The notes under the pieces are model-generated. The model ran no database searches, was not told the DNA's origin, and saw only the letters and a list, made by a program, of their open reading frames with translations. Positions 1 through 52,736 of a stretch of 52,736 bases of DNA are shown here, piece by piece (positions within the stretch are counted from its first letter, which is position 1; every line of letters begins with the position of its first letter). A program made the translations under genes and the position numbers. Source of the DNA: Candidatus Tayloriibacteriota bacterium (lineage in GTDB: Bacteria; Patescibacteriota; Minisyncoccia; Phycocordibacterales; PALSA-1337); contig JAQBRD010000028.1 in the NCBI GenBank assembly GCA_028286665.1, forward strand, positions 1-52,736. The letters run 5' to 3'.

Positions 1-2
1 CA

Positions 3-221
3 TTTCTCAGTATCAAGAAAGGAAACGAGAAGTTTGTGAAAACAAAGGCAGATTTTGAAAAGACATGCGAGACGATACAAATAGGAAAATACAGCTACAA
101 ATCATGCGCAGGAAGTTCAGACACGTACCGAACTAGTTTCTCCCCGATCGGAGTCTGCGACAATGGGATGGGTCAGCCCGACTGCATCGACGCAGTGAGA
201 GTCTGGGATAAGAGTCATTAG
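3..221 (+). CDS. Possible C-terminal fragment of a cysteine-containing protein
   Basis: The frame is open from the window edge to a TAG stop and would encode at least 72 residues. A GTG at 36 is the only visible start, so this is probably the tail of a gene that begins outside the window. It contains four cysteines (CETI, KSCAG, GVCDNG, PDC), as secreted proteins with disulfides often do; the nearby pilins also carry CGxxC-type pairs. It overlaps the tail of the opposite-strand HD-domain gene by 105 bases, which is long for a convergent overlap, so the exact end of one of the two genes is uncertain. Function not recognised. Confidence 0.3.
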   Translation, partial: FLSIKKGNEKFVKTKADFEKTCETIQIGKYSYKSCAGSSDTYRTSFSPIGVCDNGMGQPDCIDAVRVWDKSH

Positions 222-830
222 AACTGAGTCGTCGCTGATATCCTCCGGCCTCATGTTCGAAACCAAAAAAATCTGCCGCTCGATATTTCCGAGCGCTGCA
301 TAATGCCGCTCGAGAGCTTCCGGACTCATCGCATTCCTGACGCGGCCTTCATATCGCTTTCGAAGATCCGCAGTTCGTTCTGCGATCGAGAGAACTCCCT
401 TCGGGCCGACGCGCATATCCGCATATGCGCAGATCTTCTGGCCAAGCGAGTTCCCTGACTCCGTTTCAAGCAATTTCCTGAAACCGACATTGTCGACGAA
501 GACGAGCGTCTTTTCTGATGCTCCGACTTCCCTGGCGATGCGCTCCGTGGCAGCGTGCTCATCAGAACCATATTTCAGAATGAATTCGTCTTTTATTTTC
601 TGCCAATATTCGATGCCTTCCGGCTGCACGAATTCTGGAAAATGGGTCAGGTCGAATTTGATGATGTTGCCCATGTCGTGCAGGAGGCATGCGAGGACGA
701 CCTCATGAGTCTCCGTGAAGCCGTCGATCGATTCGCAGATCTGCTTTGCGACCGCAGCGACGCGGAGCTGATGCGTCTGGAGATTCGGCATAAGGCGGTA
801 TTCGGAATAGATTTCGCGGATGGGTTTCAT
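117..830 (-). CDS. HD-domain metal-dependent phosphohydrolase family protein
   Basis: A 237-residue protein with the HD-superfamily signature: a first histidine in LQTHQLRVAAVA (about residue 20), then LLHDMGN (about residues 50-56) with the adjacent His-Asp that gives the family its name. Members bind metals and hydrolyse phosphomonoesters, nucleotides or cyclic dinucleotides; the substrate cannot be told here. It appears soluble, with no signal peptide. An extended -10 box (TGCTATAAT, the TATAAT at 839-844 on the minus strand) lies 8 nt before the ATG, so the mRNA is probably leaderless. The last 35 residues overlap a possible convergent gene fragment. Confidence 0.85.
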   Translation of the reverse strand: MKPIREIYSEYRLMPNLQTHQLRVAAVAKQICESIDGFTETHEVVLACLLHDMGNIIKFDLTHFPEFVQPEGIEYWQKIKDEFILKYGSDEHAATERIAREVGASEKTLVFVDNVGFRKLLETESGNSLGQKICAYADMRVGPKGVLSIAERTADLRKRYEGRVRNAMSPEALERHYAALGNIERQIFLVSNMRPEDISDDSVLMTLIPDSHCVDAVGLTHPIVADSDRGETSSVRV

Positions 831-866
831 CGGGATCGATTATAGCATGAGCCCCCTAGGTGCTTG

Positions 867-894
867 TTGTCATATTCGCATAATGCGATAGAAT
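867..894 (+). promoter_or_regulatory. Promoter of the 902-1273 gene
   Basis: TTGTCA (867-872), a 16-nt spacer and TAGAAT (889-894). The -10 box ends 7 nt before the ATG, so transcription would start at or beside the start codon, giving a leaderless mRNA. Confidence 0.5.
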
Positions 895-901
895 TAGCCC
901 T

Positions 902-1273
902 ATGGAAAATGTAGAGTTCGACGGCGAAAGCAGGAATCAGAGATACGGAACACTTCAATCGAATCAAGCGTACGGCAACCCTCGAGCATCGGGAATCTTG
1001 GGATGGCTGATAGAGAAGAAAATCGTCGGGTCAGAGCAGGTTGCTCGATCTCTCCTTCTCGTGCTCGTGATCCTGTGCTTTCTGATAAGCGGATATCTGA
1101 TCTATTCGGCTTACTACAAAGGAGGATCCGCAAGCACGATCAAGACAACCTACGAGCAGAAGCTTGAAATCTACAAGAATAAGCTGCCAGCAGACCTGTC
1201 CCCTGAAGATCGTCAGAAAATGATCGATGATTATAATAGCGTATATCAAAACACTCATGCATCTAAAAAATAG
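902..1273 (+). CDS. Small single-pass membrane protein, unrecognised
   Basis: A 123-residue protein. A polar N-terminal region of about 48 residues is followed by one strong membrane helix (SLLLVLVILCFLISGYLIYS, about residues 50-69). The charged C-terminal part carries a DLSPEDRQKMIDDYNS-type helix and is probably extracytoplasmic. No known domain is recognised. Its stop codon overlaps the start of the following pilin gene by 17 bases, so the two are co-transcribed and the protein may belong to the pilus or secretion machinery; that is inference from position. Confidence 0.75.
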   Translation: MENVEFDGESRNQRYGTLQSNQAYGNPRASGILGWLIEKKIVGSEQVARSLLLVLVILCFLISGYLIYSAYYKGGSASTIKTTYEQKLEIYKNKLPADLSPEDRQKMIDDYNSVYQNTHASKK

Positions 1274-1781
1274 GAAAATTGAGAGCGGCTTCACGCTGAT
1301 CGAACTGCTCGTCGTCATAGCGATCATCGGACTGCTATCGAGCATAATACTCGCATCCCTTTCGGCAGCTCGCGCCAAGGCCCGTGACGCTCATCGATTT
1401 TCCTATATACGTCAAATAAACAACGCGATACTGCTCTACATCTCGAGCTTCAACGTCGCGCCGCCGAGCATCCTGGTTGCAAACAACGTACCCAATAATC
1501 CCCTCGTATATGAAAGCACTGATTCGAATTGGATCAACGGCCCGACTGCGCAGGATCAGTTCATTCCGGCCCTATTGCCATATCTGAAGAAACTTCCGCA
1601 CGACCCCTGCGGCGGCAGCTGTCCCGACGGAGTTCTTCGCAGCTATGAATATCTCGCGGTGCCTGGAACCGATCGCTACAAGATCTTCGTAAACAGCCTT
1701 GAGAAGAAAAGCGGCGCATACGGCTTCAACACCACCAATATTTCGTCGCTGATCGTGCAATCGCCGACGAGCGCGTTCTAG
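1257..1781 (+). CDS. Type IV pilin-like protein with class III prepilin signal
   Basis: A 174-residue protein with a classic prepilin peptidase site: a short basic leader, then G|FTLIELLVVIAI with Glu at +5, followed by the long hydrophobic helix used for membrane retention and filament packing. The globular part contains a DPCGGSCPDG segment, a likely disulfide loop as in GspG-like pseudopilins. The start at 1257 gives a leader of normal length; an upstream in-frame ATG at 1227 would add ten hydrophobic residues. A polytopic membrane protein follows after 18 nt. The same pair of genes is repeated in inverted orientation at 3834-5876. Confidence 0.85.
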   Translation: MHLKNRKIESGFTLIELLVVIAIIGLLSSIILASLSAARAKARDAHRFSYIRQINNAILLYISSFNVAPPSILVANNVPNNPLVYESTDSNWINGPTAQDQFIPALLPYLKKLPHDPCGGSCPDGVLRSYEYLAVPGTDRYKIFVNSLEKKSGAYGFNTTNISSLIVQSPTSAF

Positions 1782-1799
1782 AAAAACACCATCCATTCT

Positions 1800-3161
1800 A
1801 TGAGCAGCATCCTGTTCGAGCTATTTCACGGATTCGTAAACACATTCGCTTCCGGCAGGAGCACGATAAAATTGTTCCTCTTCGTCGCGATCCTGCTGCT
1901 ATTCGCCTGCTGGAACCTGCTTATCCGAAAAAATAATTTTTCCTTTTCCGAGAAGATCCGAACATGGACGCTCAATGCTTTCTGGATTTCAATCTTCGGA
2001 GGCTTCGCCTGGGGAATATTCGGGACCTTCTGCCTCTACTCGGAACTAAGCTTGCCGCTGCGGGACACCTTGCTCATCATGTCCCGCCATTCCATTTCCA
2101 CAACGCAATTCTTCCACACGCATGTGATGAAGATAGCTGCCGGCTTTCTGGCGAACCTCTTCTCTGTTTCATCTCTGAATGCGGATCTGGGCACCGCTTT
2201 CCTGAATTTCCTTCCAAGTTATTTCACCGTCATCTCAGTCGCATTCTTCTTTGCAGTGAGCATCTCCGGCATCTCGGTCTTATTCGTGCTCTGGGAGAAG
2301 AATAGGCACAGCCTGCTGAAGCAGCTCCTATCGCTTATCCTCGTCTTCTCTGTCGTGAAGAACGTCGTAGACGGAGGCTTCCTGAATTATGAGGCTATTC
2401 CCGCCCTTATCACCCTCTGGATCATCGCATACGGCACATCATGGAAAAGGTCCTCGGCCGTCATGATAACGCTCGCCATGAGCATCTTCCTATTCGCATT
2501 CTGGGGCTGTTCGATCGGACTTCTCGATATTGCCGGATTTGCGAAATATCTGAAGCATTCGTTCACGCTTTTCGCATTATATATCGGGATTTTCGGGCTA
2601 TCAGAACAAGGCCTGGCGAAGCGCCTGCCCATCCTGCTCTGCAGCATCGGCGCGCTCGGAGTTATCTATACAGGAATTTATTCATCAGTCGACGATCTGT
2701 CGTATACGAGAATGTCCATCTCGGGAACAACAGCGTATCTCGGGACATATTCGAAAAGCTTCAAGGGAACCAAGATAGATCAGGTCGGCGAACTGAGTCT
2801 GTATAAGATTCAGGCGAAAGAGCCGCTCGTCGTCGATGATATCCTGAAGGAAGGCGGGGACAATTCGACATACTTCCCGGTTTCCATCGAATGGAACACC
2901 TGCTTTCCTCAGAAAGAGATCCGGCGGACTGCCGACCTGATTTCGCTCGAGCCGATATCAATCTCGAAGATAACCCACGAATCGATGCGCATCGACAGCG
3001 CGAGACTTATTGCTCGCGATGGTCGTTTCTACAGATACTCGGTAACATTCTCCGTAGCCGGCTGCCTGCCAAGGCCGCTGAACTTCCTCCATGAGATCCT
3101 GAGGGAGTCGGGAGTGACCGATGCCGTGCTATTCTCTGATCTCAACAAGGAATATGAATGA
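1800..3161 (+). CDS. Polytopic membrane protein paired with a pilin, family unknown
   Basis: A 453-residue protein with many hydrophobic helices (roughly ten) in the first 300 residues, then a C-terminal domain of about 150 residues that is probably extracytoplasmic. That domain contains IEWNTCFPQ and, about 55 residues later, AGCLPRP. The protein at 3834-5219 has the same organisation: LPWNTCMPTG, a matching V(V/N)DIL segment before it, and a second cysteine near its end. The two are clear paralogues, and each follows a pilin gene. The conserved cysteine pair suggests a disulfide. A role in pilin display or modification is inferred from this repeated pairing only. Confidence 0.8.
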   Translation: MSSILFELFHGFVNTFASGRSTIKLFLFVAILLLFACWNLLIRKNNFSFSEKIRTWTLNAFWISIFGGFAWGIFGTFCLYSELSLPLRDTLLIMSRHSISTTQFFHTHVMKIAAGFLANLFSVSSLNADLGTAFLNFLPSYFTVISVAFFFAVSISGISVLFVLWEKNRHSLLKQLLSLILVFSVVKNVVDGGFLNYEAIPALITLWIIAYGTSWKRSSAVMITLAMSIFLFAFWGCSIGLLDIAGFAKYLKHSFTLFALYIGIFGLSEQGLAKRLPILLCSIGALGVIYTGIYSSVDDLSYTRMSISGTTAYLGTYSKSFKGTKIDQVGELSLYKIQAKEPLVVDDILKEGGDNSTYFPVSIEWNTCFPQKEIRRTADLISLEPISISKITHESMRIDSARLIARDGRFYRYSVTFSVAGCLPRPLNFLHEILRESGVTDAVLFSDLNKEYE

Positions 3162-3660
3162 TATATTTCGCATATCGGTAGACACGCTCTGGTTCATAGT
3201 GCCCTGCTTGCTCGTCAACAGCGCGCTGAATCTTTTTTATGAGACGAAGCGGAAATACGACGCTGAACGATACGATATGCCTTTCGATTTCGGCTTGTTT
3301 CTGGGAAAGAACAGGATCTTGGGGCAATCCACCACCTGGGGCGGACTGCTGATCTCCCTCCTTATCGGACTCCTGTTGTCGTATTTCTTTGCCGACATCC
3401 ACGGCCTAGCTATCGGCTTGGGATGCTTCTTCGGACATGCATTGGGAAGCTTCATTAAGCGGCGGTTCGGAATAGCGAGGGGTGCCTATCTGCCGATAGT
3501 GGATCATGGCGACTATGTTCTTCTCACAGGGGCTCTATTGCTGCTATCCTCTGATCTTCCGATTGAAGCATATGCAGCGGGAGTCGTCTCCATCCTCGTG
3601 ATGCACCCGATCATCTGCATCGTCGCCCACAAGGCAGGCTTTCGGGATAATCCGCTATAG
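3154..3660 (+). CDS. CDP-archaeol synthase (CarS)-like membrane protein
   Basis: A 168-residue protein with about five membrane helices. It contains GHALGSFIKRRFGIARG followed by LPIVDHGDYVL, close to the CarS/CdsA-like signature (G-D-x-x-x-S-x-x-K-R, then D) of enzymes that transfer CMP from CTP to a lipid phosphate. CarS acts on unsaturated archaeal lipids; in bacteria with such genes the true substrate is unknown. The first Asp of the usual GDALGS is His here. The ATG at 3154 overlaps the previous stop by 8 nt, implying translational coupling; an upstream in-frame ATG at 3121 lies inside the preceding gene and is less likely. Confidence 0.65.
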   Translation: MNDIFRISVDTLWFIVPCLLVNSALNLFYETKRKYDAERYDMPFDFGLFLGKNRILGQSTTWGGLLISLLIGLLLSYFFADIHGLAIGLGCFFGHALGSFIKRRFGIARGAYLPIVDHGDYVLLTGALLLLSSDLPIEAYAAGVVSILVMHPIICIVAHKAGFRDNPL

Positions 3661-3668
3661 AGCTTTTG

Positions 3669-3742
3669 TGCGCCTGCTTGGATTCGAACCAAGGACCCTC
3701 GAGGTATAAGCTCGATGCTCTAACCAACTGAGCTACAGGCGC
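3669..3742 (-). tRNA. tRNA-Ile (anticodon UAU)
   Basis: The minus strand folds as a complete tRNA: acceptor GCGCCTG/CAGGCGC, D arm with AGTTGGTTA loop, anticodon stem TCGAG/CTCGA, and T arm CTTGG-TTCGAAT-CCAAG. The anticodon loop is CTTATAC, so the anticodon is TAT and reads AUA (Ile). The discriminator is A and the 3' CCA is not encoded. Most bacteria decode AUA with a CAU tRNA converted by TilS; a direct UAU tRNA is less common. Confidence 0.93.
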
Positions 3743-3833
3743 ATCTTCGCGGCGAAGATTGCCGCGGAAGTAATCATAGACAACAAAGCGCAAAAAGGCA
3801 AAGTTTCGTCAGGAAATTCCTGCGCTACAGAGC

Positions 3834-5219
3834 CTAATCCTCCTGCTCTCTCAGATCATACACCGTGAACGACGGCAACTGTTCGGATATGATTTCAGGC
3901 ACGAGGATCGATGAATGCTCGACGAGGCATGGCCGCGTGACGAGCGACATGTCGTATTGATATCCGCTCGCGATTCTCCCCTGCAAAGCAGTCATGAAGT
4001 ATGAGGGCGTACGTTTTTCGAAATGCATGAGCGGCTTGAATGAAGTGATCTTGAAATTCGTCACGACAGGAGCGCCAGTCGGCATGCAGGTATTCCAAGG
4101 CAAGGTGATCGGGAGCTGCGACGGATCGAATTGCGTCATCGGGAGGATGTCGTTGACGATGTACCGAGTCGTCGATGCTGGCGAGAACGCATAGAGATTG
4201 ATATTGCCGGCAGTGCCGATATCGGTATAATTCTCGCCCTGGAGCGGCTGATACGACATCACGTATGCTCCCGCCTGCGGATCGATCTGCTGATAGAGAT
4301 ATGAGAATGAGCTGAGGCGATTGTATATCTGAAGCAGGAACGGGATGCTCGCGAGGATGAGCACGAGATAGCTCAGCCTCGTCGCACCGAATGCGTAGAA
4401 GGCGTAGATCGTGCTCAGGAGCGTGATCGATCCGAAGGCGATGAGCACATTCGAGATATAGAAGCTTTCGTTCTGGAAATACCCTCCGATGAAAAGAACT
4501 GCGAGCAGCATGAAATATCCCACGACGCCGATCACCGAAGTGACTTGGGCCTTGTACGATTCCCTGAGCGCAAGCAGCGTGAGGAATATCAGTCCGACGA
4601 CAGCTTCCACGCTCAATGAGCCGCCCGAGAAAAGCGATTTGAGGATCATGAATGAGCTCACGACGAAGAGCACATAGAACATCACGCGCCTATTCGTAGG
4701 AATGGTCGCAAGATGCGGTACCTGAGAGACAAAGAAAGCGATCATAGCCACGAGCACTGTTCCCGCGAGGAACGAGAGGAGGAATGCCGCATGCAAGGAA
4801 AGGATTCCGCTTGCAAGCAGATTCTCACGGAGAAGCTGGAGCGAAGCGCTCATTCCTCCTTCGTGCAGTACCGCATGCGAAAGCAGCGGAATATGATGCC
4901 GCGCGAGGACCATGCATGAGATGATAAATTTGATCACATACGCGCCTGCAACTGTCCCGAGAGCCCAATACGCCGAAGTCGAGACTTTCCGTTTATGCTC
5001 CATTATGCGATCGCCTGCGTACCAGAGCACCGCTATGCCGAAGGCGTACATGAGAAAAAGAAATGCGGTCGTATCGCCACGCCCCGACGTCACTACGTTT
5101 ACGATCGTGTATATGAATGTATGGAAGAATGAGGACAGGAGAAAAGCGATCATCAGCAGCACGATCACTCCGAGAGTGTATGCGGCGCTCATTCCTGAAA
5201 TTGATAGGTGTTTTTTCAT
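3834..5219 (-). CDS. Polytopic membrane protein paired with a pilin, family unknown
   Basis: A 461-residue paralogue of the 1800-3161 protein: about ten hydrophobic helices, then a C-terminal domain with LPWNTCMPTG and a second cysteine in TRPCLVE. It lies 21 nt downstream of a pilin gene on the same strand, exactly as its paralogue does on the plus strand. The N-terminal membrane part resembles polytopic lipid-linked transferases in general organisation, but no catalytic motif was recognised. Function unknown. Confidence 0.8.
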   Translation of the reverse strand: MKKHLSISGMSAAYTLGVIVLLMIAFLLSSFFHTFIYTIVNVVTSGRGDTTAFLFLMYAFGIAVLWYAGDRIMEHKRKVSTSAYWALGTVAGAYVIKFIISCMVLARHHIPLLSHAVLHEGGMSASLQLLRENLLASGILSLHAAFLLSFLAGTVLVAMIAFFVSQVPHLATIPTNRRVMFYVLFVVSSFMILKSLFSGGSLSVEAVVGLIFLTLLALRESYKAQVTSVIGVVGYFMLLAVLFIGGYFQNESFYISNVLIAFGSITLLSTIYAFYAFGATRLSYLVLILASIPFLLQIYNRLSSFSYLYQQIDPQAGAYVMSYQPLQGENYTDIGTAGNINLYAFSPASTTRYIVNDILPMTQFDPSQLPITLPWNTCMPTGAPVVTNFKITSFKPLMHFEKRTPSYFMTALQGRIASGYQYDMSLVTRPCLVEHSSILVPEIISEQLPSFTVYDLREQED

Positions 5220-5240
5220 GAAAACGTATTACTAATTGGC

Positions 5241-5876
5241 CTAATACCCGCCCCCTCCGCCGCTGGGTGGTGGCGGCGGCGGCGCAGTATATGTCGGCGT
5301 ATAAAATGTGCCGAGCTGAGAGAATGTCGAGAACCCGCTTTGCGGCCGACTTGCCCGCTGCTCGAGCGTTGTAAAGACCTGGTATGAACTGTCAGTGACC
5401 GCCTCGGGATCGCAGCCGCCCGTAGTATTGCACCTGAAATAGACAGCAGCCGGTGAGACATACACGTATCCAAGGCCATTGGCGCAGTTTGTTCCGCAGC
5501 TCTCTTCTTTGATCGTAGGAATGTATTTCTTGAGATCCAACTTCAGCTTGCTCCATGCCGCAGCGGAAGCGGCATCGGAAGCGGCATCGCCGTAAGAAGG
5601 GTTCGATTTCGCAACGCAGCCGAACACGCTCGCGCCTGAAAGCAGCGTCGATGAAGGACATGTCCCTCCGAGCGTCGGTGCTTTGCCGGTTTCGGTGACA
5701 TAGAGCTGGATGGCATTATCGATCTGATGGACGGTCTGCAGACGAGCTGCGTCATTGGCTTTCCTCCTTGCCGTAGTGAGCGATGCGAGCACGACGCTCG
5801 TGAGCAAGCTCATTATCGAAATGACCACGAGCAATTCGACCAGGGTGAATCCTCTGTTCTCAGATGGGATTTTCAT
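5241..5876 (-). CDS. Type IV pilin-like protein with proline/glycine tail
   Basis: A 211-residue class III prepilin. MKIPSENRG precedes the cleavage site and FTLVELLVVISI follows it, with Glu at +5. The globular part has several cysteines, including a CGTNCANG loop matching the CGGSCPDG loop of the pilin at 1257-1781. The C terminus is a flexible tail of six prolines, then SGGGGGY, which may be surface exposed. It is the first gene of a pair with the membrane protein at 3834-5219. A GT-C-type glycosyltransferase is the next gene upstream, 73 nt away. Confidence 0.85.
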   Translation of the reverse strand: MKIPSENRGFTLVELLVVISIMSLLTSVVLASLTTARRKANDAARLQTVHQIDNAIQLYVTETGKAPTLGGTCPSSTLLSGASVFGCVAKSNPSYGDAASDAASAAAWSKLKLDLKKYIPTIKEESCGTNCANGLGYVYVSPAAVYFRCNTTGGCDPEAVTDSSYQVFTTLEQRASRPQSGFSTFSQLGTFYTPTYTAPPPPPPSGGGGGY

Positions 5877-5949
5877 ATGGGAGTATTGTATACCAGAATC
5901 AAGCCGGGCGCATATCGAATTCGTGCGGCATGGGGATAACCGCGCAGGA

Positions 5950-7611
5950 TTATTTTCGCCGAGCTGATGAAACGGCCCACCCTATATATATGCAGGCGGA
6001 ACCGAGGATCAGCCATCCAAGCCAGAGCGGCAGCACGACGCGGCCCGAAGGGCCTTTGAAAGGAACCGATGAATTATTCGCATAGACCATGAGGCCGTCC
6101 TTCTTCTCAGTCACGAGATGGAATTGCGATTCGATATGGAATTTCTTCGCGCCGAGCGGAACGATGAGATTTCCATCGGCATCGATCTGGTCTTTATTCA
6201 CGAGGAATATCGCAGCCTTCGAAAGATCGAATCCTTCCTGCCAATGATATTCCGGCGAACGGAGATTCGACATCTTGCGGTCGGACATCGCCGCGAAGAA
6301 CTGCGAAAGGATGTATATCCGATGCTCGAGGAATTCCTCGCTGTCGAGATGGTGCGCGACGCTCGCGATCACCGCGTCAGGCGGCGTATTGGCTGCGATA
6401 TAGTCTGCGATCTCCAGATTCTCCGGATTGAAATGGATCGAGATGTTCGAGCCGAGATAGTGACGGCTCTGTGGCAGCGTCGCTTCGAGGAAGAGATGAT
6501 ATCTGGTCTGAATCGAAAAGACTCCGGAGGAGGATTGGAAATAGATTCCCCAAACGAGACTCAGGAAGAAAGCAGCAGCGAATGCCGCAGAGAAAGCCCG
6601 TCGAAACCGCATCGGATTTCCCGAAGGAAGAAGCTGCCTCATATTCGCCGCAGCGAAAGCTACGATTACCATCATGGCCCAGACCCCGATGCTGTATATG
6701 TAGCGGGAAAATTCGAAATATGCCACCGGCAAAGATGCGAATGCGATCGCGAGGAAATAGCTGATGTCCGAATTGACGATGTTCTTCTTCCAATTGCGCG
6801 CGATGAGGAAGATTGAAATGATGAAAAGGATGAAGATGCTCGCGTTCATGGTCCTGAATTGCGTCGTGATCTCAGTGATCGTCCCGTAGCTCGAGTGGAA
6901 ATATCTGAGATATTCGAGGCTTGAAAGGATGTGGATAAGCCATGGAACATACAGGAGGAATGAAATGAGCAGTATCCTGAATGTCGCCTTCAGGTACTGT
7001 CGGTTGCAGATAGCCCATGCTGCGAGAGCGGCCGCCACGAAATACGGGAATACCATATGCGAATAGAAGATGACGGTCATGAGAATGCAGGCTCCTGCGT
7101 ATCCGACTCGGTCGGATCTCTTCATGAGTACGAGGAGCAGCGGACTGAGAAGGAAGACGAATGAGGCCGGTATCGTCACGCCTGCGAGCTTGATGAATGT
7201 GACGAAGCTCGTCGCAGAAAGCAGATAGTAGAAAGCTGTCTTCGGCGAGAACAGCTTCATGAGCGCGAGCCAGCTCAGGAGCAATCCGAGCATGATGCTC
7301 AAGCCGTTGAACAGCTGTATGGCCATGAAAGGTGTGATCTTGAGCGCGACGAGCGCCGCGAGGAAGAAATGGATGACTGGGGGATAGAGATGCGGGCGTC
7401 CGAGCGGAAGGCTGTCCCAATTCTCCGTGAGCGGCAGCCCTCCTTCCCTCACGAATGACTGAGCTGCCGCAAGATGATACGTCAGATCGCCGTCGATCGA
7501 GATAAAATTCTGCTGGAAGAAAAAAACGATGAGCGTGCTGAGGAATATGAGTATGAGGGCGGAAACTACATATCCGGAGATCGATTGAGGCGCAGTCCGA
7601 TTCGTATTCAT
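5950..7611 (-). CDS. GT-C-type membrane glycosyltransferase-like protein
   Basis: A 553-residue integral membrane protein with about twelve hydrophobic segments. The first extracytoplasmic loop contains DGDLTYHLAAAQSF, then WDSLPLGRPHLYPPVIH. That is the acidic-motif loop typical of GT-C fold enzymes (STT3 and PMT relatives), which transfer sugars from lipid carriers to proteins or glycans. The C-terminal part, from about residue 380, is a small soluble domain followed by a last helix. Its position beside two pilin genes makes surface-protein glycosylation a reasonable guess, but donor and acceptor are unknown. It starts 29 nt from the divergent YfiH-family gene. Confidence 0.75.
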   Translation of the reverse strand: MNTNRTAPQSISGYVVSALILIFLSTLIVFFFQQNFISIDGDLTYHLAAAQSFVREGGLPLTENWDSLPLGRPHLYPPVIHFFLAALVALKITPFMAIQLFNGLSIMLGLLLSWLALMKLFSPKTAFYYLLSATSFVTFIKLAGVTIPASFVFLLSPLLLVLMKRSDRVGYAGACILMTVIFYSHMVFPYFVAAALAAWAICNRQYLKATFRILLISFLLYVPWLIHILSSLEYLRYFHSSYGTITEITTQFRTMNASIFILFIISIFLIARNWKKNIVNSDISYFLAIAFASLPVAYFEFSRYIYSIGVWAMMVIVAFAAANMRQLLPSGNPMRFRRAFSAAFAAAFFLSLVWGIYFQSSSGVFSIQTRYHLFLEATLPQSRHYLGSNISIHFNPENLEIADYIAANTPPDAVIASVAHHLDSEEFLEHRIYILSQFFAAMSDRKMSNLRSPEYHWQEGFDLSKAAIFLVNKDQIDADGNLIVPLGAKKFHIESQFHLVTEKKDGLMVYANNSSVPFKGPSGRVVLPLWLGWLILGSACIYIGWAVSSARRK

Positions 7612-7640
7612 AGGAATTTATAGTATGATTGTAGCACAAA

Positions 7641-8339
7641 ATGCCGATCACCCGATTCAACAACCAGAAATTTTCCGTGATCTATGGCACGAAGGATGAC
7701 AAGGACATCAATGGACTTGCAGAAGACTCGGGCATCACGTCGCTCCTCGGCCTCGATCCGGCGGATCCGCATCGCCACGTCATCACGCTCGATCTCCAGA
7801 AGATCCCGCATTCGAGGACTCGGGTGAACGGGCACGGCATCATTCTCGGCAAGCATGCCGGCTTCATTCCATCGCTCGGCATGATGACCGCCGACTGCCC
7901 CGGCCTCGCCGTCATCAACGCCGCTGACGGAACTATCGGACTCCTTCATCTGAGCTGGCTCCAGCTCTATGCGCGCACCTCGAAGAAATTCTTCCGCACA
8001 TGGGCAGCGACATATCCGTACGATCCCGCTGATCTGAAGATATTCGTAGGCCCGAGCATCTGCAGCAAGTGCTTCACCCTGCAGGGCTGGAAAGGCTGGC
8101 TGCGCTTCGGGCTTTTCTCATTGAGCTCCTCGAGGAAATTCCTCATGAGATCGAAGGCCGGCGTGCGGTCGATCGATCTCCGCGGCATGCTCCGCGATCA
8201 GCTCATGCAGGCAGGCTTCGCCGATTCGCAGATCGATTTCTATCCGGACTGCACATTCGAGACCGCCAGCCTCTCATCGCATCGACGCGAAGGCAAGGCG
8301 AAGACGACGAGCAACGTCATCATCCTGAAAGTTTCATAG
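7641..8339 (+). CDS. YfiH/LACC1 (polyphenol oxidase-like) family protein
   Basis: A 232-residue protein of the multicopper-oxidase-like YfiH family, now known in other organisms as purine nucleoside-cleaving enzymes. It has MMTADCPGLAV with the active-site cysteine, GLLHLSWLQL at the place of the usual HAGW with the zinc-binding histidine, GPSICSKCF, and a C-terminal SSHRREGKAKTTSN segment like the usual SYRRDGKTGR. The HLSW variant and a slightly short N terminus are departures from the typical family. In many bacteria it lies near cell-wall or division genes; here it is convergent with ftsH. Confidence 0.75.
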   Translation: MPITRFNNQKFSVIYGTKDDKDINGLAEDSGITSLLGLDPADPHRHVITLDLQKIPHSRTRVNGHGIILGKHAGFIPSLGMMTADCPGLAVINAADGTIGLLHLSWLQLYARTSKKFFRTWAATYPYDPADLKIFVGPSICSKCFTLQGWKGWLRFGLFSLSSSRKFLMRSKAGVRSIDLRGMLRDQLMQAGFADSQIDFYPDCTFETASLSSHRREGKAKTTSNVIILKVS

Positions 8340-8345
8340 GGATAC

Positions 8346-8413
8346 AAGCAAACTAAATAGCACGAAAAAGGCGCTCTGCCCAGCGCGCCTTTTTCGTGCT
8401 ATTTAGTTTGCTT
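8346..8413. terminator. Long-stem bidirectional terminator between YfiH-family gene and ftsH
   Basis: Two perfectly complementary 29-nt arms (8346-8374 and 8385-8413) flank a 10-nt loop. Each arm has an A/T run beside a GGCGC/GCGCC core, so it can terminate both convergent genes. The right arm includes two bases of the ftsH stop codon. Confidence 0.85.
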
Positions 8414-10433
8414 ACTTCTGGTGCTCGCTATCCTTGATCTTGAGCGAGATGCCGTGCGCCACGATGATCTTCTCGTATTCGTCGCGTTCGATATTCTCGA
8501 CATCGATGAGACGCTTCGCGACCGCATCGAGCGCCGGCCGATACTTCACAACAGCTTCTTCTGCGCGAGCATACGCTTCAGTCATGATTCGGGATACTTC
8601 GCCGTCGATCTCTGCGCCGACGCGTTCTGAGAAATGCGAATCATCAAGGCCTTTGCCGAACATCGCGCGTCCGCCGTTGCCTTCGAATGCGAGCGCGCCG
8701 AGCTTGTCGGACATGCCGTATTTCGTGACCATGTCGCGAGCGAGCGCAGTCGATACCTGGAGATCGTTCGACGGGCCAGTAGTGACGTCATTGAACATCA
8801 TCTTCTCGACGACATATCCGCCGAGCGAGACCGCGATATCATCGAGGAATTCGCGCTTCGACTGGAGCTTGCGGTCTTCGAATGGGAGATGGAGCGTGTA
8901 GCCTGCAGCTCGTCCGCGGGAGATGATCGAGATCTTGTGCACAGGATCGGCGAATGGGAGGACGGATGAAACGATCGCATGGCCTGCTTCATGATATGCG
9001 GTGATCTCCTTCTCTTTCTTCGAGAGGATATGGCTGCGTCGTTCCGGACCGAGCATGACCTTCTCGATCGAACGGATGAGATCGAACTGCGCGACTTTGG
9101 TGCGGTTCTCCCGAGCAGCAAGGATCGCTCCTTCGTTCATGAGCGAATACAGGTCTGCGCCGGAGAATCCCGGAGTTCGTTCTGCGATGACTGGCAGCGA
9201 GACATCTTCTGCGAACGGCTTCTTATTCGAATGTATCTTCAAAATTTCCTCTCGGTCATGTCGATCAGGAAGATCGATCGTGACGCGTCGGTCGAAACGT
9301 CCCGGTCGGAGAAGCGCCGGGTCGAGCACGTCCGGTCGGTTCGTCGCAGCCATGACCACGACCTTCTCATTCGGCTCGAATCCGTCCATCTCGACGAGGA
9401 TCTGGTTCAGGGTCTGCTCGCGCTCATCGTTGCCGCCGCCGGTGCCTGCGCCTCGGCTTCGTCCGACTGCATCGATTTCATCTACGAAAATAATAGAGGG
9501 AGAGGCTTTCTTCGCCATCGCGAAGAGGTCTCGCACGCGCGATGCGCCGACTCCGACGAACATCTCGACGAATTCAGAACCTGAGATCGAGAAGAATGCG
9601 ACGCCGGCTTCACCAGCGACCGCCCGAGCAAGCAATGTCTTTCCGGTACCTGGAGCGCCCATGAGCAGGATGCCCTTCGGAATCACAGCTCCGATCTCGA
9701 GGAATTTCTTCGGGTTCTTGAGGAAGTCGACGATTTCCATGAGCTCCTGTTTCGCTTCTTTCGCTCCTGCGACATCCTTGAATGTCACCTTCTGCTTCGT
9801 ATCATCAGGCATCGTCACGCGAGCTTTCGATTGTCCGAATGAAAGCGCCTGCACCCCTGCTCCGCGGACCTGCCGAGTGAGGAACCAGACGATGAGGCCG
9901 AGGAAGATGAGCGGCGCGAGGAACGGCGAGAGCTCGCCGAGCCAATACCAGAATCCGCTTGGACCCTGCACGTCGATCTTCACGGCCGCGAGCACCTGCG
10001 GCGTTACGCCATAGTGCGCAAGCGTATCAGTAAGCGACGCATCGCTTTCTTTCTTCGTGCTCTTCATGAGCGCCTCGGTCGAGGTTGCCGCAGTCGAAGT
10101 TGAAGTTCCCACTGATGAGAATGCCTTGTATTCCGCGATGAGATCGTCGCCCTTCACCGTGATCGAAGCGACTTTTCCTGAGTTCACGTCTGCAGCGAGC
10201 TCTGAAAGCGGGATCTTCGTCGTCGGGATAGTCCGCTCAGCGATGAGCGAATACGCGCTCGTGATGAGGAACATCACCAGCAATGCGAGTGCGAGCATAT
10301 TGACGAAACCGAAGCCGCTCGGCTTCTTCTGCCCCCCGCCAATCGGCCCGTTTGGCCCTTTTCCGCCGGGCATTCGGCCTTTTTCCTTCTGCTGCTGATC
10401 ATCCTGTGGCAAATGTTGGGCTTTTTTCTTCAT
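8412..10433 (-). CDS. ftsH: ATP-dependent zinc metalloprotease FtsH
   Basis: A membrane-anchored AAA+ protease that degrades misfolded membrane proteins and regulatory proteins. Order of parts: basic, glycine/proline-rich N terminus; first membrane helix ([19 protein letters not shown]); an extracytoplasmic domain with a Ser/Thr-rich insert; second helix near residue 170; AAA module with Walker A GAPGTGKT and Walker [10 protein letters not shown]; second region of homology ([18 protein letters not shown]); and the zinc site HEAGH. The length of 673 residues is normal. The start at 10433 is preferred over an upstream in-frame ATG at 10481 because a TATAAT box lies exactly 6 nt before it. Confidence 0.95.
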
Positions 10434-10439
10434 AGTTTG

Positions 10440-10445
10440 ATTATA
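10440..10445 (-). promoter_or_regulatory. -10 box of ftsH (leaderless)
   Basis: TATAAT on the minus strand, separated from the ftsH ATG by 6 nt, so the transcript should begin at or beside the start codon. A clear -35 box is not evident. Confidence 0.5.
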
Positions 10446-10480
10446 CAGAATACAGCCGTAATTGAAAGGAATTCTCGACA

Positions 10481-10508
10481 AAATAAAAAGCCCCCGGTTT
10501 TCCGGGGA
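10481..10508 (-). terminator. Rho-independent terminator after the 62-residue gene
   Basis: On the minus strand CCCCGG-AAAA-CCGGGG is followed by GCTTTTTATTTT, directly downstream of the small gene at 10533-10721 and upstream of ftsH. Confidence 0.8.
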
Positions 10509-10532
10509 CTGCGTAGACTGCTATTTGCCCTC

Positions 10533-10721
10533 TTACTTTTTTGCGGTTCCCGTACGCAGATAGAACGGCTTCTTGGGAGGCTGCGGCTCGATCTTGAGCG
10601 GTCTTTGCTGAAAGTCAGGCGGCTGGAACTGGACATTTCCGGCGCCTCCTTTGTAGAAAGACTGTTGTTCTAAAACTTCATCCGAATTGGTGATTCTTTT
10701 AATGAGCGAATTGCATGGCAT
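10533..10721 (-). CDS. Small basic/proline-containing protein, unrecognised
   Basis: A 62-residue soluble protein, MPCNSLIKR to RTGTAKK, rich in Gln, Pro and Lys. The start at 10721 is supported by a good ribosome-binding site (GAGGAA about 7 nt upstream); an in-frame ATG 7 codons earlier has none. It is followed by a strong terminator of its own, so it is an independent unit. No domain is recognised. Confidence 0.65.
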   Translation of the reverse strand: MPCNSLIKRITNSDEVLEQQSFYKGGAGNVQFQPPDFQQRPLKIEPQPPKKPFYLRTGTAKK

Positions 10722-10800
10722 ATTTTCTTCCTCGAGACACATTTTTTAACATTAACTGAGAAAAAAGTCAATCACACGAGAGACTTTTCGCGCAGACATA

Positions 10801-10809
10801 TGCTAGTAT
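10801..10809 (+). promoter_or_regulatory. Extended -10 promoter of smpB
   Basis: TGCTAGTAT, an extended -10 element, ends 6 nt before the smpB ATG. This is the same spacing as at ftsH and rnr and suggests a leaderless mRNA. Confidence 0.45.
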
Positions 10810-10815
10810 GTCTGC

Positions 10816-11310
10816 ATGGCCGGATCACTCGCGTACAACAAGAAAGTATCCTTCGATTACGAGATCCTCGAGAAATACGAGGCCGGAATCGAGCTTGTTG
10901 GCATTGAAGTGAAATCCATCCGCCACAATCATGCCGTACTGCTTGGCGCGCATATTTCAATCCGCGGCGGAGAGGCTTTCCTCATCAATGCGGATATCGC
11001 TCCATATCAGCCGAATAACACGCCGAAAGACTACGATTCCAAGCGCACCCGCAAGCTTATCCTCAACAAGAAGCAGATCGCCGAATTGGCAGCGCTTGAG
11101 GCCAAAAAAGGTTTGACAATCGTCCCTATTTCGATGTATAATAGTAGGAGTCGAATAGCTGCTGAAACCAAGAAAGGCAAAGCTTCCCGCGGCGGCAAGA
11201 TCAAAGTAGAGATCGCAGTCGTGCGCGGAAAGAAGCAGTTCGACAAGCGCCAATCGATCAAGAAGCGCGATACCGAGCGCGAGATTCGGAGAGAATTCAG
11301 CGACCGGTAG
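10816..11310 (+). CDS. smpB: SsrA-binding protein SmpB
   Basis: A 164-residue protein that binds tmRNA and brings it to stalled ribosomes. Family features: LAYNKKVSFDYEILEKYEAGIELVGIEVKSIR at the N terminus, the GGEAFLINADIAPY strand segment, and KRTRKLILNKKQI. The basic tail ends in KKRDTEREIRREFSDR, which enters the empty mRNA channel. The tmRNA gene ssrA starts 36 nt downstream, the usual arrangement. A strong promoter for ssrA is located inside this gene. Confidence 0.96.
   Translation: MAGSLAYNKKVSFDYEILEKYEAGIELVGIEVKSIRHNHAVLLGAHISIRGGEAFLINADIAPYQPNNTPKDYDSKRTRKLILNKKQIAELAALEAKKGLTIVPISMYNSRSRIAAETKKGKASRGGKIKVEIAVVRGKKQFDKRQSIKKRDTEREIRREFSDR
11113..11142 (+). promoter_or_regulatory. 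Consensus promoter inside smpB, probably for ssrA
   Basis: A perfect TTGACA (11113-11118), an 18-nt spacer and a perfect TATAAT (11137-11142). It lies in smpB coding sequence about 200 nt before the mature 5' end of tmRNA, so it would make an ssrA precursor needing 5' processing (RNase P in known systems). Confidence 0.65.
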
Positions 11311-11346
11311 AAGTAAATGGCACTTTGACAACGCACTCGAATATAT

Positions 11347-11774
11347 GGGGATGCCAGGCATCGACAGTCGATTCCCTCCCTTTCGTGCAATGGAGAGCTC
11401 CGCTAACTCTTAAATCTGGCGGAAATGTCAATTGCAAAATCAGCAATTACTAAGGTAGCTTCAGCCGTATCTCCGTATTTCGGAACAGCTGACTTTACTT
11501 TCGCGTTCGCTCGAGCGTAAGCTCCTTAGCCGACACGACGTTCATCCATAGATCTTCTGCGCTATGGAATGAGTGATATATAGCAGAATCGGAAATGCGC
11601 CTGTCTCGACGCACGACCTAGATGACGAGGCTCGCATGCATGCATTTTGTTTTCTTTAGATCATGCATCGTCAAACGTCCAGTGCCGCAAGGTGCCGGAC
11701 AATAAAGACAACTATCCATTGTAGAAACGACTGGGAAAATCTTCTGCACGGCGGTTCAATTCCGCCCATCTCCA
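11347..11774 (+). ncRNA. ssrA: Transfer-messenger RNA (tmRNA)
   Basis: Rescues ribosomes stalled on broken mRNAs, with SmpB encoded just upstream. The 5' end GGGGATG pairs with CATCTCC at the 3' end, followed by the discriminator A; the T arm is GGCGG-TTCAATT-CCGCC. The 5' part has the typical GCCAGGCATCGACAG. CCA is not encoded. The most plausible tag frame starts with GCA at 11434 and ends at TAA 11518-11520: 28 codons, beginning AKSAITK and ending TFAFARA. The resume codon is inferred, not proven. The 3' end is repeated at 13278-13298. Confidence 0.92.
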
Positions 11775-11777
11775 CAA
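11757..11777 (+). repeat. Direct repeat copy 1: 3' end of ssrA (attL-like)
   Basis: A 21-base sequence, beginning CAATTCCGCC and ending CTCCACAA, covers the T-arm 3' strand and acceptor of tmRNA. It is identical to 13278-13298. Both copies are followed within 3-4 nt by a TTGACA promoter, and similarity continues for about 60 bases. Confidence 0.8.
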
Positions 11778-11780
11778 TCA

Positions 11781-11809
11781 TTGACATATACACTGTTTTA
11801 TGACAGTAT
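11781..11809 (+). promoter_or_regulatory. Promoter of the 11869-12339 gene
   Basis: TTGACA (11781-11786), 17-nt spacer, CAGTAT (11804-11809). It starts 6 nt after the tmRNA 3' end. Confidence 0.55.
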
Positions 11810-11868
11810 TTTTTTAAACATGAGCACGCTGGTTGCAATACCAGTATCACAATCAAACCCAGGACCAT

Positions 11869-12339
11869 ATGGAACTCACGGAAGACGATTTAAAAATCGC
11901 CCCCGAACTTCGGGACCTCAACGTGTCGAAAACCATCGCAAGCATCCTAAACAACTTCTACCTTCGTTTTCCAAGCGTGAAAATGAAAAGATGGGATGGC
12001 GAGACCCACAAAGGAGGAGCCAGTTACAATCGCAAGATGACGAAAGACCTCGGCTGGCTTGACCTGCCCCACAACCATAAAGGCGGGTGGGAAACCGAAG
12101 GAAACGGTTTCGTATACAGCGTCAAGAAAGGACAGCAGACGCCTCGGCAGTTCTACAGAGAACTTGATCGTGCGGTCCGAGAAGCGGGGTTCACGTCAAA
12201 GCAGATGTCAGTTGCTGTGACGGAGTGGTATTGCCTTAAGCATACCCCAGAAACCATTGAGAAATTCGGACCGATCATTCTTGCTGTGTATATCAAGTTA
12301 CGCAAAAAAGGTTACACCTACAGAGATCTCACTGGTTAA
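11869..12339 (+). CDS. Unrecognised 156-residue protein in the ssrA-flanked unit
   Basis: A soluble, charged protein starting MELTEDDLKIAPELRD. It includes KMKRWDGETHKGGASYNRK and a Trp/His-rich stretch (LGWLDLPHNHKGGW), then a helical C-terminal half ending in YIKLRKKGYTYRDLTG. No known domain is recognised. The ATG at 11869 follows AGGA; an upstream in-frame ATG at 11833 is also possible. It has its own promoter and terminator, so it is a single-gene unit. Codon choice is more mixed than in the flanking core genes, compatible with transfer. Confidence 0.65.
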   Translation: MELTEDDLKIAPELRDLNVSKTIASILNNFYLRFPSVKMKRWDGETHKGGASYNRKMTKDLGWLDLPHNHKGGWETEGNGFVYSVKKGQQTPRQFYRELDRAVREAGFTSKQMSVAVTEWYCLKHTPETIEKFGPIILAVYIKLRKKGYTYRDLTG

Positions 12340-12370
12340 CAAGTTTCTCTTCTTGAATAAAAAGAGCACG

Positions 12371-12400
12371 GCCCCTCAACGAATGTTGGAGGGGTTTCGT
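12371..12400 (+). terminator. Terminator of the 11869-12339 gene
   Basis: CCCCTCAAC and GTTGGAGGGG form a stem with one bulge and a GAAT loop, followed by TTTCGT. Confidence 0.7.
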
Positions 12401-12477
12401 ATTATCAAATATACTCAGGTGAGACCTGCACTGTTCGGTATAATTCAATGTAAGTATAGTTTTATATAAAGAATAAA

Positions 12478-12505
12478 GACGCATACCCGAAGGCATGCGT
12501 CTTTG
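12478..12505. terminator. Terminator downstream of the 99-residue gene
   Basis: A hairpin GACGCAT.CC / GG.ATGCGTC with a CCGAAGG-type loop and a T run on both strands. It serves the minus-strand gene and may also act on plus-strand read-through. Confidence 0.75.
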
Positions 12506-12520
12506 TTTGAAAGTTTGATC

Positions 12521-12820
12521 CTACTGACTTAGTTCAAGGTATTTTTCAAGATCCTTGATCATTTGTTTCGGATCAAAACAACCATTCCAACGATGTACCC
12601 ACAGTGGACGGTGAACCAACTTCATACCTTCATCGTAGTGCATGTCGGTAAGGTATTGCTCCCCCGCATCGTTGCGGAAGTCCACCACCGATAGACCTAA
12701 ATGCTCAATGAGCATTGTGATCATCAGAGGGATACCTTCCGCACCAGATCCGCACATGACGCAGGTTGTCCTGGCTCCACTGTAGTGATTTTTCAGATAA
12801 GTAACGAGTTTCTGTTTCAT
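12521..12820 (-). CDS. Small unrecognised protein with a CxxC motif
   Basis: A 99-residue protein starting MKQKLVTYLKNH. TTCVMCGSG (about residues 18-26) has two cysteines spaced as in metal-binding or redox sites; the rest is mixed helix/strand, with VVDFRNDAGEQYLTDMHYDEG in the middle and a helical end. No family is recognised. It has a near-perfect promoter and a leader of about 105 nt containing an ACAACTGCCAGCGGTTGT inverted repeat, which could be regulatory. It lies in antisense orientation inside the ssrA-flanked unit. Confidence 0.65.
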   Translation of the reverse strand: MKQKLVTYLKNHYSGARTTCVMCGSGAEGIPLMITMLIEHLGLSVVDFRNDAGEQYLTDMHYDEGMKLVHRPLWVHRWNGCFDPKQMIKDLEKYLELSQ

Positions 12821-12933
12821 AGTGTGTTTTGTTGAGTTTAGTCAAAGGTCACAATCCGCCTAACAACTGCCAGCGGTTGTATGTCCTTATTTCCAAACTC
12901 AACTCACACCTTATCTTGGAACTGACTCTATTT

Positions 12934-12962
12934 AGTATAGCATATTATATGCCATATGTCAA
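12934..12962 (-). promoter_or_regulatory. Strong promoter of the 99-residue gene
   Basis: Minus strand: TTGACA (12957-12962), 17-nt spacer, TATACT (12934-12939). It is followed by a leader of about 105 nt before the ATG at 12820. Confidence 0.75.
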
Positions 12963-13022
12963 TATCATTAATAGCCAAGGCGACTACCGCATATTAACGT
13001 TCTTTTAATGGTTCTATTAGTA

Positions 13023-13160
13023 TCATGTGGCACTCTGCCCTACTATTCTTTGGGCAAAATCGACCATACCGTATTCCTGAATAAGCTGGTGCGACCGAAG
13101 AATATAGGTTTCCATCTGGTTCCATAACTCTTCAGGGGTGTCCACAAAATGAAAAAGCAT
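13023..13160 (-). CDS. Doubtful small gene or gene fragment
   Basis: A 45-residue reading frame, MLFHFVDTPEELWNQ to RIVGQSAT, with protein-like composition. Its ATG lies in the arm of a terminator hairpin, directly after GAGAAGG. The frame stays open upstream through the ssrA-repeat region, giving an unlikely low-complexity extension. It may be the remnant of a larger gene or chance. Confidence 0.22.
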   Translation of the reverse strand: MLFHFVDTPEELWNQMETYILRSHQLIQEYGMVDFAQRIVGQSAT

Positions 13161-13185
13161 CCTTCTCGGATGCTTTTTCTTTTTC
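13151..13185 (+). terminator. Terminator-like hairpin before the ssrA repeat copy 2
   Basis: GAAAAAGCATCC-TTCTC-GGATGCTTTTTC followed by TTTTT. There is no clear plus-strand gene directly upstream, so it may terminate read-through or be part of the structured end of the unit. Confidence 0.6.
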
Positions 13186-13191
13186 CTGCTG

Positions 13192-13298
13192 GAGCTACCC
13201 GCGGAATTGAAAGCCGGACTGAGCGAAGGCGAAGGAGGCGGGGTCGAGAGACGCTTCAACAGAAGCGGACTCGTGACCAATTCCGCCCATCTCCACAA
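13192..13298. other. Fold-rich segment ending in the second ssrA 3'-end copy
   Basis: GGAG...GCGGAATTG (13192-13210) is complementary to CAATTCCGC..CTCC (13278-13295). Inside lies a nested hairpin, CGCTTC-AACA-GAAGCG, extended by GAG/CTC and GGTC/GACC. The whole 107-nt segment can close into one branched structure whose 3' strand is the tmRNA acceptor sequence. It lacks the T arm and D arm of a tRNA, so it is not a functional tRNA or tmRNA. It may be a recombination end or a small RNA. Confidence 0.4.
13278..13298 (+). repeat. Direct repeat copy 2: 3' end of ssrA (attR-like)
   Basis: Identical over 21 bases to 11757-11777, but the upstream T-arm strand and the rest of tmRNA are absent, so this copy is a remnant or attachment site only. 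Confidence 0.8.
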
Positions 13299-13300
13299 AA

Positions 13301-13329
13301 TTGACATAATCACTATTTTGTTATAGTGT
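13301..13329 (+). promoter_or_regulatory. Promoter of the 13414-13833 gene
   Basis: TTGACA (13301-13306), 17-nt spacer, TAGTGT (13324-13329). It is similar base for base to the promoter at 11781-11809, as is the following CACGCTGGTTGC. Confidence 0.6.
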
Positions 13330-13413
13330 ATTTTTAGCTTGATCACGCTGGTTGCTCCAGCATAAAACAAAAACGGCCATAGTGAGCCACAACCCGAAAG
13401 GAAAAATCACGAA

Positions 13414-13833
13414 ATGATAACTAAGACTAGTTGGAAAATCGGACCAGAAATGAAAAGGCTCTGGAGGGAAAATCGAGGTAAAAACTATTCTCCTGATAGA
13501 CGTAATGACGCCCTCGCAACCGCCACAATGGTTCCATCAATGATGGTGATACTCGGCACATCGGCCAAAGAAACTGCCGAACAGTGGTTTGGATCATCGC
13601 CGGTTATGCCTTTCTTGAACAAGAAACTTAATCTATGCGTAACACTCCAGGAATGTCTGACTGATGTTGCACAACGAATGAGTACCATTGTTGACTGGGT
13701 CGGAAATATGATTGGCGTTACTATCTATTTATATAATTCTGCGAATACTGAGTTATGCATCATTCAAGTCTTGATCGACCCACTGATTGGCGCTATCAAA
13801 GGAATCGAGCAATTACCATTTAGCCGCAAGTAA
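13414..13833 (+). CDS. Unrecognised 139-residue protein
   Basis: Starts MITKTSWKIGPEMKRLW. The first 35 residues are basic and the remainder is mildly hydrophobic with scattered cysteines (LNLCVTLQECLTD, TELCIIQVLIDPLIGAIKG). The hydrophobic stretches could be peripheral or membrane helices. No domain is recognised. It is a single-gene unit with promoter, an AAAGGA site about 13 nt upstream of the ATG, and its own terminator. Its promoter region is a divergent copy of the one at 11781, so the two genes may descend from duplicated cassettes although the proteins do not obviously align. Confidence 0.6.
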   Translation: MITKTSWKIGPEMKRLWRENRGKNYSPDRRNDALATATMVPSMMVILGTSAKETAEQWFGSSPVMPFLNKKLNLCVTLQECLTDVAQRMSTIVDWVGNMIGVTIYLYNSANTELCIIQVLIDPLIGAIKGIEQLPFSRK

Positions 13834-13840
13834 CCAGCAG

Positions 13841-13895
13841 ACCTTCGCGAGACTGACCTTCAACAGGCCCTTCTCGTGAAGGTCTTTCTCTTTTT
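13841..13895 (+). terminator. Terminator of the 13414-13833 gene
   Basis: ACCTTCGCGAGA can pair with TCTCGTGAAGGT across a loop that itself contains CTGACCTTCAACAGG; alternatively GACCTTCA pairs with TGAAGGTC. A TTTCTCTTTTT tract follows. The two overlapping pairings are mutually exclusive. Confidence 0.7.
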
Positions 13896-13923
13896 ATCGA
13901 ACTCCATTCCATTCTATTCAAAA

Positions 13924-13952
13924 TTGACATATATATAATTATAATGCATAAT
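13924..13952 (+). promoter_or_regulatory. Promoter of the 13991-14317 gene
   Basis: TTGACA (13924-13929), 17-nt spacer, CATAAT (13947-13952). Confidence 0.65.
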
Positions 13953-13990
13953 GTTTATATAACTGTTCATTGATCAGGCAAGTCAAGTCT

Positions 13991-14317
13991 ATGAAGAAGT
14001 CCGTAATCGATTTGCTCGAAATCCGAGCAGATTGCGTATTTCAAATAGACTGGACTTACACAATCACAAATACCCAATTCTGGATAGCAATCGCCTGTAT
14101 TATATTCTTCTGGCTAAAAGTTAAATTCTTCCGGTGGCCGATCATATTCCCCGCCATTCTCTGGTGCGTGCTGCACAAGAGAGAGACTCCGAAAGCTTTC
14201 GCTATCGCATTCGCAGCCTTCATCGCCTGCATGGTTCTTTCAAAGATTACCGGAAATATCCGAGAGGAAAACAAACGACACAGAGTCATGGAGAGTTTCA
14301 AATCGCGACGACCCTGA
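13991..14317 (+). CDS. Small membrane protein, unrecognised
   Basis: A 108-residue protein starting MKKSVIDLLEIRADC. It has two or three hydrophobic helices (FWIAIACIIFFWLKV, IIFPAILWCVL, FAIAFAAFIACMVLS) and a basic, arginine-rich C-terminal tail (REENKRHRVMESFKSRRP) that is probably cytoplasmic. No family is recognised. It is a single-gene unit with a strong promoter and terminator. Confidence 0.6.
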   Translation: MKKSVIDLLEIRADCVFQIDWTYTITNTQFWIAIACIIFFWLKVKFFRWPIIFPAILWCVLHKRETPKAFAIAFAAFIACMVLSKITGNIREENKRHRVMESFKSRRP

Positions 14318-14326
14318 ATTCAAAAA

Positions 14327-14349
14327 CCCTGACCCTTCAAACTTTCAGG
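14327..14349 (+). repeat. 23-bp 3'-UTR repeat, copy 1
   Basis: Identical over 23 bases to 17737-17759. CCTGA and TCAGG at its ends can form a small hairpin with a CCCTTCAAACTT loop. In both places it directly precedes a terminator of the form AACCC(C)GAC...GCCGGGTT(T)CTTCTTTTT. Confidence 0.8.
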
Positions 14350-14350
14350 T

Positions 14351-14393
14351 AACCCGACTTTCATCACGAAAGCCGGGTTCTTCTTTTTTATGC
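14351..14393 (+). terminator. Terminator of the 13991-14317 gene
   Basis: AACCCG.CTTTC pairs with GAAAG.CGGGTT around an ATCAC loop, followed by CTTCTTTTTT. Confidence 0.8.
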
Positions 14394-14505
14394 CGGTTCT
14401 CCATAATTCCTGAGTGATTTTTATTTGCCAATCGAACGAATGTAAATGGCATTGACGCCATCCCCGCTCCGATGAGACAATTGCCGGAAAGAAAGCAGGT
14501 GATCT

Positions 14506-14781
14506 ATGAATACATATAAAGCAGAAGCACTCCGAGAGAAGCTCCTCGAACTCATCAAGCTGTCTCGAGACCAGCAGCCGTCAGTGAATATCCTCGTGAA
14601 GAGCCTCAATGGTCGCTTCGACAATCTCAGGATACTTCCCGACAGCTGCGAAGTCCGCGACGACGAGTTAACGGTGGCATTCCATTCGGATTCATCCGAA
14701 TCATGCCACCGCTACTACTGCCGCAGATTCGTGGATGACGATGTCTCATACGAGATCAGCGAAATGACGGTTCTGAAGTGA
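14506..14781 (+). CDS. Unrecognised 91-residue acidic protein
   Basis: Starts MNTYKAEALREKLLELIKLS with an N-terminal amphipathic helix. The middle has NILVKSLNGRFDNLRILPD and the C-terminal half is acidic (HSDSSESCHRYYCRRFVDDDVSYEISE). The start is supported by AGGTGAT 5-6 nt upstream of the ATG. It is a single-gene unit followed by its own terminator. No domain is recognised. Confidence 0.6.
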   Translation: MNTYKAEALREKLLELIKLSRDQQPSVNILVKSLNGRFDNLRILPDSCEVRDDELTVAFHSDSSESCHRYYCRRFVDDDVSYEISEMTVLK

Positions 14782-14790
14782 TGATCATGG

Positions 14791-14821
14791 ACCCCTCGCA
14801 ATCAATGGCGAGGGGTTTCAC
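14791..14821 (+). terminator. Terminator of the 14506-14781 gene
   Basis: CCCCTCGC and GGCGAGGGG form the stem, followed by TTTCACTTTT. Resembles the terminator at 12371-12400. Confidence 0.75.
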
Positions 14822-14870
14822 TTTTGCGCTCTATCATTGCCGTGATACAATTTTTTTACCCATAAACTCC

Positions 14871-15140
14871 ATGAACGAAAAAATCACCGACAGCCACTCG
14901 ACCTCCACAAAAACTTCTTCTGAAGTAGTCGCCGCTGCCGCGAAATTAGATGCCGTAACGAAGATCGGCCTCGGCACAATAAAGCGCGCGCCCGGCGGAC
15001 GCAGAGATCTGAAGTTCCTCCCCATCACCGGAGGAATCAAGGCAGTCGTGCGCGGCGCAGGAGCCGTGCAGGATATTTATATCTATACGAAGCATGCCAA
15101 AGAGGTTCAGGAAGAAATCAGCCGCGTATTCAGGAAATAA
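14871..15140 (+). CDS. Small unrecognised protein
   Basis: An 89-residue protein starting MNEKITDSHS. It has a Ser/Thr-rich N terminus, an alanine-rich helix (EVVAAAAKLDAVTKIG), a basic segment (KRAPGGRRDLKFLP) and a C-terminal helix ending in EEISRVFRK. A TACAAT box about 20 nt before the ATG with TTGCGC 16 nt further upstream is the likely promoter. No terminator separates it from the convergent substrate-binding protein gene 18 nt away. Function unknown. Confidence 0.55.
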   Translation: MNEKITDSHSTSTKTSSEVVAAAAKLDAVTKIGLGTIKRAPGGRRDLKFLPITGGIKAVVRGAGAVQDIYIYTKHAKEVQEEISRVFRK

Positions 15141-15158
15141 TGCCGCTTAGGGCAGCCG

Positions 15159-16298
15159 CTACTTCAGATCCACGAGCGCATTACCCTCGATCTTCTTGAA
15201 ACTGAATCCGATTCCCTTCACATCTCCGTTCTGATCGAATGAAAAATTCCCGATCAGACCCTCATATCCCTTCATGCTCTTCAGGTATGTCCGAACTTTT
15301 TCCGGATCATCGCCGGCCTTCTCGATCGCCGTCTTCAAGAGATGCAGGTAGTCGTACATCTGCGCGCCGACGAACGGATAATTCATCGAGCCGAATTTCG
15401 CTTTGTACTTTTCTACATATTGCGCGACGATAGGCCGAGCCATATCGAGTGCAGGATTGTCCACGATGATCGTGCCGTTCACGAAGGAGCCGGACTTCAC
15501 GAATTCATCTCCCGTGAAATACGAGACGACGAACTGCGCATCGATGCCGAGATCTCGAGCCTGCTTGGCGATGGCAGAAGCATTCTGACCAGTCTGGGGA
15601 TTGATGAAGACGACGTCGGGATTCGCGAGCCTGATCTTGCTCAGATAGCTTCTGAAATCCTTCGTATCTCCGGCGAATGTCTCATCAGCGACGATATTTC
15701 CGCCGAGCGCCTTCGCATCTGCGATGAATGTCTTCTCAAGCGCGAGGCTGTAATCAGTCTTCTCCGTGATCACCGCGATGCGTTTGTATTTCGGAACAAT
15801 GAAATCAGCGAGAGACTTTCCGACGAGCGCATCGCTCGGCCATGTGCGGAAGAAATACTTGCCTTTGCCAGTAATCTCAGGGCTCGAGCCTTGGCCGAAG
15901 AAGACCATCGGCTTCCCTTCGGTGAGCGGCAATGCAGCAAGCACTTCGCTGCTGCAGAGCGCTCCCACGAGGTACTGCACTCCGTCGGCGCTGATGAGCT
16001 TCTGAGCAGCCGTGAGCGCATCTTTTCCGCTGCATTTCGAATCCTCGTAGACGACTTCGACTTTCCTACCGGCAATGCCGCCTGCAGCATTGATCTCTTC
16101 GATGGCCAGCGAGAAGCCGTTCTTTCCCGGCTCGCCGATCGATGCCGCACCGCCTGACAATGGCTCGATGACGCCGATCCTGATCGGCTTCACTGATCCG
16201 GAATCCTTCGCCGCCTGATCGACAGGTCCTCGAGTCAGGAACAATCCTCCGAAAACGATAATGGCCAACAGCACGATCCATGCGATTGATTTTTTCAT
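15159..16298 (-). CDS. Branched-chain amino acid-type ABC substrate-binding protein (LivK-like)
   Basis: A 379-residue periplasmic-binding-protein type I. The N-terminal hydrophobic segment (KKSIAWIVLLAIIVFGGLFL) is a signal or anchor and has no lipobox cysteine. The mature part has IRIGVIEPLSGGAASIGEPGKNGFSLAIEEINAAGGIAGRKV, the usual LivK opening, and CSSEVLAALPLTEGKPMVFF. No permease or ATPase lies in the window, so the protein is an orphan here and may be a sensor, a scavenging protein or served by a distant transporter. The start at 16298 places TATGAT 10 nt upstream. It is divergent from a TrmB-like regulator. Confidence 0.88.
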   Translation of the reverse strand: MKKSIAWIVLLAIIVFGGLFLTRGPVDQAAKDSGSVKPIRIGVIEPLSGGAASIGEPGKNGFSLAIEEINAAGGIAGRKVEVVYEDSKCSGKDALTAAQKLISADGVQYLVGALCSSEVLAALPLTEGKPMVFFGQGSSPEITGKGKYFFRTWPSDALVGKSLADFIVPKYKRIAVITEKTDYSLALEKTFIADAKALGGNIVADETFAGDTKDFRSYLSKIRLANPDVVFINPQTGQNASAIAKQARDLGIDAQFVVSYFTGDEFVKSGSFVNGTIIVDNPALDMARPIVAQYVEKYKAKFGSMNYPFVGAQMYDYLHLLKTAIEKAGDDPEKVRTYLKSMKGYEGLIGNFSFDQNGDVKGIGFSFKKIEGNALVDLK

Positions 16299-16347
16299 AT
16301 TTATCATCATACAGATTGTACAATATATGTAAAACTGTTGACACACT

Positions 16348-16376
16348 TTGACAACAATGAGCATTTCGGGTACCCT
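16348..16376 (+). promoter_or_regulatory. Promoter of the TrmB-like regulator, between divergent genes
   Basis: TTGACA (16348-16353), 17-nt spacer, TACCCT (16371-16376), then 6 nt to the ATG, so a leaderless mRNA. A second TTGACA at 16338-16343, ten bases earlier (one helical turn), makes a tandem pair that could be an operator. Confidence 0.5.
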
Positions 16377-16382
16377 TTCAGC

Positions 16383-17123
16383 ATGGATCTATTGAATGAA
16401 AAGGAGCGCCGCGTGCTGGAATCCCTCTTCAAGCTCGGACAAAGCACGATCAGCGCAATCTCGAAAGACACGCTCGTGAACCGCACAGCTCTCTATCACA
16501 CCATCGGCCTCCTTACGAAGAAAGGCCTCGTCACTCGCCTGCTCAAGGAGAAGGTTTCCTATTACGAGGCTATCCCGCTCGATCAATATGAGAAATGGGC
16601 GCAGTCGAAGATCGATTCGATGAAGTCGACAGTCGGCACCGATATCAAGCGCTTCTCTGCTGTCAGAAAGGAAAAGGCGGTTTCTCTCTACGCCGACGTG
16701 AAATATTTCGAAGGCCTCGAGGCACTCAAGAATCTCTACGCCGACACCATATATAGCAACGAGGAAAAGATGCTGTACACGATCACTGACTACCAGAAAG
16801 GATATTCGACCCTCGGCAAATGGCTCGAGAAAGAGTACCTGCCAGAGCGTGTGCGGAAAGGCGTACGGGTTCGGAGCATCGTGCCGGACACTGCCTTCAG
16901 CCGCTCATATATCGTTTCTGCGAAAGCGCTCGGACGCGAACTCTGCTTCGTCGATCTCTTCAAGAATCTCGGCATCGAGATCAACGTCTATGATTCGAAG
17001 ATCGTCATCGTCGCCTTCGACAAGACGCACCCGCTCGGAATCATCATCAAGAACGACATCATTGCCGATGCATTCCGCGAGATCTTCAACTATATCTGGC
17101 TTACGGGAAAGACGAAGAAATAA
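16383..17123 (+). CDS. TrmB-like transcriptional regulator
   Basis: A 246-residue protein. The N-terminal winged helix (ERRVLESLFKLGQSTISAISKDT, then TALYHTIGLLTKKGLVTRLL) matches the TrmB/sugar-specific regulator type. A linker (YYEAIPLDQYEKWAQSKI) precedes a C-terminal ligand- or phospholipase-D-like domain with VRKGVRVRSIVPDTA. TrmB proteins in archaea and CPR bacteria respond to small molecules. It is transcribed divergently from the LivK-like gene, the usual place for a local regulator; this link is inference. The ATG at 16383 is 6 nt from its -10 box; an in-frame ATG at 16338 lies upstream of the promoter. Confidence 0.85.
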   Translation: MDLLNEKERRVLESLFKLGQSTISAISKDTLVNRTALYHTIGLLTKKGLVTRLLKEKVSYYEAIPLDQYEKWAQSKIDSMKSTVGTDIKRFSAVRKEKAVSLYADVKYFEGLEALKNLYADTIYSNEEKMLYTITDYQKGYSTLGKWLEKEYLPERVRKGVRVRSIVPDTAFSRSYIVSAKALGRELCFVDLFKNLGIEINVYDSKIVIVAFDKTHPLGIIIKNDIIADAFREIFNYIWLTGKTKK

Positions 17124-17134
17124 CTCATATCTAT

Positions 17135-17163
17135 TTGACTTATTAATATAATTATTGTAATTT
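17135..17163 (+). promoter_or_regulatory. Promoter of the 17234-17716 gene
   Basis: TTGACT (17135-17140), 17-nt spacer, TAATTT (17158-17163). The leader contains a CGGAAAT/ATTTCCG hairpin. Confidence 0.55.
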
Positions 17164-17233
17164 ATCACCAAACGGCGGAAATGAATTATTTCCGGCACAT
17201 TGCAAAAAACAACAAGAGAAAGACGCATTTAAA

Positions 17234-17716
17234 ATGAAACAAGTACAATTCAAACCCGGCGACACGATCGTCGTCGACCAGTTCCCGCCAGGAAGCTCGC
17301 TTTTTGAAAAGAACTATATGCACTTCCTATGCGACGTGCTCGCAAGCTTCAGGAAATCATTTGCATTCGATGATGAGCAATTCAGCAGGCATTTCGAGAC
17401 GGCAGGCTTCCTCGCTGATGAGATTCGTCCGATGATCAAATTGTTCAACTCATTCAAGAGCGGAACGATCGATCTTGAAAAGCTTGCTGAGCAGATTCAC
17501 GCGGCGCTTCGCAACCCTCCGGAACTCGAGGTCGCACTCAATTCGATCCTCATGAGCAAGGGGTACCGACATTCGACGCCGCAGACCCGAAGCGAGATGA
17601 GCCGAAAGCTGTTCGAAGCGTGCACGACCGAAATCCTCACGAAAGAAGAGAAGATTCGGTACATCGATGCTTTCGGCACGAGCATCATCAGCCGCATGAT
17701 CGCCGAGGAAGGCTGA
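17234..17716 (+). CDS. Unrecognised 160-residue helical protein
   Basis: Starts MKQVQFKPGDTIVVDQFPPGSSLFEKNY and is then almost entirely helical and charged (SFRKSFAFDDEQFSRHFETAG, ELEVALNSILMSKGYRH, EKIRYIDAFGTSIISRMIAEEG). It appears soluble. No family is recognised. It is a single-gene unit with promoter, a leader hairpin and a terminator. Its 3' region shares a 23-bp repeat plus terminator module with the membrane protein gene at 13991-14317, so the two may be co-regulated after transcription. Confidence 0.62.
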   Translation: MKQVQFKPGDTIVVDQFPPGSSLFEKNYMHFLCDVLASFRKSFAFDDEQFSRHFETAGFLADEIRPMIKLFNSFKSGTIDLEKLAEQIHAALRNPPELEVALNSILMSKGYRHSTPQTRSEMSRKLFEACTTEILTKEEKIRYIDAFGTSIISRMIAEEG

Positions 17717-17736
17717 TCGCGCTGCCCCGACCCAAG

Positions 17737-17759
17737 CCCTGACCCTTCAAACTTTCAGG
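17737..17759 (+). repeat. 23-bp 3'-UTR repeat, copy 2
   Basis: Identical to 14327-14349. It again lies between a stop codon and a terminator. Confidence 0.8.
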
Positions 17760-17761
17760 CA

Positions 17762-17797
17762 AACCCCGACCGCAAGGCCGGGTTTCTTCTTTTTCAA
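17762..17797 (+). terminator. Terminator of the 17234-17716 gene
   Basis: AAACCCCG-ACCGCAAGG-CCGGGTTT type stem followed by CTTCTTTTT; the same design as 14351-14393. Confidence 0.75.
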
Positions 17798-17801
17798 TTA
17801 T

Positions 17802-17830
17802 TTGCATATACTATGTATTTATGGTATAAT
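17802..17830 (+). promoter_or_regulatory. Promoter of the PQ-loop protein gene
   Basis: TTGCAT (17802-17807), 17-nt spacer, perfect TATAAT (17825-17830). The expected transcription start near 17837 rules out the upstream in-frame ATG at 17813. Confidence 0.7.
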
Positions 17831-17872
17831 ATACCCGAACAACTACGGAAAACTTCGGATTTGAAACAACGA

Positions 17873-18505
17873 ATGCACTTTGAAGAACTTAGAAGTCCTG
17901 ACTGGAACCAGGCGACGATCAGCACCGTGGGGTGCATCGTATTCATCCTCCTCGGAGGAATCGGCCAATGCGTCCAGATCCGCAAGATCTGGAAGAGCGA
18001 GGACGCCGCACGGGTTTCGCTTCTGGCGACGCTCGCGATGAGTTTCTTCTTCAGCGCATACTTCGTCAGAGGTATCGTCGAGACGAAAGTCATGTTCCTC
18101 GCTCAAGGAACGATACGGGTGGTGCTCTACATCCCCATCATTATCGGAATCTTCCGCTTCGGCGCAAGTTCCCGGAAGGATTGGGCGATGATCGCCACTG
18201 CCCTGTTCATCCTCGGCTCGATGGTGCTTGTCGACGCATGGAGAGTCCCCGGATTCTTTATCGCTTCGACCATAGCCGTCATCGCGAACATCCATCAGGC
18301 GAAGCAAGTACTGAGCGGAAATGGAAAAGTCTCCATGATCCTCTACGTCACGATGTGGATGTCGGTCAGCTTCCAGACATGGTACGGATGGCATTTCAAG
18401 GAATACATCCTGCTTGCTTCATGTTCATGTTTCGCGATCGTATACACGATCATTCTCAGCGTCATGCTGAAGAACAAACTCACGAAATCCGCAGCTCAAG
18501 GTTGA
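17873..18505 (+). CDS. PQ-loop/SWEET-like seven-helix membrane protein
   Basis: A 210-residue protein with about seven membrane helices in two halves. Each half begins with a PQ-loop-like turn: GGIGQCVQIRKIWKSEDAARVSL in the first and ANIHQAKQVLSGNGKVSM in the second, each followed by helices rich in Trp and Phe. This is the layout of SWEET and semiSWEET sugar transporters and other PQ-loop proteins, although the signature proline is missing from both turns. Substrate unknown. The ATG at 17873 is chosen because it is the first after the promoter; an in-frame TTG at 17861 is an alternative. Confidence 0.65.
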   Translation: MHFEELRSPDWNQATISTVGCIVFILLGGIGQCVQIRKIWKSEDAARVSLLATLAMSFFFSAYFVRGIVETKVMFLAQGTIRVVLYIPIIIGIFRFGASSRKDWAMIATALFILGSMVLVDAWRVPGFFIASTIAVIANIHQAKQVLSGNGKVSMILYVTMWMSVSFQTWYGWHFKEYILLASCSCFAIVYTIILSVMLKNKLTKSAAQG

Positions 18506-18525
18506 GCGGCGGTTTCTTTTTTATA
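18488..18525 (+). terminator. Terminator overlapping the PQ-loop gene stop
   Basis: CCGC.GCTCAA pairs with TTGAGC.GCGG, followed by TTTCTTTTTT. The stop codon TGA lies in the right arm. Confidence 0.75.
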
Positions 18526-18617
18526 TGAGGCGCGCCGAACCTTTACTTTTTCACCCGTTCGACGTACTGTTTCAACGGGAAAAACGATCATGGCAATGAT
18601 CAGACGCTGAACCTTCA

Positions 18618-19472
18618 ATGAATAAACTCATATTTGGTATAACGATATCGCTCCTGCCGCGAACGCCGCAGGAAGTCTACGAGATGCTTCGCCAGACGGG
18701 TCGAGCGAAAAGCGCTGAAATCCGCCTGGACAAGGTCTATGATCATGCAGAAATGTTCGCGGACGTGTGGGCGGAGGAAATCGTCAAGCTTTCGAAGCCG
18801 GTCATCCTCACCTTCAGAACCGAGTGCCATGGCACGCAATGGGGTTTCTGGAAAAACCTGCCGAAGTCGCTCAAGAAGCTGGTGCAGGACAAGGCATCGA
18901 ACGTCTTCGTCGATTTCAGCATCGAATTCATCGAGCATTGGGGAGAAGAAATCTTCCAGCAGCTCGACATTCCGCCCGAGAAGTTCGGAGCCTCGCTGCA
19001 CAATCTGCACATGGTTCCGCACGATCTTCAGAATTCGCTGTCCCGGCTCAAAAAAAGCCCGGCGAAAGCCTTCCTGAAATTCGTGCCGACCGCGCGGAAT
19101 CACAGCGACGAGAAGGCGATCAGGAATCTTCTGGAAACCTGGTCCGATGAACGACCTCTGATCGCCTTCCTCATGGGAACGATCGGCGAAAATAGCCGGC
19201 TCGAATGCCTTCGATGGAAATCTGCGGCGACGTACTGCTATCCCGACGGACAGCAGGCGACCGCCCCAGGACAGCTGCCGCTAAGCAGGCTGATCGAGCA
19301 TTATGGAAGCAAGCCGACCAATGAAGCAGACCTCTTCTGCAAATGCTGCGGCAGGAGCTATGTCTGGAATGACCAGATGATGCCCGGAAGCCGGTGCATG
19401 ATGCTGAAGAATCCAGGACTTCCTTGCGAAGGGATCCTGGAATATCTGCTGCTCATGGAATTGGCGGCTTAG
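18618..19472 (+). CDS. aroD: Type I 3-dehydroquinate dehydratase-like protein with Cys-rich extension
   Basis: Type I enzymes dehydrate 3-dehydroquinate through a Schiff-base lysine. All expected positions are visible: EIRLD (residues 34-38), ILTFRTECHG with Arg and Glu, VDFSIEF, GASLHNLHMVP with the catalytic His, FLKFVPTARNHSD with the Schiff-base Lys, MGTIGENSRLE with the phosphate-side Arg, and APGQLPL with Gln. The core ends near residue 233. An extra segment follows with FCKCCGRSYVW and SRCMM...LPCEG, five cysteines that could bind zinc or form disulfides; this is not part of the usual enzyme (about 250 residues). No other shikimate gene is in the window. Confidence 0.8.
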   Translation: MNKLIFGITISLLPRTPQEVYEMLRQTGRAKSAEIRLDKVYDHAEMFADVWAEEIVKLSKPVILTFRTECHGTQWGFWKNLPKSLKKLVQDKASNVFVDFSIEFIEHWGEEIFQQLDIPPEKFGASLHNLHMVPHDLQNSLSRLKKSPAKAFLKFVPTARNHSDEKAIRNLLETWSDERPLIAFLMGTIGENSRLECLRWKSAATYCYPDGQQATAPGQLPLSRLIEHYGSKPTNEADLFCKCCGRSYVWNDQMMPGSRCMMLKNPGLPCEGILEYLLLMELAA

Positions 19473-19475
19473 GAT

Positions 19476-19517
19476 GAAAGGGCGGGCGGGCGCGTACTCG
19501 CGCCCGCCCTTTATCAT
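19476..19517 (+). terminator. Strong GC-rich terminator after aroD-like gene
   Basis: AAAGGGCGGGCG....CGCCCGCCCTTT with a short GCGCGTACTCGCG top, followed by ATC; nearly perfect and able to act on both strands. Confidence 0.8.
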
Positions 19518-19568
19518 TCCAATCCGGCGCACACTCAAAATGCTATACTGCGTACACAGAAAAATATC

Positions 19569-20672
19569 ATGGAAACGACCTGGAAAATCTACCCGTCGAA
19601 CAAGGATGTCTGGGAAGCGATGCTCGAGGAGTGCCGGAGCGCGACGACAAGCATCGACTTCGAGCAATTCATCTTCGACAACGACGAGGTCGGCAAGCGA
19701 TTCATCGATGTCTGCACCGAGAAAGCGAAGCAGGGCGTCCGCGTCCGGTTCCTCTTCGACGATGCCGGGACTTTCGGCCTATTCCTCTGGAACGGATCGC
19801 GAAGGCTTGGATTCTCGAATGCGCTGCTCTTTTCAGAATTGAGCAAGAACGGCATCCAGATCGCTTTCTTCAACACCATCATTCCGAAGACGCTCAATAA
19901 TCATCGCTGGTGGTTCTTCAGGAATCATCGCCGATCGCTCGTCATCGATTCGAAGGTCGCTTTCACCGGCAGCCACTGCATCCTGAAAGAAGTCGAGAAC
20001 TGGCGCGACATGAGCATACGCATGACCGGACCGGTCGTGAGCCAGATCGAAGACTCCTTCAGCACGATGTGGAACAGGGCGCACAATATGAAAGTCGATT
20101 GGGGGAAGAATCACCCCGATACCGAAGGAGGATTCTCATATGAGACGAGCGCGCCGCTGCCGAAGCGACGCTTCATGTATTTCCGTCTCGTGAATGCGAT
20201 ACGTTCGGCGCAGTCCTATATCTACATCACTACCCCGTATCTCATTCCGGATCACCGGATGCTCCGCGTGCTCCGATTGGCCGCACGGCGCGGCGTCGAT
20301 ATCCGGCTCATCCTTCCCGAAGCGACCGATCATACCGTGGTCGATCTCGGCGGACGATCGTACTACAGCACGCTGCTCAGGAACGGCGTCAAGATCTATC
20401 GCCTCCCTGCTCCGATCCTCCACAGCAAGGTCGCTGTAATCGACGGCGACTGGGGAACGGTTGGTACCATGAACCTCGACCGCATCAGCCTCCGATTCAA
20501 TTTCGAAGCGAACATCGTCGGCACCGACAAGACATTCGTTTCAGAGCTTCATCAATACTGCAGAAATCTCATGAATGAAGCCGTCCGGGTAGATCTGGCG
20601 GAATGGGAAAAGCGCAGCTCGACCCAGAAATGGCTCGAATTCCTGACCCGTTTCATCCGGCAATTGCTATAA
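19569..20672 (+). CDS. Cardiolipin synthase-like phospholipase D family protein
   Basis: A 367-residue protein with two PLD domains. The second catalytic motif is canonical: HSKVAVIDG.....GTMNLD (near residues 283-302). The first, near residue 118, reads HRRSLVIDSKVAFTGSH, so the lysine of HxKxxxxD is Arg. There are no N-terminal membrane helices, unlike most bacterial Cls enzymes; FGLFLW and NNHRWWFFRNH may contact membrane. Cls joins two phosphatidylglycerols, but PLD proteins of this size may also be exchange enzymes. The start at 19569 is the first ATG after the previous terminator. Confidence 0.85.
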   Translation: METTWKIYPSNKDVWEAMLEECRSATTSIDFEQFIFDNDEVGKRFIDVCTEKAKQGVRVRFLFDDAGTFGLFLWNGSRRLGFSNALLFSELSKNGIQIAFFNTIIPKTLNNHRWWFFRNHRRSLVIDSKVAFTGSHCILKEVENWRDMSIRMTGPVVSQIEDSFSTMWNRAHNMKVDWGKNHPDTEGGFSYETSAPLPKRRFMYFRLVNAIRSAQSYIYITTPYLIPDHRMLRVLRLAARRGVDIRLILPEATDHTVVDLGGRSYYSTLLRNGVKIYRLPAPILHSKVAVIDGDWGTVGTMNLDRISLRFNFEANIVGTDKTFVSELHQYCRNLMNEAVRVDLAEWEKRSSTQKWLEFLTRFIRQLL

Positions 20673-20674
20673 TC

Positions 20675-20703
20675 TTGCCAAAAAGCCCTATAAATGCTAT
20701 AAA
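20675..20703 (+). promoter_or_regulatory. Promoter of infC-rpmI-rplT
   Basis: TTGCCA (20675-20680), 17-nt spacer, TATAAA (20698-20703). The ATG of infC is 11 nt after the -10 box, so the leader would be only a few bases and the classical long infC leader is absent. Confidence 0.65.
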
Positions 20704-20714
20704 TAAGCCTCTCA

Positions 20715-21227
20715 ATGAGTACATATCGAGCACGCATAAATCACCAGATCAAGGCCCCGGAACTCCGTGTCATCACGGAGGATGGCGCCAATCTCGGAGT
20801 CATCCCCCTCTCGCAAGCAATCCGTGAGGCCCAGGCTCGCGGACTCGACTTGATTGAAATATCCCCGAATGCCGTTCCTCCGGTTGCAAAAATCCAGGAT
20901 TATGGTAAATTTCAGTACGACGAGAAGAAGAAGCAGAAGGTCGCAAAGGCCCGAACTGTGACTTCCGAACTGAAGAATGTGCAGGTCAAGATGGGTACCG
21001 GCGATCACGATCTCGAGCTGAAGGCGAAAAAAGCTTCAGAATGGCTCAAAGAAGGCCATCGAGTGAAGATCGACCTGTTCCTCACCGGCCGATACAAGTA
21101 CATGGAGCTCAACTTCCTCAAGGAACGGCTCGACAGAATCTTCAAGCTCATCACTGTCGAATACAAGGTCGCGATGGCTCCGCTCAAAGGACCTAAGGGC
21201 CTCACCACGATCGTAGAAAAGAAATAA
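20715..21227 (+). CDS. infC: Translation initiation factor IF-3
   Basis: A 170-residue factor that binds the 30S subunit and checks start-codon pairing. The N domain has ARINHQIKAPELRVI and GVIPLSQAIREAQARGLDLIEISPNAVPPVAKIQDYGKF; a basic linker (EKKKQKVAKA) leads to the C domain with KNVQVKMGTGDHDLELKAKKASEWLKEGHRVKI. Length is normal. It starts with ATG, not the AUU used for autoregulation in enterobacteria. It heads the conserved infC-rpmI-rplT operon. Confidence 0.96.
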   Translation: MSTYRARINHQIKAPELRVITEDGANLGVIPLSQAIREAQARGLDLIEISPNAVPPVAKIQDYGKFQYDEKKKQKVAKARTVTSELKNVQVKMGTGDHDLELKAKKASEWLKEGHRVKIDLFLTGRYKYMELNFLKERLDRIFKLITVEYKVAMAPLKGPKGLTTIVEKK

Positions 21228-21242
21228 TATATACAAAAATTT

Positions 21243-21437
21243 ATGGCGATGAAATCAAACAAATCATATTTGAAGCGGCTCAAGGTCACGAAGAACGGCA
21301 AGATCCTCGGACGCGCGACCGGTCAGAACCACTTCAATTCGAAGGAAAGCCGACGTTCTCAGCTCAAGAAGAAGAACGCGAAGGTTCCCTTCCATATGAC
21401 CAACAAGGAAAAGAGCCGATTCCTCGTCAACGCTTAG
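21243..21437 (+). CDS. rpmI: 50S ribosomal protein L35
   Basis: A 64-residue basic protein, MAMKSNKSYLKRLKVTKNGKI, with the family pattern KSxKxxxKRxxxTxxGKxxxR and C-terminal RRSQLKKKNAKV. It is the second gene of the IF-3 operon, 15 nt after infC. Confidence 0.95.
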   Translation: MAMKSNKSYLKRLKVTKNGKILGRATGQNHFNSKESRRSQLKKKNAKVPFHMTNKEKSRFLVNA

Positions 21438-21482
21438 TCAGATCAGGAAAACCAATTTTAATTAACAAGTAACGAAAATACC

Positions 21483-21833
21483 ATGTCACGAGTAAAGAAA
21501 GGAGTACACGCCCTAAAGACCCGACGAAATATCCTCAAGCAGGTGAAGGGTTACCGTTTCCGCCGCAGCAAGACTGAGCGAAACGCATACGAAGCCATCT
21601 CGCACGCCGGCGCATACGCTTTCGCGCACCGACGAGACAAGAAGGGCGACTTCCGACGCCTCTGGAACGTGAAGATCAATGCGGCTCTCCGAGCGATCGA
21701 CGAGAAGCATTCATACAGCAAATTCATGGGCACCGTGAAGAAGGCAGGCATCGCCCTCGATCGAAAGGCTATGGCCACCCTCGCCGAATTCCATCCTGAG
21801 ACATTCAAGCGATTTGTTTCCCAGGTAAAATAA
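21483..21833 (+). CDS. rplT: 50S ribosomal protein L20
   Basis: A 116-residue protein needed early in 50S assembly. MSRVKKGVHALKTRRNILKQVKGYRFRRSKTERNAYEAISHAGAYAFAHRRDKKGDFRRLW matches the family's RVKRGV...KRRKK...KGYxGxRSxxxRxA pattern. It ends the infC operon and is followed by a terminator. Confidence 0.96.
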   Translation: MSRVKKGVHALKTRRNILKQVKGYRFRRSKTERNAYEAISHAGAYAFAHRRDKKGDFRRLWNVKINAALRAIDEKHSYSKFMGTVKKAGIALDRKAMATLAEFHPETFKRFVSQVK

Positions 21834-21854
21834 TTCCCTCCGGAATAATTAAAG

Positions 21855-21882
21855 AAAAGAGACCTTTGCGGGTCTTTTTTCT
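21855..21882 (+). terminator. Terminator of infC-rpmI-rplT
   Basis: AGACC-TTTGC-GGGTCT followed by TTTTTC. Confidence 0.8.
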
Positions 21883-21884
21883 TA

Positions 21885-21913
21885 TTGACATATGTACTAC
21901 TTTATGTTATACA
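21885..21913 (+). promoter_or_regulatory. Strong promoter of the 22011-22409 gene
   Basis: TTGACA (21885-21890), 17-nt spacer, TATACA (21908-21913), directly after the rplT terminator. The leader is about 90 nt. Confidence 0.75.
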
Positions 21914-22010
21914 CATAGACAGAAACTCCTCCTCTATGAGTGCTGTCATCAGGCCGTATCTGATATTTCCTGAAATCAGTGCTCATATAACAACTAACAA
22001 CGGAGGCAGT

Positions 22011-22409
22011 ATGAAATCGAAAACACAAACAGCGAAGAAGAGCCGTACACCGGGATCCTTGAAGATTGATTATGCCCAACTGTCGGTGGAGGCTTATGCG
22101 GTGAAATCCGTGAAAGCCTGCAGCAGTTTCTACGAATCAATCCTGAAAGCGCTCAACGGTCGCAGAAAAATCGAGAAGCAGGTCGGATTCCTTCTCCTCG
22201 AGACGATCCGTAAAGTGCCGCTCAAAGCACCTGAGTTCAGCTCTAACCCTGAACTGAGGAGTCAGGTCAAGGAAGTGCTCGTCCTCATGTGCGAAAAAAT
22301 CGCCCGCATGAGCAAGATCAGCAAAAAAGACCTCGAAGCTCACCAGCAGATTTGGCGCGAGGGTCAAAAGCTCCTCGCCGAACTATTCGCTCCGGCTAAA
22401 CAGACATGA
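22011..22409 (+). CDS. Unrecognised 132-residue basic helical protein
   Basis: Starts MKSKTQTAKKSRTPGSLKI, with a lysine-rich disordered N terminus, then long helices (SSFYESILKALNGRRKIEKQVGFLLLETIRKV, QVKEVLVLMCEKIARMSKISKKDLEAHQQIWREGQKLLAELF). It appears soluble. The start is certain: a perfect GGAGG lies 7 nt before the ATG at 22011, and the longer frame from 21885 would overlap the promoter. It is a single-gene unit with promoter and terminator. No family is recognised. Confidence 0.68.
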   Translation: MKSKTQTAKKSRTPGSLKIDYAQLSVEAYAVKSVKACSSFYESILKALNGRRKIEKQVGFLLLETIRKVPLKAPEFSSNPELRSQVKEVLVLMCEKIARMSKISKKDLEAHQQIWREGQKLLAELFAPAKQT

Positions 22410-22423
22410 TCTGAAGCCAAACA

Positions 22424-22458
22424 AAAAGCCCGGGAGCAATCCTGGGCATTTTTTTATG
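22424..22458 (+). terminator. Terminator of the 22011-22409 gene
   Basis: AGCCCGGGA-GCAA-TCCTGGGC followed by ATTTTTTT. Confidence 0.85.
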
Positions 22459-22487
22459 CAAAATATCCATATCATTTCCACGAGACA

Positions 22488-22656
22488 ACTTAGAAACTAC
22501 TAAGCAAAAGAAAAAGCCTTTATGAAGGCTCTTCGGAGGATGCGTAGGCGATTCAGCAGAATCGTGCCTGGCCATCCGAGAAGGAGCTGCGTCATCAGCA
22601 GATGACGACAGCGTACCTGAATAAAGGCTTTTTCTTTTGCTTAGTAGTTCCTAAGT
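22488..22656 (-). ncRNA. Three-way-junction element, copy A, at the rpoD 3' end
   Basis: Outer arms 22488-22523 and 22621-22656 pair over 36 positions with one mismatch. The right arm includes the last four to five codons and the stop of rpoD. On the minus strand the core has CAGGTACGCTGT, a hairpin GTCATC-TGCT-GATGAC, then CAGCTCCTTCTC. A second hairpin GGATG....CATCC, enlarged here by an inner GATTC-TGCT-GAATC stem, is followed by TCCGAAGAGCCT. The same blocks occur in copies B and C. It probably ends rpoD transcription; any further role is unknown. Confidence 0.75.
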
Positions 22657-23858
22657 CTATTGATCTTCTCATGCTGCCTGATCTTCTCATGCGCCTTCGC
22701 TTCGATCTGGCGGATTCGCTCGCGGGTGACGGCGAATTCCTTGCCCACTTCTTCGAGCGTATGCGTGATGCCGTCCATGAGGCCGTGGCGCATTTCGAGG
22801 ATCTTTCGTTCCTTCGGCGAGAGATCGTCGAGGATCTCGTCTACCTGATCGCGGAGGATTCGGCGCGAGCTCTCCTGATCCGGCGACAAGATCTTGTCGT
22901 CTGAAAGGAAGTCTCCGAGCGTCGACTTGCCGTCATCGGAATCATCTCCGACAGGGCTTTCGAGCGAAACGACGTCCTGATCGATCTTTTCGATATTATA
23001 AACCTTCTCCACGTCGAGTCCCATTTCAGTAGCGATTTCTTCCGGAAGCGGATCGCGGCCGAGGTCCTGCGAGAGGCGTCGAACTACCTGCTTGTACTTC
23101 GCGATCGTTTCGACCATATGCACCGGAACGCGGATGGTTCGAGACTGGTCTGCGAGCGCGCGAGTGATAGCTTGGCGGATCCACCACGTAGCGTATGTAG
23201 AGAACTTGTAGCCCTTCGTCCAGTCGAACTTGTCGACTGCCTTGAAGAGGCCGAGGTTTCCTTCCTGGATGAGGTCGAGGAGCGTGAGGTCAGGCGATCG
23301 TCCGACGTATTTCTTGGCGATCGAGACGACAAGGCGGAGGTTCGCTCGCGCAAGGAGATTCTTCGCTTCACTGTCACCTGCCTGGATGCGCTTCGCGAGC
23401 TCTTTTTCCTGAGCGGCTGAGATGAGCGGATATTGTCCGATTTCCTTCAGATACATCTGGATCGAGTCGTATGAAGAATCGCTGCGCGAGCCATAGCTGT
23501 ATTTCTTCGGGTGCGCTATCTCAGGCTCGACTTCGAGAAGTCCGCCGCCTTCGAGGACGTCGATGCCGGTCGTGCTGAATTTCGTATAGAGCTCGTCCAG
23601 GAACGTGATGTCCTGCTCGATAGTCGGGAATTCCTTGAGGATCTCATCGAATGTGACGAAGCCGCGCTCTTTTCCTTTCGCGACGAGCTTCGCTGCTTTC
23701 GTTTCGAACTCCTTGGAGGAAGTCTTCTTGCTGCCTGCGCCTGCGGACTTCTTTGCGGAACCGGCTGCCGGCTTCTTCGAGGTTTTTATTTTCGATTTCG
23801 GCGCTGACGCTTTCGACTTGGCTGGCTTTGTGGGCTTTTTCAATTTTTTGGGTGACAT
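22641..23858 (-). CDS. rpoD: RNA polymerase primary sigma factor RpoD
   Basis: A 405-residue sigma-70 factor. A lysine/alanine-rich N terminus is followed by a region 1.1-like segment ([16 protein letters not shown]); region 1.2 ([18 protein letters not shown]); region 2 with [42 protein letters not shown]; region 3 ([13 protein letters not shown]); and region 4.2 ([21 protein letters not shown]). It recognises the TTGACA/TATAAT promoters seen across this window. It follows dnaG on the same strand, keeping the dnaG-rpoD order. Its last codons form part of the terminator stem of element A. Confidence 0.96.
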
Positions 23859-23906
23859 AAAATTAATAGGAACAAACTATCGGCGGACGACTGAGCTGAG
23901 GTGACC

Positions 23907-25871
23907 CTAGAGATTGCGCTTATGCGCGAGTTCGGAGAGACGTATGCCGAGGACCTGACACTTCTTCATGAGTTCGTGTGCATGTTCTTCGGCGGTGCTG
24001 TCGCCCTTTTTCTTTTCCAATGTCGCAAGCTGCGCCATAGCGGCGGACATTTCTTGCTTGATGATATCTTCTTCAAAATTGAGAAGGAGTTCGTCGATAT
24101 TCTTTTGTATAGCAGGACCTGTATCGGACCCGAAGAACACTTCGGCTTCAAGCGCGAGCTCTTCTTCGAACGGACCGATACTGCGTATTAAATTGTCATA
24201 ACGCTCGTCCCCCGCAAGTCTCCTGATAGCGGCACGAATGCCGTCAATATCGAGAGGAGATTTTTCGCGGGTGAGATATGCCAGGAGTCCGAATAATTTC
24301 CTCGAAATCATGTCGAGGCGGGTTACCTGTGCAGTACCGGACAATATAGCATTGTTTGCAGTACCTTGTCCAGATGCTCCGTTTGGAGCGTCGGAGGGCC
24401 TGTTTTGAGCCTTTCCAGGGGCTGCAGCAGCTGCTTTCTCTGCTGCAAGCTTGCGTTCGACGTCTTTCAGATCGATGCGGATCGCGTCAAAATCGAGACG
24501 AGTCCGCTCATGGATCATCTTCACGTAATGCGCCTTCTCCATCGTGCCTTCGACAGCGACGATGAACGGGAGCACGCGCTCGCGAAGGAGCGGCGGGATC
24601 TTTCGCGCATCGAGCTTGTCCGCCTCGACTTCGGCCATGACCGCATCGAGCTGGAATTCGACGATAGGCTTCGCGGCGCGAAGGACGCTTTTCCAGGATT
24701 CCGGATCTTCGAGGACCATATCTGCAGGGTCCTTCCCTCCGACGATCTGAGCGATCTTCACATCCATGCCGAGCGAGAGCGCGATCTGCGCTGAACGCAT
24801 CGCTGCTTTCCTTCCAGCCGAATCAGAATCGAATGCGAGGATCACATTGGATGAAAGCCTGCGGACGATGCCGAGGTTGTTGACAACATTGTCGCGGGAC
24901 ATGACCGTATCGGCAAGGGCGGTTCCTGAGACCGCAACGGTGTTCTTGATGCCTGCCTGATGCGAGAGCACGAGATCCATCTGCCCTTCGACCATGATGG
25001 AATAGTTCTTGAGACGGATGTCCTGCTTGGCCTTGTCGATGCCGTAGAGAACGGTTGATTTCGTATAGAGCGGCGTATCGGGACTGTTGAGATACTTCGC
25101 GGATTTTTCATCGTCATGGAGGATTCTGCCGGAGAAAGCGATCACCCTGCCCGATGAATCATTGATCGGAAACATGATGCGGTCGCGGAACCGGTCGTAC
25201 GGATTTTTCTCTTGGATGACGGAACTTGAGCCGCTGCCAACGTTCGATCCGCCAGGGCTAGCCATGCCAAGCTGCGGTTCAGGACGTTTCGCGAGTCCGG
25301 CCTTCTCTATTTCGGCGTCGGTGAATTTCTGTTCGCGGAGATAGGTATAAAGGAGGCGCCATTCTTTCGGAGCGAAGCCGAGGCGGAAGTCTTTCGCAGT
25401 CTCTTCGGTGATGCCTCGCTTCTTCACATACTCGCGGGCCTCTGCTGCCGCTGCAGCATATGGCCCGCTGCCGAGCATGAGATTCTCTTCGAAGAATTTC
25501 GCGGATGCTTCCATGACTGCATACAGGCGTTCCTTCTCGCTCTTTGCTGCTGTGTCGGCCTTCGCTCCCCATCCGCCCTTCGCGCGTTCGGCTGCTAGAT
25601 CGATGCCGGCTTTCTCCGCGAGCAATTTCAACGAACCCATGAAGTCGAGTCCCTCGAACTGCTCGACGAAGCTGAAGATGTCTCCCTTCGCGCCGCATCC
25701 GAAGCAATAGAACGTGCCTCGGTCAGGCGTCACATAGAACGATGGCGTCTTCTCATTATGGAACGGGCATCGCGCGCGGAAGTTCTTCCCCGCCTTTTCG
25801 AGCTTCACATATGAGCTTACGACGTCCTCGATAGTGACGCGCTCTTTGATTTTTTCGACGGGAGTAGACAT
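23907..25871 (-). CDS. dnaG: DNA primase DnaG
   Basis: Makes RNA primers at replication forks. A 654-residue protein with a CHC2-type zinc domain (CPFHNEKTPSFYVTPDRGTFYCFGCGAKGDIFSFV, near residues 38-72); catalytic core with the TOPRIM motifs IMVEGQMDLVLSHQAG (acidic residue) and ILAFDSDSAGRKAAMR (DxD); and a C-terminal helical domain for helicase binding, preceded by an Ala/Gly/Pro-rich linker. It lies between rpoC and rpoD on the minus strand, with its own promoter. Confidence 0.96.
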   Translation of the reverse strand: MSTPVEKIKERVTIEDVVSSYVKLEKAGKNFRARCPFHNEKTPSFYVTPDRGTFYCFGCGAKGDIFSFVEQFEGLDFMGSLKLLAEKAGIDLAAERAKGGWGAKADTAAKSEKERLYAVMEASAKFFEENLMLGSGPYAAAAAEAREYVKKRGITEETAKDFRLGFAPKEWRLLYTYLREQKFTDAEIEKAGLAKRPEPQLGMASPGGSNVGSGSSSVIQEKNPYDRFRDRIMFPINDSSGRVIAFSGRILHDDEKSAKYLNSPDTPLYTKSTVLYGIDKAKQDIRLKNYSIMVEGQMDLVLSHQAGIKNTVAVSGTALADTVMSRDNVVNNLGIVRRLSSNVILAFDSDSAGRKAAMRSAQIALSLGMDVKIAQIVGGKDPADMVLEDPESWKSVLRAAKPIVEFQLDAVMAEVEADKLDARKIPPLLRERVLPFIVAVEGTMEKAHYVKMIHERTRLDFDAIRIDLKDVERKLAAEKAAAAAPGKAQNRPSDAPNGASGQGTANNAILSGTAQVTRLDMISRKLFGLLAYLTREKSPLDIDGIRAAIRRLAGDERYDNLIRSIGPFEEELALEAEVFFGSDTGPAIQKNIDELLLNFEEDIIKQEMSAAMAQLATLEKKKGDSTAEEHAHELMKKCQVLGIRLSELAHKRNL

Positions 25872-25882
25872 GTGTAGGCTCC

Positions 25883-25910
25883 ATTATACGAGCTGAAACC
25901 GAATACACAA
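25883..25910 (-). promoter_or_regulatory. Promoter of dnaG-rpoD
   Basis: Minus strand: TTGTGT (25905-25910), 16-nt spacer, TATAAT (25883-25888), about 11 nt before the dnaG ATG. It lies just downstream of element B, so rpoC and dnaG are likely separate units. Confidence 0.65.
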
Positions 25911-25931
25911 GCTTGACTGATAATTGCATAG

Positions 25932-26051
25932 GCAAAAGAAAAACAAGCATCTGCGAGGGCTCTTCGGAAGACGCGTAGGCGTCTGAGAAGGAGCTGGCTG
26001 GCCACTAGGCCAGAACAGCGTACCCGAGCAGAATGCTTGTTTTTCTTTTGC
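25932..26051 (-). ncRNA. Three-way-junction element, copy B, between rpoC and dnaG
   Basis: Outer arms GCAAAAGAAAAACAAGCAT (25932-25950) and its complement (26033-26051) begin 3 nt after the rpoC stop. On the minus strand the core is CGGGTACGCTGT, hairpin CTGGCC-TAGT-GGCCAG, CAGCTCCTTCTC, hairpin AGACGC-CTAC-GCGTCT, TCCGAAGAGCCC. Hairpin stems differ from copies A and C yet remain complementary; the closing GGG/CCC pairs replace AGG/CCT of copy A. Confidence 0.75.
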
Positions 26052-26053
26052 TT

Positions 26054-29737
<3,684 letters not shown>

Positions 29738-29766
29738 AGATATGTGTGATTAGATGAAGGTTACGA

Positions 29767-32700
29767 CTATTCTTCTGAGATTACGCCGCCGTTTTCCTTG
29801 ATAAGCTTGACGTTGAGCGCGAGTCCACGAAGCGTCTTCAAGAGCACATTGAACGATGCTGGGATGTTCGGAGCCTTCAATCGTTCGCCCTTCACGATCG
29901 AATCGAATGCCTGAGATCGACCCTGGATATCGTCAGACTTGATGGTGAGCATTTCGCGGAGCGTATGAGCTGCTCCATGACCGAGAAGCGCCCAGACTTC
30001 CATTTCTCCGAATCGCTGTCCTCCGGCCTGCGCCTTTCCTCCGAGCGGCTGCTGAGTGATGAGGGAGTAGGGACCGATTGATCGCATATGGATCTTGTCT
30101 TCCACCATGTGGTGCAGCTTCAAGATGTACATGTAACCGACTGCGATAGGCTGGTCGAATGTGTGGCCTGTTCGTCCGTCGCGGAGATTCATCTTTCCGC
30201 TGGTGTCGAAGCCTGCCTTTTTGAGTTCTTCCTTGATCTCGACGTCAGTAGCGCCTGCGAACGGAGGCACGATCGCCTGATAGTTGAGCGTGTGAGCCGC
30301 GAGTCCGAGGTGGAGTTCGAGGATCTGTCCGAGGTTCATACGGGATGGAACGCCGAGCGGAGTGAGGATCATATCTACAGGAGAACCGTCTGCCATGTAC
30401 GGCATATCTTCTTCTGGGAGGATTCGAGAGATGACACCCTTGTTTCCGTGTCGTCCTGCGAGCTTGTCTCCGACTGATACGTTTCGCACTTCTGCGTCTT
30501 CGATGTAGATATTCTTGATGATGCCTGATTCGAGCTTGTCGCCCTTGTCTCGCGAGAAGATTTTTACTGAAATGACTCGGCCGCGCTTTCCGCCTTCCAT
30601 GCGCTTCGATGTGTCCTTCACGTCTCGAGCCTTCTCTCCGAAGATGGATCGGAGGAGTCGCTCTTCAGGAGTGAGCTGCGTCTCGCCCTTCGGTGAGATC
30701 TTTCCGACGAGGATATCTCCCGGTCGTACTTCTGCACCGACGCGCACGACGCCGTCTTCTGCGAGGTTCTTGAGCTTCGCTTCGCCGACGTTAGGAATAT
30801 CGCACGTAGTGACTTCAGGACCGAGCTTGGTGTCTCGAACATTCACGACGAATTCCTCGATATGGATCGAGCTGAACTTGCTGTTCTTGACCACCCGCTC
30901 TGAGAGGATGATGGCGTCTTCGTAGTTGCTTCCTGACCATGACATGAATGCGATGAGCATGTTCTGTCCGAGCGCGATCTCTCCGCCGTCAGATGTCGAG
31001 GTGTCGACGAGGACGTCGCCCTTCTTCACCTTGTCGCCGAGGTTGATGATCGGTCGCTGGTGGAATGCGGTGAAGCCGTTGGTTCGCGAGAAGTGGACGA
31101 GATTGTATTCGTGCTTCTTGCCCTTCTTGTCGGTCATGACGACGTGCTTCGAGTCGATCTTGGTGATCTCTCCGTCTTCCGGAGCGAGGATGATTCGGCC
31201 GGTGTCGATGACTGCCTTCTTTTCGATGCCGGTCGCGACGAGCGGTGCCTCAGGAATGAGACATGGCGTCGCCTGCTTCTGCATGTTCGATCCCATCAAT
31301 GCTCGGTTCGCATCGTCGTGGTTGAGAAATGGGATGAGGGATGTCGCGATCGAGAATGCCTGGTTGGTAGCGACGTCGATGAAGTCGACTTCATTCGCCT
31401 TGACCATGCCTGGCTTTCCGTTGAGTCGGACCTCGACATCGTCGACAGTGAATTTGCCGTTATCGTCGACCGGAGTAGCTGCGTGAGAGATCTTGAAATT
31501 CTCTTCTTCGAGGGCGTTGAGATATACGATGTCTGAGGTGACCTTTCCGTTCTTGACCTTCGCGTACGGAGTCTCGATCATGCCGAAATCATTCAATCGC
31601 GCATATGTCGAGAGGCGGAGGATAAGACCGATGTTCGGACCTTCAGGAGTGTGGATCGGGCAGAGTCGTCCGTAGTGCGAAGGGTGCACGTCTCGGACTT
31701 CGAAGCCTGCTCGCTCTCGAGTGAGTCCTCCGGGACCGAGGGCTGAAAGGGTGCGGAGATGCTCGAGCTCGCCGAGGACGTTTTCCTGAAGCATGAACTG
31801 CGAGAGCTGGTTGGTCGTGAAGAATTCCTTGATTCGGGCCTGGAGCGGTCGAGGGAATACGAAGTTGACCGGGAGCGTGACATCAGGCTCTACCGTAGAC
31901 ATTCGGTCCTGGATGTTTCGCTTCATCTGCGTCATACCGACGCGGATCTTCTGCTGGAGAAGCTCGCCGACATATCGTACGCGTCGCGAACCGAGGTGGT
32001 CGATATCGTCTTCGATCGCATCAGGAGTATTGTTGAGAGAAACGATGTGCGCGATGATCGTCGCGATATCATGCACGTCGATTGTCTTTCGCTCGAGGGA
32101 CTTCTCGTCCATAGGCTTCACGAAGCGCTTGTTGAAGCGGAATCGTCCGACCGGAGAGAGGTCGTATCGTTCCTTGTTGAAGATGCTGCCGATGAATTCT
32201 CGGGCATTGTCAGCGGTCGCGAGATCGCCGTCTCGGAGTCGCTTGTGGATTTCGATATATGAGTCGTCGACCGTCTTCGCATGATCCTTTGCGAAAGATA
32301 TCTCGATCGCCTTGCGAGCAAGCTCGTCGCCCTTGAAGAGATCGATGATCCCTTCATTCGTAGTCAAAACCGTCTTATCGCCCGCCTTCTGAGCTTTCTC
32401 AGCGAGGATTCGGATGAGCGACGTGATCGGGAATTTGCGCTTTCGGTCGATGCGGGCGTAGATGGCGCCGTCAGCATCCGATTCGATCTCCATCCATACG
32501 CCTCGCGCAGGGATTACTTTGGCTCCGAAGTAGTTCTTGCCCTTCGTCTCGCTCATCGTGAAGAAAATACCGAATGATCGCGCGAGCTGCGGAACGATGA
32601 CTCGCTCGATGCCGTTGATGATGAATGTTCCGTGAGAGGTCATCAATGGGAAATCAGCGAGGAACATCTCCTGCTCCTTGGTGCTGTCGAGAAGCTTGTT

Positions 32701-32976
32701 CTTGAGCTTCACCTTCACCTTCACCTGGCCTTCGTATGAAAGCTTGTTGTGCTTGGCGTAATGCTCGTCGTATTTCGGACGAGTGAGCTCGAAGCCTCCG
32801 AATGAAAGTTCGAATTTCTTATCCGCATAGTCCCGGATCGGAGAGAACTCCTTGAGCACTTCTTCGATGCCGTGCTCGATGAGCCAGTCGAATGAAGTAT
32901 TCTGCGCTTCAACGAGATTCGGCATAGCCGTCAACGGCTCCTTGTATCTGCTGAAGTATTTTTTCGTGATCATCAT
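29767..32976 (-). CDS. rpoB: RNA polymerase subunit beta
   Basis: A 1069-residue subunit. The protrusion and lobes begin with KKYFSRYKEPLTAMPNLVEAQNTSFDWLIEHG. The fork and rifampicin region contains SQFMLQENVLGELEHLRTLSALGPGGLTRERAGFEVRDVHPSHYGRLCPIHTPEGPNIGLI. The C-terminal part has DKLAGRHGNKGVISRILPEEDMPY and the clamp-contact segment GGKAQAGGQRFGEMEVWALLGHGAAHTLREML. The rif segment carries Leu-Gly-Glu-Leu-Glu-His where enterobacteria have D-Q-N-N-P. It is not preceded by rplJL, which lies elsewhere in the window. It has a long leader. Confidence 0.97.
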   Translation of the reverse strand: MMITKKYFSRYKEPLTAMPNLVEAQNTSFDWLIEHGIEEVLKEFSPIRDYADKKFELSFGGFELTRPKYDEHYAKHNKLSYEGQVKVKVKLKNKLLDSTKEQEMFLADFPLMTSHGTFIINGIERVIVPQLARSFGIFFTMSETKGKNYFGAKVIPARGVWMEIESDADGAIYARIDRKRKFPITSLIRILAEKAQKAGDKTVLTTNEGIIDLFKGDELARKAIEISFAKDHAKTVDDSYIEIHKRLRDGDLATADNAREFIGSIFNKERYDLSPVGRFRFNKRFVKPMDEKSLERKTIDVHDIATIIAHIVSLNNTPDAIEDDIDHLGSRRVRYVGELLQQKIRVGMTQMKRNIQDRMSTVEPDVTLPVNFVFPRPLQARIKEFFTTNQLSQFMLQENVLGELEHLRTLSALGPGGLTRERAGFEVRDVHPSHYGRLCPIHTPEGPNIGLILRLSTYARLNDFGMIETPYAKVKNGKVTSDIVYLNALEEENFKISHAATPVDDNGKFTVDDVEVRLNGKPGMVKANEVDFIDVATNQAFSIATSLIPFLNHDDANRALMGSNMQKQATPCLIPEAPLVATGIEKKAVIDTGRIILAPEDGEITKIDSKHVVMTDKKGKKHEYNLVHFSRTNGFTAFHQRPIINLGDKVKKGDVLVDTSTSDGGEIALGQNMLIAFMSWSGSNYEDAIILSERVVKNSKFSSIHIEEFVVNVRDTKLGPEVTTCDIPNVGEAKLKNLAEDGVVRVGAEVRPGDILVGKISPKGETQLTPEERLLRSIFGEKARDVKDTSKRMEGGKRGRVISVKIFSRDKGDKLESGIIKNIYIEDAEVRNVSVGDKLAGRHGNKGVISRILPEEDMPYMADGSPVDMILTPLGVPSRMNLGQILELHLGLAAHTLNYQAIVPPFAGATDVEIKEELKKAGFDTSGKMNLRDGRTGHTFDQPIAVGYMYILKLHHMVEDKIHMRSIGPYSLITQQPLGGKAQAGGQRFGEMEVWALLGHGAAHTLREMLTIKSDDIQGRSQAFDSIVKGERLKAPNIPASFNVLLKTLRGLALNVKLIKENGGVISEE

Positions 32977-33238
32977 AGAGGTATTTCGCTTTTCTTATAA
33001 AACAGGCTGAATTAATAAAAACTGACGACTCCCGCTTCCTTGCACTCGCTTCACTAAACGAAAAATAACGCCGGTGATGGACGTTTGAGTTCTCGCTTAA
33101 TATGAAAGCGTTGGTAGTAGCAAGATGAAACCCTGATAGGGCGATTAAGAGGGACTGACTGAACCTGAACAGAGCCTTATAATCCTTCATGCGCCGCGTG
33201 ATCGGTGCGGCTGTTCGTGACACAATCTTGCTGAAGTT
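32977..33238 (-). promoter_or_regulatory. Long 5' leader of rpoB
   Basis: About 260 nt separate the predicted start of transcription from the rpoB ATG, with no convincing gene inside. It contains inverted repeats (CCGCACCGATCACGCGG-type, CCCTATCAGGG) and is far longer than other leaders here, which are mostly absent. It is a candidate for regulation of RNA polymerase synthesis. Confidence 0.45.
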
Positions 33239-33244
33239 GGGATT

Positions 33245-33273
33245 ACCTTACCAAATTAAGGCTTTGAAGTCAA
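33245..33273 (-). promoter_or_regulatory. Promoter of rpoBC
   Basis: Minus strand: TTGACT (33268-33273), 17-nt spacer, TAAGGT (33245-33250). Confidence 0.55.
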
Positions 33274-33347
33274 GCATATACCATAAACCGCCTTGCGACA
33301 GCTTATGTCGAGGCGGCTTTGCGTCATTATGAGCGGAACTAACGCTC

Positions 33348-34058
33348 TCACATCCTCCGTATATGGTCGAGGAAGTGCGTGAGGTTCATCCCGGCACGGT
33401 AGACGTTTTCGGGCGTAATCCAAGGATCTTCGCGAGTAAGCCACATGATCGGCCATCCATGTTCGGCATGCAGGCTGAGGATGTGGCTTAGACCAGCGAT
33501 CAGATACACTTCTTTCCCGCGAGTAGTGCACCATGCGGCAAGATCGGCATAATTCTTCTGCCAGGTCTTTTCGAGCCGGAAGAGCGAATCTGCAAGTTCT
33601 TTCATTTTTCGATCCGGAGTTTTCTTGATCGAAAAATCGCTTTTCCCTTTCTTCACCCATTCAACAGCCTCATCGATCGATGTCGGCAATTCATGGATTT
33701 CGAGGTTCTGATCAAGAAACGTGAGCATCTTATCGAGATCGCCCATGACTCTCGCATTTGCAGCAAAACCGACTCGGCAGCGAGGATCGCCTCCGTACAG
33801 CGTCATCGGCGGCACAATTTGCGCGTAGTTCGGCCAGAATCTCTGCATCACTCCGGGATAGTGCAGGTTTGTAGGAAGCAAACCATGTACTCCTGTATTC
33901 AGGCCTTCGACGCAGACTTTCGTCTGGAGAGTGACTTGCGAAAGGACTTTCTCATAGAGCGGCTTCTCGATTTCAGGCCTGACGAGCAGATACCCATTGG
34001 TATCATGCAATATGTCGACGAGCGTTATCGGCAGCGGGGACGATCGTGCATTATTCAT
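33348..34058 (-). CDS. Unrecognised 236-residue protein
   Basis: A soluble protein starting MNNARSSPLPITLVDILHDTN. Conserved-looking stretches are KVCVEGLNTGVHGLLPTNLHY, MTLYGGDPRCRVGFAANARVM and a C-terminal EVYLIAGLSHILSLHAEHGWPIMWLT. The acid-plus-histidine layout faintly recalls Tiki/ChaN-type enzymes, but I cannot support that assignment. It is a separate unit between rpoB and capA. There is a leader of about 50 nt after a TAGTAT box, with GTGAG as a weak ribosome-binding site. Confidence 0.7.
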   Translation of the reverse strand: MNNARSSPLPITLVDILHDTNGYLLVRPEIEKPLYEKVLSQVTLQTKVCVEGLNTGVHGLLPTNLHYPGVMQRFWPNYAQIVPPMTLYGGDPRCRVGFAANARVMGDLDKMLTFLDQNLEIHELPTSIDEAVEWVKKGKSDFSIKKTPDRKMKELADSLFRLEKTWQKNYADLAAWCTTRGKEVYLIAGLSHILSLHAEHGWPIMWLTREDPWITPENVYRAGMNLTHFLDHIRRM

Positions 34059-34140
34059 TTATTATCTCACTTTCTATTGTTTCTTGTGGGGTTCTTTTTC
34101 TGTTTGGCTATACTACAGCATGAATATGAAAATAAAACAA

Positions 34141-35235
34141 TTATCTGCGCGCGGCCTCGAGGCCGCGCGCATTTTCAATCGCCTTCGTGGAGGTAGCCAC
34201 CCGCACCCCTGCCCGATCGCTCTGGATAGGTATGAGCGAATACATGAGCGAAACATGCGGCGCAGGCTCAATCGAGCTTGTCTGCTTGAGTATTGAAATA
34301 TGAATCGCGAGGCCGTTCATCGTAGCTTTCGAGAAATACTGATCGAAAGCGAAATTGCCGAGCGAATAGAATATCTTCTTTCCTTGGTATTCATCGGTAT
34401 TGCCGACGACATGCGGATGAGCGCCGATGACTGCGTCAGCGCCATGATCGATGAAGAGCCGAGCATTCTTCCACATGCTGCTCGTCGGCTCTTTCTGGTA
34501 CTCGACTCCCCAATGCGGCGAGACGATGAGCACGTCGACTTGCGGCCGGAGCCGATCGATCTCCGCAAGCACATTGTCCAAGCCGACATAGCTGAATTCA
34601 TGGAAGCCCACAAGGCCGATCCTGATTCCGTTTTTCTCGACGACCGTGCTGATGAAGCGGCTCGAAGTCGCTGTCCCGACGCCGTTATTCGGATCGCCGT
34701 AGTATTGCATCCCAGCCCCAGCCACATATTCACGAGTCTGCTTCAGACCTTCCTTTCCGAAATTGAGCGTATGATTATTCGCGAGTCCGACAATATCGAA
34801 TCCGAGGCCGGCAAGCTTCGGCGCAAGCGCAGGATTGAACGTGAAGACGAGTTCCTTGCTCTGCAAGCTCATCGTGCGGGACGGATATGATGTGAACGGC
34901 CCTTCGAGATTCCCGATCGCGATATCTGCGCTGCTCACGATATCCCTCACTCCGGCGAAAACCGAGTCGAAGCCTTTTTCATTGATGAGATTCCCAACAT
35001 TTCGATCGAGCATGATATCGCCGACGACGAGCACTTCGACGGATGTCGTCACGACCTTCGGCGCAGCAGGCACAGCGCGAGAAGAAGTCGCGTTAGCGGC
35101 AATCGCCGCAGCATTCGCCGACTGCTCGCCTGAATCCTTCGGAAAGAATTTCTGAGGGCTTACCCACACGAAGAACAGAAGCACTGCCGCTGCAAGGCCA
35201 ACCTTCGCACTCAGATTGAGGTGATCGCGCTTCAT
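34141..35235 (-). CDS. CapA-family metallophosphoesterase-like protein
   Basis: A 364-residue protein of the PGA_cap family, found in capsule (poly-gamma-glutamate) loci and in many bacteria of unknown use. An N-terminal membrane helix (KVGLAAAVLLFFVWVS) is followed by a Ser/Ala-rich linker and the catalytic domain: VEVLVVGDIMLDRNVG, AIGNLEGPFTSY, FDIVGLANNHTLNFG, VDVLIVSPHWGVEYQ and DAVIGAHPHVVGNTDEYQGKKIFYSLGNFAFDQ. The Asp, Asn and His pattern of a calcineurin-like metal site is complete. It would be anchored outside the membrane. It begins 1 nt after trmD ends, so the two are one operon. Confidence 0.88.
   Translation of the reverse strand: MKRDHLNLSAKVGLAAAVLLFFVWVSPQKFFPKDSGEQSANAAAIAANATSSRAVPAAPKVVTTSVEVLVVGDIMLDRNVGNLINEKGFDSVFAGVRDIVSSADIAIGNLEGPFTSYPSRTMSLQSKELVFTFNPALAPKLAGLGFDIVGLANNHTLNFGKEGLKQTREYVAGAGMQYYGDPNNGVGTATSSRFISTVVEKNGIRIGLVGFHEFSYVGLDNVLAEIDRLRPQVDVLIVSPHWGVEYQKEPTSSMWKNARLFIDHGADAVIGAHPHVVGNTDEYQGKKIFYSLGNFAFDQYFSKATMNGLAIHISILKQTSSIEPAPHVSLMYSLIPIQSDRAGVRVATSTKAIENARGLEAARR
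34147..34170 (-). terminator. Palindromic terminator in the capA-like 3' end
   Basis: A perfect 24-base GC palindrome centred on CTCGAG lies within the last codons (..RGLEAARR) of the CapA-like gene. It is followed on the minus strand by AGATAATTGTTTTATTTT. Confidence 0.65.
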
Positions 35236-35236
35236 A

Positions 35237-36043
35237 TTATTTCTGATCCTTCTTCGACTGACGCCATTCCTCGATGAGCTTGTGATTGCCTGAGAGCAGC
35301 ACTTCCGGAACCTTGTATTTCTTTCCCTTGAAGGTTATCGTCTCCGGCCGAGTATAGACGTCGCTCGATGCGATGCGGCTTTCCTCAAGCGAAGCGAAAT
35401 CCCCGAGCACGCCCGGAATCTGCCGAGCGACCGTATCGATGACGAGCATGGCTGGCAATTCCCCGCCAGTGAGGACGAACGGTCCGACTGAAATATCTTC
35501 CATATCGAAAGCTTCCTTGATGCGCGCGTCGATGCCTTCATATCGTCCGCAGACGAAGACGATATCAGTAACACCGCCAGCAACGGCAGGCGCGGCGAGC
35601 TCTTTCGCATATGCAGTGTCGAGCTGCCTTCCGGCCGGCGAGAAGAAGATAATTCGCACCGAACCAGCCTTAGCCTTGAGCTTCCGACCGACAGCCTTGT
35701 CGATCGCCTTGATGACCGGCAATGCCTCGATGACCATTCCCGGGCCGCCGCCATACGCGCGATCATCCACTCGTCGATCGGCATATGACCAGACTTTCTT
35801 GAACTTCCCCTTCATCGGACCGCTCTTGATCTTCGCTCGTCCTGATGCAACCGTGAAATCTCGAGGATTGTAAAACTTCACTGAAATCTTCTTGTCATCG
35901 ATCGCGCGCTTGAGAATCGATTCGCCGAGATAGGAATCGAACGCAGTCGGAAAAAGCGTCACCACATGAAAAGTGACCGGTTTGCCAGCAGGCTTCCGAG
36001 CAACCTTACCCTTCTTATTCTTTTTGTCCTTCGCCTGAATCAT
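35237..36043 (-). CDS. trmD: tRNA (guanine-N1)-methyltransferase TrmD
   Basis: Methylates G37 of tRNAs reading CNN codons to prevent frameshifting. A 268-residue trefoil-knot enzyme with a Lys-rich N-terminal extension of about 24 residues; VTLFPTAFDSYLGESILKRA; DDRAYGGGPGMVIEALP; the SAM-binding knot with VFVCGRYEGIDARI and ISVGPFVLTGGELPAMLVID; and C-terminal RPETITFKGKKYKVPEVLLSGNHKLIEEWR. The upstream khpA-rpsP order is the usual one, but rimM is absent. A GTGACA-17-TAATTT promoter 6 nt from the ATG suggests a leaderless mRNA. Confidence 0.96.
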   Translation of the reverse strand: MIQAKDKKNKKGKVARKPAGKPVTFHVVTLFPTAFDSYLGESILKRAIDDKKISVKFYNPRDFTVASGRAKIKSGPMKGKFKKVWSYADRRVDDRAYGGGPGMVIEALPVIKAIDKAVGRKLKAKAGSVRIIFFSPAGRQLDTAYAKELAAPAVAGGVTDIVFVCGRYEGIDARIKEAFDMEDISVGPFVLTGGELPAMLVIDTVARQIPGVLGDFASLEESRIASSDVYTRPETITFKGKKYKVPEVLLSGNHKLIEEWRQSKKDQK

Positions 36044-36092
36044 TACTGCAAATTACCACAAAACCATCATTTTGTCACCAAAGTTGCATGAG

Positions 36093-36218
36093 AAATCTAA
36101 CCAGAAAAAAACCCTCTACGAGGGCTTTTCGGAGGACACGTAGGTGTCCGAGAAAGAGCTGCGTCGCAGTAGCGACGACAGCGTACCCGAGTAGAGGGTT
36201 TTTCTTCTGGTTAGATTT
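36093..36218 (-). ncRNA. Three-way-junction element, copy C, between khpA and trmD
   Basis: Outer arms AAATCTAACCAG...CCCTCTAC (36093-36119) and the complement (36191-36218) include the khpA stop codon and its last codons. On the minus strand the core is CGGGTACGCTGT, hairpin CGTCGC-TACT-GCGACG, CAGCTCTTTCTC, hairpin GGACAC-CTAC-GTGTCC, TCCGAAAAGCCC. The hairpins covary with copies A and B. It lies just upstream of the trmD promoter. Confidence 0.75.
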
Positions 36219-36525
36219 TCAAGTCCGCCATCGCCTCATCTACAGTCTTCGACGCCTTCTCTGGCCGAGGAGCTGCTCCTTCAGGTTCGTTGATCTTGAG
36301 GTTGACTCGGGAGTTGTTCTTCATGCCGACGACTCGGAGGAGGGTTCGGATAGCCTTTGCGGTATTTCCTGATCGGCCGATGACCTTGCCCATGTCTGCT
36401 GCGCCGACTTCGAGGGTCATGAGGACGCCCATCTCATCGACGGTTCGGCTGATCTTCACTTCGTTCGGATTGTCTACGAGTGCTTTGATAACGTATTCCA
36501 AAAACTGCTGGTCTGTTTGTTGCAT
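36211..36525 (-). CDS. khpA: KH-domain RNA-binding protein KhpA
   Basis: A 104-residue protein with a single KH domain. MQQTDQQFLEYVIKALVDNPNEVKISRTVDEMGVLMTLEVGAADMGKVIGRSGNTAKAIRTLLRVVG contains the GxxG loop (GRSG) that binds RNA. The family (YlqC/KhpA) works with KhpB in RNA metabolism and cell division in other bacteria. The start at 36525 gives the normal length; the frame continues upstream without a plausible start context. It lies between rpsP and trmD, as usual. Confidence 0.92.
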   Translation of the reverse strand: MQQTDQQFLEYVIKALVDNPNEVKISRTVDEMGVLMTLEVGAADMGKVIGRSGNTAKAIRTLLRVVGMKNNSRVNLKINEPEGAAPRPEKASKTVDEAMADLKI

Positions 36526-36610
36526 ATCTGTATGTCGTTTGGTTAATAAGCTGTGTGTCAATTCTACCCTCTTATGGAAAGGCGTCAATAGCTGCACATT
36601 GGCCCTCTCC

Positions 36611-36632
36611 AACAAAACAACCCCTTTCGGGG
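36611..36632 (-). terminator. Terminator or attenuator between rpsP and khpA
   Basis: Minus strand CCCC-GAAA-GGGG followed by TTGTTTTG; a short stem, so partial read-through to khpA is likely. Confidence 0.6.
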
Positions 36633-36655
36633 CTATTCTGCTTCATAGCTTTGAT

Positions 36656-37000
36656 TTACGCTACTGGAGCTGGAGCAGGTGCTGCAGCGGCTGGTGCTGC
36701 CTCGCCTTCTGCTACTGGCTTCAAGATAGGCTTCTTCTTCGGGAGAACGTTGAGCTTCTTTCCTGCGATGACTTTCTTGTGGACAAGGAAGTTATGGACA
36801 GTTCCTGAGAGCTTCGCGCCCTTCGCGATCCAAGCCTTGATTTCTTCAACCTTGAACTGCTCTACCTTATTCTCTCGTCGAGGATCATACGATCCAAGAA
36901 CCTCTACGTATTTACCGCTTTTCGGGCCATTCTTTGAGTCGGTAAGGACAAGTCGAAATGTTGGTTCGTGCTTGCGGCCTACGCGCTGTAATCTGATCAT
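36656..37000 (-). CDS. rpsP: 30S ribosomal protein S16
   Basis: MIRLQRVGRKHEPTFRLVLTDSKNGPKSGKYVEVLGSYDPRRENK is the S16 signature. The core of about 80 residues is followed by KKKPILKPVAEGE and an Ala/Pro tail, a lineage-style extension. An in-frame ATG two codons upstream (37006) is an alternative start. It is the first gene of the rpsP-khpA pair. Confidence 0.95.
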   Translation of the reverse strand: MIRLQRVGRKHEPTFRLVLTDSKNGPKSGKYVEVLGSYDPRRENKVEQFKVEEIKAWIAKGAKLSGTVHNFLVHKKVIAGKKLNVLPKKKPILKPVAEGEAAPAAAAPAPAPVA

Positions 37001-37054
37001 TAACATAATGTAGGCAATATCCTACCAGACCTGTTAAAAAAAGGCAATATGGGC

Positions 37055-37060
37055 TATAGT
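37055..37060 (+). promoter_or_regulatory. -10 box of rnr (leaderless)
   Basis: TATAGT, with 6 nt to the ATG at 37067; an in-frame ATG at 37049 lies upstream of the box and would not be transcribed. Confidence 0.5.
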
Positions 37061-37066
37061 AATCCC

Positions 37067-39226
37067 ATGAAAAACCTCGAAGAAACAACAATGAAAAGCG
37101 TTGCCTATACCGGCACGATTACTACCACTAGGAAAGGCATGGGCTTCATCGAAGACCCGCGCGCCTCTGATGCTGCGCGCAAAAGCGGCGAATCGAAAGA
37201 CATTCTCATCGACTCAGCCTATCTGAATACCGCGCTCAATGGCGACACAGTCGAATTCATCATACATGCGAAAGGCGCAAAGCCGCCGAATCGAAATCCA
37301 TCAAGCCGCACCCTGGACAATCCTACCGGAGAAGTTGTCCGCATCGTGACGCGTGCGCGCGAGACTTTCGTCGGAACCGTCGATATCGAGAACGATCTCC
37401 ACTTCGTCATTCCTGATGACAAGCGCGTCTATACTGATTTTGTCATCCCGCCGTCAGAAGCAGAGAAGGCAAAAGCCGCAGGCATGATCATGAAGAAAGA
37501 CGACAAGATATTCGTGAAGTTCCTCAAGTGGGAAGACCCAAAGAAGAACCCGCAGGTTTCGGTCGTGCGCATCCTCGGACAGAAAGGCATCAACGATGTC
37601 GAGATGGAATCCATCGTCCTCGAGAAAGGCTTCGAGGTCGGCTTCCCTCCCGCAGTCGAAGCGGAAGCTGAGCATATCGAAAAATTCGAGAAGGTCCTCT
37701 CCCCTGCAGAGCTTGCGAAACGACGCGACTTCCGCCAGACCCACACATTCACTATCGACCCATTCGACGCGAAGGACTTCGACGATGCCATTTCATTCAA
37801 ATTCCTTCCCCCGAACACGCCTGAAAATAGCACCGGCAAGAATCTCTACGAGATCGGCGTGCATATCGCCGACGTCTCTTACTATGTCCGCGAAGGCAGC
37901 GAGCTCGACAAAGAAGCCGTGAAGCGCGGATGCTCGATATACCTCGTCGACCGCACCATTCCGATGTTGCCCGAAGCGCTCTCCAATGACGTCTGCAGCC
38001 TCAACCCAGGAGCCGACAAGGCCACCTTCTCGGCCGTATTCACTATCGACGACCAGGCGCAGATCCACGACCGATGGTTCGGCCGCACCATCATCAATTC
38101 CATCTTCCGTTTCACCTACGAAACCGCGCAGACCATCCTCGACAACAAGCCCGCAGGAGGAACGAAAGCCGAAGGCGCAAACGTCGATGCTGAAACCATC
38201 GCCGAGCATGCGCGCGTAAGCGATCCGGTCGCAGGCATGCGGTTCCGCGACGAGCTCCTCACGCTCAATCGCCTCGCGAAAGTCCTCCAGAAGGAGAAGT
38301 TCGCAAAAGGCGCGATCGAATTCGAGACCGAAGAAATCAAATTCAAGCTCGATGCCAAAGGCAAGCCGATCGGCGTCTACAAGAAAGAGCGCATGGATAC
38401 CCACAAGCTCGTCGAGGAATACATGCTCCTCGCGAACCGCGAAGTAGCGCGATACATATTTGACTCGATCAAGAGCAAGGGCAAGCGCGATACCGGCGCC
38501 ATCTACCGCATCCACGACATGCCTGACAAGGACCGCATCGCCAATCTCGCTACATTCGCCAAGGCGCTCGGGTACAACCTCGCGACCACCAAGGACGGCG
38601 ATGTCACCGCACGCGGCTTGAACAGCCTCCTCGAGCAGATCGAGGGCACTCCGCATGAATCCCTCCTCCGCACCGCGGCTGTCCGTTCGATGCAGAAAGC
38701 CGTCTATTCGACGAAAAATATCGGGCATTTCGGGCTCGCCTTCGAATTCTATACGCACTTCACTTCCCCGATCCGGCGATACCCCGACCTCCTCGTCCAC
38801 CGCATCCTCGAGAAGCATCTCCACAACGAGCCGTTCGGCGACCGGGAAATCGTCGCTTTCCAGCATATCGCTGAAACCTCTACCGATCGCGAGATCGACG
38901 CGGCAGAAGCCGAGCGCGCTTCAAAGAAGCTCAAGCAGGTAGAATACATGTCGGAGCGAATCGGCCTGGTCTTCGAAGGTACTATTTCAGGCGTCACTGA
39001 ATGGGGCATGTACGTCGAAGAGAAGGAAACCCGATCGGAAGGCATGATCAATATCCGAAACCTCGGCGAAGCGAATCGCGGCGACTATTTCAGCTTCGAC
39101 AAGAAGACCTATTCCCTCCTCGGCGAGAAGACCGGCAAGCGATACACCCTCGGCGACTCGGTCAAGTTCAAAGTAATGACCGCAGATCTCGACAAGAAGA
39201 CGATCGACTACGCGCTCGTGGCCTAA
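37067..39226 (+). CDS. rnr: Ribonuclease R
   Basis: A 3'-5' exoribonuclease of the RNB family that degrades structured RNA; in other bacteria it works with tmRNA-SmpB. The N-terminal cold-shock-like domain (YTGTITTTRKGMGFIEDP) is followed by the RNB domain with FTIDPFDAKDFDDAISF (metal-binding aspartates), GVHIADVSYYVREGS, YLVDRTIPMLPEALSNDVCSLNP and FTSPIRRYPDLLVHR. A C-terminal S1 domain (GLVFEGTISGVTEWGMYVE) completes it. The start at 37067 is chosen from the -10 box position. Length about 719 residues, normal. Confidence 0.95.
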   Translation: MKNLEETTMKSVAYTGTITTTRKGMGFIEDPRASDAARKSGESKDILIDSAYLNTALNGDTVEFIIHAKGAKPPNRNPSSRTLDNPTGEVVRIVTRARETFVGTVDIENDLHFVIPDDKRVYTDFVIPPSEAEKAKAAGMIMKKDDKIFVKFLKWEDPKKNPQVSVVRILGQKGINDVEMESIVLEKGFEVGFPPAVEAEAEHIEKFEKVLSPAELAKRRDFRQTHTFTIDPFDAKDFDDAISFKFLPPNTPENSTGKNLYEIGVHIADVSYYVREGSELDKEAVKRGCSIYLVDRTIPMLPEALSNDVCSLNPGADKATFSAVFTIDDQAQIHDRWFGRTIINSIFRFTYETAQTILDNKPAGGTKAEGANVDAETIAEHARVSDPVAGMRFRDELLTLNRLAKVLQKEKFAKGAIEFETEEIKFKLDAKGKPIGVYKKERMDTHKLVEEYMLLANREVARYIFDSIKSKGKRDTGAIYRIHDMPDKDRIANLATFAKALGYNLATTKDGDVTARGLNSLLEQIEGTPHESLLRTAAVRSMQKAVYSTKNIGHFGLAFEFYTHFTSPIRRYPDLLVHRILEKHLHNEPFGDREIVAFQHIAETSTDREIDAAEAERASKKLKQVEYMSERIGLVFEGTISGVTEWGMYVEEKETRSEGMINIRNLGEANRGDYFSFDKKTYSLLGEKTGKRYTLGDSVKFKVMTADLDKKTIDYALVA

Positions 39227-39233
39227 CGCGAAC

Positions 39234-39271
39234 CAAAAGAAAAACGGGACTCAGGTCCCGTTTTTCTTTTG
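39234..39271. terminator. Bidirectional terminator between rnr and the channel-like gene
   Basis: CAAAAGAAAAACGGGAC-TCAG-GTCCCGTTTTTCTTTTG, symmetrical with A and T tracts, between convergent genes. Confidence 0.88.
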
Positions 39272-39299
39272 CCTGAAGGCTCTGACTTCCGAACCGAGA

Positions 39300-39992
39300 T
39301 TACTCTCGCTCTGAAATGTCTCGAGTGATCTTCTCGACGAGCTTTCCTGCCTGCTCCTTGCAGCCAAGACCGAATGAGAGACCGATTGCGATAGCTGCAG
39401 CTGCGACGACGCCAGTGAAGATTTCATCGACAGGACGTCCGCTGAGACCGAGCTTGTCGAGCGCAGTGAGGATAGCGATGATCCAGATAGCCCACTTTGC
39501 TACCTTTCCGAGGAATGCCGCTGACTTGACCTGAGCTGCACGAGCGCTTGCGATGATGAGCTTCTGAGCAGCATCACCGATGATGACTGCGATCATGAGC
39601 ACGAGCACAGCGACGATCACACGTGGGAGATATGCGAGAACTACGCCCTGAAGGAAGACGTTGACCTGATTGAGGCCGAGAACGTCGAATGCCGCAACCA
39701 ATGCGACGACGATCACGAACCACTTCACGAGCGATCCTACGAACAATCCTGAATTGAGCTTATAGCCTGATCGAGTGACGATTCCCTCGACGCCTGCCCC
39801 CTTGAGCAATGAGTCTACCTTGATTGCCTTGAAAGCAGCTTCTATAAGTCTCTCGACGAGAATCGCCAAGATCCATCCGATCACGAAAATCACGACAGCA
39901 AGGATAAGCCATGGGAGGAAGCTTGCGATTCCGTTCCAAACGCCGAACAATGACTGCGTAAGCGCATCTCCTCCGTTTTGTATGAACATCAT
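39300..39992 (-). CDS. Mechanosensitive channel-like TM-helix protein
   Basis: A membrane protein of about 230 residues with the repeated TM-helix pattern of small mechanosensitive channel relatives: LPWLILAVVIFVIGWILAILVERLIEAAF, then an amphipathic segment (IKVDSLLKGAGVEGIVTRSG), and a second repeat (LPRVIVAVLVLMIAVIIGDAAQKLIIASARA). The C terminus (VVAAAAIAIGLSFGLGCKEQAGKLVEKITRDI) resembles the pore helix of MscS-like proteins (GLAxGFGxQ). The MscS beta domain is absent. It may relieve osmotic stress. The start is 39992 or the next codon 39989. Confidence 0.75.
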   Translation of the reverse strand: MMFIQNGGDALTQSLFGVWNGIASFLPWLILAVVIFVIGWILAILVERLIEAAFKAIKVDSLLKGAGVEGIVTRSGYKLNSGLFVGSLVKWFVIVVALVAAFDVLGLNQVNVFLQGVVLAYLPRVIVAVLVLMIAVIIGDAAQKLIIASARAAQVKSAAFLGKVAKWAIWIIAILTALDKLGLSGRPVDEIFTGVVAAAAIAIGLSFGLGCKEQAGKLVEKITRDISERE

Positions 39993-40047
39993 AATTAAAT
40001 TAATAAAACATTTATAATGCCAATAGTATAGCATTTATATGGGCAGG

Positions 40048-40674
40048 CTAGGCTGCCGAGATGCCGAGTTTATCCACAAGAACCGTATGCGGAAGATCGA
40101 GGATGTCGCGGATCAGACGATCGTGAATTCCATAGCGATATTCGAAATCAGAGGTCTCGAAGGCTGAATAGGCTATTTCGCGGCCCACCTCGGACTCTAT
40201 AGTCTCCATGATAGCCTCCAAACGCTTCATATTGAGCTCATCTCCTACGATGAGGAGATCGACGCGCGTATCCCATTCCTGAATGAAAAGGCCCGATGCG
40301 ACGAAGAATTTGATCTTGCCTGCGCCAGAGAAGCGCTTCACGAGAGATTCGTCGGCATGGAGGCTGACGGTGATGAGGAGGCTTTTCAGCGCCTGGAAAT
40401 ACGGAAACTTCTGCTCGATGATGTAGCCGGTATCATGCACCTTCTTGATGATGATCTTCTTGCCCTGCTTGCGATGGATATCGCGGGCGACGACGCGCTT
40501 TTTTATGAGGCCGACTGCCACGAGGAGCGAGAGCTCTTTCTTCACGTCCTTCGCCGGGATCTTCGAGCGATCGGCGATTTCAGCAGCGGTATATGCAGCT
40601 TCTATATTGAACAAGAACAGCCGCATGAGCTTCACCCTCGCTTCTCCGCCGAATAGTTTCGCAAGAATATCCAT
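40048..40674 (-). CDS. Winged-helix regulator with nucleotidyltransferase-like domain
   Basis: A 208-residue protein. MDILAKLFGGEARVKLMRLFLFNIEAAYTAAEIADRSKIPAKDVKKELSLLVAVGLIKKR is a winged helix. After a basic hinge (ARDIHRKQGKKIIIKK), the second half (KFFVASGLFIQEWDTRVDLLIVGDELNMKRLEAIMETIESEVGREIAYSAF) matches the core strand-helix order of MNT-type nucleotidyltransferases with a single D-x-L-I-V-G motif. Such fusions are common in Parcubacteria. DNA target and ligand are unknown. Confidence 0.75.
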   Translation of the reverse strand: MDILAKLFGGEARVKLMRLFLFNIEAAYTAAEIADRSKIPAKDVKKELSLLVAVGLIKKRVVARDIHRKQGKKIIIKKVHDTGYIIEQKFPYFQALKSLLITVSLHADESLVKRFSGAGKIKFFVASGLFIQEWDTRVDLLIVGDELNMKRLEAIMETIESEVGREIAYSAFETSDFEYRYGIHDRLIRDILDLPHTVLVDKLGISAA

Positions 40675-40713
40675 ATTTTTATGTGTTTAATATACCTCGC
40701 ATTTTAGCACATA

Positions 40714-40752
40714 CCAAAAGAAATCGCCCTTCTCAGGGCGATGTTCTTCTGG
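40714..40752 (-). terminator. Terminator of rplJ-rplL
   Basis: Minus strand ATCGCCCT-GAGA-AGGGCGAT followed by TTCTTTTGG. Confidence 0.8.
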
Positions 40753-40779
40753 CCTATTGCAAGCCGATTGCGAGCGAAT

Positions 40780-41169
40780 TTATTTCAACTCGACCTTTCC
40801 TCCTGCTGCCTCGATCTGCTTCTTGAGAGCTTCGGCATCTTCCTTCTTCATTCCTTCCTTGACGACTGCTGGAGCTGAATCGACGAGATCCTTAGCTTCC
40901 TTGAGGCCGAGGGCAAGAGCTTCCTTCACGACCTTGATGACCGCGATCTTGGTTTCGCCGGCTGCGACGAGGTGCACGGTCAATGTGCTCTTCTCATCAG
41001 CTGCAGCCGCAGCTACAGGAGCTGCTGTCGCGACTGCTGCTGCTGAAACGCCGAACTTCTTCTCGAGGAGCTTGACGAGCTCGTTGAGGTCGAGAACTGA
41101 CATCGTCTCGATCGTTTCGACGACTGACTTGAACTTTGCTGGAATCTCTACTGGTGTTGTTTCTGACAT
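40780..41169 (-). CDS. rplL: 50S ribosomal protein L7/L12
   Basis: A 129-residue stalk protein that recruits translation GTPases. The N-terminal dimerisation helices ([27 protein letters not shown]) lead to an Ala-rich hinge and the C-terminal domain with [56 protein letters not shown], including the factor-binding surface. It follows rplJ. Confidence 0.97.
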
Positions 41170-41221
41170 GATAAGATTTGATATTTAATAATTTGGACTC
41201 TGTTCGGCAAAAGCCTGCAGA

Positions 41222-41725
41222 CTAAGCTGTCTTCTTCTTCGCGATTTGATCGAGCGCCATGACAAATCCCTGGATAGGAGAATTGATGACGTTGACGAAC
41301 ATCGCCTGGAGAGTCTTCTGAGAAGGAATGAGGGCGATAGCCATCATTTCATCCTTCGACATGTACTTTCCTTCGAAGATTCCTCCGACGATGGAGATGC
41401 TGCCCTTGTACTTCACCTGGAACTCATGGATTCCGCGCGCTGGAGCGATAAGATCGCTTCCGTATGCGAGTCCGAGCTCTCCGGCGAATTCAGGCATGGT
41501 GCCTGCGAAATTCTTCTCAGTGAGCGCCTTTCGGATGAGGGTCTTCTTCGCTACGAAGAAATTCACCTTCTCGCTCTTGAGCTTCCGTCGAACCTGCATG
41601 GTGTCTGCCACCTTGAGGCCGTGGAAATTGACGAAGACCATTGATCCGGTCTTGTCATTGATGGTGTCGACGATCGTCTTCACCTTCTCGAGTATTTCTT
41701 TCTTTTCTACTTTTGTTCGTGCCAT
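41222..41725 (-). CDS. rplJ: 50S ribosomal protein L10
   Basis: A 167-residue stalk base protein. MARTKVEKKEILEKVKTIVD..TGSMVFVNFHGLKVADTMQVRRKLKSEKVNFFVAKKTLIRKAL is the rRNA-binding domain; the C-terminal helix (TLQAMFVNVINSPIQGFVMALDQIAKKK) binds L7/L12. It is preceded by a recognisable L10 leader RNA, so autoregulation is expected. Confidence 0.96.
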   Translation of the reverse strand: MARTKVEKKEILEKVKTIVDTINDKTGSMVFVNFHGLKVADTMQVRRKLKSEKVNFFVAKKTLIRKALTEKNFAGTMPEFAGELGLAYGSDLIAPARGIHEFQVKYKGSISIVGGIFEGKYMSKDEMMAIALIPSQKTLQAMFVNVINSPIQGFVMALDQIAKKKTA

Positions 41726-41884
41726 ATTTTGAGTACTGCTATTGATAATGAACGACCTTTATAAGGCTTGGAAATAGAGGGGTTGATTCGGCAGGCTTGC
41801 TCGAAAGCATGCATACCTGAATCGGAACCTCGGAAGGGCTTATGAATCGGCGAACCGACTCGTGCCTTCTGTCTTTGGCCTATG
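41726..41884 (-). promoter_or_regulatory. Ribosomal protein L10 leader RNA
   Basis: On the minus strand the leader holds AGACAGAAGG and, about 30 nt later, CCTTCCGAGG, the conserved internal-loop halves of the known L10 leader (AGACAGNAGG / CCTNCCGAGG). The sequences between form a GAATCGGC/GTCGG-type hairpin. L10(L12) binding to this structure represses its own operon in other bacteria. Confidence 0.75.
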
Positions 41885-41890
41885 CCAGGA

Positions 41891-41919
41891 ACAATAGCAT
41901 GGCGAATGGTTTTTATCAA
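41891..41919 (-). promoter_or_regulatory. Promoter of rplJ-rplL
   Basis: Minus strand: TTGATA (41914-41919), 17-nt spacer, TATTGT (41891-41896), placing the transcript start just before the L10 leader. Confidence 0.65.
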
Positions 41920-41938
41920 GAATCGGCGAAGCCGAGCC

Positions 41939-42112
41939 TTATCTCGTCTGCATTTTCGGCATAGTAATGGGTGCTTTTTCCATCTTTGCTGGCAACGATG
42001 TCGGATCGACGGAGTTCTGACCGATATAGAAGAATATCGCGAAGCTGAGACTGAGCATGAGCGTGAATCCGAGGAGGAATTTGAAGAAGGTTCTATCAAA
42101 TGGATTTACCAT
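41939..42112 (-). CDS. 57-residue single-pass membrane protein, unrecognised
   Basis: A short gene: MVNPFDRTFFKF, then one membrane helix (LLGFTLMLSLSFAIFFYIG), then QNSVDPTSLPAKMEKAPITMPKMQTR. The composition is that of a real small inner-membrane protein with an outward C-terminal tail, and codon choice matches the neighbours (CTC, ATC). The overlapping frames on both strands look non-coding. A small GGCTCGGC/GCCG hairpin lies right after the stop. Function unknown. Confidence 0.6.
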   Translation of the reverse strand: MVNPFDRTFFKFLLGFTLMLSLSFAIFFYIGQNSVDPTSLPAKMEKAPITMPKMQTR

Positions 42113-42162
42113 GCCTGTATTTTAGCACGCGATCGGTCTGAACCGCAAAATCAGATATCCGG

Positions 42163-42195
42163 ATAAAACAAAAACCACTCCTTTCGGAGTGGTTT
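42163..42195 (-). terminator. Terminator of the S-layer-like gene
   Basis: Minus strand ACCACTCC-GAAA-GGAGTGGT followed by TTTTGTTTTATCC. Confidence 0.85.
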
Positions 42196-42251
42196 CTGCT
42201 GCAACTATGTGACCTGTTGCGAGGAGTTAGCAATAGCTGTTCTCTATACTA

Positions 42252-44093
42252 TTAGAGAGTAACTGTGTTGCCCTGAGCATCGCCGGTTGCGCGGAAGACG
42301 TCAGACATATAAGTGCTTGTAGCTGAGTTAGCAGTAACGCTCTCAAGTCGAGTCGTTACGATGCCACCTGCAGGCGTGTAGACTCCGTTAGGACCTACGA
42401 ATGAGATAGATGCCTTGAACGTAGCTGATGAACCGTCAGCAATAGTGTAAGGACCTGATCCTGTAACACCAGAAACTGGCTTTTCATATGACGCTGAAGA
42501 TGTAGCAACTCGTGTACCGTTTACGTATACACCGATGTACATTGCGCCTGTAGCTGGAATGACGACATCAGTACCATTTGCTGCAATGTTGAATGTGTAT
42601 GATGAAGCAAATGTGCTTGATGCTGTCTGTCCAATTACTGACTTCGAGATCGTAGGTGTGCCTACGAGTGTGAACACTGGACCTGCCTTAAGTACTGACA
42701 ATGTGTTTGGAGTAGTTGCTGAACCGGTGATTGTCGTTCCTGAAGTGAGGCTTGTTCCCTGTGAATTCTGAGCTGAAACACCTGCGTTGGTGATCGTGGT
42801 TGAGAGAGTAGCTGGCACTGAGTTAGCTCCTCGGATATCAACCTTGATGCTGAACACCTTCGTAGTGTCCTGTGGGATCACGTAACCAGTGTTACCATTG
42901 ATGTTCGTGAATGAAGCAGCACCGTTTACGTTGATTGCTGCGCTCGCAATGAGTTCAGAACCAGCGTAGAGGTATGCTGATGTCGTCGTGCTGTTATTAG
43001 CAGCTCCGCCGATTGTCGTTGTAGCAGTAAGGCTTGTGATTCCGATTGAATCCTTTTCTGCCTTGACAGCGAAGACGAGTGAAGTAACCTTGTCAGCCTG
43101 GTCGTTGTTTGGACCGCTGCTTGCGATAACTGCACCGCTGAGTGGGTTCGAAGGATCAGTAGAGATCTTGATATCAGCTGAATCAGACAATGATGCATTG
43201 ATGAGGATCTGCTGTGCAATATCCACCAATGCATTGTTTGTGATTTCATCGATACCAGCACCGTCTACGCCTCGAATACCATTAGCTGCGAGAGCGAATG
43301 TTGTGCTCGTTCGGTATGTCGAGTCAACGCTTGGGTAGAGGTCAGCTGCGATGTAGAGGTATCGGTTTGGCATGTTCTTCTTGACCAAATACTGGAGTCC
43401 AGTCAAAGTGACCGAGTATCGGACACCTGACTTAGTGACTGTATTTGTGTTCAAAGGCATGCTTGCAAGTACTGTTCCGTTGTCAGCGATCGCGTAGATC
43501 GTTGCGAACTTCTTTGTGTAGATAGAGCTGTCAGTACCGAGGTCAACAGTAACTCGCGCTACGTTGATGTCTGAAGTCTGTGCCTGGAGAGCAAGATTCA
43601 AAACGGTAACCTTTGACTGTCCTACGTATACAGTAGTGTTTGGAACTGCACCCTGTGAAACGGTGAGTGTACCTTCAGCACCAGGAGTAGTGATACCGCC
43701 TGTTGTTGTGGTAGTCGTCGTTGTTGTCGTCGTTCCAGGAAGTGCTGTACATGTGTAACCTGCTGGGCAAGCTGTAGATGTAGTTGTTGTCACTGTTGTT
43801 CCGCCGTTGAGCTTAGCAACTGTGAGTGGTCCTACGAATCCAGTAGCTGGGAGGCTAACTGATGCCTGGTACTTAACAACTGCAGCCTTTGTGAGCTGTC
43901 CAAAGTATCCCATTGAAACGCCAGCTGGCATTGTAAGGAAATTGTTGGCAACCAACCAAGACTGGAGAGCTGTTACGTCTGCACCTGTGCTACCTACTTT
44001 GAGGTAGTTAGTGAATGTGTAGCCAGCTGCTGCGAATGCGCTACCTGCGATCAAAAGTGATGCAAGTGCGCTTGCGAATATAGCTTTCTTCAT
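42252..44093 (-). CDS. Probable S-layer or surface protein with peptidoglycan-binding domain
   Basis: A 613-residue secreted protein. The signal peptide is MKKAIFASALASLLIAGSAFA. A peptidoglycan-binding-like domain follows (LKVGSTGADVTALQSWLVANNFLTMPAGVSMGYFGQLTKAAVVKYQ, residues 30-80), then a Thr-rich low-complexity linker with ten consecutive Thr and one Cys pair (ACPAGYTC). The rest is a long beta-rich, Ser/Thr/Ala-rich region with almost no charged clusters. This is the usual design of S-layer proteins in CPR bacteria, and the long stable-looking leader suggests high expression. It would be anchored through the peptidoglycan-binding domain. Confidence 0.82.
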   Translation of the reverse strand: MKKAIFASALASLLIAGSAFAAAGYTFTNYLKVGSTGADVTALQSWLVANNFLTMPAGVSMGYFGQLTKAAVVKYQASVSLPATGFVGPLTVAKLNGGTTVTTTTSTACPAGYTCTALPGTTTTTTTTTTTGGITTPGAEGTLTVSQGAVPNTTVYVGQSKVTVLNLALQAQTSDINVARVTVDLGTDSSIYTKKFATIYAIADNGTVLASMPLNTNTVTKSGVRYSVTLTGLQYLVKKNMPNRYLYIAADLYPSVDSTYRTSTTFALAANGIRGVDGAGIDEITNNALVDIAQQILINASLSDSADIKISTDPSNPLSGAVIASSGPNNDQADKVTSLVFAVKAEKDSIGITSLTATTTIGGAANNSTTTSAYLYAGSELIASAAINVNGAASFTNINGNTGYVIPQDTTKVFSIKVDIRGANSVPATLSTTITNAGVSAQNSQGTSLTSGTTITGSATTPNTLSVLKAGPVFTLVGTPTISKSVIGQTASSTFASSYTFNIAANGTDVVIPATGAMYIGVYVNGTRVATSSASYEKPVSGVTGSGPYTIADGSSATFKASISFVGPNGVYTPAGGIVTTRLESVTANSATSTYMSDVFRATGDAQGNTVTL

Positions 44094-44368
44094 ATATTGA
44101 TTTAATAATTTAAACCAATCCCTCGCCGATAATAATAATGACTAATAAATCTGGTGGCGAAAGACTGATCTTATGACTAACTTAACTAATAACTTTTCTA
44201 CTACCCTTCTCATTCATGTATTTCTACATGAATGAGAAAGCTAGTTGGTGAGAGGAAATCTGAATTTCTGAATTTCAATCGTGGGCAGAAGAAAGAATTT
44301 CTGTATGTGAGCCTATGAGATTTTCAAAGTCCGGTAGATCTGAGTTGCAGTCCTTCCTGTATGAACAG
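44094..44368 (-). promoter_or_regulatory. Long 5' leader of the S-layer-like gene with hairpin
   Basis: About 275 nt without a gene. A perfect 13-bp hairpin TCTCATTCATGTA-TTTC-TACATGAATGAGA lies at 44210-44239, and several TTAACTAATAA-like A/T repeats lie near the gene. Long structured leaders commonly stabilise mRNAs of abundant surface proteins; that role is inference. Confidence 0.5.
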
Positions 44369-44373
44369 ATATG

Positions 44374-44401
44374 ATTATACCGCTATACAACTGGTCTGCA
44401 A
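44374..44401 (-). promoter_or_regulatory. Promoter of the S-layer-like gene
   Basis: Minus strand: TTGCAG (44396-44401), 16-nt spacer, TATAAT (44374-44379). Confidence 0.6.
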
Positions 44402-44471
44402 AACAAGACAATGTGGATAACTCGCTTTTATGCCTAAAACCGCCTTAAACCGACGATTATTTGGTATAAAC

Positions 44472-44496
44472 ATGTCCCCAAAAAATATGTGGACAT
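44472..44496. promoter_or_regulatory. Inverted repeat ATGTCC...GGACAT upstream of the S-layer promoter
   Basis: TGTCC (44473-44477) and GGACA (44491-44495) separated by 13 nt, about 70-95 bases upstream of the S-layer -35 box. The same half-sites, 10 nt apart, occur in the promoter of the HTH gene at 44656-45438. The 44497-44655 stretch to the HTH gene holds no other feature I can support. Confidence 0.4.
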
Positions 44497-44655
44497 ATGG
44501 AGCGGTATGAGCAGCCACGGGAGTAAGCCTACACGAAATAAGCACTAAAGTCAAGAATACGGGCTGCCTTCAGGCCTGAGATCTTCAGACCTGCCCCATA
44601 CAATATATATGATCTGATATTGGAGTTTTTACGCCTACTCTTCTTACCTTCCCCT

Positions 44656-45438
44656 CTATTTGTCGTCTACTTGCAAAGAATACCTGCTCCACCGTCTTTC
44701 ACCTACTTTCTTGACTACCCCTTTATCTACAAGCTCAAGGAGTTCGCGCTGAATCGTCTTTTCGCTGCAGTCTTGTACGACTTCAGCAAAGTCTTTTATC
44801 GTAAGGTCAGAGTCTTTTTTGAGCAATGAAATAATGAGGTTCTGACGCTCGCTTTTCTTGTCCTTTAGGGCTGAAGATTGCTTTGCGGCTTCTGTGTCAT
44901 GGGCTTTTTTATCTGAGATACCGGGATTTTTTTGCAACTCGAATTTTGATGGCTGCCCATAGGAATCTGATCGGAAAGGAAGTTCTTCTGTTTTGAAAAA
45001 AGTATCCGAGAGGACATATCCTGCGCGACTGGTGTCTTCTGCGACACGCTCTTTTACCAGCGTGACAATAAGATCGATCTCGCGAACCAGGATGGCATGA
45101 TTCATGCGGGAGACGAGACCTCCCATAAGGGCAGCGTTCAGAAACGTAGTCGCCTCGAGGGCTGCGGTGAAGAATGTCTGGACAAGAGCGGACTTGTCGA
45201 TCGGCTCGACTCCGTTCATCGAGAGCGCTGTAGAAAGCATGAGTATGCCCTGCTCGCGGAGCTCCCATTTGAGCGGCTCGCTGTCCTTGAGAAGTTCGGA
45301 AACCATATAAAGGGCAGCTGAAATCTTTTCAATTTTCTTAAAGACATACGGAAGATATGAATCACCCAGAAAGAATCCAAATTTATTCCATCTGCTATGA
45401 TCCTGTGGGTTATATTCGATTGGATTTATGTTGTCCAT
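44656..45438 (-). CDS. HTH (DeoR-type) transcriptional regulator
   Basis: A 260-residue protein. The N-terminal 140 residues are helical (FKKIEKISAALYMVSELLKDSEPLKWELREQGI, LEATTFLNAALMGGLVSRMNHAILVREIDLIVTLVKER) and may bind a partner or form an oligomer. A charged linker leads to a winged helix: ERQNLIISLLKKDSDLTIKDFAEVVQDCSEKTIQRELLELVDKGVVKKVGERRWSRYSL. Its promoter contains repeated TGTCC boxes, so autoregulation is likely. It lies next to the S-layer-like gene, which carries a similar site. Confidence 0.8.
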   Translation of the reverse strand: MDNINPIEYNPQDHSRWNKFGFFLGDSYLPYVFKKIEKISAALYMVSELLKDSEPLKWELREQGILMLSTALSMNGVEPIDKSALVQTFFTAALEATTFLNAALMGGLVSRMNHAILVREIDLIVTLVKERVAEDTSRAGYVLSDTFFKTEELPFRSDSYGQPSKFELQKNPGISDKKAHDTEAAKQSSALKDKKSERQNLIISLLKKDSDLTIKDFAEVVQDCSEKTIQRELLELVDKGVVKKVGERRWSRYSLQVDDK

Positions 45439-45463
45439 TTGATGACTTTTATTGTCTTATATC

Positions 45464-45519
45464 GACCTTTATTTTGTCCTTTATGATTCCTCGCTTTTTT
45501 GTGACCTTTAATGTCCTTT
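45464..45519. repeat. Direct repeats GACCTTTA..TGTCCTTT in the HTH gene leader
   Basis: GACCTTTATTTTGTCCTTT (45464-45482) and GACCTTTAATGTCCTTT (45503-45519) start 39 bases apart, close to four helical turns, between the HTH gene start and its promoter. Confidence 0.6.
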
Positions 45520-45523
45520 TGTA

Positions 45524-45543
45524 TGTCCATTATATATTGGACA
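45524..45543. promoter_or_regulatory. Operator-like inverted repeat over the HTH gene -10 box
   Basis: TGTCC-N10-GGACA, with the TATAAT (minus strand, 45529-45534) lying inside the repeat. A protein bound here would block transcription of the HTH gene. Confidence 0.5.
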
Positions 45544-45641
45544 AGCTAGAAAAGTAAAGTAGACAGGCCACGGATAGTGTATCGAGGGCGTTTTGTAAGA
45601 TGTACGAAGAATGGGTCTATTTATGATATGATATTGATCAT

Positions 45642-48017
45642 ATGGCCCAGAAAAACACTGAAAAAAATCGACAGAAGAAACAGGATGCGATCGTGAAGAA
45701 GATGAGCTTTTGGAAAGAGATCCAGCGCGAAACCTGGCAAGCAGTATTCTCTATCTTCTTTTTCGTATTCGCGCTCGTTTCAGTGCTCTCGGCAGCTCCC
45801 ATAGATAAGGCTGGCATCTTCGGAAAGTATTTCTATCTCGGCGGCCACAAACTCCTCGGCGTCGGGTACTATCTCCTCCCTATTTTCCTCGTCCTCATCG
45901 CGATCGAATTCCTCAAGGGAATCAAGAAAGACTTCCAGGTAGCCAAGGCTGTCGGAGCGACGGTATTCTTCCTATCCGCGCTCGGCCTCATCGACCTCTT
46001 CCTGAGACATGCAGGAGGTGCATATGACGGAGGAGTCTTCGGATACGTCATCGCTGCGCCGCTCATAAAGATATTCGACGTATACGCAGCGACAACCATC
46101 CTTCTCGCGCTGCTCGCGATTTCCCTGCTCGTCATCTTCGAGGCGCACTTCACTGTCGAGCATCTCAAATTCTGGAAGCTGTTCACGAAGGACAAGGAGA
46201 CCGACGAAGAGGCAGCTGCATCGAAGCTGAAGGCGGCGCAGAAAGTATCCGAGAATGCAGAGGACGAAAAGATCAATCAAGCCATCGCTTCGGCATCCAT
46301 GGGTGCAGACGAAGAGCCTGAGGAAGGCACACCTGAAGCAGAAGCTCGGGCAGCCGGCGATGAGAAGAAACCTGAGGACAAGGAAGCTGCAAAAAGAGCC
46401 TCACCGATCAAACGGGGCGAGGAGCTCAAATTCACCAATGAAGAGGAGACTTCTTTCGCTTCATACACAAGCAGGCACTCGCTCAAGACATTCGTGCCTC
46501 CTCCCCTTTCGCTCCTTGAGAAGGATAAGGGTAAGCCTGAAGTCGGAGACATCAAGGCTAATGCGAACATCATCAAGCGAACCCTCCAGAACTTCGGCAT
46601 CACTGTCGAGATGGATGAGGTTTCTGTCGGACCGTCGGTTACCCGATATGCGCTCAAGCCTGCAGAAGGAGTGAAGCTTTCGAAGATCGTCGGCCTCGGC
46701 AACGACCTCGCCCTCGCCCTCGCAGCGCATCCGATCCGAATCGAAGCGCCGATCCCGGGAAAGTCGCTCGTCGGCATCGAGATCCCGAACACAACCAAGA
46801 CGATGGTCGGTCTCGCCACAGCGCTCGCTTCAGAGGAATATCAGGAGTCATCGAAGCCGCTCCTTGTTTCGATCGGAAAAGGAATTACCGGCAAGTCATA
46901 CTTCGCAAACCTGGCGAAAGCTCCCCACATGCTCATCGCAGGAGCTACAGGTTCTGGAAAATCAGTTACTATCCATACCCTCATCACTTCGCTTCTCTTC
47001 CGCAACTCTCCTGAAAGCCTGAAATTCATAATGATCGACCCGAAGCGAGTCGAATTGACACTCTATAATAAGATTCCGCACCTCCTCACGCCTGTGATCA
47101 CCGATCCGAAAAAGGCCATTCTCGCCCTCAAATGGGCTGGAAAAGAAATGCAGAGACGATACGATACGCTGGAAACCAGCGCTGTCAGAGATATCGAGTC
47201 ATACCACACAAACATTGTCGCTCCGCAGCTTGAAAAAGCCCGCAAGATCGTCGAAAAGCATGGCGGTGACGAAGAAGCAGCTCAAGCAGAGATCGCGGAG
47301 CTCAAGCTTCCTGAAAGCATGCCGTATATCGTCGTCGTCATCGACGAGCTTGCTGATATCATGCAGACATACCCTCGCGAGCTCGAATCGGCAATTGTCC
47401 GCCTTGCTCAGATGTCCCGAGCAGTCGGAATCCATCTCATCCTTTCGACGCAGCGACCGTCGGTGAATGTCATCACCGGACTTATCAAGGCGAACGTGCC
47501 GACTCGAGTCGCCCTCCAGGTAGCATCGCAGATCGACTCCCGAACCATTCTTGATGCTGCCGGCGCAGAAAAGCTCCTCGGAGCCGGAGATACGCTCTAC
47601 CAGGGCGGAGAAATGTCCAAGCCTGTCCGACTTCAATCGGCATATATATCCGAAGGCGAGCTCAAAAAGGTGGTTCAATGCCTCCATGAGCAATACCGCA
47701 ACGAGATCATGGCTGAAATCAACTTCTCGAACGCTCCTGAAGCCGGCAGCGATGCAGTATTCGGAGCATCATTCGACGATGACATGGGCGACGAGGATGA
47801 AATGTATGAGCAGGCGAAGGAAACGGTCCTGTCGACAGGAAAAGCCTCTACATCATTCCTGCAGCGCAAGCTCGGCGTAGGATACTCGCGAGCAGCGAAG
47901 CTCCTCGACTCGCTCGAATCGAGAGGCGTCGTCGGCCCGCAGAATGGCTCGAAGCCTCGCGAGGTATTCGGAGCTTCTGCGCCATCGATCGGCGGCGAGA
48001 GCAACTTAGCAGAATAG
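45642..48017 (+). CDS. ftsK: DNA translocase FtsK/SpoIIIE
   Basis: Pumps chromosome ends through the division septum. A 791-residue protein: four N-terminal membrane helices (residues 25-165); an acidic linker rich in Glu and Ala (residues 185-260); the FtsK alpha-beta motor with Walker A GATGSGKS and IVVVIDELADIMQ; RAVGIHLILSTQRPSVNVITGLIKANVPTRVALQVASQIDSRTILD; and a C-terminal gamma winged helix (ASTSFLQRKLGVGYSRAAKLLDSLESRGVVG) that reads polar DNA motifs. A TATGAT box lies 9 nt before the ATG. Confidence 0.96.
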   Translation: MAQKNTEKNRQKKQDAIVKKMSFWKEIQRETWQAVFSIFFFVFALVSVLSAAPIDKAGIFGKYFYLGGHKLLGVGYYLLPIFLVLIAIEFLKGIKKDFQVAKAVGATVFFLSALGLIDLFLRHAGGAYDGGVFGYVIAAPLIKIFDVYAATTILLALLAISLLVIFEAHFTVEHLKFWKLFTKDKETDEEAAASKLKAAQKVSENAEDEKINQAIASASMGADEEPEEGTPEAEARAAGDEKKPEDKEAAKRASPIKRGEELKFTNEEETSFASYTSRHSLKTFVPPPLSLLEKDKGKPEVGDIKANANIIKRTLQNFGITVEMDEVSVGPSVTRYALKPAEGVKLSKIVGLGNDLALALAAHPIRIEAPIPGKSLVGIEIPNTTKTMVGLATALASEEYQESSKPLLVSIGKGITGKSYFANLAKAPHMLIAGATGSGKSVTIHTLITSLLFRNSPESLKFIMIDPKRVELTLYNKIPHLLTPVITDPKKAILALKWAGKEMQRRYDTLETSAVRDIESYHTNIVAPQLEKARKIVEKHGGDEEAAQAEIAELKLPESMPYIVVVIDELADIMQTYPRELESAIVRLAQMSRAVGIHLILSTQRPSVNVITGLIKANVPTRVALQVASQIDSRTILDAAGAEKLLGAGDTLYQGGEMSKPVRLQSAYISEGELKKVVQCLHEQYRNEIMAEINFSNAPEAGSDAVFGASFDDDMGDEDEMYEQAKETVLSTGKASTSFLQRKLGVGYSRAAKLLDSLESRGVVGPQNGSKPREVFGASAPSIGGESNLAE

Positions 48018-48039
48018 GACCAATAAACGACATACGACC

Positions 48040-48414
48040 ATGATGACACGGGAAGGCAGCAAACGACTGATCAGCTGGTCGATAATCGCGATAGTCCTTA
48101 TCGTCGTATTCGGATATGCGCTCTTCGCCTTCCGGGACATCGCACGAGGACCGTCGGTCATGATAACTGAGCCGGTGAACGGCGAAACGTACGCGACATC
48201 AAGCGTGCCTGTCAAAGGCAGGACTGAGCGCGTTCAATATCTCGCACTCGACGGAAAATCAGTGCTCATTGATGAAAATGGCGATTTCAGCGATTTCATC
48301 CTCCTTTCTCCAGGGTATAACTCTGCGAAAATAGAGGCTCGCGACAGGCTCGGGCATGTCGAGATCATCAATCTGCAGCTTATCCGCAGCACATCGAGCG
48401 AGATGAAAAGATAG
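48040..48414 (+). CDS. Membrane-anchored small domain protein, unrecognised
   Basis: A 124-residue protein. A single N-terminal helix (LISWSIIAIVLIVVFGYALFAF, residues 10-31) is followed by an extracytoplasmic domain of about 90 residues, PSVMITEPVNGETYATSSVPVKGRTERVQYLALDGKSVLIDENGDFSDFILLSPGYNSAKIEARDRLGH. The order of strands and the final 'GYN.....A.D..G' resemble glucodextranase-like or Ig-like beta sandwiches that bind cell-wall polymers. It starts 22 nt after ftsK and is likely co-transcribed. The second ATG (48043) is an alternative start. Confidence 0.72.
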   Translation: MMTREGSKRLISWSIIAIVLIVVFGYALFAFRDIARGPSVMITEPVNGETYATSSVPVKGRTERVQYLALDGKSVLIDENGDFSDFILLSPGYNSAKIEARDRLGHVEIINLQLIRSTSSEMKR

Positions 48415-48556
48415 TGAAGGCCTTCAGGAGAATTTCATTAGTTTTTGATAAAAATTTGAGGTATTATAGTGTACAGTTATGCACGTACTCCAGGCGAGCA
48501 CCCTGTCTCTGAGACAGTCCTGCCGGACAATTATTAAAAATAACAGAACGAAACAT

Positions 48557-49714
48557 ATGGCAAACAAAAAAGCGAAGATGGAGAAAGCTCCGGCAAAAGA
48601 ATCGAAGCAGACGGAAGAAAACATGACTGAAGAAATGATGGACGAGGAAGCTGCCGGCGAAACCGAGAAAGCTTCCCCCGCGAAGAAATCACTGACCAAT
48701 CGCGAGAAAGATGCTTCTGAGAAGCGTGCAGATCCGTCGCTCAGCATCAGCGACACCCTCGATGCGATCCGAACGAAATTCGGCGATGATTCCATAATGA
48801 AGCTCGGCGAGAAGCCGAGAGTGAATATCAATGCGATTCCTACAGGATCGATCGGTCTTGATGCTGCTCTCGGCGTCGGCGGAATGCCACGAGGACGAAT
48901 CGTAGAGATCTACGGACCAGAATCGTCTGGAAAGACCACTCTTTCTCTCCACATCATCGCTGAAGCCCAGAAGCTCGGCGGCATATGCGCATTCATCGAC
49001 GCAGAGCATGCGATGGATCCTGAATACTCTAAGCGCATCGGCGTCCGCACCGACGAACTTCTCATCTCGCAGCCGGATAACGGCGAGCAGGCGCTCGAAA
49101 TCGTCGAATCTCTCGTTCGATCAGGCAAGATGGATGTCATCGTCATCGACTCAGTCGCAGCCCTCACCCCAAGAGACGAAATCGAGGGAGACATGGGAGC
49201 AAGCCATATGGGAAAACAAGCACGACTCATGTCGCAAGCGCTCAGAAAACTCACCGCTATCGTCGCAAAATCAAAAACAGTAGTCATTTTCATCAATCAG
49301 ATCCGAATGCAGATCGGCGTCATGTTCGGCAACCCTGAAACCACCCCGGGAGGAAAAGCTCTCAAGTTCTACACGTCTGTCCGTCTCGATATCCGACGCA
49401 TCGCGCAGATCAAGAAAGGCGAAGAAGTCATGGGAGGCCGCGTACGCGTGAAGGTCGTGAAGAACAAGGTTGCTGCTCCATTCCGACAGACAGAATTCGA
49501 TCTCATGTACAACGAAGGAATCTCTCAGGAAGGCGAGATCATCGCGCTCGGCGAGAAGATGGCGATCATCGAGAAGAGCGGAACATCCTATAATTACGGC
49601 GAGACGAAGCTCGGCCGAGGCTACGATGCAACACGACAGTTCCTCAAGGAAAACGAATCGATCCGAAAAGAAATTCTCGGCAAAATCCGCGTAAAACTTG
49701 CCGAAGAGCAGTAA
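48557..49714 (+). CDS. recA: Recombinase RecA
   Basis: Strand exchange and SOS-type co-protease. The core starts near [32 protein letters not shown], with Walker [32 protein letters not shown], and loop L2 region [37 protein letters not shown]. An unusual acidic/basic N-terminal stretch of about 55 residues ([23 protein letters not shown]...) precedes it. The frame continues upstream to an ATG at 48479, which lies only 8 nt from a TATAGT box; that start would add 26 residues and a leaderless mRNA, so the true N terminus is uncertain. The C-terminal acidic tail is short (VKLAEEQ). Confidence 0.96.
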
Positions 49715-49726
49715 TTCGTGTATTCT
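49698..49726 (+). promoter_or_regulatory. Promoter of efp at the recA 3' end
   Basis: TTGCCG (49698-49703), 17-nt spacer, TATTCT (49721-49726), overlapping the end of recA and 9 nt from the efp ATG. Confidence 0.5.
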
Positions 49727-49735
49727 GGTTCCACT

Positions 49736-50308
49736 ATGTCAATGCTTGAATATAACGAGATCGTCGAGCGAAAATACATCGTTCTCGACGGTGCCCCATA
49801 CGAAGTGCTCACATCGCACGTCTTCCGCAAACAGCAGCGAAAGCCGGTCAATGCGACGAAGCTCAAGAATATGATCAGCGGCAAGGTAACCGAGTACTCT
49901 TTCCACCAGTCTGAAAAGGTTGCCGAGGCAGAAATCGAGACTCGAGATATCAAATATCTCTATGTGAACCGAGGCGAATACTGGTTCTGCGATCCCGCAA
50001 ACCCGAGCGCGCGATTCAGCGTCGATGAGGATACTGTCGGACCGCAGGCGAAGTTCCTCAGGCCGAATACCGAAGTCCAGCAGATGCTCTTCGGAGAACT
50101 CTCGCTCGGATTCAAGCTCCCGATCGTCGTCGAGCTCAAAGTCACCGAGGCTCCTCCAGGAATCAAGGGCGATACGGCAAGCGGCGGCGGAAAGGCCATC
50201 ACGCTCGAGACCGGAGCCGTCATCACTGCCCCGTTCTTCGTGAACGAAGGCGACATCATCAAAGTCAACACTGAAACAGGAGAGTATAAGGAACGAGTCA
50301 GCAAGTAA
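49736..50308 (+). CDS. efp: Elongation factor P with atypical tip loop
   Basis: Helps ribosomes make Pro-Pro bonds. About 190 residues in three beta-barrel domains: MLEYNEIVERKYIVLDGAPYEVL; domain II (LYVNRGEYWFCDPANPSARFSVDEDTVG); and domain III with PIVVELKVTEAPPGIKGDTASGGGKAITLETGAVITAPFFVNEGDIIKVNTETGEYKERV. The domain I tip reads HVFRKQQRKPVNATKLKN where typical EF-P has KPGKGxAxVRxKLKN; counting back from LKN, the modified Lys34 position is Gln. The start is 49736 or the next in-frame ATG 49742. Confidence 0.95.
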   Translation: MSMLEYNEIVERKYIVLDGAPYEVLTSHVFRKQQRKPVNATKLKNMISGKVTEYSFHQSEKVAEAEIETRDIKYLYVNRGEYWFCDPANPSARFSVDEDTVGPQAKFLRPNTEVQQMLFGELSLGFKLPIVVELKVTEAPPGIKGDTASGGGKAITLETGAVITAPFFVNEGDIIKVNTETGEYKERVSK

Positions 50309-50309
50309 G

Positions 50310-50351
50310 CAAAAAGAAAATCCCCGCTTCAAAGCGGGGATTTTCTTTTTG
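50310..50351. terminator. Bidirectional terminator between efp and rpsR
   Basis: CAAAAAGAAAATCCCCGC-TTCAAA-GCGGGGATTTTCTTTTTG, 18-bp stem with A/T tracts on both sides. Confidence 0.9.
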
Positions 50352-50358
50352 TTTGATA

Positions 50359-50568
50359 TTATCGCGCGACGAACGGGAGAAGTCCCATGAATCGGGCTCG
50401 CTTCACTGCAGTAGCGAGCTGGCGCTGGCTGGCTGCGCATACTGCGCTCTTCTTTCGGCTGACCATTCGGCCGTGCGGGTTGAGGAATTTCTTGAGGATT
50501 TCCGTATCCTTGTAGTCGATCTGTCGGATGTTATTCTGGCAGAAAAAACACTGTTTTGCTGAGTTCAT
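50359..50568 (-). CDS. rpsR: 30S ribosomal protein S18
   Basis: A 69-residue protein. CFFCQNNIRQIDYKDTEILKKFLNPHGRMVSRKKSAVCAASQRQLATAVKRARFMGLLPFV matches S18. Cys8 and Cys11 are a CxxC pair and a third Cys lies in AVCAAS, as in zinc-binding S18 forms. It is the third gene of rpsF-ssb-rpsR. Confidence 0.96.
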   Translation of the reverse strand: MNSAKQCFFCQNNIRQIDYKDTEILKKFLNPHGRMVSRKKSAVCAASQRQLATAVKRARFMGLLPFVAR

Positions 50569-50587
50569 AATGTTTGATTAGGTTAAT

Positions 50588-51091
50588 TTAGAAAGGAATG
50601 TCATCGGGATTGATCTCGTCTTCAGGATACTCGATAGTATCGAGAGCTGACGGACCGCCCTGAGAGCTGGCCGGAGTCGCCATATCGGCGCCCTTGCCTG
50701 CCGGGGCTGAATTGCCTCCGGAGAAGCCTGCTCCTGCTGGCGCTGATCCTCCTGCAGAACCGCCAGCTCGCGGTCCGAATTGGACGCGATCGGCGACGAT
50801 CTCGGTTCGATACTTCTTCTGGCCATCTTTGTCATCCCACGATCGAGTCTGAATGCGGCCCTCGACGAGAACGCTCGCGCCCTTCTTGAGATACTGCGCT
50901 GCAGTCTCAGCCTGTCGGCCGAACACGACGATATTGTGGAAGTCTGTCGATTCCTGCTTCGCGCCATTCTTGTCTTTCCAGACGCGATTGGTCGCGACGC
51001 TCAGAGAACAGACCTTGATTCCGGATGGAAGAGCTCGAACTTCAGGATCTCGGGTGAGATTCCCAATAATCATTGCTTTGTTGAGATACAT
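50588..51091 (-). CDS. ssb: Single-stranded DNA-binding protein
   Basis: A 167-residue SSB. The OB fold covers residues 1-108 (NKAMIIGNLTRDPEVRALPSGIKVCSLSVATNRVWKDKNGAKQESTDFHNIVVFGRQAETAAQYLKKGASVLVEGRIQTRSW). A Gly/Ala/Pro-rich linker is followed by the acidic tip EINPDDIPF that docks partner proteins. It lies between rpsF and rpsR as in most bacteria. Confidence 0.96.
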   Translation of the reverse strand: MYLNKAMIIGNLTRDPEVRALPSGIKVCSLSVATNRVWKDKNGAKQESTDFHNIVVFGRQAETAAQYLKKGASVLVEGRIQTRSWDDKDGQKKYRTEIVADRVQFGPRAGGSAGGSAPAGAGFSGGNSAPAGKGADMATPASSQGGPSALDTIEYPEDEINPDDIPF

Positions 51092-51130
51092 ATAAGAGTG
51101 AAATAGTTACTAATATGGCTTATGATACGC

Positions 51131-51652
51131 CTATTTGACCATTTCGTCGATGCTCTTGTCGATATCTTCTACGGTTGCTGGAACTTCTACTGGGGCCGCA
51201 GCTGCAGCCTCGACAGCAGGTGCTTCAGGAGCTACGACATCCTCTGAACGAGCGATGGCTGGAGCCTTCTTTCCGAGATAGGTAGTATCTCGGACCGTCG
51301 TGATGATGAGCGATCGGAGCATGTTCGGATTCTCTTCGAAAGCTTTCTTCACAGCCTCGATCTCGCTTCCTGAAAGCTCGAATTTGACCCATCCGAAGTA
51401 TCCTTCGTTGAATCGAATATTCGCTGCGCCGACCTTCTTTATCATCGTGTAGGCCAACTGAGTGATCTCAGCGGCTTCCTCAGCGATGATGTTCGCGCCC
51501 TTATTGGTAACGATGTTCCGGAGCTCGACAGTGATGTCGGCTACTTTTTCCTTCGGAATCGAAGAGACGAGGAGGTATCCGATTTCGTATACCTTCACGA
51601 TCTCTTCCTTGTCGCTTTTGACGACAACTGCCTTCTTTGCAATAGCTTGCAT
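51131..51652 (-). CDS. rpsF: 30S ribosomal protein S6
   Basis: KVYEIGYLLVSSIPKEKVADITVELRNIVTNKGANIIAEEAAEITQLAYTMIKKV....FNEGYFGWVKFELSGSEIEAVKKAFEENPNMLRSLIITT is the S6 fold. At 173 residues it is longer than the usual 95-135 because of an Ala/Pro/Glu-rich tail (EAPAVEAAAAAPVEVPATVEDIDKSIDEMVK), which resembles the acidic tails of some bacterial S6 proteins. It heads rpsF-ssb-rpsR. Confidence 0.94.
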   Translation of the reverse strand: MQAIAKKAVVVKSDKEEIVKVYEIGYLLVSSIPKEKVADITVELRNIVTNKGANIIAEEAAEITQLAYTMIKKVGAANIRFNEGYFGWVKFELSGSEIEAVKKAFEENPNMLRSLIITTVRDTTYLGKKAPAIARSEDVVAPEAPAVEAAAAAPVEVPATVEDIDKSIDEMVK

Positions 51653-51664
51653 AGATGTTTGTTG

Positions 51665-51859
51665 GTGAGCAGTAATCCGCCCTATGTAAGCCCTAAGCGA
51701 TCCATTTGGACGACTTTGGGCAAACTAGCGGAGCATGGCCGTGCAAGCCAGGACTACACACGCGTTAAATTTGTAATATGCACGTGGAGAGACGATACCA
51801 TTTATGGGCCTGAAAATCAAGATTGGCTGAAAAAAGCAGCTGCCGAAGCTTTATCATGA
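51665..51859 (+). CDS. Doubtful small gene beside rpsF
   Basis: A frame of about 64 residues ending in VKFVICTWRDDTIYGPENQDWLKKAAAEALS, protein-like at its C-terminal half. The only starts are a GTG at 51665 or an ATG at 51647 that overlaps the rpsF start codon; there is no ribosome-binding site or promoter I can defend. It could be a remnant. Apart from this, the 275 bases between rpsF and the next gene hold nothing I can support. Confidence 0.28.
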   Translation: MSSNPPYVSPKRSIWTTLGKLAEHGRASQDYTRVKFVICTWRDDTIYGPENQDWLKKAAAEALS

Positions 51860-51926
51860 AATACCGACAAAATTTTCAACGAAAAACAGGCTATCATGAG
51901 CATACACGAGCTGGATGAAGTCTCGT

Positions 51927-52451
51927 TCAAAAAAGAATGAATTTCTGCTGAATTATCTGAATGCTCTGCGAATCAAGCTGCAGCGAAGCAGTCATTTTCC
52001 CGCGAATTCCATGATATGCGGCGCTTGTCGACACTTCTCTATGCGCACGATCTGCAGCCGCAACCAGATCTATCGTACAATCGAATTCGCCGACATGATC
52101 GCCGCCGATCGCAGGAACGTAGAAATAATCCTCGGAAATCTTCGCGAGAGCTCTCTGAAAGCATGCATAGGTGCGAGCCCTGACGATCGCCCGATATTCA
52201 GCGTGCATGACCGATTCATATGCTGCAGTGACATTTTCAGACAGACTGAGCGCCATGAGCAGCAACGAGATCGAGATCACTATTGAAGAAAAGAGCGCGA
52301 CGAAACCTTTCGACTGAAGGGCATCATCACGGACTATCGGAGCGTGCGAATCCTTTGAAACCGAAATGAGCATCGAGTATGCCGAGAATATTCCGGCGGT
52401 CAGGAATGTCGTGAGCAATGCGATATAGACGAGCAATTCGATGAGACTCAT
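51927..52451 (-). CDS. Pilin-like protein lacking a leader peptide
   Basis: A 174-residue protein. It opens M-SLIELLVYIALLTTFLTAGIF, identical in pattern to a mature type IV pilin from +2 on (Glu at +5), but Met is at +1 and there is no leader or Gly-Phe cleavage site. A second hydrophobic helix (GFVALFSSIVISISLLLMALSL, about residues 47-68) is followed by a soluble tail (HAEYRAIVRARTYACFQRALAKISEDYFYVPAIGGDHVGEFDCTIDLVAAADRAH). The ATG overlaps the stop of the upstream gene by 4 nt (ATGA), so the two are translationally coupled. It is probably part of a pilus or secretion system lying mainly outside the window. Confidence 0.72.
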   Translation of the reverse strand: MSLIELLVYIALLTTFLTAGIFSAYSMLISVSKDSHAPIVRDDALQSKGFVALFSSIVISISLLLMALSLSENVTAAYESVMHAEYRAIVRARTYACFQRALAKISEDYFYVPAIGGDHVGEFDCTIDLVAAADRAHREVSTSAAYHGIRGKMTASLQLDSQSIQIIQQKFILF

Positions 52452-52736
52452 AATGATGGGTAGGTTATTCGGATAAAGCCGCCGATATCGGGCAGGAGCG
52501 CATAGAAATCCTGACCATCGCATGCCAATGCTGCTGGTTTTGAACCAAGACTGACGGAATTCACTTTGCTGCTCAGATCAGAATTCCAAACATCAAGCAC
52601 GCCGCCCTGATCTCCGGAAGCGACAAAAGCGTATGGTTCCTGGATGACGATTCCGTACACCCCTCCGGGAATATGCGCTGCAGCTGTCGAAATGAGCGAC
52701 TGCGAATTCCCAGGAGGAAATGCGAATAAGTCCTGA
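52448..52736 (-). CDS. C-terminal fragment of a beta-propeller-like surface protein
   Basis: The frame is open to the window edge, so this is the last 95 or so residues of a larger protein. PGGVYGIVIQEPYAFVASGDQGGVLDVWNSDLSSKVNSVSLGSKPAALACDGQDFYALLPDI shows the repeat rhythm of LVIVD/YVTN-type beta-propeller blades (V-x-G-x-x-A-Y-V-A-x-G...G-L-x-V-x-D). Extracellular propellers of this type are often linked to pili or sorting systems. It is translationally coupled to the following pilin-like gene. Confidence 0.65.
   Translation of the reverse strand, partial: QDLFAFPPGNSQSLISTAAAHIPGGVYGIVIQEPYAFVASGDQGGVLDVWNSDLSSKVNSVSLGSKPAALACDGQDFYALLPDIGGFIRITYPSL

Follow-up and report, generated by a model that had tools for sequence, protein, structure and literature searches.

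A structured element and a candidate cassette behind the tmRNA gene of a Patescibacteria genome

What does a second copy of the 3' end of a tmRNA gene, lying 1521 bp downstream of the first, say about how DNA enters a very small genome? Patescibacteria have such genomes, and few mobile elements have been described in them. The window considered here, that is, the whole stretch of 52,736 nucleotides that was analysed, comes from a Candidatus Tayloriibacteriota bacterium and contains ssrA, which starts 37 bases past the end of smpB. A preliminary description held that the acceptor and T-arm end of ssrA is duplicated and that the two copies bound a single 1.5-kb unit without a recombinase, which could be a satellite that borrows an integrase or the trace of tandem integration. 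The tmRNA gene at 11347-11777 is detected with Rfam and missed by ARAGORN, as is also the case in several relatives. The features of the locus are the following.

10816-11310, + strand: smpB (PF01668, E 1e-43)
11347-11777, + strand: ssrA, the tmRNA gene (RF00023, 87.9 bits, E 8e-33)
11757-11777, + strand: DR1, repeat copy 1, from the tmRNA T-loop (C56) to the 3' end (exact repeat search)
11771-11777, + strand: left copy of the 7-bp junction TCCACAA, the last seven tmRNA bases (sister-genus alignment)
11778-13140, unstranded: cassette 1, the insert separating ssrA from the terminator and element (empty-site alignment and GC)
11780-11862, + strand: left end of cassette 1, with a TTGACA promoter-like site, a dyad and the CACGCTGGTTGC hairpin (homologous to 13300-13380)
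11869-12339, + strand: orphan gene 1, about 157 aa (ORF; no Pfam, PHROG or PADLOC family)
12521-12820, - strand: orphan gene 2, 99 aa (ORF only)
13141-13147, + strand: right copy of the junction TCCACAA, a relic of the ssrA 3' end before the terminator (sister-genus alignment)
13148-13185, + strand: palindromic terminator hairpin of the ssrA-linked element (repeat search, sister alignment)
13186-13199, + strand: linker CTGCTGGAGCTACC, common to the ssrA loci of sister genera (sister alignment)
13200-13209, + strand: L'', inverted copy of the tmRNA T-arm, pairing with 13278-13285 as stem S1 (structure alignment)
13210-13277, + strand: conserved core with stems S2 and S3 and the motifs GGA/GAG and GGGGTCG ... 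GTGAC (model R1, 94.9 bits; core-only model R2, 72.1 bits; covariation)
13278-13298, + strand: DR2, repeat copy 2 of the tmRNA 3' end and far end of the element (exact repeat search)
13299-13385, + strand: left end of cassette 2, related to that of cassette 1 (Smith-Waterman 72 against 36)
13414-13833, + strand: orphan gene of cassette 2, 139 aa (ORF list, Pfam and PHROG searches)
13994-14317, + strand: small gene, about 107 aa, with a TTGACA promoter-like site at 13923 (ORF list, alignment)

The recurrence of the ssrA end is real and far beyond chance. DR1 and DR2 are identical at 21 of 21 nucleotides, and the sequence occurs at these two sites only in the 933-kb assembly when up to three mismatches are allowed (the reversed pattern, as a control, gave 0). 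Homology continues for about 85 bp past both copies, with a Smith-Waterman score of 72 against a best background score of 36 in 3594 comparisons; this bears out the promoter and CACGCTGGTTGC block that had been seen to align, and the 12-mer CACGCTGGTTGC itself is found genome-wide only at these two places. The ORF list and a Pfam search likewise agree that no recombinase is encoded between the copies, and ssrA is an integration hotspot here, as had been proposed.

The idea of a single unit has to be amended. Removal of 11778-13147 from the window yields the layout of sister genera column by column, linker included, and the insert-free layout of G005, G015 and G024 equals the window without the insert; these empty sites were taken from sister genera, not from genomes of the same genus. 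Because removal of the insert restores the sister layout and TCCACAA stands at both edges, the 1.5-kb unit is composite by these alignments, consisting of an insert of about 1.37 kb and an older element of about 150 bp. The insert is thus real, and 13148-13298, previously taken for its right end, forms a structured and conserved element of its own, which touches ssrA directly in the sister genera. The 21-bp repeat is accordingly not a product of the 1.5-kb unit, since its far copy belongs to the element that stands behind ssrA in cargo-free relatives. From the idea of a satellite or a tandem integration there survive a recombinase-less insert and left ends common to two tandem segments, not the origin of the repeat. 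Nor is the layout fixed in all relatives, as the ssrA downstream regions of G005, G015, G024 and others lack the insert. The element of about 150 bp that carries the second copy is the more interesting object of the two.

Cassette 1 has a GC content of 0.439, compared with 0.515 for the whole window, and its right side shows only the 7 bp, without a full 21-bp copy. A TCCACAG relic precedes the second copies of terminator and element in G005 and G053. Composition and alignment together indicate that the cassette is in all probability foreign and entered precisely at the ssrA 3' terminus, parting the gene from the element. Weak relatives of orphan gene 1 are present in two of 297 genomes of the order, and its predicted structure (pLDDT 56) is unusable; orphan gene 2 gave no Pfam or PADLOC family and a marginal PHROG match only. 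A match to STnc370 at 12439-12509 (E 0.6) was below threshold and is taken as chance.

For cassette 2, the left end is seen and the right end was not found; a search of the same genome gave no cassette left end beyond these two places. The promoter-like block occurs a third time, in weaker form (68%), at 13923-13959, in front of the gene at 13994-14317. Another genome, G018 (locus L131), carries a 774-bp insert after ssrA with one gene and a 20-bp ssrA repeat at its bounds; this insert holds neither the structured element nor an integrase. The G018 gene looks NYN-like by eye, and a pair that resembles HicB/HicA, also by eye, stands directly behind ssrA in G016 (L129). Two further places in the genome of the window deserve mention. 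On contig C28 (33964-34940; L208, L291), a tRNA-Gln gene is followed by an insert of about 780 bp with an ORF of P-loop type (by eye), a core and an exact 19-nt repeat, a composite like that at ssrA without the inverted arm. On contig C13 (5173-6065; L273, L298), two tRNA-Phe genes about 820 bp apart have a common 24-base 3' end and a small ORF between them, possibly another cassette, one that brought a whole tRNA copy.

The element itself (13148-13298) is built, in order, of a terminator hairpin, an inverted T-arm copy, a 68-nt core and a direct copy of the tmRNA 3' end. Genes for tmRNA were located in 60 relatives and the downstream regions of 52 were examined; in about ten of the 52, a site 130-180 bp downstream repeats 14 to 22 bases from the 3' end of that species' tmRNA, and these repeated ends sit inside the same block of terminator, inverted T-arm (often with the acceptor end as well), two-hairpin core and direct copy. 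A covariance model, R1, was built from 13 tmRNA-linked blocks, and a second, R2, contains the core only and no tRNA-derived sequence. Both find the same nine copies in the genome of the window. R1 detects the element in 44 of the 60 relatives, 16 being without it, and across the phylum 47 of 380 Patescibacteria genomes have it at E below 1e-6. Two genomes titled Desulfurobacteriaceae and Thermovibrio, reached via smpB matches, contain no copy.

Position is as characteristic as structure. Fifty of 71 copies lie at most 100 nt behind a tRNA or tmRNA gene on the same strand, a position reached by 1% of points drawn at random in those loci, and in more distant Patescibacteria 25 of 32 copies are so placed. 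Most isotypes are represented, the distance to the tRNA gene is about 50 bp and the orientation relative to the tRNA is always the same. The far end of the copies repeats the 3' end of the adjoining tRNA from C56 on, with identity over up to 19-24 bases; the arms agree with the adjoining tRNA, not with each other. In the genome of the window, eight of the nine copies follow a tRNA or ssrA, and about a third of its tRNAs have a copy. The copies displaced by cargo (tmRNA, 21/21; Gln, 19/22) are the only ones there with an exact far repeat; in the six that lie directly behind tRNAs the far repeat has decayed.

Rfam 15, introns and ribozymes included, gave nothing credible on the element at gathering or permissive thresholds; phage and plasmid collections gave no match, and no description was found in the open-access literature. 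A 14-mer scan of IMG/VR yielded one true element among 80 loci examined. Two tandem elements with the tRNA end CAAATCCCTCCC occur at L322 (IMGVR_UViG_3300033463_005745). Other cores are found in a similar frame of inverted and direct tRNA ends: the type AAGGTTGAGC...GAAACCTGTACTG downstream of ssrA in G035, G034, G049 and G057 and at the tRNA-Leu of the window's genome (L295), and the type CAGGAAAGGGGTCGGG... downstream of ssrA in G008, G017 and G042.

On the tRNA-sense strand, the core stems of 78 distinct copies contain 114 G-U against 1 A-C combination. The covariation score is 0.56, compared with 0.18 after shuffling and at most 0.10 when slid, in an alignment (A2) that was fitted to the model, which inflates the pairing counts. 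This asymmetry, together with the covariation, means that the core is maintained as a fold of one strand, the tRNA-sense strand, as RNA or single-stranded DNA. The tRNA-derived stem, in the same 78 copies, has 19 G-U against 15 A-C and thus no wobble bias.

Relationships among the cores point to movement. The nearest neighbour of a core is in the same genome in 15 of 71 cases (on average 3.6 and at most 13 after shuffling); in 8 of 71 it belongs to the same tRNA type (mean 6.7, p 0.37). In G004, the tmRNA and tRNA-Gly cores (67 nt) are 100% identical and their stems match the respective genes; core pairs within G000, G003, G005, G027 and G042 are 80-91% alike. Tandem cores occur in G022 and G038, and in G051 cores lie within other cores and within incomplete tRNA copies that adjoin intact genes. 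Near-identical cores with different arms in one genome show that the core moves over evolutionary time and that the arms are local. The sequence is multicopy, has no ORF, and copies from one genome resemble each other more closely than those at corresponding sites in other genomes, which is the mark of a non-autonomous structured mobile repeat.

The partial tRNA copies that hold cores in G051 (L463, L454, L469), and also in G007 (L481), are 5' halves that break off at the D-stem or T-loop. Those of G051 stand just upstream of an intact tRNA gene, and the inserts begin with GTGAG and end with GTGAC. A splicing intron in tRNA genes was considered for the G051 cores and rejected, the interrupted sequences being partial copies beside intact genes whose excision gave no convincing tRNA. 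The same genome has four near-identical longer repeats (L464, L466, L467, L468), each with a core and a fourth hairpin and no tRNA nearby.

Selection on a tRNA-sense fold with conserved unpaired bases, a constant orientation and arms that match the adjoining tRNA could also be expected of a host non-coding RNA for tRNA or tmRNA biogenesis, for example one that helps to process or sense 3' ends; its stem would pair with the 3' end of the neighbouring tRNA, and the repeat would be a functional complement. This is unlikely, however, given that the element is patchy, serving about a third of the genome's own tRNAs and missing in 16 of 60 relatives, that the cores group by genome and not by tRNA, that tandem, nested and out-of-place copies exist, that the terminator usually stands between tRNA and core, and that the tRNA-derived stem lacks a wobble bias.

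No integrase or reverse transcriptase that matches the element was found. The genome of the window has one tyrosine recombinase in the PF00589 search, which is Xer-like and on a contig other than that of the ssrA locus; by eye, its neighbours are rpsO and a gene of exonuclease III type. A borrowed integrase, as suggested in the preliminary description, is conceivable, yet this single gene is the genome's whole complement of such recombinases. Most carriers have one Xer-like recombinase per genome, and none was detected in G018 and G053, where elements are present. Reverse transcriptases were found neither in the window's genome nor in several other carriers. Counts of neither enzyme track the copy number of the element, which speaks against a dedicated tyrosine recombinase or reverse transcriptase.

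These searches bear on a further reading, in which the element is a folded site like attC, the tRNA 3' ends correspond to attI, and the inserts are cassettes moved by a tyrosine recombinase. The order of tRNA, cassette, structured site and cassette suits it, as do a variable structure enclosed by inverted R''-L'' and direct L'-R' boxes, the tandem units and the strand-specific folding. There is, however, no integron integrase, PF00589 hits being Xer-like only and absent from some carriers; the GTTRRRY/RYYYAAC boxes are missing from the consensus of 13 elements; and the structured site flanks cargo on one side only and is mostly cargo-free. An integron-like system is thus rather improbable. A segmental duplication that copied the ssrA 3' region long ago and then diverged, without any mobility, would account for the roughly 105 bp that are homologous when counted from the repeat starts, but the repeat is exact and the 85 bp next to it agree at only about 70%, a like pattern occurs at many tRNA genes, and the sister genera hold the copy inside the element without intervening genes, which largely refutes this view and makes it very improbable. 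Least credible of all is an origin of the arms by tRNA-primed or tRNA-templated reverse transcription: the copied stretch, T-loop through 3' end, is what a cDNA of tRNA would cover, and the inverted copy looks like the primer-binding site of a retrovirus, but several carriers, the window's genome among them, lack a reverse transcriptase, no copy with a non-encoded CCA was seen, and reverse transcription of mature tRNA is out because copies that end in the genomic CCACAA instead of CCACCA, sometimes with the gene's downstream flank, come from the gene.

The preferred account is one of a mobile structured element and of cassettes that use its surroundings. The ssrA 3' end and its copy may act as attachment sites, at which recombinase-less cassettes (cassette 1, the related cassette after 13299 and the 774-bp cassette of G018) would integrate by site-specific recombination with an overlap of about 7 bp, the enzyme being provided in trans by Xer or by a visiting element. 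The element would be mobile but not autonomous, with a core that is recognised or acts in the folded form of its tRNA-sense strand, be it RNA or single-stranded DNA, and by supplying a spare tRNA end it could allow further insertions that need not damage the gene. Cores would most likely spread between tRNA genes through switching in the T-loop sequence TTCGANTCC, common to all tRNAs, after which hairpin-templated repair may fit the arms to the tRNA now adjoining, a final step that is the least certain one. Switching followed by hairpin-templated correction is proposed as the least forced account of the arms. As a whole, the combination of a structured element behind ssrA, a foreign cassette at the ssrA terminus, cassettes mobilised in trans and a mobile core with arm correction is considered somewhat probable. 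More tentatively, and a little short of that, the family may represent a class of mobile structured sequences across Patescibacteria that lodges behind tRNA and tmRNA genes (in some genomes, inside partial copies of them), with a stem rebuilt from the target and one core for all, and with integrase-less cassettes landing at the duplicated tRNA end.

The repeat family marks where and how DNA enters Patescibacteria genomes, namely at tRNA and tmRNA genes. Its target-matched arms raise a testable question, that is, what rewrites the inverted and direct copies of the tRNA end and leaves the 68-nt core fixed, and the core model enables cassette arrays and tmRNA/tRNA hotspots to be found in thousands of uncultured genomes.

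Several known systems invite comparison. Integron cassettes with attC are small promoter/ORF cassettes adjoining a folded site of inverted and direct boxes with a strand-specific structure, and here, too, such cassettes adjoin a site folded on one strand; unlike in integrons, there are no IntI and no attC boxes, and the arms copy the neighbouring tRNA gene and differ per locus. The element shares with MITEs and REP-type repeats that it is short, multicopy, non-coding, folded and non-autonomous, and differs from them in being fixed 3' of tRNA genes, in taking its arms from the target and in having a core selected as a one-strand fold; to our knowledge, it has no cognate transposase. In streamlined genomes, tycheposons likewise bring cargo to tRNA genes, but they carry recombinases and span many kb.

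The closest parallel is offered by the ssrA islands of Dehalococcoides, which occur in tandem and have a 20-bp repeat of the ssrA 3' end at their bounds; 16 of them have an integration module, whereas the 15 without one are believed to be mobilised in trans, and the serine recombinase DsiB is encoded by many (PMC3146451). These islands are much larger than the units of 0.15-1.4 kb seen here without an integrase, and a structured element with an inverted tmRNA copy, as found here, is not described for them in the excerpted text. The unit in the window also differs from the islands with an integration module in containing no recombinase. Like the islands, it is bounded by ssrA and an exact 21-bp repeat of its 3' end, and its cargo is absent from the site in relatives (G005, G015, G024 and others). 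The preliminary reading as an integrase-less satellite or a tandem integration is partly supported, in that the inserts look like cassettes mobilised in trans, of the kind known from some of the Dehalococcoides islands.
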